Source of the DNA: Mucilaginibacter sp.
GTDB lineage: Bacteria; Bacteroidota; Bacteroidia; Sphingobacteriales; Sphingobacteriaceae
NCBI RefSeq assembly: GCF_025359345.1
Contig: NZ_JANYGQ010000036.1
Span: 1-64,000 of the forward strand
Length of the DNA: 64,000 bases
Reading direction: 5' to 3'
The position numbers were made by a program, and so were the translations under genes. The notes below the pieces were generated by a model that was given only the letters and a program-made list of their open reading frames with translations, searched no databases and had not been told where the DNA came from. The first letter of the stretch is position 1. Each line of letters starts with the position of its first letter. Shown piece after piece: positions 1 through 64,000 of the stretch.

Positions 1-1338
1 GCAGTAGCAGGGCACGATAAAGATGCCGGCAAGGTAGATTCGCTGAATAAAGAAGGCGGCGACCTTAAGGTGAAAGGATTTTTAGACGTTAAAGAATTTA
101 TACAAAGCCTTACCACGCCACGCGCTATTATGATGCTGGTACCAGCCGGCAAACCGGTTGATAGTGTAATTGCAGAACTTTCTCCCCTTTTGGATAAGGG
201 CGATATTTTAATAGATGGCGGTAACTCGCACTTTACAGATACCAACCGCCGTGTTGAAGAATTAGAGGCTAATGGCCTGCACTTTTTCGGAATGGGCGTT
301 TCTGGAGGTGAAGAAGGCGCACGCCGCGGCCCAAGCATGATGCCGGGTGGCGATAAAGATGCCTACACGGTTATGAAGCCGATCTTTGAAGCTATTGCTG
401 CTAAGGTTGATGGCGTGCCTTGTGTAACCTATATAGGCCCCGGTGCATCTGGCCACTTTGTGAAGATGGTGCATAATGGTATCGAGTACGGTATTATGCA
501 ATTAATTGCCGAGACCTACGAGATAATGAAGAAAGGCCTGAAGCTGGACAATGCCACCATGGGCGAAGTATTTTCTAAATGGAACGATGGGCGCTTAAAG
601 TCTTTCCTGCTTGATATCACCAAGGATATTTTCAAATATAAAGCACCAGGCAGCGACCATTTGTTATTGGATGATATAAAGGACGAAGCCAAGGCAAAAG
701 GCACCGGTAAATGGACATCGCAAGTGGCTATGGATTTGCAGGCGCCAATCCCAACTGTTGATACTGCTGTTGCCATGCGCGATTTATCAAAATATAAGGC
801 TTTGCGCGTACAGGCCAGCGAGCTTTACAGCAAGGACGAGATTGTACTGGATGTAAATAAAGACGAGTTTTTAACTGCTTTGGAGCAGGCTTTTTATTTT
901 AACATGATAATCAGCTACGCACAGGGCATGCACTTACTGTCATTAGCATCTGCGGAATATAAATACGATTTGCATTTAGGCGATATTGCCAAAATATGGC
1001 GCGGCGGCTGTATTATCCGTTCAGAGTTTTTGAACGATATTTTCAACGCCTATCAAAAGGATGCAAAATTGGCGCACCTTTTATTAGATGGCAGTGTTGA
1101 GGAACTGGTTAAGGCAGCCGTACCGGGTGCCCGTAAAGTGCTTTCGGCAACCATTGCGGCAGGTATTGCAGCACCGGCCTATGCATCGTCATTAAGTTAT
1201 TTCGATGCTTTCCGCAGCGCAAGAATGCCATCAAACTTAACCCAGGCACAACGCGATTATTTTGGCGCGCATACCTACGAGCTTGTTGGCAAAGAGGGCG
1301 TGTTCCATACACAATGGACTGCAAATAGCGAAGGTTAA
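1..1338 (+). CDS. gnd: 6-phosphogluconate dehydrogenase, decarboxylating (5' end outside window)
   Basis: This enzyme oxidises and decarboxylates 6-phosphogluconate to ribulose 5-phosphate with NADP+, the third step of the oxidative pentose phosphate pathway, in the cytoplasm. The reading frame is open from base 1, so the N-terminal Rossmann nucleotide-binding start lies upstream. The 445 visible residues include the substrate loop SGGEEGARRGPSMMPGG, the KMVHNGIEYG segment with the catalytic Lys and Asn, and the C-terminal RDYFGAHTYE tail typical of the family. A GTG at 70 is not the real start, because family sequence (AGHDKDAGKVDSLNKEG) continues upstream of it in frame. The gene is followed after 33 bp by zwf and then pgl, so all three oxidative-branch enzymes sit together on one strand and are probably co-transcribed. 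Identity is secure; only the 5' end is unknown. Confidence 0.97.
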   Translation, partial: AVAGHDKDAGKVDSLNKEGGDLKVKGFLDVKEFIQSLTTPRAIMMLVPAGKPVDSVIAELSPLLDKGDILIDGGNSHFTDTNRRVEELEANGLHFFGMGVSGGEEGARRGPSMMPGGDKDAYTVMKPIFEAIAAKVDGVPCVTYIGPGASGHFVKMVHNGIEYGIMQLIAETYEIMKKGLKLDNATMGEVFSKWNDGRLKSFLLDITKDIFKYKAPGSDHLLLDDIKDEAKAKGTGKWTSQVAMDLQAPIPTVDTAVAMRDLSKYKALRVQASELYSKDEIVLDVNKDEFLTALEQAFYFNMIISYAQGMHLLSLASAEYKYDLHLGDIAKIWRGGCIIRSEFLNDIFNAYQKDAKLAHLLLDGSVEELVKAAVPGARKVLSATIAAGIAAPAYASSLSYFDAFRSARMPSNLTQAQRDYFGAHTYELVGKEGVFHTQWTANSEG

Positions 1339-1371
1339 TTATCATATTTTTTAGCTGATAATATCATTACA

Positions 1372-2883
1372 ATGAGCACAACAAAATCAGAACCTACTAT
1401 ATTCATCATTTTTGGTGGTACCGGCGATTTGAACTCCCGGAAGATAGCCCCAGCGCTTTATAACTTATTTTTGGATGGCTGGCTACCCCACCAATTTTCG
1501 ATAATCGGTACAGGCCGTACCAAGCTTACCGATGAGCAGTTCAGGGATAACCTGCATAACGATATCGACCAGTTTTCGCGCAGCGGAAAAACCGATGATA
1601 AGAAATGGGCCGAGTTTTCGGCCAATATTTATTACCAGGTATCTGACGCGACTGATGCTGAAACTTATAAAGAGTTCGGCAAACGTATTGACAAGCACAA
1701 TGCCGAATGGAAAACCCAGGCGAACGTAATTTTCTATTTAGCGGTAGCGCCAAACTTCTTCCCAATCATCGCTTCAAACATATCGAAAGCCAAGCTGGCC
1801 GAAGATAAAAACAGGGTACGCATCATTATCGAAAAACCTTTCGGGCATGATTTGGAAACGGCAAAAGAGCTGAACCAATTGCTTTCAGGTATTTTTGACG
1901 AGTGCCAGATTTACCGCATTGACCATTACCTTGGCAAGGAAACGGTACAAAATATTATGGCTTTCCGTTTTGCCAACAGTATCCTGGAGCCGCTATGGAA
2001 CCGTAATTATATTGAGCATGTGCAAATATCGGTTACCGAGCAATTGGGTGTTGAAGAGCGCGGCGATTACTACGACGGGGCCGGTGCGATGCGCGATATG
2101 ATACAGAACCACCTGTTGCAATTACTTTGCCACGTGGCCATGGAACCGCCGGTAAGCTTTAATGCTGATGAGGTACGTGACCGCAAGGTTGACGTTTTGA
2201 AGGCTATGCGCCGCTTCACTCCGGATGATGTTCGTTTATCGGCCGTAAGGGGCCAATATGGCAGCGGCTGGATGAAGGGAAAGGAAGTGCCCGGATATCG
2301 CGAGGAGCCCAAAGTAGACCCGCAATCGAACACAGAAACATTTGCAGCCATTAAGTTTTTTGTAGATAACTGGCGCTGGCACGGTGTTCCGTTTTACCTG
2401 CGTACCGGCAAGCGGATGCACCAGTCGTCATCTGTAATTACCATCCAGTTTAAGGATGTTCCGCATTTAATATTCCCCGCCGAATCAAGCGAAAGCTGGC
2501 AGCAAAACAGGCTGATTATTAGTATTCAGCCCGAAATGAGCATCCGTTTACAGGTGCAGGCTAAACGCCCGGGACTTGACATGGTATTAAATACGGTAGA
2601 TATGGTATTCGACTATAAGGGCACATACGCTGCACAGGCACCTGAGGCTTACGAAACACTGATACTGGATACCATGCTGGGCGACCAAACCCTGTTTATG
2701 CGTGGCGACCAGGTTGAAGCTGCGTGGGAGTTAGTAATGCCTATTTTAAGCACCTGGCAAAATAAGAAGAGTTTAAATTTCCCTAATTATTCCGCCGACT
2801 CATGGGGGCCAGAATCTGCAGAGGCTTTGATAGCCCGCGATGGATTTAACTGGTTTACATTGCCGGTGAATGGGAAGAAGTAG
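1372..2883 (+). CDS. zwf: Glucose-6-phosphate 1-dehydrogenase
   Basis: Catalyses the first step of the oxidative pentose phosphate pathway, oxidising glucose 6-phosphate to 6-phosphoglucono-delta-lactone with NADP+. The 503-residue length is normal for the family. The N-terminus has the nucleotide-binding loop in the form FGGTGDLNSRKIAPALY, a GGTGDL variant of the common GASGDL. The substrate motif RIDHYLGKE with the catalytic His is at about residue 180, preceded by IIEKPFGHD. The ATG at 1372 lies 33 bp after the gnd stop and places the Rossmann loop at the usual distance from the N-terminus. It sits between gnd and pgl, so the three genes supply NADPH and ribulose 5-phosphate together. The longer gap of about 134 bp to pgl is filled by a repeat. 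No frameshift or missing catalytic residue is seen. Confidence 0.98.
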   Translation: MSTTKSEPTIFIIFGGTGDLNSRKIAPALYNLFLDGWLPHQFSIIGTGRTKLTDEQFRDNLHNDIDQFSRSGKTDDKKWAEFSANIYYQVSDATDAETYKEFGKRIDKHNAEWKTQANVIFYLAVAPNFFPIIASNISKAKLAEDKNRVRIIIEKPFGHDLETAKELNQLLSGIFDECQIYRIDHYLGKETVQNIMAFRFANSILEPLWNRNYIEHVQISVTEQLGVEERGDYYDGAGAMRDMIQNHLLQLLCHVAMEPPVSFNADEVRDRKVDVLKAMRRFTPDDVRLSAVRGQYGSGWMKGKEVPGYREEPKVDPQSNTETFAAIKFFVDNWRWHGVPFYLRTGKRMHQSSSVITIQFKDVPHLIFPAESSESWQQNRLIISIQPEMSIRLQVQAKRPGLDMVLNTVDMVFDYKGTYAAQAPEAYETLILDTMLGDQTLFMRGDQVEAAWELVMPILSTWQNKKSLNFPNYSADSWGPESAEALIARDGFNWFTLPVNGKK

Positions 2884-2884
2884 T

Positions 2885-3014
2885 GGTTAGTGATTGGAGG
2901 TTAGAGATTAGTTAAAGCGAGCAAACGGCGAAAGTATTGCAACTAATCTCTGATCTCCAACCTCTGATCTCCAACACCAACTAACCTCTAGTCTCCAGTC
3001 TCTAATCTCTAACC
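2885..3014. repeat. Dispersed CTCTAATCTCCAATC-type inverted repeat
   Basis: Nearly the whole zwf-pgl gap is made of a low-complexity inverted repeat. The left arm (2885-2913) reads GGTTAGTGATTGGAGGTTAG and continues. The right arm (2940-3014) contains several degenerate copies of the complementary unit, such as CTAATCTCTGATCTCCAACC and CCAGTCTCTAATCTCTAACC. Single degenerate copies occur near 44010-44032 and 55767-55795, just downstream of array genes D and G. No gene is visible here. It could fold as an RNA hairpin between zwf and pgl. Confidence 0.7.
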
Positions 3015-3017
3015 ACC

Positions 3018-3743
3018 ATGAGTTTAAATATTTATAACACAGCCGACGAAGTACTTACCGCATTAGCTGAGTATTTTGTAATAATTGGAAGCGAGGCCAT
3101 TGGTAAAAATGGTAAATTCTCCGTAGCGTTATCGGGTGGGAGTTCACCCAAGAAGCTCTACGAACTGCTCGCAACTTCGTATCACGACCAGCTGGATTGG
3201 GAGAAAGTTTTCTTCTTTTTTGGCGATGAGCGCAATGTTCCACAGGACAGTCCCGACAGCAATTACCTGATGGCTAAAAAAGCCCTGTTTATTCCGCTGT
3301 TTATAGACCCGCACCAGATTTTCGCGGTTGATACCGCCCTTGAGCCTAAAGAAGCGGCCAAAAAATACCAGGAAGAGGTAGAGCAATTTTTTGACGAAAC
3401 CGAACTCAGCTTTGATTTAATCCTGCTGGGTCTTGGTGATAATTCACACACAGCATCGTTATTCCCGCACACGCCGGTATTGCATGATCGTGTACCGGGC
3501 GTTAGCGAAGTGTTTTTGCCCGACCAGCAAGTTTATCGCATTACCATGAACGCCCCGTTAATCAACGAGGCCCAGAACATCGCCTTTTTAGTGTATGGCG
3601 AAGGAAAAGCGATAGCCGTGCATCACGTGTTAGAGGATGAGGAGGATATTGAAGAGTACCCCGCACAGCTTATTGAGCCTATTGTAGGGCAAATTCAATG
3701 GTTTTTGGATGAAGCGGCAGCTTCGATGCTGGAAGCGAAGTAA
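3018..3743 (+). CDS. pgl: 6-phosphogluconolactonase (DevB/NagB-fold type)
   Basis: Hydrolyses 6-phosphoglucono-delta-lactone to 6-phosphogluconate, linking Zwf to Gnd. The 241 residues match the DevB family, which shares the glucosamine-6-phosphate isomerase fold. Visible motifs are ALSGGSSPKKLYELL near residue 40, FFFGDERNVP near 75 and LGLGDNSHTASLFP near 140; the last two hold the catalytic and substrate-binding acids and His. The ATG at 3018 directly follows the repeat-filled gap after zwf, with no good ribosome binding site, as is usual in this phylum. The three-gene order gnd-zwf-pgl makes the function near certain. The gene ends about 10 bp before a palindromic repeat that separates it from the convergent DUF4350 gene. 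Confidence 0.96.
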   Translation: MSLNIYNTADEVLTALAEYFVIIGSEAIGKNGKFSVALSGGSSPKKLYELLATSYHDQLDWEKVFFFFGDERNVPQDSPDSNYLMAKKALFIPLFIDPHQIFAVDTALEPKEAAKKYQEEVEQFFDETELSFDLILLGLGDNSHTASLFPHTPVLHDRVPGVSEVFLPDQQVYRITMNAPLINEAQNIAFLVYGEGKAIAVHHVLEDEEDIEEYPAQLIEPIVGQIQWFLDEAAASMLEAK

Positions 3744-3753
3744 AAACACTTAT

Positions 3754-3866
3754 TGTCATTGCGAGGAACGAAGCAATCGCATACTGTACAGGGCGAATGG
3801 CTCGGTGTAAAACCTGCAAAGCGGGACTGCAGAGTTCGCGGTTGCCACGCTGCGCTAGCAATGACA
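3754..3866. repeat. Dispersed palindromic repeat (GTCATTGCGAGGAACGAAGC type)
   Basis: Left arm 3754-3780 begins TGTCATTGCGAGGAACGAAG. Right arm 3837-3866 is its near reverse complement, ending TAGCAATGACA. The arms enclose about 56 bp. From general knowledge, this sequence family is scattered in intergenic positions in many bacterial genomes. Here it sits exactly between the convergent pgl and DUF4350 genes and could serve as a bidirectional stem-loop at both 3' ends. Confidence 0.8.
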
Positions 3867-3870
3867 AGTT

Positions 3871-4662
3871 TTATTTGGTCGGTAGGACCTGCCCCATCAG
3901 CCACGCCACCAAATCATTCGCAGCCTTATCATTTTCGAACGACTTAGGTAACCGGCCATTAGTATATTCATCATACAACCATGGGTCGCCAACGGCGATA
4001 ACAGTTCCTTTCCCATATTTTGCAGTGGCTATTATTACAGCGCCGCTGCTATTTTTTAATAACGGCTTAGCCTGGCCGCTTAGTTCTATAGAGCAGGCGT
4101 CTTTCATAAATACCTTACCGGCGGTTTTAAAAACCGGGTTGCCTGTGGTTACTATTGCACCATCTTCAAAATGGCTGTCATCAATTACATGGTTTTGTAA
4201 ATCATCGTTAAAATGCATCCCGAATTTTGCGGCAAGGTTGTTGAAATGAGGCAATTCAACGTTCGCGCTGTCATTTGCCATCATTAACAGCACGCCGCCG
4301 CTTTTAACCCATGCAGCAATCGCTTTAATGTCTTTTGGTTCGATATAATTCGGATTGGGGCTCTCCTTTTTGGTATCCGGATCAACAATAATATAAATGG
4401 CTGTGCCTTTTAAGTTTTCAGTAGTCGGCGCGCTGTCCAACGTATCTAAAGCCGCGCCGGCTTTTTTAAAGGCGTCGGCAAAAATAGAAAAGCCGGAGTT
4501 AGCCTTCTCCGTCCACAAGTAATGGTAGCGCTCAACTTTGCCTGCCGGAGTTTTGTGTATCTCATGATTAAAGTAGTAATCAAGTGTCACTTTTTGTGCG
4601 TTTGCATTCACGTAAACAGAAGTGAGCAACATGGCAGCCATTAAAACTCTCAGTTTTTTCAT
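3871..4662 (-). CDS. Secreted DUF4350-like protein (glutamine-amidotransferase-like fold)
   Basis: 263 residues with a clear signal peptide (MKKLRVLMAAMLLTSVYVNANA, cleavage before Q). The body has alternating beta-alpha segments such as GTAIYIIVDPD, AAWVKSGGVLLMMAND and GKGTVIAVGDPWLYDEY, which resemble the DUF4350/class I glutamine-amidotransferase-like fold. No catalytic Cys nucleophile is obvious, so it may bind rather than hydrolyse. The start overlaps the stop of the upstream GH88 gene by 4 bp (ATGA), which implies translational coupling and a shared pathway. In Bacteroidota such proteins often accompany GH88/GH105 unsaturated uronyl hydrolases. A role in pectin or glycosaminoglycan fragment processing is inferred from that context, not from the sequence itself. 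Confidence 0.7.
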   Translation of the reverse strand: MKKLRVLMAAMLLTSVYVNANAQKVTLDYYFNHEIHKTPAGKVERYHYLWTEKANSGFSIFADAFKKAGAALDTLDSAPTTENLKGTAIYIIVDPDTKKESPNPNYIEPKDIKAIAAWVKSGGVLLMMANDSANVELPHFNNLAAKFGMHFNDDLQNHVIDDSHFEDGAIVTTGNPVFKTAGKVFMKDACSIELSGQAKPLLKNSSGAVIIATAKYGKGTVIAVGDPWLYDEYTNGRLPKSFENDKAANDLVAWLMGQVLPTK

Positions 4663-5873
4663 TTTGCGGCAAATTGTGTGTATCGTTTCATCGCTTCTGC
4701 AAAATAATAATCGGCATAGCTGATAGCAACATCAACCTCGCTTTTTTGAGGAAAATGACCCACGCTGTGCTTTAAAATAAACCCACCATTGGTACCGGGC
4801 GTAGCCTTATATTCTGACGATGACAATGTTTTTATAATAGCTTGGGCTGTATTGAAATATTTAACCCCATCACTTTTGTCGGTATACCGGCAAAGCTCTA
4901 ACAACGCCGATGCCATTATTGCCCCGGCGGATGCATCGCGCAAAGCGTTGGGAATATTAGGTGCGTTAAAATCCCAGTAAGGAATTTTATCAGCCGGCAG
5001 GTTAGGGTTGCTGAGGATGAATTCGGCTATATGTTTAGCCTGCTCCAGGTATTTTTTGTCTTTTGTTTCGCGGTACATTACGGTGAAGCCATAAAGCCCC
5101 CAAACCTGCCCCCGTGCCCATGCCGACTCGTCAGCGAAGCCCTGCGCAGTTTTTTTTTGCTGAACAGCACCCGTTTCGGGATTGTAATTTATCACGTGAT
5201 AGGAGCTATAATCGGCCCTATAGTGGTTTTTTATAGTAGTGTTGGCATGAGTTACGGCAATTTTGTAAAAACTCGAGTCGCCGGTTTCTCTCGTGGCCCA
5301 AAACAGCAATTCAAGGTTCATCATGTTATCTATTATCACCAAAAAATCTGACGGCTTTGATTCCCATGATTTGATGCACCCAACTGTAGGATTAAACCTT
5401 GTGGATAGTGATTTAGCGCTGTTTATTAATATTTGGCGATATTCCGGGTTCGGGTTTAGCCTGTTGGCATTACCAAAACTGGTGTACATCATAAAGCCAA
5501 GGTCGTGCGTGTGGGTATTATATTGCTCTTTGGCAAGGCTATCCATTGATCGTTGTCCTTCGGTCAACAGTGCAGCATCATGGTTTTGCTCATATAGATT
5601 TAATAACATACCGGCATAAAAGCCACTACACCACCAGCCGGAATTACTTGTTTCGAGTTTATTGTTAACCGGATTAAAATTCTTTGGGAAACGCCCGGCC
5701 GTAAGCTGGCTTGTTAGAAACTTATATTGGCTGTCGGCATCAGTTATGTTTTGTTTGATAATATTAAGCAGCTCGGCCTGCGGCTTTAAATACGAAACGG
5801 CCTGGGCGAAACAAGCTTGACTAAAACCGGCAAGGCGTATTAATGCAGCAATAAACAGAACCCTGGTTTTCAT
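4659..5873 (-). CDS. Glycoside hydrolase family 88, unsaturated glucuronyl hydrolase
   Basis: Removes the 4,5-unsaturated uronic acid left at the non-reducing end after polysaccharide lyases act on glycosaminoglycans, gellan, ulvan or similar polymers. It does so by hydration of the double bond. The 404 residues carry a signal peptide (cleavage after about residue 24) and an alpha6/alpha6-barrel pattern. Two Asp residues match the family pair: D124 in HTHDLGFMMYTSFGN and D182 in IIDNMMNLELLFWA. Other family segments are ARGQVWGLYGFTVMYRE and the C-terminal DVAISYADYYFAEAMKRY. It is the first gene of a two-gene operon with the DUF4350 protein and lies just downstream of a terminator. No lyase or SusD is adjacent, so the substrate is undefined. 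Confidence 0.9.
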   Translation of the reverse strand: MKTRVLFIAALIRLAGFSQACFAQAVSYLKPQAELLNIIKQNITDADSQYKFLTSQLTAGRFPKNFNPVNNKLETSNSGWWCSGFYAGMLLNLYEQNHDAALLTEGQRSMDSLAKEQYNTHTHDLGFMMYTSFGNANRLNPNPEYRQILINSAKSLSTRFNPTVGCIKSWESKPSDFLVIIDNMMNLELLFWATRETGDSSFYKIAVTHANTTIKNHYRADYSSYHVINYNPETGAVQQKKTAQGFADESAWARGQVWGLYGFTVMYRETKDKKYLEQAKHIAEFILSNPNLPADKIPYWDFNAPNIPNALRDASAGAIMASALLELCRYTDKSDGVKYFNTAQAIIKTLSSSEYKATPGTNGGFILKHSVGHFPQKSEVDVAISYADYYFAEAMKRYTQFAAK

Positions 5874-5943
5874 AGACAGTTTTAGATTATTACAGAATAG
5901 TTAGTAAAGGTATGGCCTTTTTTATTTGGAAAAAGATTGAAAT

Positions 5944-5975
5944 AAAAAGGATAATGGAACGCCATTATCCTTTTT
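5944..5975 (-). terminator. Intrinsic terminator of the TonB/DUF4249 operon
   Basis: A perfect 14-bp inverted repeat, AAAAAGGATAATGG (5944-5957) with CCATTATCCTTTTT (5962-5975) and a 4-base loop, lies 12 bp beyond the stop of the MG2/plug protein. On the minus strand the stem ends in a T run. It separates that operon from the GH88 gene downstream. Confidence 0.85.
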
Positions 5976-5986
5976 AGCTTATCGCT

Positions 5987-8347
5987 TTATTTAACCTCAA
6001 ATGTAAAATACTGGCTTGCGGCATCGCCATTGGCAGTTAACCCCTGTACAACCCCAACATATTTACCAGCCTGGTCTGATGTATAAAACGACACCTTGTC
6101 CTGGTTATTTACGTTCGGTCCCCAATATAACAGGTTCCTGAAATCGGGGATACGGCTTGTTACCTGGGCCTCGGTTTCGTAAACAGGCGAGTAAAATTGC
6201 CTGCGCAATTGTAATCCTTCGTAATCAATTACCACGGCCTTAGGGTCAAGCTCTACGCCCCCTAAGTCGCCTTTGTAGGTTGTAAAGCTAAAAACACCTT
6301 CCTGTTCGCTCGGGCCGTAAAAAAACCTTTCACGAATCACATCCAGCTTTCTCACTTTTAACGGATCGACAGAGAATATTTTATTTACATCAAAAACGGG
6401 CACACCGTCCAATATCACCAGCGGGTCGCCATCAAGAAAGCCCCGGTCATTAAGCACTTTGATATGAAACTTTCCTTTCGACCTTACAATATTATCTTCC
6501 GACACGTATTCACGTAAATCCTCTTCCATAGTAGTAAAGCGGGTAAAATCGTCGAGCTTATAGCTTTTGTAGGGCTTGCCGAAAAATGCAGTGCTGTCTG
6601 CTCCGGGATCAAATGTCTTTTTGATGTTGTTGGCCGAATAAATATTCAATATTTGAATACCCTGGCTGTGCGTCTGTAATGCAGTTTGCATGCCGTTAAC
6701 AAATTCAAATTTTGGCAGGGCTGTTTTTGAATATTGTTCCGAGAAGGGGCTGGCTATATCTATCCGGTAAGTGCTGTCGACGGTTTCATTTGTTTGTGCA
6801 ACTAACTCGCCGGGGCCATAAAAATCTTTCGTGTTAAACATTACATGTCCTGATGAGTCACTTTGCGCAGCATATACCTGCACGCGCTTGCCCGGAACGC
6901 CCATATACGCAAAGATGCCATTGGCTGATGTGTTGGTTAATGTGTTTACCAGTTTGGCGGTAACAATATGCCCCTTATACTCAGGTAAAAAGCTAAATGA
7001 AGGCGTTTTGTTTTCAAGCACCTGGTTCCATTGAAAGCGGCGCCAGCCCTGGGTAAGCATCAGGTTGTCTAGCGCTTCATCGGTTTCGGCGGTGGCATTT
7101 GCAAAATAGTAATCGGGCGATTCGATATTACCTTTCAGATCCGAACCCAGCCACAGGTAATCAAAAATATTGCTGTGGTCAACCTCCTGCAACGAATCAA
7201 CGCGGTACACAGCCATTGACATGTTTGCCAGTACCGGCTTATTTGCCATGTCTTTTGCCGCCAGGCTGATATTAACTTTTTTGCGCAACGCATATTGTTG
7301 CTGATCGGCACTTGCTGCAATTGACAGTTTTTGGCCAGGCCGTTTAAAATAAAGCCGTTCGCAAACAGGCTGCTTCGAGTTGTTAAAAATGGTGATGCTT
7401 GATATGCCATCGCCAAGCGAGTTTTTATTTATAGTAAAATGGGCAACACCAGCGCTTACCGATAGCCCTTCGGCAGCCTTAATCATTTGGCGGGTATGGG
7501 CAAACAGGAAAATATTGCCGTCGGGTCCTTTTACCTCCACATCAAGCTGAGGGCCTTTGTCAGTAAGTTTCATTACATAGCCCTGGGCGTTTATTTCAGG
7601 TAATTCTTTGGTTAGTGCTGCGCCGTTGGACTTCGCTATGGCCTTATAGGTATTTCCGGCAACGGGGGTAAAAGAAAAGTTGCCCATCCCAAACTTTAGC
7701 GATTGAAACCGGGCTACCGTATCATTGTGTTGATCTATTACCGCGCCCCTTGCAGCAGCGCCCTTGCCATTTTTGTCGACGGCTTTAAAGGCAACTTTGC
7801 TTTGCTGGCCGCTAACTAAATTACCACCCTCCGGGAAAAATTGCATATCAAAGGCCGCAGCAGTTTCCTTTGCAGGGCTGCCATCGGGCGATCGCAGCGG
7901 GTTTACAAGGGTAATCACTTTTTCGAAATAATAATCAGGGCTGAAATTTTTCATCCAGCTGGTGTAGGCTCTGAATTTGTATTTGCCATTAGCAATTGAC
8001 ACGGGTACATATAGCGAGCCGTCGCCGATGCCATTTTTTATGGAAATTTTAGCCTGCGTTACCGGGCTTTGGTTATTATCCAAAATCTCAACGTAAACTA
8101 CTTTGCTTAAGTTTAATGGCTTATGGTCGTTACCATCCACACAAAAAACCTTAAACCACACTATCTCGCCCGGCAAGTATGTGTTCTTATCTGTATGAAC
8201 AAATACCTTCTCCTGTAAAGCGCTTTGCTTGTACAAGTTGAAGCTGTTTTGCACTTCCTGTATAACCTGGGCTTTGCCGCTTAAAAAAGGAAGTAACAGA
8301 GCCGGCGTCAGCAGCATTACCTTAATGGATAGTTTAATATTTCTCAT
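5987..8347 (-). CDS. Secreted MG2-domain / TonB-plug-like protein
   Basis: 786 residues with a signal peptide (cleavage after LSGKAQ). Residues of about 40-160 (KVFVHTDKNTYLPGEIVWFK) match the MG2 domain of alpha-2-macroglobulin-type proteins. The middle is beta-rich with repeated extended segments. Near residue 640-720 there is a receptor-plug-like stretch, DGDPLVILDGVPVFDVNKIF, followed by VRKLDVIRERFFYG, but no beta-barrel follows. It is therefore not a transporter, and probably a periplasmic or surface partner. It is the last gene of the operon that contains the TonB receptor and three DUF4249 lipoproteins, and it is followed by a strong terminator. From knowledge of Bacteroidota, such proteins occur beside TonB receptors, but their job is unknown. 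Confidence 0.75.
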   Translation of the reverse strand: MRNIKLSIKVMLLTPALLLPFLSGKAQVIQEVQNSFNLYKQSALQEKVFVHTDKNTYLPGEIVWFKVFCVDGNDHKPLNLSKVVYVEILDNNQSPVTQAKISIKNGIGDGSLYVPVSIANGKYKFRAYTSWMKNFSPDYYFEKVITLVNPLRSPDGSPAKETAAAFDMQFFPEGGNLVSGQQSKVAFKAVDKNGKGAAARGAVIDQHNDTVARFQSLKFGMGNFSFTPVAGNTYKAIAKSNGAALTKELPEINAQGYVMKLTDKGPQLDVEVKGPDGNIFLFAHTRQMIKAAEGLSVSAGVAHFTINKNSLGDGISSITIFNNSKQPVCERLYFKRPGQKLSIAASADQQQYALRKKVNISLAAKDMANKPVLANMSMAVYRVDSLQEVDHSNIFDYLWLGSDLKGNIESPDYYFANATAETDEALDNLMLTQGWRRFQWNQVLENKTPSFSFLPEYKGHIVTAKLVNTLTNTSANGIFAYMGVPGKRVQVYAAQSDSSGHVMFNTKDFYGPGELVAQTNETVDSTYRIDIASPFSEQYSKTALPKFEFVNGMQTALQTHSQGIQILNIYSANNIKKTFDPGADSTAFFGKPYKSYKLDDFTRFTTMEEDLREYVSEDNIVRSKGKFHIKVLNDRGFLDGDPLVILDGVPVFDVNKIFSVDPLKVRKLDVIRERFFYGPSEQEGVFSFTTYKGDLGGVELDPKAVVIDYEGLQLRRQFYSPVYETEAQVTSRIPDFRNLLYWGPNVNNQDKVSFYTSDQAGKYVGVVQGLTANGDAASQYFTFEVK

Positions 8348-8392
8348 GATCAGTGCTATTTATATTGAGCTAAATTCTTTTTATTCAGTTAA

Positions 8393-9547
8393 TTATTTCC
8401 AAAAATCCGGTTGTTGTTTGCTTCCCCTCAAAGTACAATCGATACAATATATGTCGGACGCCGTAAATCCTATCGGATTAGGGCCCGCACTACTAAATAT
8501 TGCGTTTACAGGTATTTCTGCTCCAGCCAAAATTCTTTGAAGCACGGTGTTTGAATGACTATGAGGGTCGTTATAGAATGTTGAATCTATCTGGCAATCA
8601 TATGGATATTTTGGTAAATAGGTATTTGGCAACTGCTCGCTCGCTATAAATATCCGTTTTTTTGCCACTGTGCCAGCACTGATAAATCCCACTACAATGT
8701 CGGTGGCATCGTGCGTGTTGTGTATATTGCCCGCTAATGTTGTAGGTTCAGCATCAAAAATACTTCCCAGTTGTTCGGTATTCTTTTTTAGGGTTTCCCA
8801 AAACTTGTACGCATCGGCTGTAAGCGCATACTCGCGCAGCAGAATGCTATACTTTAACTCAATTTTTTCGGACGTTGATTCAATTGCAGTAATTGGAGCC
8901 TGGAACAAAAAATCCTGTTTTAACTTGGCTGAAGAGCCTAAAATAATGCTTGTAGAAGCATTGCTTGCAAAACAATAATAAACCAACTGCTCCTGGCTGC
9001 GTGGCACTACTGCGGTCCCGTTTGATACATATGACGAATTAAACATTGAGTGAAACCGCCATGTTTCCACATAGTCGAAGCGGTAATAGTGTGTAGCGTT
9101 TTTGGGGTCGTGCGTGTTCGCATAAAGCTGGATGCCCTTCCCCGTAACGCTGAAGCCAATGCTGTCAATAGGGGGTGCTGCTTTCGCTTGTTCGTAGTCT
9201 GAAAGATATTCGTTTCCATCACCTGGCGTATTTATCCTTAGCCGGAATTTCCGGGTACTGTCAAGGGTTATGCCCGCAAGTTTATAAATGCCGGGCGCTG
9301 CCTCAAATAAGCCGAATTTATCCCCGTTATCGCACTCAACCTGTATGGTGCCTTCTACCGGATTTAACGTTGTGCTGGCGTTAAGATTAACGGTTCGGCT
9401 TAATTTAATTGTGGTGGTATCATTCGTATTAATTGTGCCTTCCACAATAAGGTAACTCCGTGGCGAATTGATCACCTTAGGGTTATAAGGTTTTTTGCAC
9501 CCTATAGATAATGTTAAAATAAATAACCAAATTCTCCAGTTTTTCAT
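8393..9547 (-). CDS. DUF4249 lipoprotein, paralogue 1 of 3
   Basis: 384 residues. The start chosen is the ATG at 9547, which gives MKNWRIWLFILTLSIGCKK with a good lipobox (SIGC). A longer reading would start at a TTG inside the preceding gene. The N-terminal segment SYLIVEGTINTNDTTTIKLSRTV is the DUF4249 signature. The C-terminus has a CIDC pair followed by the QPDFWK ending shared with its two neighbours. Most likely it is an outer-membrane lipoprotein that works with the TonB-dependent receptor upstream. Its start lies 8 bp after the stop of paralogue 2. It is the most divergent of the three, with fewer insertions in the last third. Substrate unknown. Confidence 0.85.
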   Translation of the reverse strand: MKNWRIWLFILTLSIGCKKPYNPKVINSPRSYLIVEGTINTNDTTTIKLSRTVNLNASTTLNPVEGTIQVECDNGDKFGLFEAAPGIYKLAGITLDSTRKFRLRINTPGDGNEYLSDYEQAKAAPPIDSIGFSVTGKGIQLYANTHDPKNATHYYRFDYVETWRFHSMFNSSYVSNGTAVVPRSQEQLVYYCFASNASTSIILGSSAKLKQDFLFQAPITAIESTSEKIELKYSILLREYALTADAYKFWETLKKNTEQLGSIFDAEPTTLAGNIHNTHDATDIVVGFISAGTVAKKRIFIASEQLPNTYLPKYPYDCQIDSTFYNDPHSHSNTVLQRILAGAEIPVNAIFSSAGPNPIGFTASDIYCIDCTLRGSKQQPDFWK

Positions 9548-9555
9548 AGTTTCTC

Positions 9556-10749
9556 TTATTTCCAAAAATTGGGTTGTTTGTTCGTCCCATGTTGTAATCT
9601 ACAGTCAACACACTCTGGGTAGGATGCCGTAAACCCTAAACGTTCGTGGGTTTGCCTGTCATATATACCTTCAATTGGTATCTCGGTAGCCGAGGGCGAT
9701 TTTTTATAATTCAGATATGCGTCCACCTGGTTAAATAGCAGGCCCGATACCGGGTCGATGTATTTATAAAAATAGCCATGTGCCGGGCAGCCCGTGGGTG
9801 CCGAAGGGACATCAATCCAGTTCGGCAAATTATGTTCATCAATAAAAAACCGTTTTGTGGTATAAGTGCCTACGCTTACATAGCCTATTACAGGTTCATC
9901 GGTATTGCTTGTTGAGTGTATATTGCCATTTATTTGTGACGGCTGTGCATCAAAAATACTGCCCAGCTGCTGGGTGTTTTTTTGCAGGTTCTGCCAAAAA
10001 TCATAGGCATCTTTTGACAGGCCATATTGCCTTACCAGTATGCTTACTTTGCTTCGAATTTTATCGGAATGTCGGGATATAAATGTTATTGGCATATCAC
10101 TTATAACATCCAGCGATAGTTTTGCCGACGAGGCCAGAACAATAGTTGTTGCCAGTTCTGTACGCCAGCAGGTGTATATATCATCATTAATTAAATCGCG
10201 GTATAATACGGTATCGCCGTTCGATTTAAAAAGCGATTGGTACCTGGAGGTATAAATCCATGTTTCATCATATTCCCAGCGGTAATACCGTGTAGCATTT
10301 TTAGGGTCGTGTGTATTTACATTAACGCTTACGCCGTCGCTTTGAATATGGTATGCCAGGCTGTCGACCACCGGGGTATTTAAAACTGCCTCAAAACCCG
10401 AAAGGTATTCTTTGCCGTTTGTTGTTCTTATTCTTAAGCGATATTTGTGCGCTGTACCCAGGTTTAGCCCCGGGAAAATATAAACGCCATTGGGCTTTTC
10501 AACCAAAGGATAATTGCTGTTATCGTCGCCCTCAACTGTCAATACTGCTTTTAATTCGGGGTTTATATTGGTTGCACCTGATAGTTTTACGGTACGATTA
10601 AGTTTAATAATGGTTGAATCGGAGCCGCTATTAATCATACCCTCAACAACAAGGTAACTATTGGGCGCGGCAATAACATCCGGGTAGTATGGCTTTTTAC
10701 AGCCAACCATTACCATCAATGCCAATATGCAAAACGCCCGGTTCTTCAT
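9556..10749 (-). CDS. DUF4249 lipoprotein, paralogue 2 of 3
   Basis: 397 residues starting MKNRAFCILALMVMVGCKKPYYP, with lipobox VGC. It shares with paralogue 3 the segments SYLVVEGMINSGSDSTIIKL, TRYYRWEYDETW, FWQNLQKNTQQLGSIFDAQPSQ and the C-terminal ECVDCRL. It is clearly a recent duplicate of paralogue 3, with paralogue 1 more distant. It is predicted to be anchored in the outer membrane. The gene lies 7 bp downstream of paralogue 3, so the three lipoproteins are transcribed together behind the receptor. DUF4249 proteins are common beside TonB receptors in this phylum, but no biochemical role is established. They may act as a SusD-like binding lid, which is inference. Confidence 0.87.
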   Translation of the reverse strand: MKNRAFCILALMVMVGCKKPYYPDVIAAPNSYLVVEGMINSGSDSTIIKLNRTVKLSGATNINPELKAVLTVEGDDNSNYPLVEKPNGVYIFPGLNLGTAHKYRLRIRTTNGKEYLSGFEAVLNTPVVDSLAYHIQSDGVSVNVNTHDPKNATRYYRWEYDETWIYTSRYQSLFKSNGDTVLYRDLINDDIYTCWRTELATTIVLASSAKLSLDVISDMPITFISRHSDKIRSKVSILVRQYGLSKDAYDFWQNLQKNTQQLGSIFDAQPSQINGNIHSTSNTDEPVIGYVSVGTYTTKRFFIDEHNLPNWIDVPSAPTGCPAHGYFYKYIDPVSGLLFNQVDAYLNYKKSPSATEIPIEGIYDRQTHERLGFTASYPECVDCRLQHGTNKQPNFWK

Positions 10750-10756
10750 CCTGTTA

Positions 10757-11956
10757 TTAATATGATTGCCAAAAATCCGGCTTTTTATTACTACCAGTTA
10801 ACGTACAGTCAACACACGACGGCGGCGCACCCGTATACCCTAATATTGGGGAACCAGGGAGCTTAACTGCGTCGATTGGTATTTGCAGTTCGCCGGTTGC
10901 TTTGTAAAAATTAATATATTGGTCAACCTGGTTAAATGGCCCCTGCCCGTCTTTATCAAAAAAACGATATAAAAACGGTTTTGCCACGCAGCCGTCGCCA
11001 AGCGGATCAAGCCAGGGGGGCAGTGTTGATTCATCTATATAAATTCTTTTAGTTGCATAGTTTCCCGCGCTGATATAGCCAATTACCGGCTCATTCGAGT
11101 CCGTTAACGAATGGATATTGCCATTTATCTGTGAGGGTTGTGCATCAAAAATACTACCCAGTTGCTCTGTGTTCTTTTTAAGGTTTAGCCAAAAATCGTA
11201 AGCCTCTTTGGTAAGCGCGTATTGCCTCACCAATATGCTATACCGGTGCCTTAGCTTGTCATCGTGGCGCGATATAAAAGTTATCGGGAAATCGCTGATT
11301 ACATCCTGCGCCAGTTTTGCCGACGAACCCAGCGTTATCGTACTTGATGCATTGTTTCTCCAGCAAACATATATCCCGTCGTTCACGCGGTCGCGTTGTA
11401 ACACCGTATCACCATTTGATTTATAGTTCGATTCAAAGTCTGATTCATGAACCCATGTTTCGTTATATTCCCACCTGTAATACCTTAGGTTATTGGAGCT
11501 GTGGGTGTTTAAATTAATGTCGATACCATCACTTTTAACTTTATATGTTACGCTGTCAATGGCCGGGCTGTTTATTACCGGTATAAAATCCGATGCATAT
11601 TCTTTATTATCAGCGGTTTTTATTTTGAGCCGGTATTTATGGTTAACATCGAGATTTAAACCCGGGAAAAAGTAAATACCCTTACCGGTAGTGGCTAAGG
11701 GGCGGCTGCTATTATCATCGCCCTCAACACTTACTATGGCGTCTAATTCAGGGTTGACGCTGGTTGAGGCGGAAAGTTTTACTGTATGGTTTAGTTTAAT
11801 TATAGTCGAGTCGGCCCCGCTGTTAATTACACCTTCAACCACAAGGTAAGTACCCGGCGCCGATATTGCAGGCGGATCATACGGTTTCTTACAAGCAGTT
11901 ATAGTTACAGCAAGTGCAAAAAACAATATCATATAACCAGTTCTGTGCCTCATCAT
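10757..11956 (-). CDS. DUF4249 lipoprotein, paralogue 3 of 3
   Basis: 399 residues from the ATG at 11956 (MMRHRTGYMILFFALAVTITACKK); a second ATG three bases on would serve equally. The lipobox is ITAC. The start ATG shares one base with the TGA stop of the TonB receptor (TGATG), so translation is probably coupled to the receptor. Signature segments are TYLVVEGVINSGADSTIIKL, LRYYRWEYNETW, FWLNLKKNTEQLGSIFDAQPSQ and CVDCTL. It is the first of three tandem paralogues, arguing for duplication inside the operon. The probable role is as an outer-membrane lipoprotein partner of the receptor. The imported compound is not evident from the sequence. Confidence 0.87.
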   Translation of the reverse strand: MMRHRTGYMILFFALAVTITACKKPYDPPAISAPGTYLVVEGVINSGADSTIIKLNHTVKLSASTSVNPELDAIVSVEGDDNSSRPLATTGKGIYFFPGLNLDVNHKYRLKIKTADNKEYASDFIPVINSPAIDSVTYKVKSDGIDINLNTHSSNNLRYYRWEYNETWVHESDFESNYKSNGDTVLQRDRVNDGIYVCWRNNASSTITLGSSAKLAQDVISDFPITFISRHDDKLRHRYSILVRQYALTKEAYDFWLNLKKNTEQLGSIFDAQPSQINGNIHSLTDSNEPVIGYISAGNYATKRIYIDESTLPPWLDPLGDGCVAKPFLYRFFDKDGQGPFNQVDQYINFYKATGELQIPIDAVKLPGSPILGYTGAPPSCVDCTLTGSNKKPDFWQSY

Positions 11957-14721
11957 CAAAACCTGATATTATAATTAATAAACGGAATAGGCGCAGCAAA
12001 TATCGATAGCTTATAGCCGCTTATTACACCGCTTTGCTCACTGAAGAAGGTAGAGTAGGCATTTTGCCGCCCGGTAATATTGTACACACCAATAGTCCAC
12101 GAGTTGTGTGTCAGCTGGTGTACCCTATGATTGCCTTCTATAATAATTGAAAAGTCGGACCTGAAATAATCAGGTATCCGGTATGCATTTCTATCTGAGT
12201 AAAATACGCGCTCAGAGCCTGCATATTCGTATTTGGCAATAGGCAATGTTATTGGCCGCCCTGTACTGTACGAAATATCAAACGATACACTGTAACGGTG
12301 TGTAAAGCGGTAGTTACCATTAAAATTAACCGAGTGTGGTTTGTCGTAATTTGCCGGGTAATACCTGCCACTGTTTATAAACTCGCCCGCATAAGGATCG
12401 TTTTGGCGTAAATATGTACGCGAGTAGGTGTAGCTCATCCAGCCGTTTAACTTCCCTGCGGTTTTTTTGAGCAAAAACTCGGCGCCATAAGCTTTGCCCT
12501 CTGTGTTTATTACGTCCTGCTCAATATGGTGGTTTAGCAGCAGTACCGCGCCACTTTTATAGTCGAGGTAATTCCTGAGCCTTTTGTAATAAACCTCAAC
12601 CGACATTTCGATGGTATTGGCCTGGGCGTTTTTGAAAATACCTAACGATACCTGGTCGCCGTTCTCTGGCTTAATATTAGGATCGCTGAGTTTGTAAACA
12701 TCTGTTGGGGATATTGACGTTGAGTTCGACAGCAGGTGTATATATTGATGTAATGTGTTATAGCCAGCCTTTATCGATAAATTGTCGCCAAGCAAATAGC
12801 GTGCGGATAGCCTGATATCGGGGCCCAGGTATGTTTTTATAAATTTACCACTTCCATAGGTGGTGCTATCCAGTACGTTGTTTGGCTCCCTCGGTAAATT
12901 TGGGGCGTAATTATTAACTGTTTGCGGGCCAAGGTAGCTGTAAGCGTTAAACCTTACCCCTGCGCTAATGGTTAAATTATCGGTAACATCAAATTTGTCA
13001 CCCAGGTAAACGGCACTTTCCAGTGCTTTTTCCGATGGGATGATGTCTGGTGCAATTAATGATTTATCACTATTTGGTTCAAAGGTTCCCGGGTTAATCT
13101 TATATAGAATCGAACTCAGGCCGAAGTTAAGCGTGTGCTTATTGCTTAAATAGTAGGTAAAGTCGGTTTTAAAATTCGATTGCATCACCTTAAAACCAAG
13201 GTTGTACGCGTTTACCGGGTTGGCACTGCTCGATACGTTGTACTTGTAATTGTCAACGCCTGCCGAAATTAAACTGTATAGTTTATTATTATAATTATGC
13301 TTCCATTTAACATTCAGGTTTTTATTACTGTATGAGTAGCTCGTATCGCTATTTAGTTTAAACTTATCCTGGCTAAGGTAGCCGCTAAGGTACAGGTTGT
13401 TTTTTTCGTTTATCTGGTGACTTATACCCAAATTAAAATCGTAAAAAGACGCCTGGCTATGTTTGTACGATTCGGGCAGCAACTTCAATAACCAATCGGA
13501 ATAAGTGGTGCGGCCGCCAAATATAAACGAGGTTTTATCACTTCCCAACGGGCCCTCAACGTTCAGCCTGCTTGTCAGCAAGCCTATCCCTGCCGAACCG
13601 GTAAATTTCTTTTTGTTGCCTTCGCGGTTGGTAATATCCAAAACGGATGATAAACGCCCGCCAAATTTTTCAGGAATACTGCTTTTGTAAAGCTCTATAT
13701 CCTTTACAATGTCGGGGTTAAAGGCTGCGAAAAACCCAAAAAAGTGCGCCGGGTTATAAATGGTATTGCCATCAAGCAAAATCAGGTTTTCATCCGCCGC
13801 ACCACCGCGTACGTTAAAGCCGGTTGTAGCTTCGCCTACCGACGTAACCCCAGGGAGGGTCAAAACAACTTTTAGAACATCGGCCTCGCCAAATGCCGTC
13901 GGAATTTGTTTAATGTTTTTGATATCCAGCTTTGCTACGCCAAGGTCGGTACTCCTTACGTTGGCCACTTTCTCTGCCGAAATTTTAACCTCCTTAAGGC
14001 TGTTAATTTGTTCCTGCATTTCAATGTTCAGCTTGCCATCGGTATACAGTATTATCTGGCGGCGGGTGTCGCGCATGCCCAGGCCCCGTACCAGCAAAGT
14101 TTGCCGGCCGCGCGGTAAAGTAATTGAGAAGAAACCAAATTGGTCGGAAGCCGCGCCGGTTTTAGTATTTGCCACGTAAATGGTGGCGCCCGTAACGGCC
14201 TCGCCCGATTTAATGTCACGTATATATCCACTCAATATGGCCTTCCCCGGCTTTATGGTATTGGTTTTTACCCCAATTTCGTAAAGTTTGTTTTCCGTTG
14301 TAGCATCGGGCACCTTTTTTTCAGCTTCTTGTGTATAGTCTGCAACGGGCGCCTGGCTAACCGGTGTATTTGTACGTACCTGCGAATAGCCCAGCGCTAG
14401 CTCCGTGCGTATTTGCCGGCCTTTGGTAATAAACACCTGCTGCTGCTGGTTAATGGCATACACAAATGCTGTTTTCTTAAAGGCGAGGTCTAAAACAGCA
14501 TTCAGCGGTTGCTGCGTTACCTGCAGGGTAACCCTTAAACTATCAAACTGAGCAGGGTCATAATAAAAATGATAGCTGCTTTTTGATTCAAGCTCGTTTA
14601 CAAGTTGTGATATGGTGGCTTGCTGAAAGTTCACAGTAAACAGCTTTGTGCTATTTTGCTGGGCCGAAACAGCTTGTAAAAAAACCAGGAAGCAAAAACT
14701 TGCGAGGTATATTTTTCTCAT
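11956..14721 (-). CDS. TonB-dependent receptor with STN and carboxypeptidase-regulatory-like domains
   Basis: 921 residues starting at the ATG at 14721 (MRKIYLASFCFLVFLQAVSAQ), which gives a good signal peptide; upstream codons belong to the previous gene. Domains in order: an STN domain at about residues 28-105 (FTVNFQQATISQLVNELESK), which in other systems contacts an anti-sigma factor; a carboxypeptidase-D-like regulatory domain at about 160-245; a plug at about 260-370 (VRGGAADENLILLDGNTIYNP); and a C-terminal 22-strand barrel region. It imports an unknown ligand across the outer membrane using TonB energy. The gene starts 1 bp after the stop of the secreted protein upstream and overlaps the first DUF4249 gene by one base. 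Despite the STN domain, no sigma/anti-sigma pair is encoded nearby. Confidence 0.92.
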   Translation of the reverse strand: MRKIYLASFCFLVFLQAVSAQQNSTKLFTVNFQQATISQLVNELESKSSYHFYYDPAQFDSLRVTLQVTQQPLNAVLDLAFKKTAFVYAINQQQQVFITKGRQIRTELALGYSQVRTNTPVSQAPVADYTQEAEKKVPDATTENKLYEIGVKTNTIKPGKAILSGYIRDIKSGEAVTGATIYVANTKTGAASDQFGFFSITLPRGRQTLLVRGLGMRDTRRQIILYTDGKLNIEMQEQINSLKEVKISAEKVANVRSTDLGVAKLDIKNIKQIPTAFGEADVLKVVLTLPGVTSVGEATTGFNVRGGAADENLILLDGNTIYNPAHFFGFFAAFNPDIVKDIELYKSSIPEKFGGRLSSVLDITNREGNKKKFTGSAGIGLLTSRLNVEGPLGSDKTSFIFGGRTTYSDWLLKLLPESYKHSQASFYDFNLGISHQINEKNNLYLSGYLSQDKFKLNSDTSYSYSNKNLNVKWKHNYNNKLYSLISAGVDNYKYNVSSSANPVNAYNLGFKVMQSNFKTDFTYYLSNKHTLNFGLSSILYKINPGTFEPNSDKSLIAPDIIPSEKALESAVYLGDKFDVTDNLTISAGVRFNAYSYLGPQTVNNYAPNLPREPNNVLDSTTYGSGKFIKTYLGPDIRLSARYLLGDNLSIKAGYNTLHQYIHLLSNSTSISPTDVYKLSDPNIKPENGDQVSLGIFKNAQANTIEMSVEVYYKRLRNYLDYKSGAVLLLNHHIEQDVINTEGKAYGAEFLLKKTAGKLNGWMSYTYSRTYLRQNDPYAGEFINSGRYYPANYDKPHSVNFNGNYRFTHRYSVSFDISYSTGRPITLPIAKYEYAGSERVFYSDRNAYRIPDYFRSDFSIIIEGNHRVHQLTHNSWTIGVYNITGRQNAYSTFFSEQSGVISGYKLSIFAAPIPFINYNIRF

Positions 14722-14722
14722 G

Positions 14723-15475
14723 TTAGTTTGATAAGTGGTCGTAATAGGTTGCAACTTTAACCAGGGATTCTTCGGGGTTGGCGCGGAAATCCAAATCATT
14801 TGCACTGATGAATTTTCGTATTTCCTTCTTTCTGTCTTTAAAAATATCGAGAACCGCCCCCTTGCTGCCTGCGCTATGGTAAACGTTATTTTTCTTGATA
14901 TAAAAATCCTTCGAGAAGCTGAAATAATTCTCCACCCCGTTTGTATTACTGGTGGTAGTTTGCATGGTTTTTGAATATTTTCCCAGTACTTCAGATTTAC
15001 CGTTGTAAAGCTGCCTGTAATAGCCTGATTTTACGTCGCCGCCAGTAGCCAGTGTATCTGCATTTAAGTTGATAAAATGCCCGCCCAAAAAGTCAAAGCT
15101 TTTTACCCGTTCTTTAATCGCTATAAACTTTGATACCCTGCTCGGGTACAACACTACCAAATCGTCGTTATTAATATCGTACAACATTGACATGTTATTG
15201 TACAAAGTGCCGTCATAGTAAACCGAGCCTTTGGTAAAGCCATTTATATCCATGTAATAGGCGTTGCCTTTAATATGCGGATCGTAAAAATAATATTCGG
15301 GCCCTGTGTAAATCGGTGCTTGTATGCCTATGCTGGTGTTGTATAGTGTTACGGCGTTATTCAGGGCATTTTGCTGCGAACTGCTGTCGCCTGGTGCAGT
15401 TTGTGCCCGTGCATTTCGCGCGAAAAAAGCGCAAAGCAACAGCACTGCTGAGAACAGGTAAATAGGTTTATTCAT
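14723..15475 (-). CDS. Secreted protein of unknown function, first gene of the TonB/DUF4249 operon
   Basis: 250 residues with a signal peptide (MNKPIYLFSAVLLLCAFFARNARA, cleavage before Q). I do not recognise a family with confidence. The sequence is rich in Tyr, Asn and Asp and looks beta-rich (GPEYYFYDPHIKGNAYYMDINGF). There is a short Lys-rich helix near the end (VLDIFKDRKKEIRKFISAND). It ends one base before the start of the TonB receptor, so it is almost certainly translated with it and probably acts in the same outer-membrane process. It leads the operon, and its promoter must lie in 15476-15699, a region shared with the divergent small peptide gene. No transmembrane segment or lipobox is seen. 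Confidence 0.7.
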   Translation of the reverse strand: MNKPIYLFSAVLLLCAFFARNARAQTAPGDSSSQQNALNNAVTLYNTSIGIQAPIYTGPEYYFYDPHIKGNAYYMDINGFTKGSVYYDGTLYNNMSMLYDINNDDLVVLYPSRVSKFIAIKERVKSFDFLGGHFINLNADTLATGGDVKSGYYRQLYNGKSEVLGKYSKTMQTTTSNTNGVENYFSFSKDFYIKKNNVYHSAGSKGAVLDIFKDRKKEIRKFISANDLDFRANPEESLVKVATYYDHLSN

Positions 15476-15699
15476 GAATTTGGGTTAGTTGGCGCTAAAG
15501 GTTAAAAATGGAATTTACGCCAGTTTGTGCTAAAAAACAAGCATTTACGGCGTTTTTTTGAAAAAAACTGTATTTTTAGTTTAAATCCTTACCTTAGTGT
15601 ACTCAAAACAATATAACTGCTACAATATTGTTACAAATCCTCAACTCAATTTATCGACACGATATGTAATATTGGAGGAATATTTAACCCCTCCCCTAT

Positions 15700-15861
15700 A
15701 TGAAATCATTGAAAGTTTTAACGATTGTTTTACTAGCTACGTTTAGCTTCAGCGCAGTAAATGCCCAGGTTACTCATCATAAAAAAGCCCGCCATAAAAT
15801 GCATCACAAAAGGCATCATCACGGCAAAAGGCATGCACATCGCCCTGTCCCCAAAAGGTAA
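15700..15861 (+). CDS. Small secreted His/Lys/Arg-rich peptide, 53 aa
   Basis: An ORF from ATG 15700 to TAA 15861 encodes 53 residues. The first 23 (MKSLKVLTIVLLATFSFSAVNAQ) form a clean signal peptide with an AxA-like cleavage site. The mature part of about 30 residues (THHKKARHKMHHKRHHHGKR and on) consists mostly of His, Lys and Arg, with no acidic residue. A gene is favoured by the signal peptide, a strong terminator 8 bp after the stop and a free upstream region. Function is unknown: metal (Cu/Zn/Ni) binding, or nucleic-acid or polyanion binding at the surface, are possible. It is divergent from the TonB operon and convergent with infB. Confidence 0.7.
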   Translation: MKSLKVLTIVLLATFSFSAVNAQVTHHKKARHKMHHKRHHHGKRHAHRPVPKR

Positions 15862-15869
15862 AGGCACAA

Positions 15870-15901
15870 AAAAGGCCCGGTAATATCTTACCGGGCCTTT
15901 T
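15870..15901. terminator. Bidirectional intrinsic terminator between the small peptide gene and infB
   Basis: A perfect 14-bp stem, AAAAGGCCCGGTAA (15870-15883) with TTACCGGGCCTTTT (15888-15901) and a TATC loop, has A and T runs on both sides. It can end transcription of the 53-residue peptide gene (+) and of infB (-), whose stops flank it. Confidence 0.92.
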
Positions 15902-15919
15902 GCTTTTTGTATGTGGTTA

Positions 15920-18900
15920 TTAGAGCTTGCGTTTCACCTCAACATTTTCATACGCTTCAACTATATCGCCAACTTCAATATTATTAAAGTTCTGGATGTT
16001 TAAGCCGCACTCATAGCCGGTGGCAACTTCTTTAACATCGTCTTTAAAGCGTTTCAATGATGCCAGCTCGCCGGTGTAAATTACCACACCCTCGCGGATT
16101 ATCCGTATTTTGCTGTTACGGGTAATCTTACCATCAAGCACCATACAGCCGGCAATGGTACCAACTTTGCTGATTTTAAAGGTTTCGCGTATTTCAACAT
16201 TCGCAACAATCTTCTCTTCGAAGGTTGGTGCAAGCATGCCTTCCATAGCGGCTTTTATCTCATTTATCGCATCGTAGATGATCGAGTAAAGCCTGATATC
16301 AATCTGCTCGGCCTCGGCGAGTTTACGTGCACTTCCTGAAGGACGCACCTGGAAGCCGATGATTATTGCATCAGAAGCTGATGCTAACAATACGTCTGAT
16401 TCCGAAATCTGCCCTACGGCTTTCGATATGATATTTACCTGTATCTGTTCGGTTGATAGTTTCAGTAACGAATCTGATAAAGCTTCGATTGAACCATCCA
16501 CGTCGCCCTTAACAATAATGTTAAGCTCCTTAAAGTTACCAACTGCCAAACGGCGGCCAATTTCATCAAGCGTGATATGTTTCTGCGTACGTAAACCTTG
16601 TTCGCGCTGTAATTGTAAGCGTTTGTTGGCAATTTCGCGGGCCTCAACTTCGCTTTCCAGCACGTTAAACTTATCGCCCGCAGTTGGTGCACCCTGCATA
16701 CCCAGCACCTGTACCGGTGTCGACGGGCCGGCAGATTCAACACGCTGGCCACGCTCGTTGGTCAATGCCTTAACACGACCGCTGTAACAGCCTGCCAGTA
16801 TCGGGTCGCCTACTTTTAAGCGACCGGCCTGTACTAATATGGTGGTAACAATACCACGGCCTTTATCAAGGGCTGCTTCTATAACGGTACCAACGGCACG
16901 TTTATTAGGATTGGCTTTCAATTCGAGCAATTCTGCTTCCAGTAAAACCTTCTCCAGCAATAAGTCGACATTTAAGCCGGTTTTGGCTGATATTTCCTGC
17001 GACTGGTATTTACCGCCCCACTCTTCAACCAAAATATTCATGGCTGATAGCTGCTCACGTACCTTGTCGGCATTTGCGCCTGGTTTATCAATTTTATTGA
17101 ATGCGAAGATGATTGGTGCGCCGGCAGCCTGTGCGTGGTTTATAGCCTCGCGGGTTTGCGGCATCACGCTGTCATCAGCAGCAATTACTATAATTACAAT
17201 ATCGGTTACCTGGGCACCCCTGGCACGCATAGCGGTAAACGCTTCGTGGCCCGGCGTATCGAGGAAGGTTATTTTTCCTTTATCATCAGGTAAGGTAACT
17301 TCATAAGCGCCAATGTGCTGGGTAATACCCCCGGCTTCGCCGCCTATAACGTTGGTTTTGCGTATAAAATCGAGCAACGATGTTTTACCGTGGTCAACGT
17401 GACCCATTATGGTTACAATTGGTGCACGCGGAACCAAATCTTCCGGATCATCCGGCTGATCAAGACTGCTTTCTTCGTCCTGTGGTTTTACAAACTCAAT
17501 CTGGTAACCAAATTCATCGGCAACAATGCTCAATGTTTCGGCATCAAGCCTTTGGTTAATGGATACGAACATACCAAGGCTCATACAGGTAGATATAATC
17601 TGCGTTACAGATACATCCATCATACTTGCCAGTTCGTTCGCCGTTACAAACTCGGTTACTTTTAAAACCTTCGATTGTAACTCGTTTTCCATTGCCAGCT
17701 CTTCGGCAGTTGCTGCTACATCATCACGCTTTTGACGGCGGAACTTGGCACGTTGCGCAAACTTGCCCGATTTACCGGCGCCACTAAGGCGGGCCAGTGT
17801 AGCCTTAATCTGGTCTTGTATATCTTTTTCTGAAGGTTCTTCCTTCGGTCCGCTGCTTTGAGGAGCGGTATTCCTGTTGCCTCTGAAATCGGGACGATTG
17901 CCGCCACCGCCCTGCTGGTTATTACCGGCACCAGGATTAGGGCCTGTGCCCCTGTTCCTGAAATCGGGTCGGTTGCCACCATGCGCCTGTTGCGACCCCG
18001 GAGGGTTTGGCGCAAAGTTTTGCGGATTTTGGCCACCACCACCCTGGTTGTTACCCGGGCCCTGGTTGTCTTTACGTTTACGCTTGCGCTTATGGTCGGC
18101 TGCGCTATTGGTGTTTGACGACGAAGCAACCGGGTTACGCTTTGGCGCATTAACCGGCAACTGTATCTTCCCAATAATATTCGGGCCACTCAAACGCTCG
18201 GCTTTTGCACGAATTACTTCGGGCTCCTGTGGCTCATCAACAGCAGGTGCCTCTGGCTCAACAGCCGCGGCAACCGGCGGTGCAGGCGCAGCAGGTACTA
18301 CTTCTTTTTTAACTTCTTCAACCTTAGGGGCTTCAACAACCACTTCCTTCGGTGCTTCTTTTATAGGCTCGGGAGTGGGTGCAGGTGCCACCACTTCTGG
18401 TTTTACTGCTACCGGCTCTTCCTTTACAACAGGCTTTTCGGCCGGTGGCTGAGGTTTTGCGTTCAGATTATTCAGGTCAATTTTGCCTACCACGGTTACA
18501 CCAGGCAATACCGCGTTGTGCTCCTCGGCCTTTACAGGCGCAGGTACTTCAACGGGTTTTGGAGGTTCAACAGGTTTTGGCTTTTCAACCGGCGGCGGGC
18601 TATAGTGGTTGCCAATTCCTTTAATAAGGATTTCCTCGTTCTCGAAATCTCTCGAACGGCGGTGTTCAACCGGCTTTTCGGGAAAAGCTGCAGGTTCTTC
18701 CTTCCTTATCTTTCCTATGCTTATCTGCTTAGCTTCCTCCTTAATAATTTTATCTACAGCAAATTCTTTCAAAAGCGCGCTGTACATATCGCCATCAAGC
18801 AAGGTAGTAGGGTGTTTTTGTACCTTATACCCTTTTGTTGCCAAAAAGTCAACAATAGTACCTGTACCGATATTCAGCTCTTTTGCTGCTGTAAATAATT

Positions 18901-18922
18901 TTATGGATTTGTCTTCTGACAT
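15920..18922 (-). CDS. infB: Translation initiation factor IF-2
   Basis: GTPase that delivers initiator tRNA to the 30S subunit and promotes 50S joining. 1000 residues, a normal length for Bacteroidota. An N-terminal IF2_N helix (about 1-60) is followed by a long low-complexity linker at about 105-365, rich in Pro, Val, Glu and then Gly, Asn, Gln, including two GGNRPDFR copies. A second IF2_N-like segment lies at about 410-475. The G domain starts near 500 with GHVDHGKT (507-514), then DTPGHEAF and NKIDKP. Domains II to IV complete the C-terminus. It is the last gene of rimP-nusA-infB, 62 bp after nusA, and ends at a bidirectional terminator. The frame is intact. Confidence 0.98.
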
Positions 18923-18984
18923 TTATTATATTCTTTCTCTGCTATTTTGGTGCAAAAATACGATTTTAATTTTGGTTATTACGT

Positions 18985-20220
18985 TTATTCGAACTCAGCT
19001 TGCAGAATTGATAATACTTCTTTTACAGTTTCTTCTTCTAAATCGGTACGTTTTACCAATTCGCCCACTGTTAAAGCCAGTACCGACTTTGCCGTATCTA
19101 AACCAATACGTTTAAATTCGTCGATAATCCAGCTCTCAATTTCGTCCGAAAATTCTTCAATGTCCACATCTTCGTCGGTTTCATCCGCTTCACGGTAAAC
19201 ATCAATTTCGTAACCTGTTAGTTTACCAGCCAACTTAATGTTGTGCCCGCCACGACCGATTGCTAACGAAACCTGGTCGGGTTTTAGGTAAACGGCAGCG
19301 GTTTTTTTCTCATCATCCAACTTAATCGAAGTGATTTTAGCCGGAGATAAAGCACGCTGTATATAAAGCTGCAGGTTATTGGTATAGTTTATTACGTCGA
19401 TATTTTCGTTTTTCAACTCACGAACGATACCATGTATACGCGATCCTTTCATACCTACGCAGGCACCAACCGGATCGATACGGTCATCATACGATTCAAC
19501 AGCTACCTTAGCACGTTCGCCCGGCTCGCGTACAATTTTTTTAATGGTGATTAAGCCATCAAAAATTTCAGGTACTTCCTGCTCAAATAAACGCTGTAAA
19601 AATTCAGGCGCTGTACGCGATATGATGATCTTAGGATTGCTGTTCAGCATATCTACCTTATCAACCACCGCTTTTACGCTGTCGCCCTTTTTAAAGTAAT
19701 CAGCAGGTATTTGTTCCGATTTTGGCAGCAATAGTTCGTTGCCCTCGTCATCAAGTACCAAAGTTTCTTTTTTCCAAACCTGGTAAACTTCGCCGGTAAC
19801 AATTTCGCCAACGCGGTCTTTATATTTTTTAAATATTTCGTCTTTCTCCAGTTCCAGGATCTTAGATACCAGCGTTTGGCGGGCAGCTAATATAGCGCGG
19901 CGGCCAAAGCTCTCTAAGGTGATTTGCTCAATATGCTCATCGCCAACTTCCAGCGTTGGGTCTAACAACTTCGCCTCGGCCAGTTCAATTTCCAGGTCAT
20001 CATCCTCACTAAAGCCATCTTCCATAACCTTACGCGTCCGCCAGATTTCCAAGTCACCGTTGTCTGTATTGACAATTACGTCGCAATTTTCGTCGGTGCC
20101 ATATTTTTTCCTGATCATGCTCCTGAAAACGTCTTCCAGCACGCTCATCATTGTTGGGCGATCGATGTTTTTGAAGTCCTTGAATTCCTGAAAAGAATCA
20201 ATTAAATTAATATTGCTCAT
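18985..20220 (-). CDS. nusA: Transcription termination/antitermination factor NusA
   Basis: Binds RNA polymerase and nascent RNA to control pausing, termination and antitermination. 411 residues: an N-terminal RNAP-binding domain (about 1-125), an S1 domain (about 130-205, GEIVTGEVYQVWKKE), KH1 and KH2 (ACVGMKGSRIHGIVREL and SLAIGRGGHNIKLAG), and a short acidic C-terminal part (about 350-411, EADETDEDVDIEEFSDEIES). It lacks the two long acidic repeats of the E. coli protein, as expected in this phylum. The ATG at 20220 lies 3 bp after the rimP stop. It is the middle gene of the widely conserved rimP-nusA-infB operon. Confidence 0.97.
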   Translation of the reverse strand: MSNINLIDSFQEFKDFKNIDRPTMMSVLEDVFRSMIRKKYGTDENCDVIVNTDNGDLEIWRTRKVMEDGFSEDDDLEIELAEAKLLDPTLEVGDEHIEQITLESFGRRAILAARQTLVSKILELEKDEIFKKYKDRVGEIVTGEVYQVWKKETLVLDDEGNELLLPKSEQIPADYFKKGDSVKAVVDKVDMLNSNPKIIISRTAPEFLQRLFEQEVPEIFDGLITIKKIVREPGERAKVAVESYDDRIDPVGACVGMKGSRIHGIVRELKNENIDVINYTNNLQLYIQRALSPAKITSIKLDDEKKTAAVYLKPDQVSLAIGRGGHNIKLAGKLTGYEIDVYREADETDEDVDIEEFSDEIESWIIDEFKRIGLDTAKSVLALTVGELVKRTDLEEETVKEVLSILQAEFE

Positions 20221-20223
20221 TGT

Positions 20224-20688
20224 CTACTTGAATGATATTAAAACTTTTGTTTCTGTTATTGTATTTATTGGGATAATGCTCTCAACAGTTTCGGCCTTTT
20301 TCCCTTTGTTTTTTATTGTTTCTTCAATTACTACGGCATCTTCTGTAATGCCTGATAGTTTACCTTCCCGCTTAGTGCCATCCGCCATTTTGATAGCTAA
20401 GTTACGGCCTATATTTTTAGTATACTGCCTGGTTAACGTAAGCGGCGTATCAATACCCGGCGATGAAACCTCGAGGTTATAAGCAGATTCAATCACGTTT
20501 TCCTCTTCCAAATGGAAGCCAACATGCCTGCTTATGGCCACACACTCATCAATGCCTATGCCGTTATCACCATCAACCAAAATCATCAACTTACCGTTGC
20601 TGTGGAATTTTACATCCACTAAAAACAGGTTTGGCTTATCGGCAATCTTTTCTTCAACCAGTTCTTTTACTCTTTTCTCGATATTCAT
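20224..20688 (-). CDS. rimP: Ribosome maturation factor RimP
   Basis: Needed for maturation of the 30S subunit. 154 residues, the normal size. The N-terminal alpha/beta domain contains GIGIDECVAISRHVGFHLEEE. The motif YNLEVSSPGIDTPL near residue 75, which is diagnostic of RimP, is followed by a small SH3-like C-terminal domain (AIKMADGTKREGKLSGI). It is the first gene of the operon. Its start lies only about 30 bp from a strong hairpin at 20721-20745, and a perfect TAnnTTTG promoter box lies beyond that hairpin. The operon may therefore be transcribed through a leader stem-loop. Confidence 0.96.
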   Translation of the reverse strand: MNIEKRVKELVEEKIADKPNLFLVDVKFHSNGKLMILVDGDNGIGIDECVAISRHVGFHLEEENVIESAYNLEVSSPGIDTPLTLTRQYTKNIGRNLAIKMADGTKREGKLSGITEDAVVIEETIKNKGKKAETVESIIPINTITETKVLISFK

Positions 20689-20720
20689 TATCCCTCAAAA
20701 ATAATTGATTGATAAAATAA

Positions 20721-20745
20721 AAGAGGGGACAATCGCCCCCTCTTT
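20721..20745. terminator. Strong hairpin upstream of rimP: terminator of the upstream gene or leader attenuator
   Basis: AAGAGGGG (20721-20728) pairs with CCCCTCTT (20737-20744), flanked by an A run on the left and a T run on the right, so it can work on both strands. It lies between the lipoprotein gene and rimP. Because the best promoter candidate for rimP is at 20759-20766, the hairpin would fall inside the rimP 5' leader. Confidence 0.75.
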
Positions 20746-20758
20746 TTTAATTCAACTG

Positions 20759-20790
20759 CAAATGTAGTAATTTTTATTTAATTTTTCAAG
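20759..20790 (-). promoter_or_regulatory. Candidate promoter of rimP-nusA-infB
   Basis: On the minus strand TACATTTG (20766-20759) matches the Bacteroidota -7 box TAnnTTTG exactly. CTTG at 20790-20787 is a one-mismatch -33 box with a 20-bp spacer. Transcription would start near 20752, before the hairpin at 20721-20745. Confidence 0.45.
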
Positions 20791-20803
20791 TGTAATTTGG
20801 TTT

Positions 20804-20877
20804 TAAGGGTTGTAAATGTTGTAGTTGTTGTAAATGCTGCAGGCGGAACCTGGTTGGTTCTACTTTTACAACCCTTA
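20804..20877. repeat. 13-bp inverted repeat after the lipoprotein gene
   Basis: TAAGGGTTGTAAA (20804-20816) and TTTACAACCCTTA (20865-20877) are perfect reverse complements. They are separated by 48 bp that contain further GTTGTAAATG-like units. The element begins 5 bp beyond the lipoprotein stop. It could be a 3' stem-loop or a dispersed repeat; it has no T run. Confidence 0.65.
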
Positions 20878-20881
20878 CAAC

Positions 20882-21301
20882 CTAGTCAACTTTCACAACC
20901 AAATCAATATGTTCCACATTTCCCAGCCTCTTTCGTCCTTGTATGTAATCCCACATGTTCTCGCCTTTAAACCGGTAGTACCTCATAAAGTAAGCGTGGC
21001 CTTTTACAAAGGGTGTGTCGGGCGTAAATACTACGGCGCTATCTTTTACCATGTAAGCACCAGGCTGAACAGGCTGATAGTTTTTTAAATCGGAATCGGC
21101 CGGCATTTTGTAGACAGGCAACAGCGTTTGCCAAACTTCGCGCACCGAATCGCGGTTTATTTCGTTTACGATGGCATTGTCGAGCCCGGTAAATTTAACC
21201 GACTGCTTATTATTTATCAGGCTGATTTGCACCGAAGGCGCTTTTGGTTTTTGGTTACAGGCGAAGCAAAGTAGTATTAAAAGCCAGGCGGATTTTTTCA
21301 T
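20882..21301 (-). CDS. Small lipoprotein of unknown function
   Basis: 139 residues with a short lipoprotein signal (MKKSAWLLILLCFACNQ, modified Cys at 15). I do not recognise the family. The mature part is beta-rich and ends in GRKRLGNVEHIDLVVKVD, with a central segment GAYMVKDSAVVFTPDTPFVKGHAYFMRYY that reads like an immunoglobulin-like or small sandwich fold. A surface or periplasmic location is likely. It lies between the rimP operon and array gene A, on the same strand. About 230 bp with several inverted repeats separate it from A, so it probably has its own promoter. Confidence 0.65.
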   Translation of the reverse strand: MKKSAWLLILLCFACNQKPKAPSVQISLINNKQSVKFTGLDNAIVNEINRDSVREVWQTLLPVYKMPADSDLKNYQPVQPGAYMVKDSAVVFTPDTPFVKGHAYFMRYYRFKGENMWDYIQGRKRLGNVEHIDLVVKVD

Positions 21302-21419
21302 GGTTAAATATCATCAATAATTTTCTGAACCGGAATTTTTAGAATTGAAGAATTTATCGAATGCTTAGCGTTTTCAAACGCTAAGAGAAAATGGTTAATT
21401 CTAAAACATGAAACATGTT

Positions 21420-21479
21420 GATAATCAGAATGTTTCATAGCGTTCCGGGTGTTCCGCGTGTAAAAATGGAACGCTTTGC
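21420..21479 (-). repeat. Left arm of the inverted repeat flanking array gene A (REP-like)
   Basis: Read on the minus strand, 21479-21420 matches the plus strand at 25351-25420 with about four mismatches and one 8-bp insertion in the right arm (a tandem extra GCGTTCCA). The shared core reads CACGCGGAACACCCGGAACG. Inner short dyads are AGCGTTCC/GGAACGCT (21439-21446 and 21468-21475) and ATGAAACAT/ATGTTTCAT (21408-21416 and 21430-21438). A further 10-bp palindrome, CTTAGCGTTT/AAACGCTAAG, lies at 21364-21385. No gene is visible in 21302-21533. Confidence 0.85.
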
Positions 21480-21533
21480 GGTTTATTCTTCCCCGTACGG
21501 CAAACATGTATTGCTATAGTTGCGCAGGAAGGA

Positions 21534-24500
21534 TCACTCCGAACGAAGGCTTTTCACCGGGTTTGCCATGGCTGCTTTTATTGCCTGGAAGCTTATAGTT
21601 GTAAGCGCAATAATTATGGCAACAAGTCCGCCGGCGGCAATTAACCACCAACTGATGCTGATGCGGTAAGCATAAGCTTGCAGCCATTGATGCATGTAAA
21701 ACCATGCAATGGGGGTAGCAATGGTAAAGGCAATTGCAATGAGTATGATAAATTCTTTCGAAAACAGATAAACAATGCTGCCTGCAGATGCGCCAAGTAC
21801 TTTGCGGATACCGACTTCTTTTATTCGCTGCACAGCCATGAATGAGGCTAAACCATACAACCCAAGGCAGCTAAGAAATATAGCGATCGCAGCGAAAATT
21901 TTATACAATGCCGATAGCTGATTTTCCTGTTTGTAAAAACTTGCAATTTTTTCATCCAGAAACTTGTATTCATAAACAAAATCAGGAAATGTTTTATCGA
22001 ATATTTGTTTAACAGCCTGCATTGTAGCAGAAATGTTTTTAGTTGCCAATTTTATCCCGGCCTGGTTGTACATGGTGTTGTTTGTGGAAATAAGCAATGG
22101 CGCCAGATTATTGCGAAAAGACCTGTCGTTAAAATCCTTCACCACACCAACAACCGGGCATTTTATCAGGTCGTTCCATATACTTATTTCTTTATTCAAT
22201 ATATCTTCCGGTTTTTTAAGCCCCAAACTTTTCACAAGTGATTCGTTCACCAAAAACTCCCTGGTGTATCCGGATGGTTGCAAATTTCTACCGGCTACCA
22301 ATTGTAATTTATAAGCCGGTACGTAACCCTCGTCGGCGAATTTGGTAATGGCTTTAAAATCTGTTTCTTTTGTGGCGTGGTTAAATTTTAATGCGCTCCA
22401 CGTGTCATTAGCATCTTCAACCGGAGTGTTCGAACTATAGCTTACTGCCTGCACGCCGTTTACCGATAATAACTGGTTCTTTAAATATTCCAGCCTTGCA
22501 ATGCGAAGACTATCTACCCTGAACGGAACATTTACAATTGCATCTTTATCAAAGCCCAGGGGTTGATCCATAAAATAATCCATCTGCTTTACAATGATGA
22601 GTGTACCGATGATGAGCGCTTGTGCAATTATGAATTGAAAAACAACCAACCCTCTTCGTAATGAAATTCCCTTGGCGGGGCTGGTTACGAGTTTACTTTT
22701 TAAGGCATTAACAGGGTTAAAACGCGATAAAACAATGGCTGGATAAAACCCAGCAAGAGCTGTCACCCCAATTGTCACTGTTAATAGAAATAAAATAATT
22801 GCGGGATTATTCAATATGTCGAATGAAAGTGAAAGTTCTAATAATTTACCTACATAAGGTAATGCCAAAACGGTAATAACTGCCGCAAGTACTACCGCGC
22901 CTGTAACTATCAAAAATGCTTCAACAATGAATTGAATTTGCAGTTGAGATTTATTACTCCCCAAAACTTTCCTCACACCAACCTCTTTAGCGCGATTAAC
23001 AGCTTGTGCCGTAGAGAGGTTAACAAAGTTTACACAGGCAATTAACAGGATGAATGCCGCGATCAGCCATAATACATTGAGCAGTTGGTGACTGATTGTT
23101 TTATTGCTGTAATTACCGGCCCCTGCATCATAATGTACCGCATTTAGTGATTGGATGATATGACTATTGTTATTGCCGGGAGATTGCGCCTTGCGTGAGT
23201 ACGCTCTCAATTGCTGATTAAAATTATCGGCAGTAACATTGGGCGGCAACAAAATATAGCAACCAAAGTCGGGTATAGTTTGAGCCCAATCCGCAGATTT
23301 TGTGAGGAAATCCCCGGTAAAGCCTGTTCCGTAGGCCACAACAAGTTTTAGCTGAAAATCTGTATTTGAAGGCATGGTGGCAAGGATGCCCGAAACTTTC
23401 AATACGTCGGTACCGTGCTCGAATATGAACCCGCCTGCTTGCAGTTTAATCGTTTTGCCCATCGCTGTTTTCCAGTCGCCGAAATATTTTTCTGCTATCT
23501 CTTTTGTAAGGAATACATTGTTAGGGTCCTTTAACGAGGCGTACGAACCTGTAAGCAGGGGGAAATCAAATATTTTAAAAAATGAAGGCCCTGTATAGAA
23601 TACCCCGCGCGGCTCTTTAAATACTTTTGCGGCGGTTCCATTCTCGTCGGGTATCAGCAACTGATCATCGTGGCTTGCAAAAATCGGGGCTGCTTCTGTT
23701 TGGGGGAAAGCCGTTTTCAATCCTAAGGGCATCGGAAAAGGGAGGTCTTTCCCATAAGAGATACTTCCTGATTCAGCGTGGTGATATTCGGTTAAAACAC
23801 GATAGATCCGGTCTTTCTTTGCGTGGAAATTATCAAAGCTGGTTTGATATTGTATAATAATAAAGATCACCATGCAAACGGCAATACCAACGGCCAGGCC
23901 GGTAACATTAATAGCGGCATAGCTTTTATTGCGCGTTAGGTTGCGCCTTGCTATTTTGAAATAATTTTTAAACATATAGTTGCGGGTTAATTTCTTCAGA
24001 GACCACATCGGGGTGGCTTCATGGTTCGAAATTACTGCAGTAAAACCTGGCCGGCTGCCCAACTTATAAGATGGCTGCTCTTTTTCCAGGTTGTTTTTAT
24101 AATCGAGCGGGCTTTTCCCGGTTATTTGTTTAAAAATGCGGTTAAAGCTGCTTTGAGAGTTGAAACCCGATTCATACCCAATGCCCAGCAGGGTAATATG
24201 ATCATTAGCCGGATCCTGCATTTTACGGATCGCCTCTTGTACGCGATATTCATTAATGAAATCGTTGAAGCTTTTTTTGAGCACCGTATTCAATATCCGC
24301 GACAACTCATGCGTATGCAGCCCGAGTTGCTCAGCAAGCGAACCCAGGCTTAATTCAGGCTCCTGGTAATAGCGCTTTTCTTTTACAGCCCTCTTCAGCC
24401 AGGCGCCTTTTTGTTTTAGCTCCGCCGGAAGCAATGGTTTCAAAATGGATGACGTATCTGCCGGCGCGCCGATTTCCGGCCTTAAAAACGCCCTCGCCGC

Positions 24501-25205
24501 CATCCAGGTGAGCATTGATACCAAAAGCAGATACAGGGGGTAGTATGCTTGTGCACTTAATTGGTAGTGGTAAAAAAAATAGTCGGCTGCTGTAAAATGT
24601 ATCCATAGTAACCATAACAAGGCAAAGGCTTTTAGTAAGTTGCGTAGCCAGCGCAATTCGTGCCGGTACCGGTCGCTGCCGTTGTTAAATTTTAGCTGCT
24701 GGTAAAAGCGTTCTATCAGCCGGTGTGATAAATAAAGGTAAACTATCACCGAAACAAACGCCAGTAAATGCAATACCGGGTTCAGTTGCCCAAAGTCCGG
24801 GGTATCATAAGTAGCTGCACCGGTTTTTATACTATCCCCAACCTCCAATGCCTGGGCACCCAATTCCAGCAGCAGGGGACTAAAATGCAACAGATCCTTT
24901 GCCTGGAATTTATATTCCGGCCGGGTTATTTTAAGCACATAAAAATAGAGCAGGGGGCCCAGTGCCAGCGAAAATTGCAGCGGCAGCCGGCTCCAGTTCG
25001 GAAAGTAGGCCGACAGCCCAATGTCGATGCCCAATATCCTGGCTATCCACAAAACGGCCGTAACCATTGCCAGGGCTAAAAACCGGTTCGCGGCCCGGTT
25101 TGGCTTTTTGGTGAACCCTAAAAAAACAGCAATAGTGAGCCCGATAAAGATCATTCCGAAGAAAGCCAGGTCGTAGGTGTTGATATGGAGCGTGTACGTG
25201 TTCAA
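21534..25205 (-). CDS. Array gene A: multi-TM AraC-type regulator fused to a MacB/FtsX permease
   Basis: 1223 residues. Residues 1-245 hold about seven hydrophobic helices. Residues 284-371 are an AraC-type double HTH (LSLGSLAEQLGLHTHELSRI and GFNSQSSFNRIFKQITGKSP). Residues 372-410 are a conserved linker (PSYKLGS, VISNHEATPMW). From M411 (MFKNYFKIARRN) there is a full two-half permease: TM1, a periplasmic MacB_PCD-like domain, three TMs, TM5, a second periplasmic domain and three TMs ending VGIRKVLGAS and ANPVKSLRSE. The HTH falls on the cytoplasmic side in this topology, so the fusion is geometrically sensible. The start is TTG at 25205: an in-frame TAA lies four codons upstream and the first internal ATG is codon 18. 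No ATPase gene is nearby. The permease groups with D and E. Confidence 0.9.
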   Translation of the reverse strand: MNTYTLHINTYDLAFFGMIFIGLTIAVFLGFTKKPNRAANRFLALAMVTAVLWIARILGIDIGLSAYFPNWSRLPLQFSLALGPLLYFYVLKITRPEYKFQAKDLLHFSPLLLELGAQALEVGDSIKTGAATYDTPDFGQLNPVLHLLAFVSVIVYLYLSHRLIERFYQQLKFNNGSDRYRHELRWLRNLLKAFALLWLLWIHFTAADYFFYHYQLSAQAYYPLYLLLVSMLTWMAARAFLRPEIGAPADTSSILKPLLPAELKQKGAWLKRAVKEKRYYQEPELSLGSLAEQLGLHTHELSRILNTVLKKSFNDFINEYRVQEAIRKMQDPANDHITLLGIGYESGFNSQSSFNRIFKQITGKSPLDYKNNLEKEQPSYKLGSRPGFTAVISNHEATPMWSLKKLTRNYMFKNYFKIARRNLTRNKSYAAINVTGLAVGIAVCMVIFIIIQYQTSFDNFHAKKDRIYRVLTEYHHAESGSISYGKDLPFPMPLGLKTAFPQTEAAPIFASHDDQLLIPDENGTAAKVFKEPRGVFYTGPSFFKIFDFPLLTGSYASLKDPNNVFLTKEIAEKYFGDWKTAMGKTIKLQAGGFIFEHGTDVLKVSGILATMPSNTDFQLKLVVAYGTGFTGDFLTKSADWAQTIPDFGCYILLPPNVTADNFNQQLRAYSRKAQSPGNNNSHIIQSLNAVHYDAGAGNYSNKTISHQLLNVLWLIAAFILLIACVNFVNLSTAQAVNRAKEVGVRKVLGSNKSQLQIQFIVEAFLIVTGAVVLAAVITVLALPYVGKLLELSLSFDILNNPAIILFLLTVTIGVTALAGFYPAIVLSRFNPVNALKSKLVTSPAKGISLRRGLVVFQFIIAQALIIGTLIIVKQMDYFMDQPLGFDKDAIVNVPFRVDSLRIARLEYLKNQLLSVNGVQAVSYSSNTPVEDANDTWSALKFNHATKETDFKAITKFADEGYVPAYKLQLVAGRNLQPSGYTREFLVNESLVKSLGLKKPEDILNKEISIWNDLIKCPVVGVVKDFNDRSFRNNLAPLLISTNNTMYNQAGIKLATKNISATMQAVKQIFDKTFPDFVYEYKFLDEKIASFYKQENQLSALYKIFAAIAIFLSCLGLYGLASFMAVQRIKEVGIRKVLGASAGSIVYLFSKEFIILIAIAFTIATPIAWFYMHQWLQAYAYRISISWWLIAAGGLVAIIIALTTISFQAIKAAMANPVKSLRSE

Positions 25206-25233
25206 TCGAAATAGTTAAGCGCAATCGTTGTTC

Positions 25234-25322
25234 CAAACTTATAACTAATTGATAGTTAAAAAAGTATGTAAAATGAAATATGTGCGCTGTAACGAAAGCG
25301 GGCGTTAGGGCGTGCGGTTTTG
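25234..25322 (-). promoter_or_regulatory. Promoter and dyad element of array gene A
   Basis: TAAGTTTG (25241-25234, minus strand) is a perfect TAnnTTTG -7 box, 29 bp from the TTG start. No TTTG is seen at -33. Further upstream are arm 1 CGAAAGCGGGC (25293-25303) and arm 2 GTGCGGTTTTG (25312-25322), as read on the plus strand, with an 8-bp spacer. Arm 1 begins 88 bp from the start, the same distance as in all other copies. Confidence 0.7.
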
Positions 25323-25350
25323 GGTTAAAAGCATTCGATCCTGAAGGACT

Positions 25351-25420
25351 GCAAAGCGTTCCAGCGTTCCATTTTTTCACGCGGAACACCCGGAACGCTG
25401 TGAAACATGCTCATTATCAG
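25351..25420 (+). repeat. Right arm of the inverted repeat flanking array gene A
   Basis: This is the counterpart of 21420-21479 in opposite orientation. It contains GCGTTCCA twice in tandem and CACGCGGAACACCCGGAACG. The two arms enclose gene A, its promoter and dyad element. The remainder of 25206-25851 holds the element at 25507-25628 and no gene that I can support. Confidence 0.85.
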
Positions 25421-25506
25421 GTTGTTTAATTTTTGCAAATTGGTAAGTAGTTGATAATGGAACGGTAAAATGTAAGAGATGTGGGGTACGAAACAGAGCT
25501 GGCACA

Positions 25507-25628
25507 TTTAACCACAAAGACACGGAGAAAAACACACAAAGGCCACTGAGCCTTTACAATTCATTTTCTTACCGCCTGCTATTCAATCTCTGTGCTCTCT
25601 GTGTATCCTCTGTATCTCTGTGGTTAAA
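25507..25628. repeat. Dispersed palindromic repeat (AACCACAAAGACACGGAG type)
   Basis: TTTAACCACAAAGACACGGA starts at 25507. CTCTGTATCTCTGTGGTTAA, its near reverse complement, ends at about 25627, with further complementary CTCTGTGTATCC in between. From general knowledge, related ACCACAGAGACACAGAG elements are scattered in many genomes. It fills part of the 646-bp gap between gene A and the propeller gene. Confidence 0.75.
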
Positions 25629-25851
25629 TTTCACTTAATACAAATCCCCACCTACTGACAAAACACTGTCAGCACTTTAACCAAATCAACCATGTAAATT
25701 TGTGATAATCACTACAATCATGCAAACCAACCCACTATTCCTGCAAGCATTGTCTCTCCCCGCCGGTTCAAGCGAAGCCACCAAACTTTAACTTATTTTA
25801 ACCATAATCCACTTGCCGTTCTGCGTTTGCTTTCTTTAATTTATAAACTTA

Positions 25852-27330
25852 ATGTCAGCAGTACTACCATCAAACCAGGTTTGCGGGCTATGGCTCGCCA
25901 TCCTGTTTATTTTCTGTTTACCTGCGGGGCTTTCAGCACAAAATCTTTTCCTCGAAAAAGTAGAGGCCTGTAATACTTCAAACTATTGTATGGACTGCGG
26001 AGACCCAAAAGCGACTTGCGACCAGGTTATCCTGGATAATATCTGCGGACAAATAGTCCGTAAATACTTATTGGGGAATTCCAAAGGATCAATAACCTTC
26101 CAGGTTGTGGTCGACCCTACCGGTTTTGGTTGCGTATTGAGCCATACCGACATCGCAAACCTCCCGATCACCGCCGATTTGATCAGGTACCTGAATGGTT
26201 TTTTGTGGAAACCGGCTAAAGTAAATGGCAAAGCCGTAAGCGCATCTGTGAATGTGATTTTCCGTATTGCCGATGGCAAATTGTCAAGCCAGATCCAACG
26301 GATGGACCTGGCCGAATTAAAGCCCCCCGGCGATCCCGTCATCTATAATAAACAAACTACTTATAGCAACCCATCGCTAAAAACCTATGATTTCGCCGTT
26401 TGGACCAAATATAACTCTCCTCTTCCCGATAATATAAGCCGGTCGTGCACCATGGATAAGTCTGATATTTTGTGGTATGCCACCGCCGGCGGGCTAACCC
26501 GGTTCGACGGGGAGTTTTTCAATCCTGTTAATGAATATAACTCGCCGTTTACTGCCGACCAGGCTATAGGGAGTATAAACACCGATAAAGACAATAAGAC
26601 ATGGGTGTATGTTGATCATAACATCTACCAGGTTACCGCCGGCAGGTTCCGGGTGTACGACTTCAATAAGTATTTTACCTCGGCGGTTACCCATATCTTA
26701 AACAGCAGTAACGGAAAGCTCCTTTTTACTACAAACGAGGGCCTTGTGGCAGTCAGAAACGATAAAGTGGTGGTGTTTAATAAAAAGTCCTTACCACAGC
26801 TGCCGTCAAACGATATCAGCTATGCTTATGTTGATAGTCGCAAAAATTTATGGATAGGTACCGCTAAAGGCACTATCATGATTGATAAAAATTTCTTTGT
26901 TACCACATTTAATAAATCAAATACCCCATTAAAAAACATGAGCATCTCGGATGCGGTAGAGGATGAAAAAGGTAACCTCTACTTCTCGCTGGTTGATTAC
27001 AATAAAGTTGTGGACGACGACGATAAGGAAGGCCTGGCAGTATTGAAAACGGACGGCAAATGGCTCCACTATAACGATAAAAATTCAGGAATGCCCTCAA
27101 ACCGCGTCAATGATATTTTGTACGACAAGTTTGAACACGTTTTATGGTTAGGTACCGATCAGTCGGGTATTGTAAGGTTCAATTTGAAAGATGGCTGGGA
27201 AAACTATCACAATGGTAACTCCGCTGCACCCGGTCATACAATTTATCAATTAGTTCAGGACTCAAAAGGCGCTATTTATGCAACCACCGCCAACGGCCTG
27301 TTAAGGCTCAGGAAGAAACAAAAACCCTGA
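25852..27330 (+). CDS. Secreted TonB_C-like plus two-component-regulator-propeller protein
   Basis: 492 residues with a signal peptide (cleavage after about residue 28, GLSAQ). Residues of about 30-60 form a Cys-rich segment (CNTSNYCMDCGDPKATC). Residues of about 75-140 (GSITFQVVVDPTGFGCVLSH, then FLWKPAKVNGKAVSASVNVIFRI) resemble the C-terminal domain of TonB energy transducers. Residues of about 180-490 are Reg_prop-like beta-propeller blades with repeated DxxxLWYATAGGLTRFDG, KNLWIGTAKGTIMID and HVLWLGTDQSGIVRF units. In this phylum such propellers usually sense carbohydrates as part of hybrid kinases, but here there is no TM or kinase part. It may be a free periplasmic sensor or partner. 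The ligand is unknown. Confidence 0.8.
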   Translation: MSAVLPSNQVCGLWLAILFIFCLPAGLSAQNLFLEKVEACNTSNYCMDCGDPKATCDQVILDNICGQIVRKYLLGNSKGSITFQVVVDPTGFGCVLSHTDIANLPITADLIRYLNGFLWKPAKVNGKAVSASVNVIFRIADGKLSSQIQRMDLAELKPPGDPVIYNKQTTYSNPSLKTYDFAVWTKYNSPLPDNISRSCTMDKSDILWYATAGGLTRFDGEFFNPVNEYNSPFTADQAIGSINTDKDNKTWVYVDHNIYQVTAGRFRVYDFNKYFTSAVTHILNSSNGKLLFTTNEGLVAVRNDKVVVFNKKSLPQLPSNDISYAYVDSRKNLWIGTAKGTIMIDKNFFVTTFNKSNTPLKNMSISDAVEDEKGNLYFSLVDYNKVVDDDDKEGLAVLKTDGKWLHYNDKNSGMPSNRVNDILYDKFEHVLWLGTDQSGIVRFNLKDGWENYHNGNSAAPGHTIYQLVQDSKGAIYATTANGLLRLRKKQKP

Positions 27331-27580
27331 TCGGCTTTTAACTTACCGCCCCATGCGCAGGCGGGTACCTCAACCGCTAACACTCGTTACCAAAATAGAG
27401 TGGAAAATGGTGCACCTGTAACTTCAAGGCTTACGCCCTTCAATAAACCTAATGCATCTTCAAGGCTTCTTTTTCTACAACCCCCTGCCGGTTCAAGCGT
27501 CCTGAAAGATTATCGACCAGGTGATATTTTTATTTGTCTCTTTTAACTGAAGATCGCCTGAAATCAGTAGATTTAAGATT

Positions 27581-28711
27581 ATGAAAAATATTTTTGCAAC
27601 GGTAATTCTGGCTCTTTTTGGCTTGCCAATTTTCGCCCAGGATAAAATAACAAGCGAGCTTAAAGTTTTGTACGAGGGCAAGCAGTACGACAATATAATT
27701 GGGCATTATACATCGAACCCTAAAGATTACGCAGCAAAATCTTTGTATTATATCGGGCTTGCTTATTACATGAAGGAAGATGATAATAATTGCCTGAAGT
27801 TTATGAATCTTTCCTTAGATAAGGATCCGAAGGAACCAGACCCATATTATATTAAAGCCTCAACTTTAAATTATATGCATAAATATCCGGAGGCTATTAC
27901 AAATTTTAAATCGGCAATTAATTTAAAGGCAGACGATGCAGAATTTTATAGCGGACTTGGTGACTCATATTATAGCTCAGAAAAATTAGACTCGGCACTA
28001 CTGGCATATAAAAAGGCTACCGAACTTATTCATTGCCCCGACCGGCCCTATTCCATGCTGGCCCAGATTTATTCCGATCAAAACAAAAATGATAAGGCTT
28101 TAGAAGCTTTTTACATCGCGAAGCAAAAAATAAATAAACAGGGCAATTCTTATATAAATGCATTGTTTAATATTGGGCTCCTAGAAGTACAAAACGGGAA
28201 TTATGATAAAGCGGAGCCTGCTTTTCTCGAACTTATAGCATTAAGTCCGGGCGATTATCATTCATATGCCAAACTAATTCAAATTTACTATCACCAAAAA
28301 GACTATGCAAAGGCAAAACCATATAAGGACAAATTATACGACGCTCACAAAAACGGCCTTCTCAAAGGCAATCTGAGTGATATGTTTTGCTTCGACCAAT
28401 TCAAATGGCATGATAAGTTAATTATGGCTTTTGAACGGTTTCAGGAAAGTGCAAAGGGTGTTTACAATAAGCACTTATTTTATGTGATGGGCCCGGGCGA
28501 TAAGGTAGAGTATAGCATCCAAACGGAATTTTCGCCAATATCTGTTGAACAAGGTGGTTCAAAATATTTATTATGCCGGCAAAAAGGAGCCACTCACTCT
28601 ACTTACAACATTGGCTTTAACGATGATTTTAAATACGATGATTTAAAGAAAAGTGTAATAGATATCCTTGACGAAAAAGTTACGCCGGGAGCAAGTTCGA
28701 GGGCAAATTAG
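27581..28711 (+). CDS. Secreted TPR-repeat protein
   Basis: 376 residues starting MKNIFATVILALFGLPIFAQ, a clear signal peptide. Residues of about 25-250 contain about six tetratricopeptide repeats (SLYYIGLAYYMKEDDNNCLK, DPYYIKASTLNYMHKYPEAI, AEFYSGLGDSYYSSEKLDSA and others). This scaffold is for protein-protein contacts in the periplasm. A C-terminal domain of about 110 residues (KHLFYVMGPGDKVEYSIQTE and on) is not recognised. It lies 250 bp after the propeller gene on the same strand, with a possible own promoter, and converges with the small gene at 28748. Function is unknown; local AT content is somewhat higher than in its neighbours. Confidence 0.8.
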   Translation: MKNIFATVILALFGLPIFAQDKITSELKVLYEGKQYDNIIGHYTSNPKDYAAKSLYYIGLAYYMKEDDNNCLKFMNLSLDKDPKEPDPYYIKASTLNYMHKYPEAITNFKSAINLKADDAEFYSGLGDSYYSSEKLDSALLAYKKATELIHCPDRPYSMLAQIYSDQNKNDKALEAFYIAKQKINKQGNSYINALFNIGLLEVQNGNYDKAEPAFLELIALSPGDYHSYAKLIQIYYHQKDYAKAKPYKDKLYDAHKNGLLKGNLSDMFCFDQFKWHDKLIMAFERFQESAKGVYNKHLFYVMGPGDKVEYSIQTEFSPISVEQGGSKYLLCRQKGATHSTYNIGFNDDFKYDDLKKSVIDILDEKVTPGASSRAN

Positions 28712-28747
28712 AATAATTTATTGCTTCCGCTGCTGTTGGTGAGAGCC

Positions 28748-29038
28748 TCAATCAAGAAACTGTAATACCAACTGCTCCCATTCCTTTTCCAAAGACACGT
28801 TCGGGCGGGTTTGCCTTGCTTTGTTATACCAGTAGTCGGCATTCCAAATGTCGCCTTCTTTACGGTGCAGGTAGGCATGTACCAATGCCGAAGCCTGGTC
28901 TGTAAGCTGATCTACCTCCGCATGTGCTTTATGCCAGTCGCCTTTGCCATCATACAAAAGGCTTTTTAATTGAACGGAGAGTCCGGTACCCGGCTGGTCT
29001 GACTTTAAGGACGCTTTAAAATCTGCTAGCGTTTTCAT
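28748..29038 (-). CDS. Small conserved cytoplasmic protein, 96 aa
   Basis: 96 residues, no signal peptide or TM segment. The sequence is helical and Asp/His/Trp-rich: LLYDGKGDWHKAHAEVDQLT, ASALVHAYLHRKEGDIWNAD and YWYNKARQTRP. It reads like a single pair of TPR-like helices. I recall similar short proteins as conserved unknowns, but cannot name a family. It is not a shadow ORF: nothing overlaps it and its composition is protein-like. The upstream region carries a diverged copy (29135-29226) of the sequence found upstream of the subtilase gene, so the two genes may share regulation. Confidence 0.65.
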   Translation of the reverse strand: MKTLADFKASLKSDQPGTGLSVQLKSLLYDGKGDWHKAHAEVDQLTDQASALVHAYLHRKEGDIWNADYWYNKARQTRPNVSLEKEWEQLVLQFLD

Positions 29039-29134
29039 AGCGTGTTATTTTTTTCGAAAATAAGGATTATAAGACATTTCGTGCCCGTTAGTCATAGGCT
29101 ACCTGCCTGGTGCATTTGTAGACGAAGGCCCGCT

Positions 29135-29226
29135 GTTCGTAGACTGTGTCTGCAGACGACTATGCCCGTAGTCTTTGAAAACGGTGTCTCAAATCCAAAC
29201 TTTTATAGACGCGAGCGATTATAAAA
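29135..29226 (-). repeat. Direct repeat R1 upstream of the 96-aa gene
   Basis: About 90 bp related to 31170-31258 in the same orientation. Shared blocks include GTTCGT, CTGTGT, CACTAT/GACTAT followed by CCCGTAG, CTCAA(A)TCCAAACTTT and GCG(A/G)GCGATTATAAAA. It begins about 97 bp upstream of the start of the gene at 29038. It may be a shared regulatory region or the trace of a duplication. Confidence 0.65.
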
Positions 29227-29245
29227 TCTACGGACCGGTTTACGT

Positions 29246-31117
29246 TCATTTTGCAGCAGACAGCAACTCAAAAGATCGCTTTGGGTTAACAAGTTTGATC
29301 CGGCCGTCTGCCGAAACATCCGCTCCATTTTTGATAAGCGCGATCACTTCGGCCGGCTTGAGCGATGGCTTAACAGTGATTAGCTTCGCCGCTAAATTTG
29401 CGATATACGGCGTTGCCATCGACGTGCCCGACAATAAAATCTTTGTACCTCCGGGGGCAAGGCTTTCAACCAGGTAACCATTTGCGTGTATAGCAACCTT
29501 GTTCCCTGTAGCAGTAAAATCAGTTTCGAGGCCGGCGCTGTTTACCGACCCTACGCCTATCATATTGGGGATGTCGAGTGCTGCGGGATATCTCAGGTCG
29601 ATATTGGAATTGGAGTTTTTGTTACCGTTTGATGCAACGAACAGGATACCGGGGGCCGAACTAAACGCATCATAAAGCGCATTTTTACGCATGGTCCATA
29701 ACTTTACTGCCATGGTTTTCTGATCCTCCTCGGGCATTTTTGGATTGTATTTGGCTATATCGCTTTGATAATCGCTTACAAAATAACCCCAGCTCATGGT
29801 CACCACCCGCACGTTTGCGGCTTTCCAATATTGTACCAGGTCCTTCAGGTTTTTGGCCACTTTTTTTTCTGTTTCAACAGAAGGCGAGCCCCCATCCGGA
29901 GTAAATCCAACATCTTCGGTAAACCTAACGGTAAGCAAACGCGCATAAGGGTTGCCGCGCATGGCAATACCCGCTACGTGCGTCCCGTGGATGTAGTCGC
30001 CCACAAAATTTATCAGGCCATAAATCGAGTCGCGTTGTACCACATTTGCTTTTGCGAGGGCGTCTTTATAATAGCGGTAGTCAGCACTTTCCACACCTGC
30101 TTCGTCCTCGCCGTTACCTTTTAGCAACCGCACGGCACTTGGGTATAGTTTTTGTTTTTCTGCTGATAAGGGCATTAGCAGGTGCGTATCTTTATTTTCT
30201 TTACCGTCGTAAGCCACGCCATGAAGATCATCCACATAGCCATTACGGTCGTTATCCAATCCGTCAATTTTTTCTTTTGGGTTAGTGTATAACCTGTCTT
30301 TAAAAAGAGAAATGTCGGTGCCTAAATCAAATACCGATATTACAACGGGTTTATAGGGTTTTCCGGGTAACAGCTGCAAATCGCGCGCGGGCCATATGTT
30401 TACCTGGTTGCGTGCGTTTACATGCGTTACGCTGTCCATTACAGCGGTAACCACCGCACTCACTTTATCAAAATCATGCATTTCATAAAAAAGGAACAAC
30501 ACATAATCTATGTTTCTTATAGAAAGCGGCCCGTTGGCTATAGGTGGGTTCAGGTCGCTAGCGGCAATTTTAACGTATTCCGCAGCGGTCATGTTAGCGT
30601 ATTGCTGCCTGATGCGCTGCAACGACGACGCGGCTGTAACATACGGTATGGTATTTACCGCACTTGTAAAAATGGTTCTGAAATTGGCTATGTAGGAAGG
30701 TGACGCCGGGTCGCCCGCTGCTATCAACGATCTTTTTACCAGGGCGCTGGTGGCTTTGGCTGCGGGTTTAACCTCCAGCATTCTTAAACTATCATAATAC
30801 GTCAATGCCTTTTGCCGGTCGCCATCGTAAAAAGCCAAATCCCCTAATATCCTGTAATACGATTTTAAAACAGCAGTATCACGTATATCAAATTTAGCAA
30901 TATCGGTAGCCAGGTCATTCCTCAGTTGTGAGGCAAACGTTTTGATCTGCTGCTCATTGGCAAGCAGTACGTTAAGACTGTCTTTAACAGCATAGTTATG
31001 TACAGGTAATTGGGCGCCTGAACTAACAATTTGCTTTTGAGCAAACGAATTTGTTGCAAAGAAAAATAACAACGACAGGAAAGTGCCAAACATTTTCGCT
31101 ACGAATACCGGTTTCAT
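29246..31117 (-). CDS. Secreted S8 (subtilisin-like) serine peptidase
   Basis: 623 residues with a signal peptide (cleavage after NSFAQ, residue 27). Residues of about 30-250 are an N-terminal extension that is mainly helical. The peptidase domain spans about 255-610 with the full triad: D264 in VFDLGTDIS, H377 in IHGTHVAGIA and S566 in LSGTSMATP. The oxyanion Asn is N497 in VASNGN. A segment DGLDNDRNGYVDDLHG near 285-300 is typical of bacterial subtilases in this phylum. No C-terminal T9SS sorting domain is seen, so the protein is probably periplasmic or exported by another route. It lies between two copies of a direct repeat and next to array gene B. Whether it processes an array substrate is speculative. 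Confidence 0.92.
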   Translation of the reverse strand: MKPVFVAKMFGTFLSLLFFFATNSFAQKQIVSSGAQLPVHNYAVKDSLNVLLANEQQIKTFASQLRNDLATDIAKFDIRDTAVLKSYYRILGDLAFYDGDRQKALTYYDSLRMLEVKPAAKATSALVKRSLIAAGDPASPSYIANFRTIFTSAVNTIPYVTAASSLQRIRQQYANMTAAEYVKIAASDLNPPIANGPLSIRNIDYVLFLFYEMHDFDKVSAVVTAVMDSVTHVNARNQVNIWPARDLQLLPGKPYKPVVISVFDLGTDISLFKDRLYTNPKEKIDGLDNDRNGYVDDLHGVAYDGKENKDTHLLMPLSAEKQKLYPSAVRLLKGNGEDEAGVESADYRYYKDALAKANVVQRDSIYGLINFVGDYIHGTHVAGIAMRGNPYARLLTVRFTEDVGFTPDGGSPSVETEKKVAKNLKDLVQYWKAANVRVVTMSWGYFVSDYQSDIAKYNPKMPEEDQKTMAVKLWTMRKNALYDAFSSAPGILFVASNGNKNSNSNIDLRYPAALDIPNMIGVGSVNSAGLETDFTATGNKVAIHANGYLVESLAPGGTKILLSGTSMATPYIANLAAKLITVKPSLKPAEVIALIKNGADVSADGRIKLVNPKRSFELLSAAK

Positions 31118-31169
31118 ATTAGTAATTTAGTTTTCTAAGATACAAAAATGACCGATCTTTCTCCTGCCG

Positions 31170-31258
31170 GTTCGTGCTGTGTATACGGACCACTATACCC
31201 GTAGTGTTTGACTACAATATCTCAATCCAAACTTTGAAGATGCGGGCGATTATAAAAC
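31170..31258 (-). repeat. Direct repeat R2 upstream of the subtilase gene
   Basis: Counterpart of 29135-29226, about 75 percent identical by eye with small gaps. It lies about 53 bp upstream of the subtilase start and 63 bp downstream of the stop of array gene B. The remainder of 31118-31321 holds no gene. Confidence 0.65.
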
Positions 31259-31321
31259 GATATTATGATCAAAATCGCTACCAATCTCCCGCTCAAGCCG
31301 TCGAACAGCGCGTGCTATAAC

Positions 31322-34300
31322 TCATTCATTCCTCAACCCCTTCACCGGATTCGCCGCAGCCGATCTCAACGTCCGGAAACTGATAGTTGCCAGTGCTATT
31401 AACATGGCTCCTGCACCTGCCGCTATAAATACCCATAAACTCAGGTTGGTATGATAAGCAAAGCTCTGCAGCCACTTATGTATAAAGATCCATGCGATAG
31501 GCGACGATATCAGCAACGAAATAGCTATCAGCACAACCACCTCTTTATTCAGCATCGTTAATATATTGGTAACGCTGGCGCCCAGCACTTTCCTGATGCT
31601 GATCTCTTTGGTTCTTCGCTCGGTGGTGAACATCGCCAGGCCGAACAAGCCCATACACGAAATAAAGATGGTGATAAGCGTTGCCGTCCGGATAAGCCAT
31701 GCTGTTTGCCGCTCACTTTCGTAAAGCTTTGCAACCGAGTCGCCCAGGAAAGCGTAATCAAAGGGTTCACCGGGGTAAAGTTTCTTCCACTCCTTCGCGA
31801 TGAGGTTTACCAACGCCGGTATATCGCCCTTTTGGTATTCGGCAGGAGTTAGTTTTAAAGCAATGGTCTTTTGTACGTCCGGATTATTGGATATTGAACA
31901 TGGCAAAATTTGATGATAAAACGAGTCTTCGTAAAAATCGGCTACCACGCCCACTATGGGATAAGCTTTATCCCGTGCGGTATTCGCTAAAAGCCGGCCA
32001 ATGGCCTGTTGCGGATCACTAAAGCCCATTGCCTTTGCCGCGGTTACGTTAATAAGGTACTCCGTTACACTGTCGGAATGAAACAAATTACGGCCGGCCA
32101 CTATTTTTATTTGGTAAAAAGGCACAAAATCGGCATTGCCCGAATAGCCTATAGACTCCAAAGATTGCTTGTTAGTACCCTGTAACTGTATTGCATCCAT
32201 CAGGTGGCCAATGTTTAACGGCGGGGTAACCTCTGTTAACACCTTTTGAATGCCGGGCAATCGCTTTATGTTTTCGGCGAGCAACTTTATTTTGCCTGGC
32301 TGCTCGCGAAACAGGGTTCTTAAAGTAATGATATTACCCGTTTCAAAGCCGAGGTCAATGTTTTGCATGTAGCTAACCTGCCGGTCAACCACTATAGTGC
32401 CGATAATAAAAACAAGGGATATGGTAAACTGGAAAACGATGAGGCTTTTACGCAGGTAGCCTTTATTGCCCGCCCGGCTACTTGTTTCGCCCTTCAGGCT
32501 GGCCACTGGCTTAAATGCCGATAACACCCTCGCGGGGTAAAAGCCTGCAACCAGGGTGGTGAAAATTGCGGCGCAGGCCAAAAATAGCCAGGTGGTATAA
32601 TCTGTAAAGTGGAATTTAACGCCTGCCGGGATATAGCCGGCGAACAAATTCAACACAGGCTGCGTGGCAATTACGGCTATAGCCACCGCCAATAAGGCCA
32701 GGATAAATGTCTCGGTTAAAAATTGGATGAGAACACCGCCGCGCCCGCTGCCCAACACCTTAAGGATGCCAATATCTTTAGTGCGTTGTATGGATTGCGC
32801 CGTTGATAAATTGATGAAATTAACAGCTGCGATAAATAATATAAACAGCGCCACCGCCGAAAGAATATACAGCACCCTCAAATCGGCTTTGTTCCCACGT
32901 CCGCCATATTCTTTGTGAAAATGAATGCCGGTAAATGGTTGTAGCCGGCCGTGCGTTCTCGGATTAGGGAGGGTATTGATATACTTTTTTATAAATGCCG
33001 GAAACTGGGCATCTATTTGTGAGGGGTTCGCGCCTGCGGGCAACTTTACAAGCATTTGACTATCGCCATCAATCATGTGCGGGTTATCCAATGAGATCCG
33101 GTGTCGTAAAAAATTGGTTTTAATGGTGCTGTAGGAAATAAACTCAGAAAAATTAAAATCCGAATTTTTATTCCAGTCCTGAAGGATGCCGGTCACTGTT
33201 ACCGTAAGCGAATCATCGTAAGTGATCGTTCTCCCTATCATCTCGTTGGGCGGCAGGTTGCCGAAATAGGTTTGCGCACGGCTTTGGGTAAGCACTACGG
33301 TCATTGGGTTATTCAACGATGTTTTCTTGCTGCCGCTTAACCAGGAATATGGCAATATGTCGAAATAATCAGGCTGGGCAATTACCGCCGTTGCCTTATC
33401 GAATTCCTTAACCGCTTTGTCGCCCGCTTTTATCGTTACCTTTGGCAAATAGGGGTGAAAAGCTGCCACCGTTTCCAGCCCGGAAATATCATTGCGCATC
33501 GCATCGGGCATCGTGCCCGGCACCGAGTTCCAATGCATAAGGGTGGCGTTAGGCCCCCAGTTAGAGCTTAGATCGACACAATAAATGCGTTCCTTGTCCG
33601 GATGAAAAGCATCAAAGCTGAACTCAAAGCTGGCTACCAGGTAAATAACAAGGCAGCCGCAAATACCCAGCGCCAACCCCATTACATTAATGGCCGAATA
33701 AGTTTTGTGGCGTGCAATGTGGCGCCAGGCGTTTCTTAAATAATTTTTAAACATATAACTGCGGTTTAATTTCTTAGCAGTCCACTTTGGGGCGATTTGC
33801 TGGTTCGAAATTACGTTCGCAAGCCGGGGCCTATGTGTCAAATTATAAAATGGCAGTTCTTTTTTATATTCCGCAGGGGTTTTGTCCGTTAACTCTTTAA
33901 ATGCGCGGTGAAATGTGCGTTGAGAGTTGAAGCCCGAATCATAAGCGATACCGAGCAGGGTGATGTGATCATAAGCCGGGTCCTGCATTTTCCGCACTAC
34001 GTCGGCAACACGGTACTCATTAATAAAATCGTTAAAGCTTTTTTTGAGGATCGTATTAATGATGCGGGATAATTCGTGAGTGGTAAGGCCAAGCTTTTCG
34101 GCAAGTGACACTAAACTCAACTCCGGGTCTTCATAATAGCAATTTGTTTTGACGACTTTTTTCAGCCAGGTACCTTTTTGCCTTAATTCAGCTGGCAACT
34201 GCGGCTTTAAAAATGAAGAGGCTGCGGCCGGCACACCGGCCTCCTGCCTTAAAAAAGCTGCGGCCCCAATCCAAATGGTGATCACTGCTAACAGCACATA

Positions 34301-34969
34301 CAAAGGATAATAAGCATGGATGCTTAACTGGTTATGATAATAAAAATAATCTGCAGCTGTAACAGGTATCCACAATAGCCATAACAAAGCAAAACCTTTC
34401 AGTACGTTATGCAGCCATCGTAGTTCGTGCCGGTACCGGTCGCCACCGTTAAATTTAAGCTGATTATAAAAACGCCCTACCAGCCTATGCGACAGGTAAA
34501 GGTAGATACTTACTGAAATAAACGCCGCCAAGTGTAGTACCGGGCTTATTTGCCGAAAGGTTAACGTGTCGTAAGTAGCTGCCCCTGTCTTTACACTCTC
34601 GCTAACTTCCCATACGTGGACACCCAATTCCAGCAGTAACGGACTAAAATGCAGTATATCCTTATACCTGAATTTATATTCCGACCGGGTTAATTTAAGC
34701 ACATAAAAATAGAGCAGCGGGCCAAGTGCCATCGAAAATTGCAGCGGCAGCCAACTCCAATTAGTGATGTAAGCTGACAGCCCGGTGTCGATGCCCAATA
34801 TCCGGGTAATCCATAAAACAATGGTCGCCAGTGCCAAGGCTAAAAAACGGTTTGCTGCCTGTTTTATCCTTTTGGTGAGCCATAAAAGCAGGATAAAAGG
34901 GATCGCGGTAAAGATCGCCGCAAACAGTGCAAGGTCGTAGATATTGATATGGAGGGTGTACGTATTCAA
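31322..34969 (-). CDS. Array gene B: multi-TM AraC-type regulator fused to a MacB/FtsX permease
   Basis: 1215 residues with the same plan as gene A. The hydrophobic head begins LNTYTLHINIYDLALFAAIF. The HTH has LSLVSLAEKLGLTTHELSRI and GFNSQRTFHRAFKELTDKTP. The linker is shorter by a few residues (FYNLTHRPRLANVISNQQ), and the permease starts MFKNYLRNAWRHIARH. The permease groups with gene G: both have IYLxxSFELS(F/Y)DxFHPDK after TM1 and CMGLFGLAxFT near the end. The C-terminus is NPVKGLRNE. The start is TTG at 34969. Codon 83 (SMALGPLLYF) is the first Met, so a shorter start would remove conserved helices. No ATPase is encoded nearby. Substrate unknown; a peptide, lipid or lipoprotein is possible for the superfamily. 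Confidence 0.9.
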   Translation of the reverse strand: MNTYTLHINIYDLALFAAIFTAIPFILLLWLTKRIKQAANRFLALALATIVLWITRILGIDTGLSAYITNWSWLPLQFSMALGPLLYFYVLKLTRSEYKFRYKDILHFSPLLLELGVHVWEVSESVKTGAATYDTLTFRQISPVLHLAAFISVSIYLYLSHRLVGRFYNQLKFNGGDRYRHELRWLHNVLKGFALLWLLWIPVTAADYFYYHNQLSIHAYYPLYVLLAVITIWIGAAAFLRQEAGVPAAASSFLKPQLPAELRQKGTWLKKVVKTNCYYEDPELSLVSLAEKLGLTTHELSRIINTILKKSFNDFINEYRVADVVRKMQDPAYDHITLLGIAYDSGFNSQRTFHRAFKELTDKTPAEYKKELPFYNLTHRPRLANVISNQQIAPKWTAKKLNRSYMFKNYLRNAWRHIARHKTYSAINVMGLALGICGCLVIYLVASFEFSFDAFHPDKERIYCVDLSSNWGPNATLMHWNSVPGTMPDAMRNDISGLETVAAFHPYLPKVTIKAGDKAVKEFDKATAVIAQPDYFDILPYSWLSGSKKTSLNNPMTVVLTQSRAQTYFGNLPPNEMIGRTITYDDSLTVTVTGILQDWNKNSDFNFSEFISYSTIKTNFLRHRISLDNPHMIDGDSQMLVKLPAGANPSQIDAQFPAFIKKYINTLPNPRTHGRLQPFTGIHFHKEYGGRGNKADLRVLYILSAVALFILFIAAVNFINLSTAQSIQRTKDIGILKVLGSGRGGVLIQFLTETFILALLAVAIAVIATQPVLNLFAGYIPAGVKFHFTDYTTWLFLACAAIFTTLVAGFYPARVLSAFKPVASLKGETSSRAGNKGYLRKSLIVFQFTISLVFIIGTIVVDRQVSYMQNIDLGFETGNIITLRTLFREQPGKIKLLAENIKRLPGIQKVLTEVTPPLNIGHLMDAIQLQGTNKQSLESIGYSGNADFVPFYQIKIVAGRNLFHSDSVTEYLINVTAAKAMGFSDPQQAIGRLLANTARDKAYPIVGVVADFYEDSFYHQILPCSISNNPDVQKTIALKLTPAEYQKGDIPALVNLIAKEWKKLYPGEPFDYAFLGDSVAKLYESERQTAWLIRTATLITIFISCMGLFGLAMFTTERRTKEISIRKVLGASVTNILTMLNKEVVVLIAISLLISSPIAWIFIHKWLQSFAYHTNLSLWVFIAAGAGAMLIALATISFRTLRSAAANPVKGLRNE

Positions 34970-34997
34970 TTGAAATATTTTACGGCAATAGCTATTC

Positions 34998-35086
34998 CAA
35001 ACTTATAACATATTGATATATAAAAAATTGCATTGCTGAAAATATTTGCGTTGTAGCGGAAGCGGGCAATGGGGCGTACGGTTTTG
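34998..35086 (-). promoter_or_regulatory. Promoter and dyad element of array gene B
   Basis: TAAGTTTG (35005-34998, minus strand) is a perfect -7 box, 29 bp from the TTG start. Arm 1 CGGAAGCGGGC (35057-35067) and arm 2 GTACGGTTTTG (35076-35086), as read on the plus strand, are separated by 8 bp. Arm 1 begins 88 bp from the start. Confidence 0.68.
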
Positions 35087-35109
35087 GATTAAATGGTAAG
35101 TAACAGGCT

Positions 35110-35130
35110 TTATTCATTCCTCAACCCCTT
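35110..35130 (-). pseudogene. 3' scrap of a lost array copy
   Basis: On the minus strand the 21 bp encode KGLRNE and a TAA stop, the exact C-terminal peptide of genes B and C. Nineteen bases (35112-35130) are identical to the corresponding end of gene B. The scrap lies 141 bp upstream of gene B, where the 3' end of another copy would sit in the array. The rest of 34970-35291 holds the gene B promoter region and no gene. Confidence 0.6.
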
Positions 35131-35230
35131 GTTCTTCTGGCGAGGAGGGAATTCAAAGCCTCTCAATGCAGAGACTCGCCCCACCCCCAGAATATCATTT
35201 CACTCCAGCTATCCCAGCTTTCACTCCATT

Positions 35231-35267
35231 TTATTGGGCAGACTGTTGCGCGCACGATATCTTTAGA
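35231..35267 (+). promoter_or_regulatory. Candidate promoter of the rhodanese-TauE operon
   Basis: TATCTTTA (35260-35267) is a one-mismatch TAnnTTTG box. TTTTATTG (35231-35238), ending in TTG, could serve as the -33 region with a 21-bp spacer. The start codon follows 24 bp downstream. Confidence 0.3.
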
Positions 35268-35291
35268 TAATAAAATCTGAACGATAATCAT

Positions 35292-36542
35292 ATGAAACTT
35301 AAAATCCTTGCTTTTTCAATTTTCAGCATTGCTTGCCTCACTGCAAATGCACAAATAAATCAGCGTTTTGATAATAGTAATTACAAAGCCATTTACTTTA
35401 AGGAAGCCTGCGACCTGATTGCTAAAAATCCGGATATCGTTTTGCTCGACGTGCGGTCGCCGGGTGAATATGCGGACACCAGCAAATATCCCAGCTCCAA
35501 TATAGGCAGGTTCAAAGGGGCCATCAATATCTCTATTGACTCCATCGACAATCACGCGAAAGAACTGGAGACTTATAAAGATAAAACGATATTGGTCTAT
35601 TGTTCGCACAGTCAGCGTAGCCGCGTAGTGAGTAAAGCGCTTGCCGATAACGGATTCACCAAAGTTTACAGCGTAAATGGCGGCATGACCGAAGTTGACA
35701 GGGCGCCGGATGTTGATTTCCCTTGCAAAGCATCATTATTTACCACCGCTATGCCCTATAAATTAATGGGGCCGAAAGATGCTTTCGCATTTGTAAGGGA
35801 TAAAAATAATGTCGTGATCGATGTAAGGTCTGTGGCGGCATTTAATGGTACAGATAGCGCGGAATACGCCAATATAGGCCGCATCAAAGGCGCTATTAAT
35901 GTACCTTTAAATACTTTTGATAAGGAAATATCAAATCTTGAAAAATATAAACAACACCCTGTTTTAGTATACGATCTTAATACCGACGCTGCGATGAAAG
36001 CCGCCTCGAAATTAATTAAAGCGGGGTTCCTGAACGTATCTGTACTTTTCGAAGGATATAATTCTTTTTTGACTAACACGGCGTCGACATCAGATTTGCG
36101 AAAGGACTTAACTATTGGCGCCCCGGCCTATAAAATAATCGGCGTAAGGGAGACCGTCGACCTGGTGAACAAAACACCCGGCTTAATAGTAGCAGACATC
36201 CGGCCGGCAATGGAGTTTAAAAATATGTCATCTAATAATTATTCCAATCTTGGGCACATTAAAAATGCCGTTAATTTTACTGAGGCCGGCCTGGAAACTT
36301 ACCTTAAAGATAAACCCAAATCGACCCCTATTCTCCTTTACGGAGCCTTTACCGCGAGTATGAAAATGCGGGGTATGACAGGGGTTGATGTGAGCTCACT
36401 TTGTAAAAAACTAACAGATGAAGGCTACAGTCATGTTTACCTGCTGTACAATGGCCTGTATTCGGTGGTGTGGGCATCTGGCAATGTTGAAAGCTGCCGC
36501 GACGCAAAAACCATTTTAACCGACCATCAAAATCTTTACTAA
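35292..36542 (+). CDS. Secreted triple-rhodanese-domain protein
   Basis: 416 residues with a signal peptide (MKLKILAFSIFSIACLTANAQ). Three rhodanese-like domains follow at about 32-140, 155-265 and 283-405, each with an LLDVRSPGEY/VIDVRSVAAF/VADIRPAMEF strand and an IGRFKGAINI-type motif. Only the first has the catalytic Cys (C104 in VYCSHSQRS). The second has D228 and the third G351 at that place. So one domain could transfer sulfur or bind sulfide and polysulfide, and the others are probably structural or regulatory. It is followed after 7 bp by a TauE/SafE exporter gene, which fits a periplasmic sulfur-handling pair. The precise substrate is not visible. Confidence 0.87.
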   Translation: MKLKILAFSIFSIACLTANAQINQRFDNSNYKAIYFKEACDLIAKNPDIVLLDVRSPGEYADTSKYPSSNIGRFKGAINISIDSIDNHAKELETYKDKTILVYCSHSQRSRVVSKALADNGFTKVYSVNGGMTEVDRAPDVDFPCKASLFTTAMPYKLMGPKDAFAFVRDKNNVVIDVRSVAAFNGTDSAEYANIGRIKGAINVPLNTFDKEISNLEKYKQHPVLVYDLNTDAAMKAASKLIKAGFLNVSVLFEGYNSFLTNTASTSDLRKDLTIGAPAYKIIGVRETVDLVNKTPGLIVADIRPAMEFKNMSSNNYSNLGHIKNAVNFTEAGLETYLKDKPKSTPILLYGAFTASMKMRGMTGVDVSSLCKKLTDEGYSHVYLLYNGLYSVVWASGNVESCRDAKTILTDHQNLY

Positions 36543-36549
36543 TTATATC

Positions 36550-36921
36550 ATGATGAGCGGGTCGACGTTTTTAGTGCTTATTTTGATAGGCTTTGTCGCG
36601 GGTTTTCTTGGCGGCATGGTCGGCCTTGGCGGGGGCATTATCCTGATACCGGCCCTGGTGCTGTTTCTGTCTATGGATCAGCGTATGGCGCAGGGAACTA
36701 CTGTCGCCATTATGCTGCCGCCTATCGGTTTTTTCGCCGCCTTTAATTATTGCAAGGCCGGTTATGTAAACATAAAATATGCTTTGATTATCGCAATCGT
36801 ATTTATGTTGGGTGGCTACGTGGGTTCAAAGCTGGCGTTAAACCTGCCGGTGCCCGTATTAAAAAAAATGTTTGCGGTTCTGTTGGTAGTTATAGCTGCT
36901 AAAATGATCTTTACCGAATAA
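36550..36921 (+). CDS. Half-length TauE/SafE-family exporter
   Basis: 123 residues with about four TM helices. The N-terminal motif GFVAGFLGGMVGLGGGIILIPALV is diagnostic of the TauE/SafE (sulfite/sulfoacetate exporter) family. Normal members have two such halves and about 250 residues; this one ends cleanly after one half (KMFAVLLVVIAAKMIFTE), so it would have to dimerise. The clean stop, normal coding and operon position argue for a real short gene and not a truncation. Start at 36550 (MM); the second ATG is also possible. It lies 7 bp after the rhodanese gene, so export of a sulfur anion linked to the rhodanese is likely. Confidence 0.85.
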   Translation: MMSGSTFLVLILIGFVAGFLGGMVGLGGGIILIPALVLFLSMDQRMAQGTTVAIMLPPIGFFAAFNYCKAGYVNIKYALIIAIVFMLGGYVGSKLALNLPVPVLKKMFAVLLVVIAAKMIFTE

Positions 36922-36963
36922 ATGCCCCAATGACAAAAACTGCGCCATTATTTAAATTGAATT

Positions 36964-38127
36964 ATGCATATTCCTTTTGAAACGGCCGTGGTGCTGAGCA
37001 ATATTTTCATCTTCTCGAGTATTGGTATCTACCTGTATTACCGTTCCGAAATTCTGTTCAGCGGGTTTAACATTAATAGCTTTAACCGGCGCAGATTGGC
37101 GCTGTGCCTTGTATTCCTGTGCTTTTACATGGCTATTATGTCGTTTTATCCGTGTTATAACGGGTTCAATACGTTTGGGCAATTTTGTATGGTTTCCTTC
37201 TTTCATTTATTACGGTCGGCTTTTTTTGTTTTCCTGCCCGTATTGGTCATATCCTGGATACAACGATGGCTCGAAAACACAGGCATAACGCTCTTTAAGC
37301 GGAATTTGATTATCGTATCCTGTATATTTTTTTTCCTCACTTCAACCAATATATGGATGGCTATGCTTGTAGACCCCAGCCACCGCATCAACACCATTAC
37401 TTATACCTTCCTGATGTCGCTGCTGTTTAGCGGCATTGTTTCGGCGCTATACCTTAACATCACTTATGCCAATCTCGCCGAAAAACGACTGCGTTTTGAA
37501 AGGGAGCTGGAAATATCAAAATTGAACGAACTAAAAACGAAAGCCGAACTGGATGCCCTGCAAGCCAAAGTAAACCCGCATTTTTTATACAACACGCTTA
37601 ATTCTATTGCCGAATTATCTTTGCACCAGGGCGCAAAAGCAAGGCAAATGACAATTGCTCTTGCTGAATTGTTCCGGTATAGCCTGAACAAAAAGAACGA
37701 AACTATGATAGCTTTGGAGGATGAAGTTGAAATGGTTGAAAATTACCTGATGATAGAAAAGATCCGGTTTGAAGATAAACTGGAAATATCGATTGAGATG
37801 GATAACGCTGTAAAGCAGGTACAGGTTCCTAAGTTTATCCTGCAGCCGCTGGTTGAGAATGCGGTGAAACATGGATTGAAAGAGCCAGATAAAAAAGGCA
37901 TCATCAAAATAACAATTACGGGCGCGGCGAATCATATTGACCTGGTAATATTTGACAATGGCGCACCTTTTCCGGAAGATATACAAATTGGTTATGGCTT
38001 AAAAAGCGTGATGGATAAGCTGAGCCTGTTTTATCCTGATAAACATACCATCTATTTTGAGAACGAACCGGTAAAACAAGTTACCATTGCTATTACTAAC
38101 ACTGTAAAAAATGCGCAACCCGTTTAA
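36964..38127 (+). CDS. LytS/YehU-type sensor histidine kinase
   Basis: 387 residues. The N-terminal half (about 1-170) has five hydrophobic helices and no large periplasmic domain. Residues of about 170-200 are a coiled-coil linker (EKRLRFERELEISKLNELKT). The His_kinase domain begins with the phospho-acceptor motif VNPHFLYNTLNS (H206). The ATPase part has FILQPLVENAVKHGLKE and a glycine loop GYGLKSVMDKL near 340. It forms a two-component system with the LytTR regulator, whose start lies inside its last codons (17-bp overlap). It is placed within the permease array between B and C, 42 bp after the TauE gene. The stimulus is unknown; ligand entry through the membrane domain or contact with a permease are both possible. 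Confidence 0.92.
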   Translation: MHIPFETAVVLSNIFIFSSIGIYLYYRSEILFSGFNINSFNRRRLALCLVFLCFYMAIMSFYPCYNGFNTFGQFCMVSFFHLLRSAFFVFLPVLVISWIQRWLENTGITLFKRNLIIVSCIFFFLTSTNIWMAMLVDPSHRINTITYTFLMSLLFSGIVSALYLNITYANLAEKRLRFERELEISKLNELKTKAELDALQAKVNPHFLYNTLNSIAELSLHQGAKARQMTIALAELFRYSLNKKNETMIALEDEVEMVENYLMIEKIRFEDKLEISIEMDNAVKQVQVPKFILQPLVENAVKHGLKEPDKKGIIKITITGAANHIDLVIFDNGAPFPEDIQIGYGLKSVMDKLSLFYPDKHTIYFENEPVKQVTIAITNTVKNAQPV

Positions 38128-38878
38128 AGCCGTTATTGTTGACGATGAACCGCCGGCGAGGCGACTGCTGACAGAGCTTTTAAGCGAGCACAGGCAAACG
38201 ATCCATATTTCGGGCGAAGCTGACAACGGAAGCGCCGCGATTACGTTGATAAATGAGGCGCAGCCTGATGTCGTCTTCCTGGACATTCAATTACCCGATA
38301 TGCTCGGCTTCGATGTACTGAAGCAATTAAACTATCAGCCTTTTGTTATTTTCACTACCGCTTATGATGAATATGCCATTAAAGCATTTGACGCACTCTC
38401 GGTAGATTACCTGCTTAAACCCTTAAAGGAAGACCGGATAGCGCGATCGATTAATAAATTACAGCATTTTGCAGGCGGTAACGGCGCTAATCCGGTTTGG
38501 AATAATATCGAATCGCTGTTTAATGGGTTCAGGCCCCAAAAGGACATCAAAACGCTTTCGATAAAAAAAGGCACCAAATTCACCCTGGTTCAATTGTCAG
38601 ATATCGTTTATTTTGAAGCCTACGATAAATACACCTACGTGCACACCCAGAACGGGCAAAAGCTTTTTTGCGATCACATGCTGGCTGTGCTGGAAGAAAA
38701 GCTGTCCGTCGATTTTATGCGTGTGCAGAAATCTTACATCGTTAACAAGCAAAAAGTAGTTGAAATACATAAATACTCCAACAACCGTTACACCCTGGTT
38801 TTAAACAACCAGGATTTTACCCGCATTGTTACCGGTCCATCGTATTTCGGAATTGTTAAAGAAGCGTTTGCGGTTTAA
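38111..38878 (+). CDS. LytTR-family response regulator
   Basis: 255 residues. The receiver domain (about 1-120) has the acidic pair DD at 11-12, the phospho-acceptor D58 in VVFLDIQLPD, a Thr in FTTAYDEYA and a Lys in YLLKPL. The LytTR DNA-binding domain (about 150-250) has SIKKGTKFTLVQLSDIVYFE, DKYTYVHTQNGQ and FMRVQKSYIVNKQKV. It starts 17 bp before the end of the kinase gene, so the two are coupled. A hairpin follows at 38903-38935. Targets are unknown. It is one candidate for the factor that binds the dyad elements of the array, although LytTR proteins normally prefer direct repeats. Confidence 0.94.
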   Translation: MRNPFKAVIVDDEPPARRLLTELLSEHRQTIHISGEADNGSAAITLINEAQPDVVFLDIQLPDMLGFDVLKQLNYQPFVIFTTAYDEYAIKAFDALSVDYLLKPLKEDRIARSINKLQHFAGGNGANPVWNNIESLFNGFRPQKDIKTLSIKKGTKFTLVQLSDIVYFEAYDKYTYVHTQNGQKLFCDHMLAVLEEKLSVDFMRVQKSYIVNKQKVVEIHKYSNNRYTLVLNNQDFTRIVTGPSYFGIVKEAFAV

Positions 38879-38902
38879 ATTACGGTACAGCTTAACCATC
38901 CG

Positions 38903-38935
38903 CCGCCGGCTCGAACATCCGCCGGTTTAAGTGTG
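38903..38935. terminator. Stem-loop after the LytTR gene
   Basis: CCGCCGGTTTAA and the near-complementary TTTGAACCGGCGG face each other within about 38920-38950, preceded by related CCGGCTCGAACATCCGCC sequence. There is no T run on the plus strand. It is likely a 3' stem-loop, and shares the GCCGGTTYAAGCG core with sites near 25760, 27487 and 55725. Confidence 0.45.
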
Positions 38936-38973
38936 TTTGAACCGGCGGAAAAACAAAGGAAATTACGCTGGGA

Positions 38974-39006
38974 TTTGCAAATAACAGCAGAAAAAAAGTA
39001 AATTTA
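38974..39006 (+). promoter_or_regulatory. Candidate promoter of the lipoprotein gene at 39040
   Basis: TTTG (38974-38977) and TAAATTTA (38999-39006), with a 21-bp spacer, match the Bacteroidota -33/-7 pattern with one mismatch in the -7 box. Confidence 0.45.
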
Positions 39007-39039
39007 AGGGGCCGGTCTTACTCCCCGGACCATCAAAAA

Positions 39040-40152
39040 ATGAAGACTTTTTACGGGATATTTTTTATCCTGGCACTATTAAGCTGTAATAATAAACCTA
39101 CATCCGCTGTAAAAATGGATGCGCCTAAAAAGGTTGATAAAAGACCGCCCCCTGCCGAAAAGGCAATCGTAAAATATACAGATAAACAACTTGAGGCATT
39201 TTTAGACAGTGTAGGGCATCTGCAGCAACAGCCACTTGCTGATAGGGTTGCTTTTGGGGTCGATTCGACGTTTAATAATTTCACCAAACCTATGAACAGG
39301 GTGGTGCCGGCCGCGGAATTTGATCAGCTTAAAAAGGCTATTAAAGCGCGGATGATAGCCCCCAAGTTAGCACGGGCTATCTTCGGCGAATTTAGCGGCG
39401 ACAGCACCTGTAATGCTAACGGATTGCTCGACAGTGTAAAAAAAGGATATGTTCATTTATCGTATTTCCCGTTTGATAAATTAAGGCAATTTGCAGTACG
39501 AGTTAGTGACGCTGAACACTGTAATGGGTCCGACTTGTATTTTTTTAGGGATAACAAAATTATAGCCAAACAGGACGGCTATAACAGATACTTTGATGAT
39601 GATATTAAATATTATCCCGCAGGCGATGGTAATACGATAGTGTACCGAATGATTGAATTTAACCGTGGCAGTGGCATCTGGTGGAACCAATACTTTTTTT
39701 ATAAATATGACGGCGACCAGCTGATGCCCGTTTTAACTATTCCTGAAAACATCAACCTGCTGCAGCCATCGCCATGGGGCCTTCGGGAGCTATGGTTTGA
39801 AACGAAAATTAAACGGACAACACCGCTTACCATCAAAATGGTTTACCATCAAACATTACCTGATACACATGAACCGGGCGATTTCGATTCCGTGTCTAAT
39901 AGTCACAGGCCAATGATTGTAAACGATTCAACTATTGTAAAATATAGTTGGAATGAACAAACCAAAACTTTGCAGCCCAGCTTTACCGGGACGAAAGTTA
40001 ACCAGGCGCAAATACTTTCCTATTACCTTAATGATAACGAGTTGCTGACTATAAATGCCTTTTACAGTAAATATCAAAAAATGATGCTCAATAAAAAAAA
40101 GCGGCCTTATTTATTGAACTACCTTAATACGGTGAAAAACTATAGCCACTGA
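39040..40152 (+). CDS. Lipoprotein of unknown function
   Basis: 370 residues. The signal MKTFYGIFFILALLSCNN has a lipobox with Cys at 16. The next 30 residues are Lys/Pro-rich and probably a flexible tether. I recognise no family. Central segments such as HLSYFPFDKLRQFAVRVSDA, IVYRMIEFNRGSGIWWNQYF and FYKYDGDQLMPVLTI suggest a beta-rich domain that could be a periplasmic receptor or propeller. It has a plausible own promoter, so it is probably separate from the LytS/LytTR pair. It converges with array gene C, the two stops being 6 bp apart with no room for a terminator. The outer or inner membrane location is not decided by the sequence. Confidence 0.7.
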   Translation: MKTFYGIFFILALLSCNNKPTSAVKMDAPKKVDKRPPPAEKAIVKYTDKQLEAFLDSVGHLQQQPLADRVAFGVDSTFNNFTKPMNRVVPAAEFDQLKKAIKARMIAPKLARAIFGEFSGDSTCNANGLLDSVKKGYVHLSYFPFDKLRQFAVRVSDAEHCNGSDLYFFRDNKIIAKQDGYNRYFDDDIKYYPAGDGNTIVYRMIEFNRGSGIWWNQYFFYKYDGDQLMPVLTIPENINLLQPSPWGLRELWFETKIKRTTPLTIKMVYHQTLPDTHEPGDFDSVSNSHRPMIVNDSTIVKYSWNEQTKTLQPSFTGTKVNQAQILSYYLNDNELLTINAFYSKYQKMMLNKKKRPYLLNYLNTVKNYSH

Positions 40153-40158
40153 TGGGCT

Positions 40159-43100
40159 TCACTCATTTCTCAACCCCTTCACCGGGTTAGCGATAGCCGC
40201 CCTTATGGATTGAAAACTAATGGTAACAAACGCGATGACTATGGCGGTTAGCCCTGCTACGGCTACTATCCACCAGGATACATCTATGCGGTAGGCAAAG
40301 CCCTGCAGCCATTTGCTCATGGCCCACCAGGCAACCGGCGACGCAATCAGGATGGAAATGAATACCAATTTTATAAAATTCATCGATAACATACTTACAA
40401 TCCCCGATACGCTGGCACCCAACACTTTGCGGATGCCTATTTCCTTATTACGCTGTTCGGCAGCATATGCGGCCAAACCAAACAATCCCAGGCAGGCAAT
40501 CAAAATCGCCAGCGTGCTAAAGGCTATAAAAAGCGTGCCGATGCGCTGTTCTGAGCGGTAAGTGGCATCAAAATCCTGGTCCATAAATGAGTAGTTAAAG
40601 GGCTGGTTGGGCGCCATACTTTTCCACTTGCTCGCTACCTGGGTCATCAGGGCAGGCAAATTGGCAGTATTCATTTTAATGCTTATCGCGCCCCTGTCCT
40701 CGGCGTCGTATAATACTGCGGGACCAATTTCATCGTGCAACGAGCTGAAATTAAAGTCTTTCATTACCCCTATTATGTGATAAGGCTGTACGCCGTAACT
40801 GTCCCTGAAAACGATTTTACCCAACGGATTTTTCACATTAAGGCGTTTCACAAAGGCCTCGTTAACAATAACGGCGGCTGTATCAGTTGCCATCTGGTTG
40901 GAAAAATTACGCCCGGCCACCAACTTAATGCCCATCGTGCCGATATAGTCCTCGTCTACCGGCCAAAATTGGGTCAGTATATCATCTTTCATATCAATAG
41001 GCAGCTTAGGGAATAAAGCGGTTGCAATCCTGTCTTGTCCGGTAGGAAGGTACCCGCTCATGGTGGTGCTGGTCACTCCCGGAAATTGTTTTAATTCCTG
41101 TTTCAGGAGTTTGGCGTTTTTGCCTAAATTATTTACGTTATTGATGACCAAAACCTGGTTGCGGTTAAAGCCCAGGCTCTTGCTATGAATGTAATTTAAT
41201 TGGTTATAAATAACCAGTGTGCCGATGATGAGAAAGATGGAAATGGCGAACTGGAAAACCACCAAAAAACTGCGCAGAAAGCCCCCCTTAAAGCCAGCCG
41301 AGATTTTGCCCTTTAACACATCAATAGGCTGAAAGGCAGACAGGAAAAATGCCGGGTACGACCCTGCCAGGAAACTTATCACCAAAACAAGGCCAAGCAA
41401 TGATGGCACTAACCAAACCATGGATTGAACGGTGAAGGATAGCTGCTTATCGGCCACGTGGTTAAATAATGGCAATAACAACCACACTAAAACAAGCGCT
41501 ATTATCGTAGCGATTGAAGTAACCAGGAACGACTCCGTTAAAAACTGGGCAACCAGGTATTTACGGGCCGAGCCTAATACTTTGCGCACCCCAACTTCTT
41601 TTGCCCGGTTTGATGACCGCGCGGTGGACAGGTTCATGAAATTAACACAGGCAATCAGCAAAATAAATATAGCGATCACTGAAAATATATAAACGTATTG
41701 GATATTGCCGCTTTTACTCAGCTCATACTGGCTGCCCGGACGCAGGTGAATATCAAGCAATGGCGTTAAAACTACGCGGAAATAATTATCGCCGGTGCTC
41801 CATAATTTCGGCGAATAGGAGTTTGCTACCTCTATTTTGGTTATAGCGGCCTGGAGCGCCTTTACGTTGGTACCGGGCTTTAGCATAAGATAAGTGTGGA
41901 GTCCGCCAAAGCCCCACGAGTTCACCTTGCTTTCGGGCAGTGAGGAAAAGGAAACGAATACATTATAGTTAAAATGCGATTGGGCAGGAATATCTTTCAA
42001 TACGCCGGTAACCTTGTAAAAGCCGGTGTCATTTAGTGTCAGCACCTGGCCTATAACGTCCGTTTTATTGAAGTATTTTTTTGCTGCGCTTTCAGTAAGT
42101 ACAACGCTGTGGGGCTCGGTCAAAGCACTTGAAGGGCTACCCTTAATCATTGGCAGTGTAAAAACATCAAAAATATTCGGTTCGGCAAAAATTATATTGT
42201 TCTCCTGGATGTCATTAATGCCTTTTTTGATGAAATATTTACGGGGAGAAATGAAAAGCGATTCGGTCGGCAGCATCCGGGCGTATTTCGCTATGCCCTG
42301 TAAGCTCTTGATATTGGCCATCAATGGCGCTTCAGATGCCGCGTACGAGCCCTCGTTGCCATTAAACTTTACCTGTTCGGTAATGCGGTATATGTTGCCG
42401 GCGTTAACATTATAACGGTCGTAACTCAATTCATCAACCACATAAAATACAATGAGCAGGCAGGTGGCCAATCCCACCGATAAACCCAGAATATTAATGG
42501 CAGTAAAGCCTTTGTTTTTCTTAAGGCTGCGCCAGGCGGTTTTGAAGTAATTTTTAAACATAAAATTGCGTTTTAATTTTTCGTGTGACCACTTCGGAGT
42601 GGTTTTATGATACGAAATTACCGTCGCAATCCTAACGTCGCTGCCCAAATCATAAGATGGGCAATCTTTTTTAAGTCCATTTTTATATTCCATCGGGCTC
42701 TTCCCGGTAATGTGCTTGAAGATGCGGGTAAACGTGCTTTGAGAATTAAAACCCGAATCCAATGCAATGCCCAGCAGGGTAATATGATTAAAAGCCGGGT
42801 CCTGCATTTTTTTGATCACATCTGCAACGCGAAATTCATTAATGAAATCATTAAAACTTTTTTTGAGCGCTGTATTGATGATCCGTGATATTTCATGGCT
42901 GGTAAGGCCAAGCTTTTCAGCAAGTGAAATCAGGCTTAATTCCGGGTCCTCGTAATAGCAGTTTTCTTTAACAACTTTCTTCAGCCAGCTACCTTTTTGC
43001 TTCAATTCTGCCGGGGGTAATGGCTTAAACAATGGTGGCATGGCGGGCGGCGCCCCAGCCTCTATCCTTGAATGGGCTACGGCCGCCATCCAAATGCTCA

Positions 43101-43791
43101 TCACTGCTAAAAGCAAGCACAAGGGGTAATAAGCATATAAACCTAAGTGATGATGATAATAAAAATAGCCCATGGCAGTATAAGGTATCCACGATAGCCA
43201 TAACAGCCCGAAACCAGCCAGTAAGCGCCGCAGCCACCGCAGTTCGTACCGGTACCTGTCATTCATATTATTAAACTTCAACCGTTGGTAAAAGCTTTCT
43301 ATCAGCCTGAAAGAATAATACAGGTAAGTGGCGACCGAAATAAACGCCAATAGCAGTAAAACAGGGTTTATTTCCCGAAAAGCCAACGTGTCGTATGTTG
43401 CCGCCCCCGTCCTTATACTCTCCTTAACCTGCAATGCCAGCGCGCCCTGCTCCAGCAGCAAGGGACTGAAATGCAGCAAGTCCTTCCAACGGAGTTTACG
43501 TTCCGGGCGGGTGGTTTTAAGTACATAAAAATAGATGAGCGGCCCAAGCGCCAGCGAAAATTGCAGCGGCAGCCGGCCCCAATGGGGAAAGACGGTGCCC
43601 AGCCCAATGTTAATACCGAGCATCCAAACCATCCATAAAACGATGATTATAAGCGCCAGGCTCAGAAACCGGTTTGCGGCACGGTTAGCCCTTTTGGTAA
43701 ACCACAGCAGCAAGGCAAAATTTAGCCCGATAAATACCGTTCCCAGGAATGCCAGGTCGTAAGGGGTGATATGGAAAGTATATGGGTTCAA
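40159..43791 (-). CDS. Array gene C: multi-TM AraC-type regulator fused to a MacB/FtsX permease
   Basis: 1210 residues. The head is LNPYTFHITPYDLAFLGTVF with the HTH LSLISLAEKLGLTSHEISRI and GFNSQSTFTRIFKHITGKSP; the first recognition helix has I in place of the usual L (HEISR). The linker is PSYDLGSDVRIATVISYHK and the permease begins MFKNYFKTAWRSLKKN. The permease groups with gene F: VVDELSYDRYN after TM1, and FGLAAYAAEQRNKEIGIRKV near the end. The C-terminus NPVKGLRNE equals that of B, although the permease body does not group with B. Start TTG at 43791. The upstream region carries the most symmetrical form of the dyad element. No ATPase nearby. Confidence 0.9.
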   Translation of the reverse strand: MNPYTFHITPYDLAFLGTVFIGLNFALLLWFTKRANRAANRFLSLALIIIVLWMVWMLGINIGLGTVFPHWGRLPLQFSLALGPLIYFYVLKTTRPERKLRWKDLLHFSPLLLEQGALALQVKESIRTGAATYDTLAFREINPVLLLLAFISVATYLYYSFRLIESFYQRLKFNNMNDRYRYELRWLRRLLAGFGLLWLSWIPYTAMGYFYYHHHLGLYAYYPLCLLLAVMSIWMAAVAHSRIEAGAPPAMPPLFKPLPPAELKQKGSWLKKVVKENCYYEDPELSLISLAEKLGLTSHEISRIINTALKKSFNDFINEFRVADVIKKMQDPAFNHITLLGIALDSGFNSQSTFTRIFKHITGKSPMEYKNGLKKDCPSYDLGSDVRIATVISYHKTTPKWSHEKLKRNFMFKNYFKTAWRSLKKNKGFTAINILGLSVGLATCLLIVFYVVDELSYDRYNVNAGNIYRITEQVKFNGNEGSYAASEAPLMANIKSLQGIAKYARMLPTESLFISPRKYFIKKGINDIQENNIIFAEPNIFDVFTLPMIKGSPSSALTEPHSVVLTESAAKKYFNKTDVIGQVLTLNDTGFYKVTGVLKDIPAQSHFNYNVFVSFSSLPESKVNSWGFGGLHTYLMLKPGTNVKALQAAITKIEVANSYSPKLWSTGDNYFRVVLTPLLDIHLRPGSQYELSKSGNIQYVYIFSVIAIFILLIACVNFMNLSTARSSNRAKEVGVRKVLGSARKYLVAQFLTESFLVTSIATIIALVLVWLLLPLFNHVADKQLSFTVQSMVWLVPSLLGLVLVISFLAGSYPAFFLSAFQPIDVLKGKISAGFKGGFLRSFLVVFQFAISIFLIIGTLVIYNQLNYIHSKSLGFNRNQVLVINNVNNLGKNAKLLKQELKQFPGVTSTTMSGYLPTGQDRIATALFPKLPIDMKDDILTQFWPVDEDYIGTMGIKLVAGRNFSNQMATDTAAVIVNEAFVKRLNVKNPLGKIVFRDSYGVQPYHIIGVMKDFNFSSLHDEIGPAVLYDAEDRGAISIKMNTANLPALMTQVASKWKSMAPNQPFNYSFMDQDFDATYRSEQRIGTLFIAFSTLAILIACLGLFGLAAYAAEQRNKEIGIRKVLGASVSGIVSMLSMNFIKLVFISILIASPVAWWAMSKWLQGFAYRIDVSWWIVAVAGLTAIVIAFVTISFQSIRAAIANPVKGLRNE

Positions 43792-43818
43792 CTAAAAGAA
43801 TTGTGTCAATCGTTGTTC

Positions 43819-43907
43819 CAAAATTGTAACTTGTTGATATATAGTTCACTATGCGATGCCTGAAATCGGCAATGTAACAAAACCGAACATCAGGTCGTCC
43901 GGTTTTG
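43819..43907 (-). promoter_or_regulatory. Promoter and dyad element of array gene C
   Basis: The conserved TTTGGAAC-containing -7 segment lies 28 bp from the TTG start. The dyad CAAAACCGAAC (43878-43888) and GTCCGGTTTTG (43897-43907), as read on the plus strand, matches in 10 of 11 arm positions with an 8-bp spacer. Arm 1 begins 87 bp from the start. Confidence 0.72.
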
Positions 43908-43954
43908 GGCTGGAATGTGTTAATAGGGATTAGTTATGATGCCGGAGCTGCATT

Positions 43955-43988
43955 GCAAAAATGCAGGAGGGCCTGAACTTCCCTCCTG
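43955..43988 (-). terminator. Intrinsic terminator of array gene D
   Basis: On the minus strand CAGGAGGG (43988-43981) pairs with CCCTCCTG (43971-43964) around a 9-base loop, then CATTTTTGC follows. It lies about 50 bp beyond the gene D stop and before the gene C promoter region, so D and C are separate units. Confidence 0.8.
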
Positions 43989-44034
43989 GCTTACTTATAA
44001 GGCATTTGCTAATTGCTAATCTCCAGCTTCTGAT

Positions 44035-47000
44035 CTACTCCGACCGCAAACTCTTCACTGGGTTTGCCAGTGCGGCTTTTATGGCCTTATAGCCTACAGT
44101 GGCCCAGCCTATCAATAACGAGGTTGTAATAGCCGCCACAAAAACCCATACGCCCGGCGAAATACGATAGGCAAAGGTTTGCAGCCACCCATTCATCAGG
44201 TACCAGGCGGCGGGTGCGCCAATCGCGAATGCCACTGCAATTAGCGCAATAAATTCTTTCGAAAACAGGTATACAATGCTGCCGATTGATGCACCTAAAA
44301 CTTTTCGTATACCCACTTCCCTGGTGCGCTGTACCGCCATAAACGAAACCAGGCCGTACAAGCCAAGGCACGAAATAAAAATGGCGATAAGGGCAAATAC
44401 TTTGTAGATGAGCTCCAGCTGGTTTTCCTGCTTATAAAATTTGGCAATGCTGTCATCAACAAAAAAGCCGGTGTAGGCATACTCAGGATAACTTTTCTCC
44501 CAAAGCTTTTGTACCGATGCCACCGTTTTGGTTAGCTTTTGGCCTTCAATTCTTACCGCTATTTGCTGTTCCAATTGTTTAAAGGGGTACATCACCAGCG
44601 GTTTAATTTCCTCGCGCATCGAGTTGGTTTTAAAATCTGCAACCACGCCAACTATAGGCATGTTTGCGTAACTATCAAAGGTGATGGTTTTGCCCAAAGC
44701 ATCGTCCGCACGTTTAAAGCCAAGTTTGCGTACAAAGGTTTCATTAACCACCATCTGGCGGGCGGTATCGCTGGGCTCGTAGCCTTTGCCCGCAATAAAC
44801 CGGAGGCCGAAGGTTTTAAAGTAATCGGCATCGGCTACTTTCATGAAAATATCGAAGCCTGGATCTTTTACTGAATGATTGAAATAAAAGTTGGATGAAT
44901 TGTTATGAGCTGACGACGGCACATCAGACGAAAAGCTGGCAGCTTTTACACCCGGCAATGTAAGTACCTGTTGTTTAAAGCTGTTTAGGCGCAATAGGCC
45001 CACGCTATCATTTGGACAGGGTATGGCCAGTACGGCTTCTTTATTAAAGCCAAGGTCGGCGTTGTTTACAAAATCCATTTGTTTAACGGCTATAGCCGTT
45101 CCAATAATCAGCAACTGCGAAATGGCAAACTGGGTAATTACCAGCACACGCCTGAGCGATATGCCGCCGGCAGCGGTGGAATTGATTTTATTCTTCAATG
45201 CCTGTATAGGTTTAAACCCTGCTACAATGAGTGCCGGGTACACCCCTGAAAGCAACACTACTGCACCTATCACGCAAGCCAGGCAAAGCAACACGCCGGC
45301 ATTGAACAAGCCAATACTATCAGGCACGCTGGCGACGCTTTTGAGTAATGGCAAAGCCAGTTGAGCCAAACCAGCCGCAAGCCCGGCCGAAAACAGAACG
45401 ATAATGGCTGTTTCGCACATTACCAGGCCTATCAATTGCCCGCGACTGCTGCCCAGTACCTTGCGGATGCCTACCTCTTTAGACCGGCCCACGGATTGCG
45501 CCGTTGAAAGGTTGATGAAATTGATGGACGCCATAATGATAATCAGTACAGCGATAAGCGACAGGGTGCGCAGGGTCGCCCTGCTGGTGATATGATCGCC
45601 CAGCGTATCGCCAAAACTGGTATCAAAATGAATCTCGGGTAAAGGTTGTGCTATCGCATATCTTTTTTTGGCAGCGCGTTTACTATTATCAAATTGTTTA
45701 TCAGAAAAGCTACGCATTTGCCTGTTGATGGTGCTTTGCAATACCTTTTCAGGAAATTTGATATATACCTGGCAGTCGCTGCTGGTTTCGTCCCAGGTGT
45801 ACGAATATCTGTAGCTTTTCGCATTTTTTTTCCAGGTGATGTATGAAATCAATACCTTTAAGGGCATGTCGGTATTTGCGGGTACGTCCTGTATCACACC
45901 TGCCACCTTTAATGTCAGGAGGTTGTCCATCCGGAGTGATTTTCCCATGGCGGCTTGCCAGTCGCCAAAATATTTAACAGCACTGCTTTTATCTATCACC
46001 ACCATATTGGGGTTCTTTAAGGCCGATGGGCCGCCCGCGAGCCAGGTTGCCGAAAAAATATCAAAAAGCTGGGGTTCGGCAAACATGATGCCGGCGTTTT
46101 CCACAAATTTTTTGTCGCCCGCCGGGTTACCGTTTGCTGCCGCTGCTACAATCTGGCTGCCATAAATGGCATTAATGCCTGTAACCGTGGCCTCCGGGAA
46201 ATAAAGACGAAACGCGTCGACAGCCGGTACTGATATTCCGGCACTGTACCTGATGTTCCCTTCCCTGTCTTTTTTTGTAACAATGCGGTAGGTGCTTTTA
46301 TAGCCCGGCTGATAGGTATCAAAGCTCAGCTCATACTGAACTACTACAAATATAAGCAGGCAGGCTGCAATGCCTACAGCCAGCCCGGCCATATTAATGG
46401 CTGCATAGCTTTGGTGGCGAACGATATTGCGCCAGGCAATTTTTAAATAATTTCTGAACATATAACTGCGGTTTAATTTCGTACCCGTCCAATTCGGAGC
46501 GGTTTGCTGATACGAAATTACCGGCGCAATTCCTGAAAAATGTTCCATGTTATAAGATGGGATTCCTTTTTTCCGTTCGGCTTTATATTCAGCCGGGCTT
46601 TTCCCGGTCATTTGTTTAAAAATGCGATGAAAAGTAGTCCTTGAATTAAATCCCGATTCATACGCAATACCAAGCAGGGTGATATGGTCGTAAGCCGGGT
46701 CCTGCATTTTTCGGATTACATCCGCAACGCGGTATTCGTGAATGAAATCATTGAAGCTTTTTTTGAGCGCTGTATTGATGATTCGCGACAGTTCATGGGT
46801 AGTCAGCTCAAGCTTTGCGGCCAGCGAGTTTAAACTTAGTTCCGGGTCCTGGTAATAGTAGTTGGCTTTAACCACTTTCTTCAGCCAACTACCCCTTTCC
46901 TTCATTTCCGCCGGAGGCGGTGGCTTTGAAAACGGTGGGGTTCCGGCCAGCACGCCGGCCTCCTGTCTTAAAAAAGCAATGGCTCCCATCCAAATGGTCA

Positions 47001-47691
47001 TTACCGCTAAAAGGAAACATAAAGGATAGTAAGCATGTATACTTAACTGGCGATGGTAATAAAAATAATCCACCGCCGTAAAAGGTATCCATAATAACCA
47101 CAAAAGGCTAAAACCTGTCAGTGAGCGATGCAGCCACCGCAATTGGTACCGGTACCGGTCACTCACATTATTAAATTTCAGCCGCCGGTAAAAGCGTTCT
47201 ATCAGCCTGAAAGACCAATACAAGTAGACGATGACCGAAATAAACGCTAACGCCTGCAATACCGGGATCAGCTGATGAGAGGTTAACGTATCAAAAGTAG
47301 CCGCACCGGTCCTTATACTCTCCTTAATCTCCAATACCAGGACACCCTGTTGCAACAACAAGGGGCTGAAATGCAGCAGATCCTTCCAACGGAAATTATA
47401 TTCCGGCCGGGTTATTTTAAGCACATAAAAATAGAGTAGCGGGCCAAGTGCAAGCGAAAATTGCAGCGGCAGCCAGCTCCAGCGCGGAAAGTAGGTAGTC
47501 AGCCCGATGTCGACACCCAATATCCAGGTCATCCACAAAACAATAACGCCCAGCGCCAGGCTAAGAAAGCGGTTCGCCGGCCGGTTGATTCTTTTGGTGA
47601 ACCACAATTGCAGGGCAAAAGTCAGCCCTATAGATATCATTCCCAGGAAGACCGGGTCATAAAGGTTAATATGGAGTGTATATGGATTCAA
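44035..47691 (-). CDS. Array gene D: multi-TM AraC-type regulator fused to a MacB/FtsX permease
   Basis: 1218 residues from the TTG at 47691 (LNPYTLHINLYDPVFLGMIS), the start that aligns with all other copies. An in-frame TTG 30 bases upstream lies inside the promoter box and is rejected. The HTH is LSLNSLAAKLELTTHELSRI and GFNSRTTFHRIFKQMTGKSP. The linker is PSYNMEHFSGIAPVISYQQ, and the permease starts MFRNYLKIAWRNIVRH. The permease groups with A and E: VVQYELSFDTYQPG, and LGLYGLVSFMAVQRTREVGI with ASIGSIVYLFSKEF near the end, ending ANPVKSLRSE. It is read with its own promoter, dyad element and terminator. The periplasmic domains differ strongly from those of A and E, which suggests a different ligand. 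Confidence 0.9.
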   Translation of the reverse strand: MNPYTLHINLYDPVFLGMISIGLTFALQLWFTKRINRPANRFLSLALGVIVLWMTWILGVDIGLTTYFPRWSWLPLQFSLALGPLLYFYVLKITRPEYNFRWKDLLHFSPLLLQQGVLVLEIKESIRTGAATFDTLTSHQLIPVLQALAFISVIVYLYWSFRLIERFYRRLKFNNVSDRYRYQLRWLHRSLTGFSLLWLLWIPFTAVDYFYYHRQLSIHAYYPLCFLLAVMTIWMGAIAFLRQEAGVLAGTPPFSKPPPPAEMKERGSWLKKVVKANYYYQDPELSLNSLAAKLELTTHELSRIINTALKKSFNDFIHEYRVADVIRKMQDPAYDHITLLGIAYESGFNSRTTFHRIFKQMTGKSPAEYKAERKKGIPSYNMEHFSGIAPVISYQQTAPNWTGTKLNRSYMFRNYLKIAWRNIVRHQSYAAINMAGLAVGIAACLLIFVVVQYELSFDTYQPGYKSTYRIVTKKDREGNIRYSAGISVPAVDAFRLYFPEATVTGINAIYGSQIVAAAANGNPAGDKKFVENAGIMFAEPQLFDIFSATWLAGGPSALKNPNMVVIDKSSAVKYFGDWQAAMGKSLRMDNLLTLKVAGVIQDVPANTDMPLKVLISYITWKKNAKSYRYSYTWDETSSDCQVYIKFPEKVLQSTINRQMRSFSDKQFDNSKRAAKKRYAIAQPLPEIHFDTSFGDTLGDHITSRATLRTLSLIAVLIIIMASINFINLSTAQSVGRSKEVGIRKVLGSSRGQLIGLVMCETAIIVLFSAGLAAGLAQLALPLLKSVASVPDSIGLFNAGVLLCLACVIGAVVLLSGVYPALIVAGFKPIQALKNKINSTAAGGISLRRVLVITQFAISQLLIIGTAIAVKQMDFVNNADLGFNKEAVLAIPCPNDSVGLLRLNSFKQQVLTLPGVKAASFSSDVPSSAHNNSSNFYFNHSVKDPGFDIFMKVADADYFKTFGLRFIAGKGYEPSDTARQMVVNETFVRKLGFKRADDALGKTITFDSYANMPIVGVVADFKTNSMREEIKPLVMYPFKQLEQQIAVRIEGQKLTKTVASVQKLWEKSYPEYAYTGFFVDDSIAKFYKQENQLELIYKVFALIAIFISCLGLYGLVSFMAVQRTREVGIRKVLGASIGSIVYLFSKEFIALIAVAFAIGAPAAWYLMNGWLQTFAYRISPGVWVFVAAITTSLLIGWATVGYKAIKAALANPVKSLRSE

Positions 47692-47718
47692 GTAATACAA
47701 GGGCGTCAAATGGCGTTC

Positions 47719-47806
47719 CAAATTTGTAAAGAATTGACAGGTAGAAAATTACAATAATTTCCGGACGTTATTGTAATAAAAGCGGACGACAGGGTGTGCG
47801 GTTGTG
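47719..47806 (-). promoter_or_regulatory. Promoter and dyad element of array gene D
   Basis: The conserved segment TACAAATTTG (47728-47719, minus strand) lies 28 bp from the start. Arm 1 TAAAAGCGGAC (47777-47787) and arm 2 GTGCGGTTGTG (47796-47806), as read on the plus strand, have an 8-bp spacer. Arm 1 begins 86 bp from the start. The arms are identical to those of E and G. Confidence 0.7.
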
Positions 47807-47843
47807 AGTCGCCTACCTTTATTGTACCGCTTTGGCGGGTATA

Positions 47844-47877
47844 CAAAAATGCGCTCCGTATGTCACTACGGAACGCA
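47844..47877 (-). terminator. Intrinsic terminator of array gene E
   Basis: On the minus strand TGCGTTCCGTA pairs with TACGGAGCGCA (one mismatch), loop of 6, then TTTTTGTAT. It lies about 70 bp beyond the gene E stop and upstream of the gene D promoter. Confidence 0.87.
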
Positions 47878-47945
47878 CTACATAGCTTTTCAAGCAGACC
47901 CCGGGCGCATGTTATTTTGCCTCAGGTGTTTTCAGTCACCACAGC

Positions 47946-50900
47946 TTACTCACTTCTCAAACTCTTGACAGGATTGGCCAACGCCGCCCTGACAGCTTTA
48001 TAACCCACTGTCAGCCAAGCAATAATAACAGAAGAAATAATTGCCAAAATAAATATGCCGGGCCCGATGGTGATCCGGTAGGTAAAGTCCAGCAACCACT
48101 CATGCATAAAATAATAGCCAACCGGCCCTGCTATCGCGAATGCTATGACGATCAGGATTGTAAATTCTTTGGAGAACAAGTAAACGATATTTCCTGCAGA
48201 CGCCCCCAGGGTTTTACGTATCCCCACTTCTTTAATGCGCTGTACCGCCATAAATGATACCAGGCCATACAAGCCGAGGCAGGAAATGAATATAGCTATG
48301 CCTGCGAATATTTTGTAAAGCGAGGATAATTCGTCTTCGGATTTATAAAAATCAGCGATCGTCTTGTCCAGGAATTGATATTCATATACGCCGTTCGGGA
48401 AAGTTTTGTTCCACAGGCTTTCAATACCCGCAAGCGTTTGGTGCACGTTCTGCGGTTGAATTTTGATATTGAACTTTGAGTAATTAGCTTTCAACGGGCC
48501 CATTAATACCGGCGGAATAGGATTTTTCAGTGAGCCCGGGTTAAAATCTTTCACCACGCCGGTTATTTGGGCATTAAGCTTTGGAGCCCCCCATAGCATA
48601 ATGTATTTGCCAATGGCCTGTTTTGGGTCGGTAATTCCCAGCTTATGTATCAATGTTTCATTAACCACGTAACCTGAAATGGTATCTGTGTTCCGGTAGG
48701 GCCCGCCGGCCACAAACCGGATATCATATAACTTAAAATATTCGGCGTCGGCCCATTTTAGGCTTGCGTTAAAGTCGACCACCTTGGGCGCATTATTGAA
48801 TTTAAAGTCGCTGAACCAACCGCTATTTTCAGCCGGGCCATAAAGACTGATGCTTACATCTTTAACCCCGGGCTGTTGTAGCAACTGGTTTTTCATGGCA
48901 TTTAGCTTTGTCGCGCTTACGCTGTCCTTTGGAAATGGCACGGTAATTACCGCATCTTTATTAAATCCAAGCGACTTATTTTTAAAGTAATTCATCTGGT
49001 AAATTAATACAAATGTGCCAATCACCAGGAATTGCGCTATAGAAAATTGTATTACCACCAGTACGCTGCGCAACGATATTCCGCTGGAACGCCCGGCTTT
49101 GATCTTATTTTTCAATGCCTCGATGGGGTTAAACCCCGATAGTACCAAAGCAGGATAAAACCCGGCTAAAAACGTAACACCGACAATTACCGCTGCCAGG
49201 AACAAGATTACTATCGGATTCAAAAGGAAACTCCCGCTTAACCGTATTTCCAGCAAATCATTCAGCATCGGCAGGGTTATCAGCGAAATTACCGACGCGA
49301 GTACAACCGCAAAAAAGGTGATGATGAGCGTTTCGCTGATGAATTGCAGCACCAATTGGGAACGGTTGCTGCCCAGCACTTTGCGGATACCTACCTCTTT
49401 CGAGCGGTTTACAGCCTGTGCAGTAGCGAGGTTGATAAAATTAACGCATGCTATGATCAGCAAAAACAAGCCGATTGTACTGATAACCCTAATGAGTTGC
49501 TTGCTGAATGGATGCCCCCCATAAACATTGATAAGCGTATTATAATGCATATCTGTCAATGCCTGTAGTTGTAAGGAGTTCGTTTTATTGTACGGCGGCG
49601 GAATGCGTTTCTTTGCAAACGACACCAAGTCTGCGTTGAATTGTTTTTCTTTCATTCCCACCGGTAAAATAACATAAGTATGTCTATCGCTGAAGGTGCT
49701 TATCCAATCCTGTGAATTGCCGCCAAGGTCACCGTCCTTGCTAATGAGCGTGATCCATGACAATACCAATTTGATCGGAAAATCGGTATTGACGGGCGTG
49801 TTTTCAATAATACCGGTAACTTTGAAATTACGCGTATTTTCGTATCTTATTGTTTTACCCATCGCCGTATGCCAGTCGCCGAAGAATTTATCAGCTTCGT
49901 TGCGGGAAAGCACCACTGCGTTTGGCCCGGCTAAGGCCGTTTTCTTATCTCCGGCAAGCCATTTAAAATTGAATATTTTGAAAAATTCCGGATCGGCATA
50001 ATAAGCCGAATCTTCCTTAAATTTCTTTATTGCACCTCCTTTACCTGCATCTTCTATCGAGTAATGAGAACCATCGTTCAGCATAATGGAAGCCACATTG
50101 GTTAACTGCGGAAATTCGGCCCTCAACCCATCTGCAAGGGGTATTTGTGTTCCGCTGCCCGGCTTTACGCCATCGGGACCGTTAAAAACATTCACCACAC
50201 GGTATATACGGTCTTTATTAGCATGGAAATTGTCAAAGCTCGTTTCATACTGAACTACCAGGAATATCAACAGGCAGGCAGCGATCCCGATAGTGAGGCC
50301 TGTAACGTTGATAGCGGCATAGCTTTTATTGCGCGTTAAGTTGCGCCAGGCGGTTTTAAAGTAATTTTTAAACATAAAGTTGCGGTTTAATTTCTCGTTC
50401 GACCACATCGGAGTGGTTTCATGGTTCGAAATTACGGTCGCAAACCGGCTATTACTGCCCAAGTTATAAGTCGGGTAACCTTTGTTCGGGGCGTTTTTAT
50501 ATTCCAGCGGTGTTTTCCCGGTCACCTGTTTGAAAATGCGCGTAAACGTGCTTTGGGAATTAAAACCCGATTCGAGGGCAATACCAAGGAGCGTGATATG
50601 ATCATAAGCCGGGTCTTGCATTTTCTGAACAACGTCCGCAACGCGATATTCATTAATGAAATCATTGAAGCTTTTTTTGAGGACGGTGTTGATGATCCGG
50701 GATAATTCATGGGTAGTCAGGTCAAGCTTTTCGGCAAGCGAAACCAAACTCAGTTCAGGGTCTTCGTAATAGCAATTTGCCCTGACGGTTCTTTTGAGCC
50801 AAATACCTTTTTGCTTTAACTCTGCCGGTAGCGGCTGCTTTAAAAACGGCCGCGCTTCAACCGGCATACCAGCCTCCTGTCTAAAAAAAGCCACGGCCGC

Positions 50901-51605
50901 CATCCAGATGCCGGTTACCGCCAAAAGGAGATATAAAGGATAATAAGCATGTACACTTAATTGATAATGATAATAAAAATAGTCTGCAGTTGTAAAGGGT
51001 ATCCACAAAAGCCATAACAGGCCGAAAACCGTAAGCAAATTACGTAGCCACCGCAACTCGTACCGATACCGGTCGAGCACATCGTTAAATTTCAGCCGCT
51101 GATAAAAGCGTTCTATCAGCTTAAAAGAGAAATAGAGGTAAATGATGACGGACAAAAATGCCAACAGCTGCAAAACCGGGTTCAGTTGATGAAAGGTTAA
51201 CGTATCATAAGTAGTCGCGCCTGTCCGTATACCCTCCTTAATCTCCAACGCAAAAACGCCTTGTTCCACCAGCAGCGGACTGAAATTCAGCATATCCTTC
51301 CAACGAAATTTATATTGCGGCCGGGTAATTTTAAGTACATAAAAATAGAGCAGCGGGCCCAGCGCCAGCGAAAATTGCAGCGGCAACCGGCTCCAATGAG
51401 CAATGTAAGCCGACAGCCCGATGTCGATGCCTAATATCCTTGCCAGCCACAGCACTATGGATGCCAGCGCAAGGCCAAGAAACCGGTTTGCGGCCTTGTT
51501 CGGTCTGCTGCTGAACCATAACAGCAACGTAAAAGTAAGCCCGATAAATATCGTTCCGAAGAACAGTGGGTCGTACCGGTTGATATGTAATGTGTATGGA
51601 TTCAA
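47946..51605 (-). CDS. Array gene E: multi-TM AraC-type regulator fused to a MacB/FtsX permease
   Basis: 1219 residues from the TTG at 51605 (LNPYTLHINRYDPLFFGTIF); a TTG 18 bases upstream is in frame but does not align with the other copies. The HTH is LSLVSLAEKLDLTTHELSRI and GFNSQSTFTRIFKQVTGKTP. The linker is PTYNLGSNSRFATVISNHE, very close to that of A, and the permease starts MFKNYFKTAWRNLTRNKSYA, nearly identical to A. The permease groups with A and D: VVQYETSFDNFHANKDRIYRV, and LGLYGLVSFMAVQRIKEVGI near the end. The first periplasmic domain (FNGPDGVKPGSGTQIPLADG) differs from that of A. Separate promoter, dyad and terminator are present. Confidence 0.9.
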   Translation of the reverse strand: MNPYTLHINRYDPLFFGTIFIGLTFTLLLWFSSRPNKAANRFLGLALASIVLWLARILGIDIGLSAYIAHWSRLPLQFSLALGPLLYFYVLKITRPQYKFRWKDMLNFSPLLVEQGVFALEIKEGIRTGATTYDTLTFHQLNPVLQLLAFLSVIIYLYFSFKLIERFYQRLKFNDVLDRYRYELRWLRNLLTVFGLLWLLWIPFTTADYFYYHYQLSVHAYYPLYLLLAVTGIWMAAVAFFRQEAGMPVEARPFLKQPLPAELKQKGIWLKRTVRANCYYEDPELSLVSLAEKLDLTTHELSRIINTVLKKSFNDFINEYRVADVVQKMQDPAYDHITLLGIALESGFNSQSTFTRIFKQVTGKTPLEYKNAPNKGYPTYNLGSNSRFATVISNHETTPMWSNEKLNRNFMFKNYFKTAWRNLTRNKSYAAINVTGLTIGIAACLLIFLVVQYETSFDNFHANKDRIYRVVNVFNGPDGVKPGSGTQIPLADGLRAEFPQLTNVASIMLNDGSHYSIEDAGKGGAIKKFKEDSAYYADPEFFKIFNFKWLAGDKKTALAGPNAVVLSRNEADKFFGDWHTAMGKTIRYENTRNFKVTGIIENTPVNTDFPIKLVLSWITLISKDGDLGGNSQDWISTFSDRHTYVILPVGMKEKQFNADLVSFAKKRIPPPYNKTNSLQLQALTDMHYNTLINVYGGHPFSKQLIRVISTIGLFLLIIACVNFINLATAQAVNRSKEVGIRKVLGSNRSQLVLQFISETLIITFFAVVLASVISLITLPMLNDLLEIRLSGSFLLNPIVILFLAAVIVGVTFLAGFYPALVLSGFNPIEALKNKIKAGRSSGISLRSVLVVIQFSIAQFLVIGTFVLIYQMNYFKNKSLGFNKDAVITVPFPKDSVSATKLNAMKNQLLQQPGVKDVSISLYGPAENSGWFSDFKFNNAPKVVDFNASLKWADAEYFKLYDIRFVAGGPYRNTDTISGYVVNETLIHKLGITDPKQAIGKYIMLWGAPKLNAQITGVVKDFNPGSLKNPIPPVLMGPLKANYSKFNIKIQPQNVHQTLAGIESLWNKTFPNGVYEYQFLDKTIADFYKSEDELSSLYKIFAGIAIFISCLGLYGLVSFMAVQRIKEVGIRKTLGASAGNIVYLFSKEFTILIVIAFAIAGPVGYYFMHEWLLDFTYRITIGPGIFILAIISSVIIAWLTVGYKAVRAALANPVKSLRSE

Positions 51606-51632
51606 TATTGTTAAGAGCCTCAATTGCTGTTC

Positions 51633-51721
51633 CAGATTTGTAACGAACTGGCAGATAGAAAATTACGATTTTTTTTGAATTTTTACTGTAATAAAAGCGG
51701 ACGGACGCGTGTGCGGTTGTG
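51633..51721 (-). promoter_or_regulatory. Promoter and dyad element of array gene E
   Basis: The conserved segment TACAAATCTG (51642-51633, minus strand) lies 28 bp from the start. Arm 1 TAAAAGCGGAC (51692-51702) and arm 2 GTGCGGTTGTG (51711-51721), as read on the plus strand, have an 8-bp spacer. Arm 1 begins 87 bp from the start. Confidence 0.7.
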
Positions 51722-51765
51722 GATAACTTGCCTTTACCGTAGGTTCAAGCACCCTAAGCACGAAT

Positions 51766-51800
51766 ATAAAATGCGTTCCGTATCTCACCCCGGAACGCAC
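51766..51800 (-). terminator. Intrinsic terminator of array gene F
   Basis: On the minus strand TGCGTTCCG (51799-51791) pairs with CGGAACGCA (51780-51772), a perfect 9-bp stem, followed by TTTTATATT. It lies about 90 bp beyond the gene F stop. The surrounding 60 bp are homologous to the regions upstream of D and G. Confidence 0.85.
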
Positions 51801-51890
51801 CACATAGTGTTTCAGCTAAATCTCAGATCGCATGTTGATGTACCTAAGTTCTTTTTGGCAGGCTGCCCCTGATGCCTCAACTGCCAACTG

Positions 51891-54800
51891 CTACTCCGAA
51901 CGCAAACTTTTGACAGGATTTGCCACCGCCGCTTTTATCGCCTGGAAACTAATGGTGACCAGGGTAATGACTATAGCCGCTACACCCGATACGATGAATA
52001 CCCCAACACCAATACTTACGCGGTAGGGGTACTTTTGGAGCCAACTGTGCAGGTAATAGAACGCCACCGGCGAGGCAATGACGCAGCTGATGACCACCAG
52101 CACCACAAAATCGCGCGACAGCAGCAGCCAGACCTGCGCTATGGATGCGCCCATTACTTTGCGTATGCCGATCTCCTTGGTACGCTGTTCGGCAACGTAA
52201 GCGGCCAGCCCGAACAGCCCCAGGCAGGATATAAATATAGCCAGCCCGGCGAACACGCCCGCAAGTTTGCCCACAAGCATCTCCAGGTTAAACTTATGCT
52301 CATACTCCTCGTTCACAAACTTGTACTGGTAGGGGTAAGCCGGGTTGTATTTTCCAAATATCTTCCCGATCTTGTCTATCGCGGTATGCGTGCCGGCGTT
52401 TTTCGCAAGCCGGTACGTCACCACAAACCCGAATGGGTTATGCCCGAAAACGGCAGGTTCTACTGGCTTATAAGGCGACTCCATCAGCGCATCTTTTACC
52501 ACGCCGATGATCCTTAGCGGTTTTTGGTTGATGTTTGTGGTTATTAGTTGATTAACAGGGTCTTTCAATCCAATGCGCCTAACCGTCGCTTCATTCACAA
52601 TCACATTCAGCGTGTCGCTTTTCCAGTCGCCCGTAAAATTGTGCCCGGCAGCAAAAGTCATCCCTAAAGTCTTAAAATAGTCGCCCGACACCCATATCGC
52701 GCCGATGTTCACACTTTCGTCGCCCGCATTTTTGCCCGGCCATTTGTCCAGCGAAAAATGACTGTACACGCCTGTCGCCGGCGAGGTTGATGAGGCCACG
52801 CTCTCCACCACTCCCGAAGATAGCAGGTCGTTTTTCAGCGCTTCATAATGTTGCGAAAGGTCGCTGTTCATGTCGGTCATTATCAGCCTGTCGGCGCTGT
52901 AACCTGTCGGCCGGTCCTTCACATACTGTATCTGCTGGTAAACAATCACGGTGCTGATGATTAAAGCAATGGAGCAGGTAAACTGCACCACCACCAGCAC
53001 CTTCCTTGGCACCGATGCCCACCGGCCCGTCTGTATGCTACCCTTCAGCACTTTAACCGGGTTGAACGCCGACAGGTAAAACGCCGGTCGGCTCCCGGCT
53101 GCCAAACCGGTAAACAGCACAAACACAATCATGATACCCCAGAAACCGATATTGCCATATGGAACATGGACATCAGAACCCGTGAGCGTATTGAATGCCG
53201 GCAAAGCCAGCTGAACCAGCAGCAAACACAACAGGAAGGATATAAAAGTGACCAGCACCGACTCCAGCAAAAACTGGTAAACCAAATCGATACGCGCCGA
53301 GCCGATGGCTTTGCGTACCCCAACTTCCCTTGCCCGCTTCTCCGACCTCGCTGTAGAAAGGTTCATGAAATTGATACAGGCGATGGCCAGTACCAGCATA
53401 CCGATAATACTGAACAAACGCACATATTCTACAAAGCCGCCGGCGGGTTTGCCATTTTTAAAATCGTTATATAAATGCCAGTTTGTTAACGGATGCATAA
53501 ACACTTCGGGTTTTGACGAACGCATCTCCGGGCTTCTTTTATTAACGATATCCCTTATCCTGGGAGCAATCTGCCCGTAAGTGACGCCCGGCTTAAGCGA
53601 CACGTAGGCAGAAAATGAATTGTAAGTCCACTTGGTGCGTCCGTCTTTTATCCAGCCCTGGGTTGCTTCGGAGTACGCAAAAGGCACAATGTATTTGAAT
53701 TGCTGCGTGGCATTAGCAGGGATATCGCGGATAACGCCTGTTACCGTCATGTTCTGCGAATTATCAAACCGGATTGATTTTCCCATCGGGTTAGCATCGC
53801 CAAACAGCGCTTTGCCGGTCGATTCGGTTATAACTATCGAATACATATCCTTCAGGGCCGAGTTGGCGTTGCCCTTTATAAAAGGGTATTGAAATATTTT
53901 AAAGAATTCCGGCCCTGCAGCACCTCCACCCAGGTATAGCTTTTTATCGCCCACCAAAAGGCCGTGGTTCATGAAGCCTATATAATCAGCTTCAGCAACG
54001 TACTGTATGCCGGGGATTTCTTTTTTTAAAACGTCGGTTAGTGGTAAAGCTATGGATGTTTGGGTAGTTGTGCCGTTATGCTGCGAGGTCAGGTTCATCT
54101 CAACCTGGTATACTTGCTTATAGCCTGGCAGAAAACGATCGTATGAATATTGGTTAATCACCCATAAACCGATCAGGAGTGCCACAGCCATGCCGGTTGC
54201 CAGGCCGGTGATGTTCAGCATGCTGTAAACTTTGTTATGCAGCGTATTGCGCCAGGCGATTTTTAAATAGTTTCTAAACATATAATTGCGATTTAATTTC
54301 TCAAAAGACCACCCGGGGGCGGCTTCGTTGTACGAAATTATCGCGGCAGAACGGGAATAAGGTCTCAAAGTGTAAGATGGGCGCTCTTTTTCCAGCCTGC
54401 TCTTATATTCCGCCGGGCTTTTCCCGGTCATCTGCCGGAAAGTGCGGTTAAAGGTAGATTTGGAATTGAAGCCGGCATCCATAGCGATGCCGATTAGCGT
54501 GATCCGGTCATAAGCAGGGTCCTGCATTTTCCGGGTCACCTCCCTGATGCGGTACTCATTTATAAAATCATTAAAGTTTTTTCCAAGGGCAGTATTAATG
54601 ATCCGGGACAATTCATTGGGGTTCAGGTTCAGCGCTTCTGCCAGGGAACGTAAGCTTAATTCCGCATCCTGGTAAAACAGGTTGGCTTCCATGATTTTCT
54701 TCAACCAAATGCCTTTTTGCTTCAGTTCAGCCGGGGCCAATAGCTTTGACACCAGACGCGCTGGGGCCGGCATGCTAACGTCAGGCTTTAAAAAGGCTGC

Positions 54801-55508
54801 GGCCGCTATCCGTATCATCATTATAGCTAAAATCAGGTACAAGGCATAATAATCGTGTATGCCCGACTGATGATAATAAAAATAATTCACGGCAGTAAAA
54901 GGGATCCATAATAGCCATAGAAGCCCGAACCCTATCAATAAATCACGCAGCCACCGCAATTCGTACCGATACCGGTCGCTCACATCGTTAAATTTCAGCC
55001 GCCGGTAAAAGCGTTCTATCAGCTTAAAAGAGTAATACAGGTAGATTATGACTGAAAAAAATGCCAGCACCTGCAATACCGGGCTCACATAATGAAAGGT
55101 TAGTGTATCATAAGTAGCTGCACCCGTCTTTATGCTCTCCTTAATCTCCAATACCAGGGCGCCTTGCTCCACCAGCAGCGGGCTAAAATGAAGCAGGTCT
55201 TTCCACCTGAATTTATACTGCGGCCAGGTAAGTTTAAGCACATAATAATAGATGAGGGGGCCAAGCGCCAGCGAAAATTGCAGCGGAAGCCGGCTCCAAT
55301 GTGGAAAGGCGGTCGTCAATCGTAGGTCGATACCCAATATCCACGCCACCCACAAAACTATAGTGGCTAACGCCAGGCTAAGGAACCGGTTAGCAGTTTG
55401 GTTGATTTTTTTGGTGAACCATAATTGCATAATAAAAGTCACGCCGATGAATATCGTTCCCAGGAGTGCAAGGTCGTATGGGGTGATATGGAAAGTATAT
55501 GTATTCAA
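51891..55508 (-). CDS. Array gene F: multi-TM AraC-type regulator fused to a MacB/FtsX permease
   Basis: 1205 residues from TTG at 55508 (LNTYTFHITPYDLALLGTIF). Its HTH is the most divergent of the seven: LSLRSLAEALNLNPNELSRI, ALGKNFNDF in place of ALKKSFNDF, and GIAMDAGFNSKSTFNRTFRQ. The linker is PSYTLRPYSRSAAIISYNE, and the permease starts MFRNYLKIAWRNTLHN. The permease groups with C: VINQYSYDRFLPG, and LFGLAAYVAEQRTKEIGIRKVMGAS near the end, ending ANPVKSLRSE. Gene F thus has a C-like permease and a C-like upstream region but the RSE tail of the other group. It has its own promoter, dyad and terminator. Confidence 0.9.
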   Translation of the reverse strand: MNTYTFHITPYDLALLGTIFIGVTFIMQLWFTKKINQTANRFLSLALATIVLWVAWILGIDLRLTTAFPHWSRLPLQFSLALGPLIYYYVLKLTWPQYKFRWKDLLHFSPLLVEQGALVLEIKESIKTGAATYDTLTFHYVSPVLQVLAFFSVIIYLYYSFKLIERFYRRLKFNDVSDRYRYELRWLRDLLIGFGLLWLLWIPFTAVNYFYYHQSGIHDYYALYLILAIMMIRIAAAAFLKPDVSMPAPARLVSKLLAPAELKQKGIWLKKIMEANLFYQDAELSLRSLAEALNLNPNELSRIINTALGKNFNDFINEYRIREVTRKMQDPAYDRITLIGIAMDAGFNSKSTFNRTFRQMTGKSPAEYKSRLEKERPSYTLRPYSRSAAIISYNEAAPGWSFEKLNRNYMFRNYLKIAWRNTLHNKVYSMLNITGLATGMAVALLIGLWVINQYSYDRFLPGYKQVYQVEMNLTSQHNGTTTQTSIALPLTDVLKKEIPGIQYVAEADYIGFMNHGLLVGDKKLYLGGGAAGPEFFKIFQYPFIKGNANSALKDMYSIVITESTGKALFGDANPMGKSIRFDNSQNMTVTGVIRDIPANATQQFKYIVPFAYSEATQGWIKDGRTKWTYNSFSAYVSLKPGVTYGQIAPRIRDIVNKRSPEMRSSKPEVFMHPLTNWHLYNDFKNGKPAGGFVEYVRLFSIIGMLVLAIACINFMNLSTARSEKRAREVGVRKAIGSARIDLVYQFLLESVLVTFISFLLCLLLVQLALPAFNTLTGSDVHVPYGNIGFWGIMIVFVLFTGLAAGSRPAFYLSAFNPVKVLKGSIQTGRWASVPRKVLVVVQFTCSIALIISTVIVYQQIQYVKDRPTGYSADRLIMTDMNSDLSQHYEALKNDLLSSGVVESVASSTSPATGVYSHFSLDKWPGKNAGDESVNIGAIWVSGDYFKTLGMTFAAGHNFTGDWKSDTLNVIVNEATVRRIGLKDPVNQLITTNINQKPLRIIGVVKDALMESPYKPVEPAVFGHNPFGFVVTYRLAKNAGTHTAIDKIGKIFGKYNPAYPYQYKFVNEEYEHKFNLEMLVGKLAGVFAGLAIFISCLGLFGLAAYVAEQRTKEIGIRKVMGASIAQVWLLLSRDFVVLVVISCVIASPVAFYYLHSWLQKYPYRVSIGVGVFIVSGVAAIVITLVTISFQAIKAAVANPVKSLRSE

Positions 55509-55535
55509 TCAGTTTTATCGGTTCAATCGCTGTTC

Positions 55536-55625
55536 CAATTTGTCAACTAGTTGATTTATAGTTAAATATTACTTCAGCAACAAGGAGTGCTGTAACAAAA
55601 CCGGACATCAGTCCGTTCGGTTTTG
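55536..55625 (-). promoter_or_regulatory. Promoter and dyad element of array gene F
   Basis: The conserved segment AAATTG (within 55543-55536, minus strand) followed by GAAC lies 28 bp from the start. The dyad is CAAAACCGGAC (55596-55606) with GTTCGGTTTTG (55615-55625), as read on the plus strand: 10 of 11 arm positions symmetrical, 8-bp spacer. Arm 1 begins 88 bp from the start. Confidence 0.72.
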
Positions 55626-55684
55626 AATGGAAATGTATGTTGATTTTGAGATTAGTTGTGATGCTAAGCCGGATTGCAACAGTG

Positions 55685-55752
55685 CAGGAAGGCCAAAACT
55701 TCCTTCCTGACTTATTTGTAAATGCGCCGGTTTAAGCGTCCCCCTTAAACCG
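55685..55752 (-). terminator. Two stem-loops between array genes F and G
   Basis: CAGGAAGG (55685-55692) with CCTTCCTG (55702-55709) is homologous to the gene D terminator stem but has lost the T run. CGGTTTAAG (55728-55736) with CTTAAACCG (55744-55752) is a second perfect stem. Together they probably form the 3' end of gene G. Termination strength is uncertain. Confidence 0.5.
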
Positions 55753-55792
55753 ACGATGAGCATTTTACTAACCTCCAGTCTCTAATCTCCAA

Positions 55793-58700
55793 TCACTCGG
55801 AACGCAGGCTCCTCACCGGATTCGTCAACGCAGCTTTTATAGCCTGGAAGCTTACGGTGGCAAAGGCTATCACGATAGCAGCTAATCCTGATAATAGAAA
55901 CATCCACAAGCTAATATTAACCCGGTAAGCAAAATCCTGCAGCCAGTTGTACATTAAATAAAAAGCAATTGGCGATGCGATAAGCAACGCAATAATTACC
56001 AGCACTAAAAAATCTTTGCTCAACATGGATACTATGTTGGTAACACTGGCGCCCAAAACTTTACGGATGCCTATTTCTTTAACACGCTGCTGTGCGGTAA
56101 ATGTCGCCAGGCCAAACAATCCCATACACGAAATAAATATTGCGATAAGCATTGCGGTATTCATTAGCTGCGCAGTTTTCTGCTCTTTATCATAAAAGCC
56201 GGCAATAGTTTGGTCTAAAAAAGCATATTCAAATTTTTCGTTAGGATATACCTTTTTCCACGCTTTTTCTACCTGCGTTATTGTTGCTTTAAAACCGTCG
56301 ACGCCTTTGCCCGTGGCTAATTTTATGCTGACGGTCCGTTCCCGGCCTTTTAGCGTACCCATAAAAAATGGGGTTATAACTTCGTGTAACGATTTTGAAT
56401 AGAAATCTTTTACAACACCAACTACCTGCCTTTTTGAATCCGACATTCCCATTTCAACCGTTTTGCCAATAGCATCCTGCGGTTTGCTGAACCCAAGCGC
56501 CTTGGCACATGTTTCATTTAGCAAGTACTCTTTTAAGGTATCAGAGTACGAAAGGTTACGCCCCGCTATAATTTTCAAACCAAATAGGGGTACGTAATTT
56601 TCGTCGCAAAAATCAAACGATGCGTCTATTTTATTCCCGCCCGCACCTTTGTATTCAATAAAGGTTCCCGAATGCCGTTGCGCTGCCGGTGTTGCATGGT
56701 GCCGGCTTACCATTTTTACATTTGATAATTCCCTTACCTTGTTACAAAAAACATCAAGCTGATCTTTAGCGTCATTCCAATTGGCGTGTACGGTAATGAT
56801 AGCATCTTTATTAAACCCAAGGTCTTTATTTAAAACAAAACGTATCTGGTCCCCAACAACCAATGCGCCGATAATAAATACCAGCGACACGGTAAACTGG
56901 AACACGATCAATGTTTTCCGGAGGTAGCTTTTACGACTGCTCGGCGATGTGCCGTCCCCCTTTAAACTTAACGCCGGCAGGTACGACGATAACACCATTC
57001 CCGGATAAAAACCGGCAAGCAACGCTGTTATTATAAGTATGGCACCCAAAAACAAAAGCACTGGCGCACTAAATAAATTTAAGGCCACGCCCTGGGGTAT
57101 AAAGGTGTGGAAGGCTGAAATGATGGGGCTAACGGCCGCCACCGCGATGACCAAAGCTATGGCAGTAACTATAAATGTTTCCACTAAAAACTGGATAGTT
57201 AAATTGCTTTTACTGCTGCCCAGTACTTTACGCACGCCAACCTCTTTTGCCCTGCGCAGCGACTGGGCGGTTGATAAATTGATAAAATTAATAGCTGCTA
57301 TGAGTAATATAAAAACAGCGATAGCCATTAAGCCGTAAAGCGTGGGTAAATGCGCCTGTCGCGAATACGAATCCGGGTAATGGTTATTGAAGTGGATGTC
57401 GGACAAAGGTTGCAGCAACATTTGTACTTTTGACCCTGCCTCCACCCTGATATGTGCTTTAACAAATTGCTGAAACTGTTTCTCAACCTGGGCCTGCGTT
57501 ACCCCTTTCGCCAATTTTACATACCCTTGCGAGTCAGAATCCCACATGCGCCAGCTTTGCAAATCGATATCGTTTTTCAGAAAACTATGCTGAACGGTTG
57601 CAAATGATATAAAGTCCTTAAAGCAAAAGTCGGTATGCTTATCCCAGTCTTCCACAACGCCGGACACCGTAAGCCGCAACGAATCATTGTAAATAACTTC
57701 TTTGCCGACAACCTCCTGCAATGGTGTTGTACCAAAATATTTGTGCACTTCCTGTTGTGATAGCACTACTTTAAAGGGCTCACTTAAAGCTGTAGAGGGG
57801 TCGCCCCGCAGCCACTTGTATTGGAATATTTTGAAATATTGTGGTTCCGCTACAATAACCGGCGAGGTTTCTTCACCCTCTTTTGGCGCGAAAAACTTTT
57901 TAGCGGCACCATTGATGCCAGGTACAGTAACCTTTGCAAAATAATTGTAAAACCCGGTTGCATCTTCAAAGCCGCTCAACTCCTTTCGTGCGGTCATGGG
58001 TAACGCCATTATACCACTACTCCCCTCAGACTTATTTCCCTGGGGATCCTGCATCAACGTTACGAGCCGGTATATCCTGTCCTTATCAGGGTGAAAAGTA
58101 TCGTAACTTAATTCAAAACTGGTTATCAAATAAATAATCAAACAGGCGCATACGCCGAGTGATAATCCAAGCACATTGATGGAGGTATATACCTTATTGC
58201 GGCTGATGCTGCGCCACGCGATTTTTAAATAATTTCTAAACATATAGTTGCGGTTTAATTTCGTGTCCGCCCATTTCGGAGCGGTTTGACGGTACGAAAT
58301 TACCGCGGCCCGGCTGCGATGAAGCCCCAAACTATAAGATGGGGCTTCTTTTTTCAACTCGGCTTTATAGTCCACCGGGTTTTTCCCGGTCAATTGTTTA
58401 AAAATACGGTTATATGAAGTTTTTGAATTAAATCCCGAATCATATGCCAGACCCAGCAAGGTGAGGTGGTCATTAGCAGGGTCCTGCATTCTCCGGATCA
58501 ATTCGGCAACGCGATATTCATTAATGAAATCATTAAAACTCTTTTTGAGCGCAGTATTGATTATACGGGATAATTCATGGGTAGTCAGCTCAAGCCTTTC
58601 GGCCAGCAAGCTTAGGCTTAGTTCCGGGTCCTGGTAATACCGGTTAGCTTCGACAGCTTTTTTCAGCCAAATACCTTTTTGCTTCAATTCAGCCGGCGTC

Positions 58701-59464
58701 TCCGGCTTTAAAGCCGGAGACGGATTAGGCGGCGCGCTAATTTCCGGCTTTAAAAATGCTGTTACCGCCATCCAGATAGCCATTACTGCTAAAAAAAGAT
58801 ACAGGGGATAATATACATGGCGCCCTAATTGGTAATAGTAATCCGCAGCCGTAAAGGGGATCCATAACAACCATATCGCACCAAAACCGGTAAGTAAATT
58901 ATACAGCCATCGCAATTCGTGCCGGTACCTGTCGCTCACAGCGTTAAATTTCTGCCGCCGGTAAAAGTGGTCTATCAGCCTAAAAGAGTAATACAAATAG
59001 ATAATGACTGAAAAAAATGCCAATAGCTGCAATACGGGGTTTACATAATGAAAGGTGAAAGTATCGTAAGTAGCTGCACCCGTTTTTATACTCTCCTTAA
59101 TCTCCAGTGCCAGAACGCCTTGCTCCACCAGCAGCGGGCTAAAATGAAGCAGATCCTTCCATCTGAATTTATATTGCGGCCGGGTAATTTTAAGTACATA
59201 AAAATAGATCAGGGGGCCAAGGGCCAGCGAAAGTTGCAGCGGCAGCCAGCTCCAGTGAGGATAGTAGGCATCAAGCTTGATGTCAATACCTGATATCCAG
59301 GCCACCTGCAAAACGACGCTTGTCAGGGCAAGGGCAAGAAGCCGGTTCGCTGTCTGATTGATTCTTTTTGTGAACCATAACTGCAGGGTAAAAGTCAAGC
59401 CAATAAATATCGTTCCCAGGAGGGCCAGGTCGTAAGGGGTGATATGGAAAGTATATGGGTTCAA
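55793..59464 (-). CDS. Array gene G: multi-TM AraC-type regulator fused to a MacB/FtsX permease
   Basis: 1223 residues from the TTG at 59464 (LNPYTFHITPYDLALLGTIF); an in-frame TTG 30 bases upstream overlaps the promoter box and is rejected. The HTH is LSLSLLAERLELTTHELSRI and GFNSKTSYNRIFKQLTGKNP. The linker is PSYSLGLHRSRAAVISYRQ, and the permease starts MFRNYLKIAWRSISRNKVYT. The permease groups with B: IYLITSFELSYDTFHPDKDRI after TM1, and CMGLFGLATFTAQQRVKEIGI near the end. Its N-terminal 20 residues are almost identical to those of F, while the permease is B-like, which points to recombination between heads and bodies. The C-terminus is NPVRSLRSE. It is the last intact copy before the decayed copy H. 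Confidence 0.9.
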   Translation of the reverse strand: MNPYTFHITPYDLALLGTIFIGLTFTLQLWFTKRINQTANRLLALALTSVVLQVAWISGIDIKLDAYYPHWSWLPLQLSLALGPLIYFYVLKITRPQYKFRWKDLLHFSPLLVEQGVLALEIKESIKTGAATYDTFTFHYVNPVLQLLAFFSVIIYLYYSFRLIDHFYRRQKFNAVSDRYRHELRWLYNLLTGFGAIWLLWIPFTAADYYYQLGRHVYYPLYLFLAVMAIWMAVTAFLKPEISAPPNPSPALKPETPAELKQKGIWLKKAVEANRYYQDPELSLSLLAERLELTTHELSRIINTALKKSFNDFINEYRVAELIRRMQDPANDHLTLLGLAYDSGFNSKTSYNRIFKQLTGKNPVDYKAELKKEAPSYSLGLHRSRAAVISYRQTAPKWADTKLNRNYMFRNYLKIAWRSISRNKVYTSINVLGLSLGVCACLIIYLITSFELSYDTFHPDKDRIYRLVTLMQDPQGNKSEGSSGIMALPMTARKELSGFEDATGFYNYFAKVTVPGINGAAKKFFAPKEGEETSPVIVAEPQYFKIFQYKWLRGDPSTALSEPFKVVLSQQEVHKYFGTTPLQEVVGKEVIYNDSLRLTVSGVVEDWDKHTDFCFKDFISFATVQHSFLKNDIDLQSWRMWDSDSQGYVKLAKGVTQAQVEKQFQQFVKAHIRVEAGSKVQMLLQPLSDIHFNNHYPDSYSRQAHLPTLYGLMAIAVFILLIAAINFINLSTAQSLRRAKEVGVRKVLGSSKSNLTIQFLVETFIVTAIALVIAVAAVSPIISAFHTFIPQGVALNLFSAPVLLFLGAILIITALLAGFYPGMVLSSYLPALSLKGDGTSPSSRKSYLRKTLIVFQFTVSLVFIIGALVVGDQIRFVLNKDLGFNKDAIITVHANWNDAKDQLDVFCNKVRELSNVKMVSRHHATPAAQRHSGTFIEYKGAGGNKIDASFDFCDENYVPLFGLKIIAGRNLSYSDTLKEYLLNETCAKALGFSKPQDAIGKTVEMGMSDSKRQVVGVVKDFYSKSLHEVITPFFMGTLKGRERTVSIKLATGKGVDGFKATITQVEKAWKKVYPNEKFEYAFLDQTIAGFYDKEQKTAQLMNTAMLIAIFISCMGLFGLATFTAQQRVKEIGIRKVLGASVTNIVSMLSKDFLVLVIIALLIASPIAFYLMYNWLQDFAYRVNISLWMFLLSGLAAIVIAFATVSFQAIKAALTNPVRSLRSE

Positions 59465-59491
59465 TTTGAATAAGTGCCTCAATTGATGTTC

Positions 59492-59579
59492 CAAATTTAC
59501 AACTAATTGATATGTAGTATATTATGAGTTGATTGAAATATTTATTGTAATAAAAGCGGACGACGGGCGTGCGGTTGTG
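59492..59579 (-). promoter_or_regulatory. Promoter and dyad element of array gene G
   Basis: TAAATTTG (59499-59492, minus strand) is a perfect TAnnTTTG box, 28 bp from the start. Arm 1 TAAAAGCGGAC (59551-59561) and arm 2 GTGCGGTTGTG (59569-59579), as read on the plus strand, have a 7-bp spacer. Arm 1 begins 87 bp from the start. Confidence 0.7.
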
Positions 59580-59627
59580 GAGTGCGGATGATATTGTCTT
59601 TGTCAAGGAACTTAACCGGAATACAAA

Positions 59628-59657
59628 AAAGCGTCCCGTATCTAACCCCGGAACGCA
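59628..59657 (-). terminator. Terminator-like hairpin between array gene G and remnant H
   Basis: On the minus strand GCGTTCCG pairs with CGGGACGC (one mismatch), followed by TTTTTTGTAT. It is homologous to the terminators of E and F. It is what remains of the 3' flank of the lost copy H. Confidence 0.75.
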
Positions 59658-59695
59658 TCACATAGCGTTTCAACTAAATCTAAGATCTCATGTTA

Positions 59696-59776
59696 TCAAT
59701 TTAAAATTAACGCAAACAGTTGCGTCCCCAGGAAAACCAGGTCATACGTGGCAATATGGAAAGCATACGCATTTAA
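59696..59776 (-). pseudogene. Decayed eighth array copy (H), 5' remnant
   Basis: On the minus strand, 26 codons read LNAYAFHIATYDLVFLGTQL and a few more before TGA TAA. This aligns with the start of G and F (LNPYTFHITPYDLALLGT). The start codon that is TTG in all seven intact copies is TTA here. The rest of the gene, about 3.6 kb, is gone; a terminator-like hairpin of the array type follows directly. Upstream, the promoter-like segment and one dyad arm are kept at the normal distances, so this is a genuine former gene and not a chance match. It cannot make a functional protein. Confidence 0.85.
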
Positions 59777-59803
59777 GTAGTTTTACTTCGTCAATCGTCA
59801 TTG

Positions 59804-59893
59804 CAAATTGTTAACAACTTGCCATATAGCAAGTTGTGTTTTCACTTATCCGGATTATTGTAACGATACTGAACATCAGGCCGTTCGGTTTTG
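59804..59893 (-). promoter_or_regulatory. Fossil promoter and half dyad of remnant H
   Basis: The AACAATTTG segment lies 28 bp from the former start. Arm 2 GTTCGGTTTTG (59883-59893) is identical to that of F. Arm 1 (59864-59874) has decayed to CGATACTGAAC. Arm 1 begins 88 bp from the former start. The remainder of 59894-60014 holds no gene. Confidence 0.65.
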
Positions 59894-60014
59894 AGTTGAA
59901 GTTCACGCGTCTTGGCAGCAAAACATCTTATCGACTTTTTCATTTCAGTCTTTTGTTGAATATCCGGAAATGACCTTTAACCTGCGTTAAGTTAAAAGTC
60001 AACCCTACTATGAA

Positions 60015-61658
60015 TTATTTGTTGCCAGCCATAGTTAATGACATTATTGTAAATGACTTGTTTTTAAAAATGATGTTGCTTGATAGAAACGCCGGCGTTT
60101 TATATTGCTCAAAGGCGCTATTTGGCAATAAAACATAGCTTACCTTGTATTTTGAAAATAATTTTTCAGCCGATGATGGTGCTGAGGCCGCCAGGTAGGA
60201 AAGCATCTCATTCCTGTCATTTTCCCTTTGTTCATAACTAACATACGGATTCGAAAAATAGATCTCAACAGAAACCATTTTTATCCCGGTGGCCATAACC
60301 GGAAAAAGTGATTGATCATGCTTGCAAAGCACCACACGGTCAAGCGGTATGTTTTTGACGATGAAATCGTACACCTCAATTTTATCTGTTTCTTTTTCTT
60401 TAGCCAGCGCCTGTTGCCTTGGTACTGCAAAATCAGCCCTGTTGCTATAAATAGGGTAGTAAATGATTGTATATAACAAAACGAATATTACGAACAGGTT
60501 GGATGAAAGTACCACCGGAATTTTCCGGAAGCGTCTCTTAGCGGTGTAGCCTTCTATCCAACGCATTGCCAAGTCGACTAAATAAACGAAACCAAATGCG
60601 AAGAAAACCGACTGTACCCCTTTAAGGTAAAAGAAATAATGCAGCGCCGGGATCGTATCAGGCAGGGTAATATGCAATATACGGTTGGCCGCAGGTAAAA
60701 TGGCCTCGTATACGTACATGAAAGCTGTGGTGTAAAGCCAATACAGGATTATTTTTCTAATTAACGGGTTGTCATATTTCTTGTAGAAAGTCACAAACCC
60801 AATTGCGGCTATCACGAATGAAAAAGTCAGGTTTAATTTCAATAATTCTATCGAATTAGCCCTGGCGAAAATCCCGGGAGCGCATTGCAGAATTATCCGG
60901 TTCACGAAGTGCAGGTGGTACTTTATTAATACAAAATATAGGAACGGAAAACTAAATACCAGGAACGGAATTAACGTAAAAAGGCCTTGCAGGAGATAGG
61001 TCTTTATCGACGAATATTCTTTTGCTTTTATGGCAGCGATAACTTTCTGCCCTTGCAACAAAATCAGCATTAAAATAATAATTATGGTTGGGGCTGCGTG
61101 CCCAAGAAAGCCTATACCTAAAAATATTCCAAGAATAATAAACCATCTTATGTTTTGCGTTGAAAACGCCTGGTAACACAAAAAAATATTGAAATAAAAT
61201 ATAAACTGTACGTAACAATTAGCCAGCGGCAACGGAGAATAAGTTGCGCCGCCCCAGCCGGGCATATTACCCGTAGCTAAAAAAAGGAAGGACAACAACG
61301 CAGCTAAGGCAATCTTATAGTCAAATAACTTTCTTGCCATTATGAAAAAGAAAATAGGCCCTAAAAGGTTTAAAAATGCGCCAGCCCTTGCTACTACAAC
61401 ATTTATTGGGAGTTCGGTAATTTTAACTATCGCCGCTTCGGATAAGTACAGCAAAGGATTGTACCACATGTCTTCTCCAATATAATTAGGGTCGCTGCCG
61501 TAGTGTCCATTTAACGTGTTACGGATATAACCGATATCCCGGTCAAAGTCGGGTTCAAAAGCCCAATGCAAGCCATGAACCGCTTTATAACATTGCAGAA
61601 ATGCGAATAGCAGCATTATAATAAAGGCCGCTAAGTATTTGATATTTTGTGATTTCAT
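60015..61658 (-). CDS. GT-C-like integral membrane protein (possible glycosyltransferase)
   Basis: 547 residues with about 11-12 TM helices. After the first helix, the first loop contains EPDFDRDIGYIRNTLNGHYG with closely spaced acidic residues, the place where GT-C enzymes (GT39/GT83-like) carry their catalytic Asp. The last 120 residues form a soluble periplasmic-type domain (KEKETDKIEVYDFIVKNIPL and on). Such proteins transfer sugars from polyprenyl-phosphate carriers to lipids or proteins. The family assignment is by topology and motif only, so function is tentative. It stands alone, with 396 bp without genes upstream and the array remnant downstream. A polysaccharide or lipoprotein modification role is possible. 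Confidence 0.6.
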   Translation of the reverse strand: MKSQNIKYLAAFIIMLLFAFLQCYKAVHGLHWAFEPDFDRDIGYIRNTLNGHYGSDPNYIGEDMWYNPLLYLSEAAIVKITELPINVVVARAGAFLNLLGPIFFFIMARKLFDYKIALAALLSFLFLATGNMPGWGGATYSPLPLANCYVQFIFYFNIFLCYQAFSTQNIRWFIILGIFLGIGFLGHAAPTIIIILMLILLQGQKVIAAIKAKEYSSIKTYLLQGLFTLIPFLVFSFPFLYFVLIKYHLHFVNRIILQCAPGIFARANSIELLKLNLTFSFVIAAIGFVTFYKKYDNPLIRKIILYWLYTTAFMYVYEAILPAANRILHITLPDTIPALHYFFYLKGVQSVFFAFGFVYLVDLAMRWIEGYTAKRRFRKIPVVLSSNLFVIFVLLYTIIYYPIYSNRADFAVPRQQALAKEKETDKIEVYDFIVKNIPLDRVVLCKHDQSLFPVMATGIKMVSVEIYFSNPYVSYEQRENDRNEMLSYLAASAPSSAEKLFSKYKVSYVLLPNSAFEQYKTPAFLSSNIIFKNKSFTIMSLTMAGNK

Positions 61659-62054
61659 TGTTAATGATTTCCTGGATTCAACTTAGAAAGTTATCTATCG
61701 CTTTGATTCCTGGCAGGCTGCCTGGCCTCGCGCGCGTCGTTTTCTTTTTCTGTTAAGAGTGGTGATTGTTGGCGGGAAAATGGCCGATCGTTATGAATCG
61801 AACAAATACCCATTCAAACCTTGTGTTTTACAAAGTTTGCAATGGCGGTTGCCGGAATTAATGAATTGCAGGTTTTTAATTACGCTTAATATCTCAATTC
61901 TCTGAATTGCCAGGTTCAATTATTCCACATACACTGTGTGCACAATAATTTTGAATGAGGAAATACAGATAAATCGAAATGTAAACTGTTATTGATACAA
62001 GCGTTATTTACACGACAATAAAATAACAGGCCGCCGATTGACAGCAGTGCTTGA
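61659..62054. other. Gene-free intergenic region, 396 bp
   Basis: No supported gene, RNA or repeat is seen. A 41-codon ORF on the plus strand (from ATG at about 61781) has no signal peptide or recognisable motif. The region presumably holds the promoter of the GT-C-like gene and the 3' end of the Cys-rich protein gene. A short GC-rich stretch lies near 61720-61740. Confidence 0.5.
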
Positions 62055-62477
62055 TCAAATTAGAAGAGAATGATTGGAGATGTAGATTGGTTGACTAAAA
62101 ACAAATGGAGGCCCCGTTGCGCCTGGCCACCTGATAGAATTACCTATAATGGTAGGTATTGGGGCAAACTGCGCAGGTGCGGGTTCAAGTATGGCGAGAT
62201 GAACTATTGAAAATTGAAATTCAGGAGATCCGCTAAAATTTTCGTTAACTACATAGGTGCCGTGATGGTAGCAGCAACTACAGTCATCGCCGCACTTTTC
62301 ATCGTCTTTATCAGAATCGCCTTTATGGGCATCATCTTCTGCCGTTTCATGGCTTTGTACAATAATACCTAATTTAGAAAATACAAATTCAGTAGTGCAA
62401 TGTAGCAAACAACTATAGGTACCTGTTGTCAACAACAAGTAAAAAGCCGTCAAACTAAATACACACAGTCTTCTCAT
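62055..62477 (-). CDS. Secreted Cys/His/Asp-rich protein, HYC_CC_PP-like, metal-efflux associated
   Basis: 140 residues with an N-terminal hydrophobic signal (MRRLCVFSLTAFYLLLTTGTYS). The mature part has CLLHC, an acidic stretch (ETAEDDAHKGDSDKDDEK) and a dense CGDDCSCCYHHG cluster, then a hydrophobic C-terminus containing TGPPFVF and ending YISNHSLLI. The spacing of a HC-type motif, a CC pair and a PP pair resembles the HYC_CC_PP family of small proteins found beside heavy-metal efflux genes in Bacteroidota. The first motif is not canonical, so this is a divergent member at best. It lies 127 bp downstream of the CusB-like adaptor on the same strand. A periplasmic metal-binding role is inferred. 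Confidence 0.6.
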   Translation of the reverse strand: MRRLCVFSLTAFYLLLTTGTYSCLLHCTTEFVFSKLGIIVQSHETAEDDAHKGDSDKDDEKCGDDCSCCYHHGTYVVNENFSGSPEFQFSIVHLAILEPAPAQFAPIPTIIGNSIRWPGATGPPFVFSQPIYISNHSLLI

Positions 62478-62604
62478 TAATATGCCTGAAAAAGATTTTT
62501 AAATTTTATTATGCCCGTAAAAAATGCCTCGCAGGTTCACGTCTTAAAGGTATTATTTATATCCTAAATTTCACATAATAAATGCAATCTCTTGTTTTAA
62601 AAGC

Positions 62605-63855
62605 TCACATTTTCATGCCCCCCATCTGGTCGTTACCGTTTTTAAAGATAGCTTCACTATTTAAAAGATAAGCCCCGTTTGTTACCACAATATCGCCTGC
62701 ATTTAAACCTGAAATGACGGTGATATAATTTTGGTTCCCTTTGCCTTGTTTGATCATCTTTGGCGAGTAGCTTCCGTCTGTGTTTTTTACCCATACTTTA
62801 TCGCCGGTCCCATCTGATAGTACGGATGTGACAGGAATAGCCAAAGACCGCTGAGCGCCGGAGGCTAATGAAATATAAGCAAGCATTCCAGGCTTGATCA
62901 ACCCTTGTGTGTTTGGTATGCTGATACGGATCAAATCTACTTTTGAGGCATCAGACAATTCAGGGTTGATAAATTCAACTTTCCCTTTTATTACCCGGCC
63001 GCCAAGGTCAGGGAACGAGACACTTACCTGGTCATTTTCTTTATACGTTCCCGCTTCATTCGCATAAAGCTGCGCTTGCACCCATAAACTGGTTAATGCC
63101 TGGGTTTTCAGGATAGCCATGCCTTCTGTTATATAATCGCCCTCATGAACAGCTATTTCACTCACTGTCCCGTTTACCGGGCTTTGAATATTTATGGTTG
63201 CAGAAACTTTTCCGGTAGAAGCCAGGCTCCTGATTTGAGCCTTGGTAATACCCCATAGTTTGAGTTTATTTTCGGCTGCGCCTATTACTTGCTTGTAATC
63301 AACATCCGGATTATTCAATACTTTTTGTTGCTGCACCGCCAGCAGGTATTCTTTCTCTGCTTCCTGCAAATCTTCGCTGTAAATGGAATAAACAGGTTGG
63401 CCAATTGTTATTTTTTCACCCACGGCCCTAACAAAAAGCTGTTGTATCCGTCCTGAAATTCTGGCACTTAGCTGTTCAGCCAGGTTTTCGTTTGTGCTAA
63501 CCGTTCCTGTCAAGGTTTTTTCATTTCCGATATTTTCTTCCCGCACCGTGTCCGTTTCAATACCGGCCAGCCGGATTTGCGATGCCGTCAGCATGATTTT
63601 ATCGCCTGAGGTACCGGCATTAGTACCCGTTATCTCTACTTTGATCAATTTCATACCGCAAATTGGGCAATTACCGTCATGGTCTTCATGTACCTGTGGA
63701 TGCATCGAACAGGTGTAATAGGCTTTGCTTTGTGCCTTTGTTACCGATTGGGGTTTTTGTTTGCAGGCGGTAAACAACGCCGCTAATACTAAAACAAACA
63801 GTATACACTTCCCTGTTATCATAAACTTCAAAATCCTTGTGTGCTTATTTTTCAT
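62605..63855 (-). CDS. CusB-like RND efflux periplasmic adaptor with heavy-metal-binding domain
   Basis: 416 residues from the ATG at 63855 (MKNKHTRILK); the longer reading begins inside the preceding gene. A lipobox with Cys at 31 (LFTAC) anchors it. Residues 48-70 are the heavy-metal-binding domain YTCSMHPQV and CPICGMKL (C49, M51, H52, C63, C66). The membrane-fusion region follows: a beta-barrel, a lipoyl half (ISGRIQQLFVRAVGEKITIG), an alpha hairpin (about 165-215), and the second lipoyl half (SPVNGTVSEIAVHEGDYI). It links an inner-membrane RND pump to an outer-membrane channel for export of Cu/Ag or similar ions. Its ATG overlaps the upstream gene's stop by 11 bp, so translation is coupled. 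The pump and channel genes must lie beyond 64000. Confidence 0.92.
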   Translation of the reverse strand: MKNKHTRILKFMITGKCILFVLVLAALFTACKQKPQSVTKAQSKAYYTCSMHPQVHEDHDGNCPICGMKLIKVEITGTNAGTSGDKIMLTASQIRLAGIETDTVREENIGNEKTLTGTVSTNENLAEQLSARISGRIQQLFVRAVGEKITIGQPVYSIYSEDLQEAEKEYLLAVQQQKVLNNPDVDYKQVIGAAENKLKLWGITKAQIRSLASTGKVSATINIQSPVNGTVSEIAVHEGDYITEGMAILKTQALTSLWVQAQLYANEAGTYKENDQVSVSFPDLGGRVIKGKVEFINPELSDASKVDLIRISIPNTQGLIKPGMLAYISLASGAQRSLAIPVTSVLSDGTGDKVWVKNTDGSYSPKMIKQGKGNQNYITVISGLNAGDIVVTNGAYLLNSEAIFKNGNDQMGGMKM

Positions 63856-64000
63856 TTTCCCGGGTTTTAATAAAACTTTCACTATCCGTTAAATATTGGG
63901 CATTTTCTGCCAGGCTATCAGTCACGGCTAAACCTTTGGTAATTTGTATCTCATTCCCGTTTATTATTCCTGTACTCACCTGGCGGGCTTTAAATAACTG
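63845..64000 (-). CDS. C-terminal fragment of a second efflux periplasmic adaptor (runs off window)
   Basis: The frame entering from the right edge encodes 51 residues: QLFKARQVSTGIINGNEIQI, then TKGLAVTDSLAENAQYLTDSES and FIKTRENEK before TAA at 63847-63845. The pattern of V-x-TG, ITKGL and YLTDSESFIK matches the membrane-proximal C-terminus of CusB/CzcB-type adaptors (compare VTNGAYLLNSEAIFK in the neighbouring gene). So two adaptors are encoded in tandem. The gene overlaps the next start by 11 bp. Its N-terminus and exact subfamily are outside the window. Confidence 0.75.
   Translation of the reverse strand, partial: QLFKARQVSTGIINGNEIQITKGLAVTDSLAENAQYLTDSESFIKTRENEK

Follow-up and report, generated by a model that had tools for sequence, protein, structure and literature searches.

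Truncated pseudogenes in tandem paralogue arrays arise by internal deletion or unequal recombination. Here, we describe a stretch of DNA beside a seven-gene array in Mucilaginibacter. Its alignments give good support to reading it as the non-coding front-end remnant of a gene that joins an AraC-type HTH part to a MacB/FtsX-type permease part. We call this remnant the stub. The window, meaning the whole analysed stretch of 64,000 nucleotides, is on contig C16 of a 6.9-Mb draft genome.

The array genes A to G are all on the minus strand and encode 1205-1233 aa as mechanical ORFs. They and the two members most relevant to the stub are positioned as follows.

25205, 34969, 43791, 47691, 51605, 55508 and 59464, minus strand: starts of the seven array genes
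51891-55508, minus strand: gene F, whose first 240 nt are the window's closest to the M. flavidus gene with the stub-type front end described below (87.1% identity, next best 78.8%), and which is the sister of that gene in a tree of these 240 nt
55793-59464, minus strand: gene G, 1223 aa, with the conserved TTG start at 59462-59464 by alignment

In a Pfam search with its longer mechanical ORF, gene G is laid out as an N-terminal part with the AraC-type HTH followed by a MacB_PCD/FtsX permease. G and C, the two of the seven that were scanned with Pfam, each carry HTH_18, two MacB_PCD stretches and two FtsX stretches. HTH_18 scores 48.6 bits in G and 47.8 bits in C against a gathering score of 33.6, and MacB_PCD and FtsX are over their gathering scores in both.

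The paired stretches resemble those of the MacB-type ABC permeases, but the array genes are fused to HTH_18 and neither G nor C has an ATPase family match. Similarly, the C-terminal ~800 aa of G and F cover positions 5-803 of the 803 in the ADOP permease model (NCBIfam TIGR03434). However, these two scanned genes score 293.8 (G) and 280.7 bits (F), below the curated cut-off of 622.3, and the array genes add the N-terminal part with the AraC-type HTH.

Literature searches found no work on FtsX with AraC or on an 'FtsX-like permease' in Mucilaginibacter, and nothing on tandem MacB permeases with AraC in Bacteroidetes. Broader searches gave listed matches that were judged unrelated from titles and the starts of abstracts. 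Within the genus, the N-terminal part of G is matched in 96 of 149 genomes by 1 to 19 pieces each, where one gene can yield several pieces, so pieces per genome are not gene counts. Beyond the array, its own genome has one distant relative, which appears on contig C8 as two pieces of one 1149-codon frame.

The stub covers about 170 bases at 59723-59893 on the minus strand and consists of an operator-like dyad, a promoter-like TTTG, a leader and 18 codons. A first-pass annotation of this DNA had located it correctly. The parts, and those that follow toward gene G, are listed in the direction of transcription.

59859-59893, minus strand: operator-like dyad of the stub, with 0 of 35 positions changed against the intact M. 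flavidus gene
59804-59807, minus strand: TTTG of the -7-like promoter element, seen in the sequence and inside the profile match
59777-59803, minus strand: leader from TTTG to the start, in gapless alignment to the M. flavidus gene
59723-59776, minus strand: 18 remaining codons with the start TTA at 59774-59776; the profile match stops at 59723
59695-59722, minus strand: junction filler, outside the profile match and the F/E-block match, with most of a small hairpin
59626-59694, minus strand: 3'-UTR-like block with a terminator-type hairpin, 88% identical to the F/E spacer
59546-59576, minus strand: second-type operator-like dyad belonging to gene G, absent between the two M. flavidus matches

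The homology was examined with a nucleotide profile made of 65 start regions from other genomes, leaving out the own genome and M. flavidus. It finds eight matches in the window, namely the seven genes and 59723-59834 on the minus strand, the stub (E=2.5e-21). The same profile has no match in the reversed window or in 10 dinucleotide shuffles retaining at least 98% of the window length.

Pairwise, the local alignment scores of 59600-59910 (minus strand) with the flanks of the array genes were compared with the best of 500 dinucleotide shuffles, leaving out G, whose row is an overlap of two queries. The 5' ends of C and F score 60 and 81 against best shuffles of 28 and 31, and the F/E spacer before E matches the later part of the segment with a score of 100 against 26. 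The score for D is 57 against 27, although the matched part may be spacer. A and B singly score 29 and 23, under their best shuffles of 35 and 27, so these two give the stub no support. Hence, the first-pass expectation of an alignment to the flanks of A to G better than shuffles holds with C and F and fails with A and B.

The coding capacity of the stub is gone, with a TTA start and homology that stops after 18 of about 1220 codons. About 26 codons had been thought to survive; the frame is indeed open up to a TGA, but its last eight codons are outside the match. The stub lacks a start codon for an in-frame peptide, yields no protein in the array-gene frame and is transcribed into a short RNA at most. 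It contains an out-of-frame ATG, and a small hairpin (59709-59726) is right at the junction of stub and spacer. We considered whether codons 1-18 form a conserved leader element and dropped this idea, as the codon-choice diversity at codons 2-18 is in about the range of codons 19-38, judged by eye, with no clear sign of conservation.

The aligned start codon is TTG in 71, GTG in 3, ATG in 2 and CTG in 1 of the 77 distinct starts from the window and the fetched loci. The script had tallied 70 TTG and one CTT, and the CTT row (locus L040) was read as a gap-shifted TTG. As TTG interchanges with ATG and GTG at this codon, a real start is indicated, and the comparison with M. flavidus favours the conserved TTG as this family's true start codon. 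Such persistence of a non-ATG start is unusual. TTA occurs in none of the 77 starts and the syntenic M. flavidus gene has TTG, so the first-pass claim that the stub start mutated from TTG to TTA is well supported.

Upstream, the Bacteroidetes promoter consensus is TTTG/TANNTTTG at -33/-7 (PMC6847099). The stub has the TTTG, and the TA two bases before it is absent, as in the M. flavidus gene. The following base is C in the stub and G in 73% of 63 starts. The dyad begins 117 nt before the dead start when counted from its first C, equal to 116 in the survey measure, and the distance is the same in M. flavidus; dyads of this kind stand 113-117 nt before the start in 57 of the 77 starts. The spacing that the first-pass annotation noted is thus upheld.

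The first-pass annotation took the dyad for decayed, with only one arm left, which is incorrect. The whole dyad, second arm (...TATCGTTACA) included, has the same sequence in the intact M. flavidus gene, and this arm type is found in 8 of the 77 starts, M. flavidus among them, ruling out the decay of the arm.

Two exact dyad patterns occur at 4 and 3 places in the 6.9-Mb genome and at none in the controls. Six of the seven places are before array genes A, C, F, D, E and G and one is before the distant relative on C8. Neither pattern recognises the variants at B and the stub, so the places found are an incomplete census. The six places in the window are as follows.

25288-25321, 43873-43906, 47772-47803, 51687-51718, 55591-55624 and 59546-59576: dyads found by the patterns

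The last of them, G's own, has the stub dyad 313 bp upstream of it. From this distribution, the array-gene dyad is a candidate private operator, and we infer that the array proteins may bind it.

Downstream of the stub, the hairpin GCGTTCCG...CGGGACGC is present at 59631-59656, as the first-pass annotation noted. The 26-nt motif is also at C2:258387 and C2:291403, beside ORFs that seem unrelated judging by their translations. We dropped it as array-specific evidence for this reason. At the stub, it is outside the minimum-energy fold (z -0.20), whereas the F/E copy is inside the fold (z -1.76). A terminator scan with a loop limit of 8 did not list the stub hairpin because its loop is 10. It seems to be a shared terminator-type element weakened at the stub, where it is still present but folds poorly.

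The best match within the genus is a 20-kb locus (L051) that we infer to come from Mucilaginibacter flavidus RT5R15 (NZ_JAMXOE010000022.1). At the stub's place, it has an intact 1223-aa gene with a TTG start (L051 8092-11763), adjoining the same HlyD-type gene as in the window. This is the intact copy in a related strain that the first-pass annotation proposed to seek. The locus matches the window at 62592-63998 with 95.8% identity and at 59724-59974, the stub and its upstream side, with 84%.

The M. flavidus locus has a single gene where the window has the stub and G, and this gene is the stub's front end joined to G's body. The window segment 59453-59723, with G's operator-like dyad and first codons, has no counterpart in L051, and two matches overlap there. 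At this place L051 also lacks 59975-62591, as well as the genes that lie between B and C; C to F have only paralogue-level matches in the 20 kb compared. The 2.6-kb segment 59975-62591 holds a 547-aa ORF with no Pfam or NCBIfam match and with relatives in 19 of 149 genus genomes, its own included. The B counterpart in M. flavidus (L051 3239-6906) is in two pieces, a regulator part of 389 aa and a permease part of 810 aa.

The M. flavidus gene and G share 75.6% identity up to column 240, 99.6% in columns 240-2590 and 91.5% in the final 1083. Only 1 of 333 fourfold sites differs over nt 240-2589 (55793-59464 versus L051 8092-11763), while 12.6-18.7% differ in the HlyD gene, B's permease part, the gene at 29246-31117 and G's 3' end. 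The tract of nt 240-2589 probably stems from a recent exchange between the two lineages, and by these identity steps G and its counterpart read as a mosaic gene. The recently shared 99.6% tract hides the original join. Beyond M. flavidus, the next long matches of the HlyD region are at most 73% identical, and by similarity of this region we found no third genome able to polarise the locus.

The substitutions between the stub and the M. flavidus gene are unevenly spread. Changes number 0/6 before the dyad, 0/35 in it, 5/34 from it to -48, 2/18 from -48 to -31, 3/30 in the 30 bases before the start and 12/54 in the codons. The dyad with its six adjoining bases (0/41) differs from the codons with a Fisher p of 0.00095 and from the rest of the aligned stretch (22/136) with a p of 0.0026. 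The regions were chosen after viewing the alignment and a single species pair was compared, so the constraint is a lead only.

At 13 of the 17 sites that differ from -48 on, the base in M. flavidus is more frequent among 63 other starts than the stub base is; the reverse holds at four (-41, +11, +25 and +53). The frequency of the stub base is at most 2% at -27, the start codon, +12 and +24. The codon changes of 12/54 are near the 13-19% at the fourfold sites of the neighbouring genes.

We prefer the history that an eighth gene, H, lost its body here, with a probability of about 0.58. On this view, the ancestor carried two genes at this place, a complete F-like H and then G. A deletion in the window lineage would have removed H from codon 18 to a point within its 3'-UTR, so that the stub came to adjoin the terminator-like block of H; its start codon and other codons would have drifted afterwards. 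M. flavidus would have acquired its joined gene, with H's front and G's body, when H and G recombined.

The order of the stub, an F/E-like 3' block, a second-type dyad and G copies that of F, spacer and E. A complete F-like unit formerly at this place would account for the resemblance of the block after the stub to the spacer after F. G's first 240 nt have no close donor in the window, and the copy number varies across the genus. Against this history, the stub-type front end leads into a G body in M. flavidus, and no examined genome showed H and G as two full consecutive genes at the locus. The undrifted operator sites and the four sites at which the stub has the commoner base also go against it.

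The alternative is that the stub is G's own old front end and no eighth gene was ever here. The ancestor would have had a single gene as in M. flavidus, and the window lineage would have recombined a new spacer, operator and ~80 codons onto G, leaving the old promoter and 18 codons behind. The M. flavidus gene joins the stub's front to G's body, so the stub could be such a displaced front end. In that gene, nt 80-560 are F-like without a break (85-92% in 80-nt steps), while the window's G is F-like only from nt 240 (71% before), a pattern for which a displaced front end needs fewer events. The last 1083 columns of G look orthologous with a fourfold difference of 18.7%. The dyad types appear to track the N-terminal tree imperfectly, with 33 of 72 starts untypable, so members of the family may have exchanged front ends.

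However, this alternative needs a donor for the spacer and 240 nt, and within the window F comes nearest to G's first 240 nt with 79.1%. It also requires one illegitimate junction, and nt 0-80 are closer to F in the window's G (86%) than in M. flavidus (78%). The nt 240 break coincides with an edge of the recently shared tract, so a transfer of the tract into G would give the same pattern. We hold the displaced front end to be a credible but less probable history. The loss of gene H remains our preferred reading, and the stub as a separate eighth gene, the first-pass proposal, is plausible and tempered by the joined gene of M. flavidus.

The wider family bears on array turnover. Among 54 distinct start regions in loci of at least 5 kb outside the window, 49 open into frames of 1000 codons or more or run past the locus end, and five lead into shorter, broken genes. 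By tblastn, these are split frames in L051 and L096, one gene in three pieces and another with an inverted piece in L061, and, at L101 from 13852 onward, a promoter and about 22 codons that run into the permease part with the regulator part deleted. Thus, damage to members appears not rare, with the caveat that several of these loci are draft metagenome assemblies, in which assembly errors are possible. The gain and loss of array members, as claimed at first pass, is supported by this and by the single M. flavidus gene in place of the stub and G.

A further reading, compatible with either history, is that the stub is an orphan operator for the AraC-type parts of the array proteins, acting either as a decoy or as an additional site for G. 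The retained array-specific dyad might then bind the membrane-bound AraC-type proteins, tuning G or titrating the regulators, an outcome to which we give small odds. The contrast of 0/41 with 22/136 speaks for it, as do the dyad patterns found only before array genes and the C8 relative with no control matches. On the other side, the contrast comes from 41 sites of one species pair, picked after the alignment was viewed, the M. flavidus copy is under a constraint of its own, both patterns miss B and the stub, and the binding is putative. If true, gene loss in the array would leave a working control element behind, and if the constraint is real, the stub would be a modest, testable example of a control site that has outlasted its gene.

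Chance resemblance, which the single alignments to A and B would allow, has practically no probability left and is ruled out by the pairwise shuffles for C and F and the profile search with its empty controls, together with the synteny with the intact M. flavidus gene.

In summary, the stub and its intact syntenic counterpart show how a changing array of regulator-permease fusions loses and rearranges its members. The remnant is of an ordinary kind and its small surprise is the unchanged likely control site. Like other truncated pseudogenes in tandem arrays, it is homologous with intact neighbours, has lost its start and body and shows neutral-like drift in its codons, and an intact gene stands at its position in a relative. 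It differs from them in that its operator-like part is undrifted and that its intact counterpart has the body in common with the neighbouring gene G.
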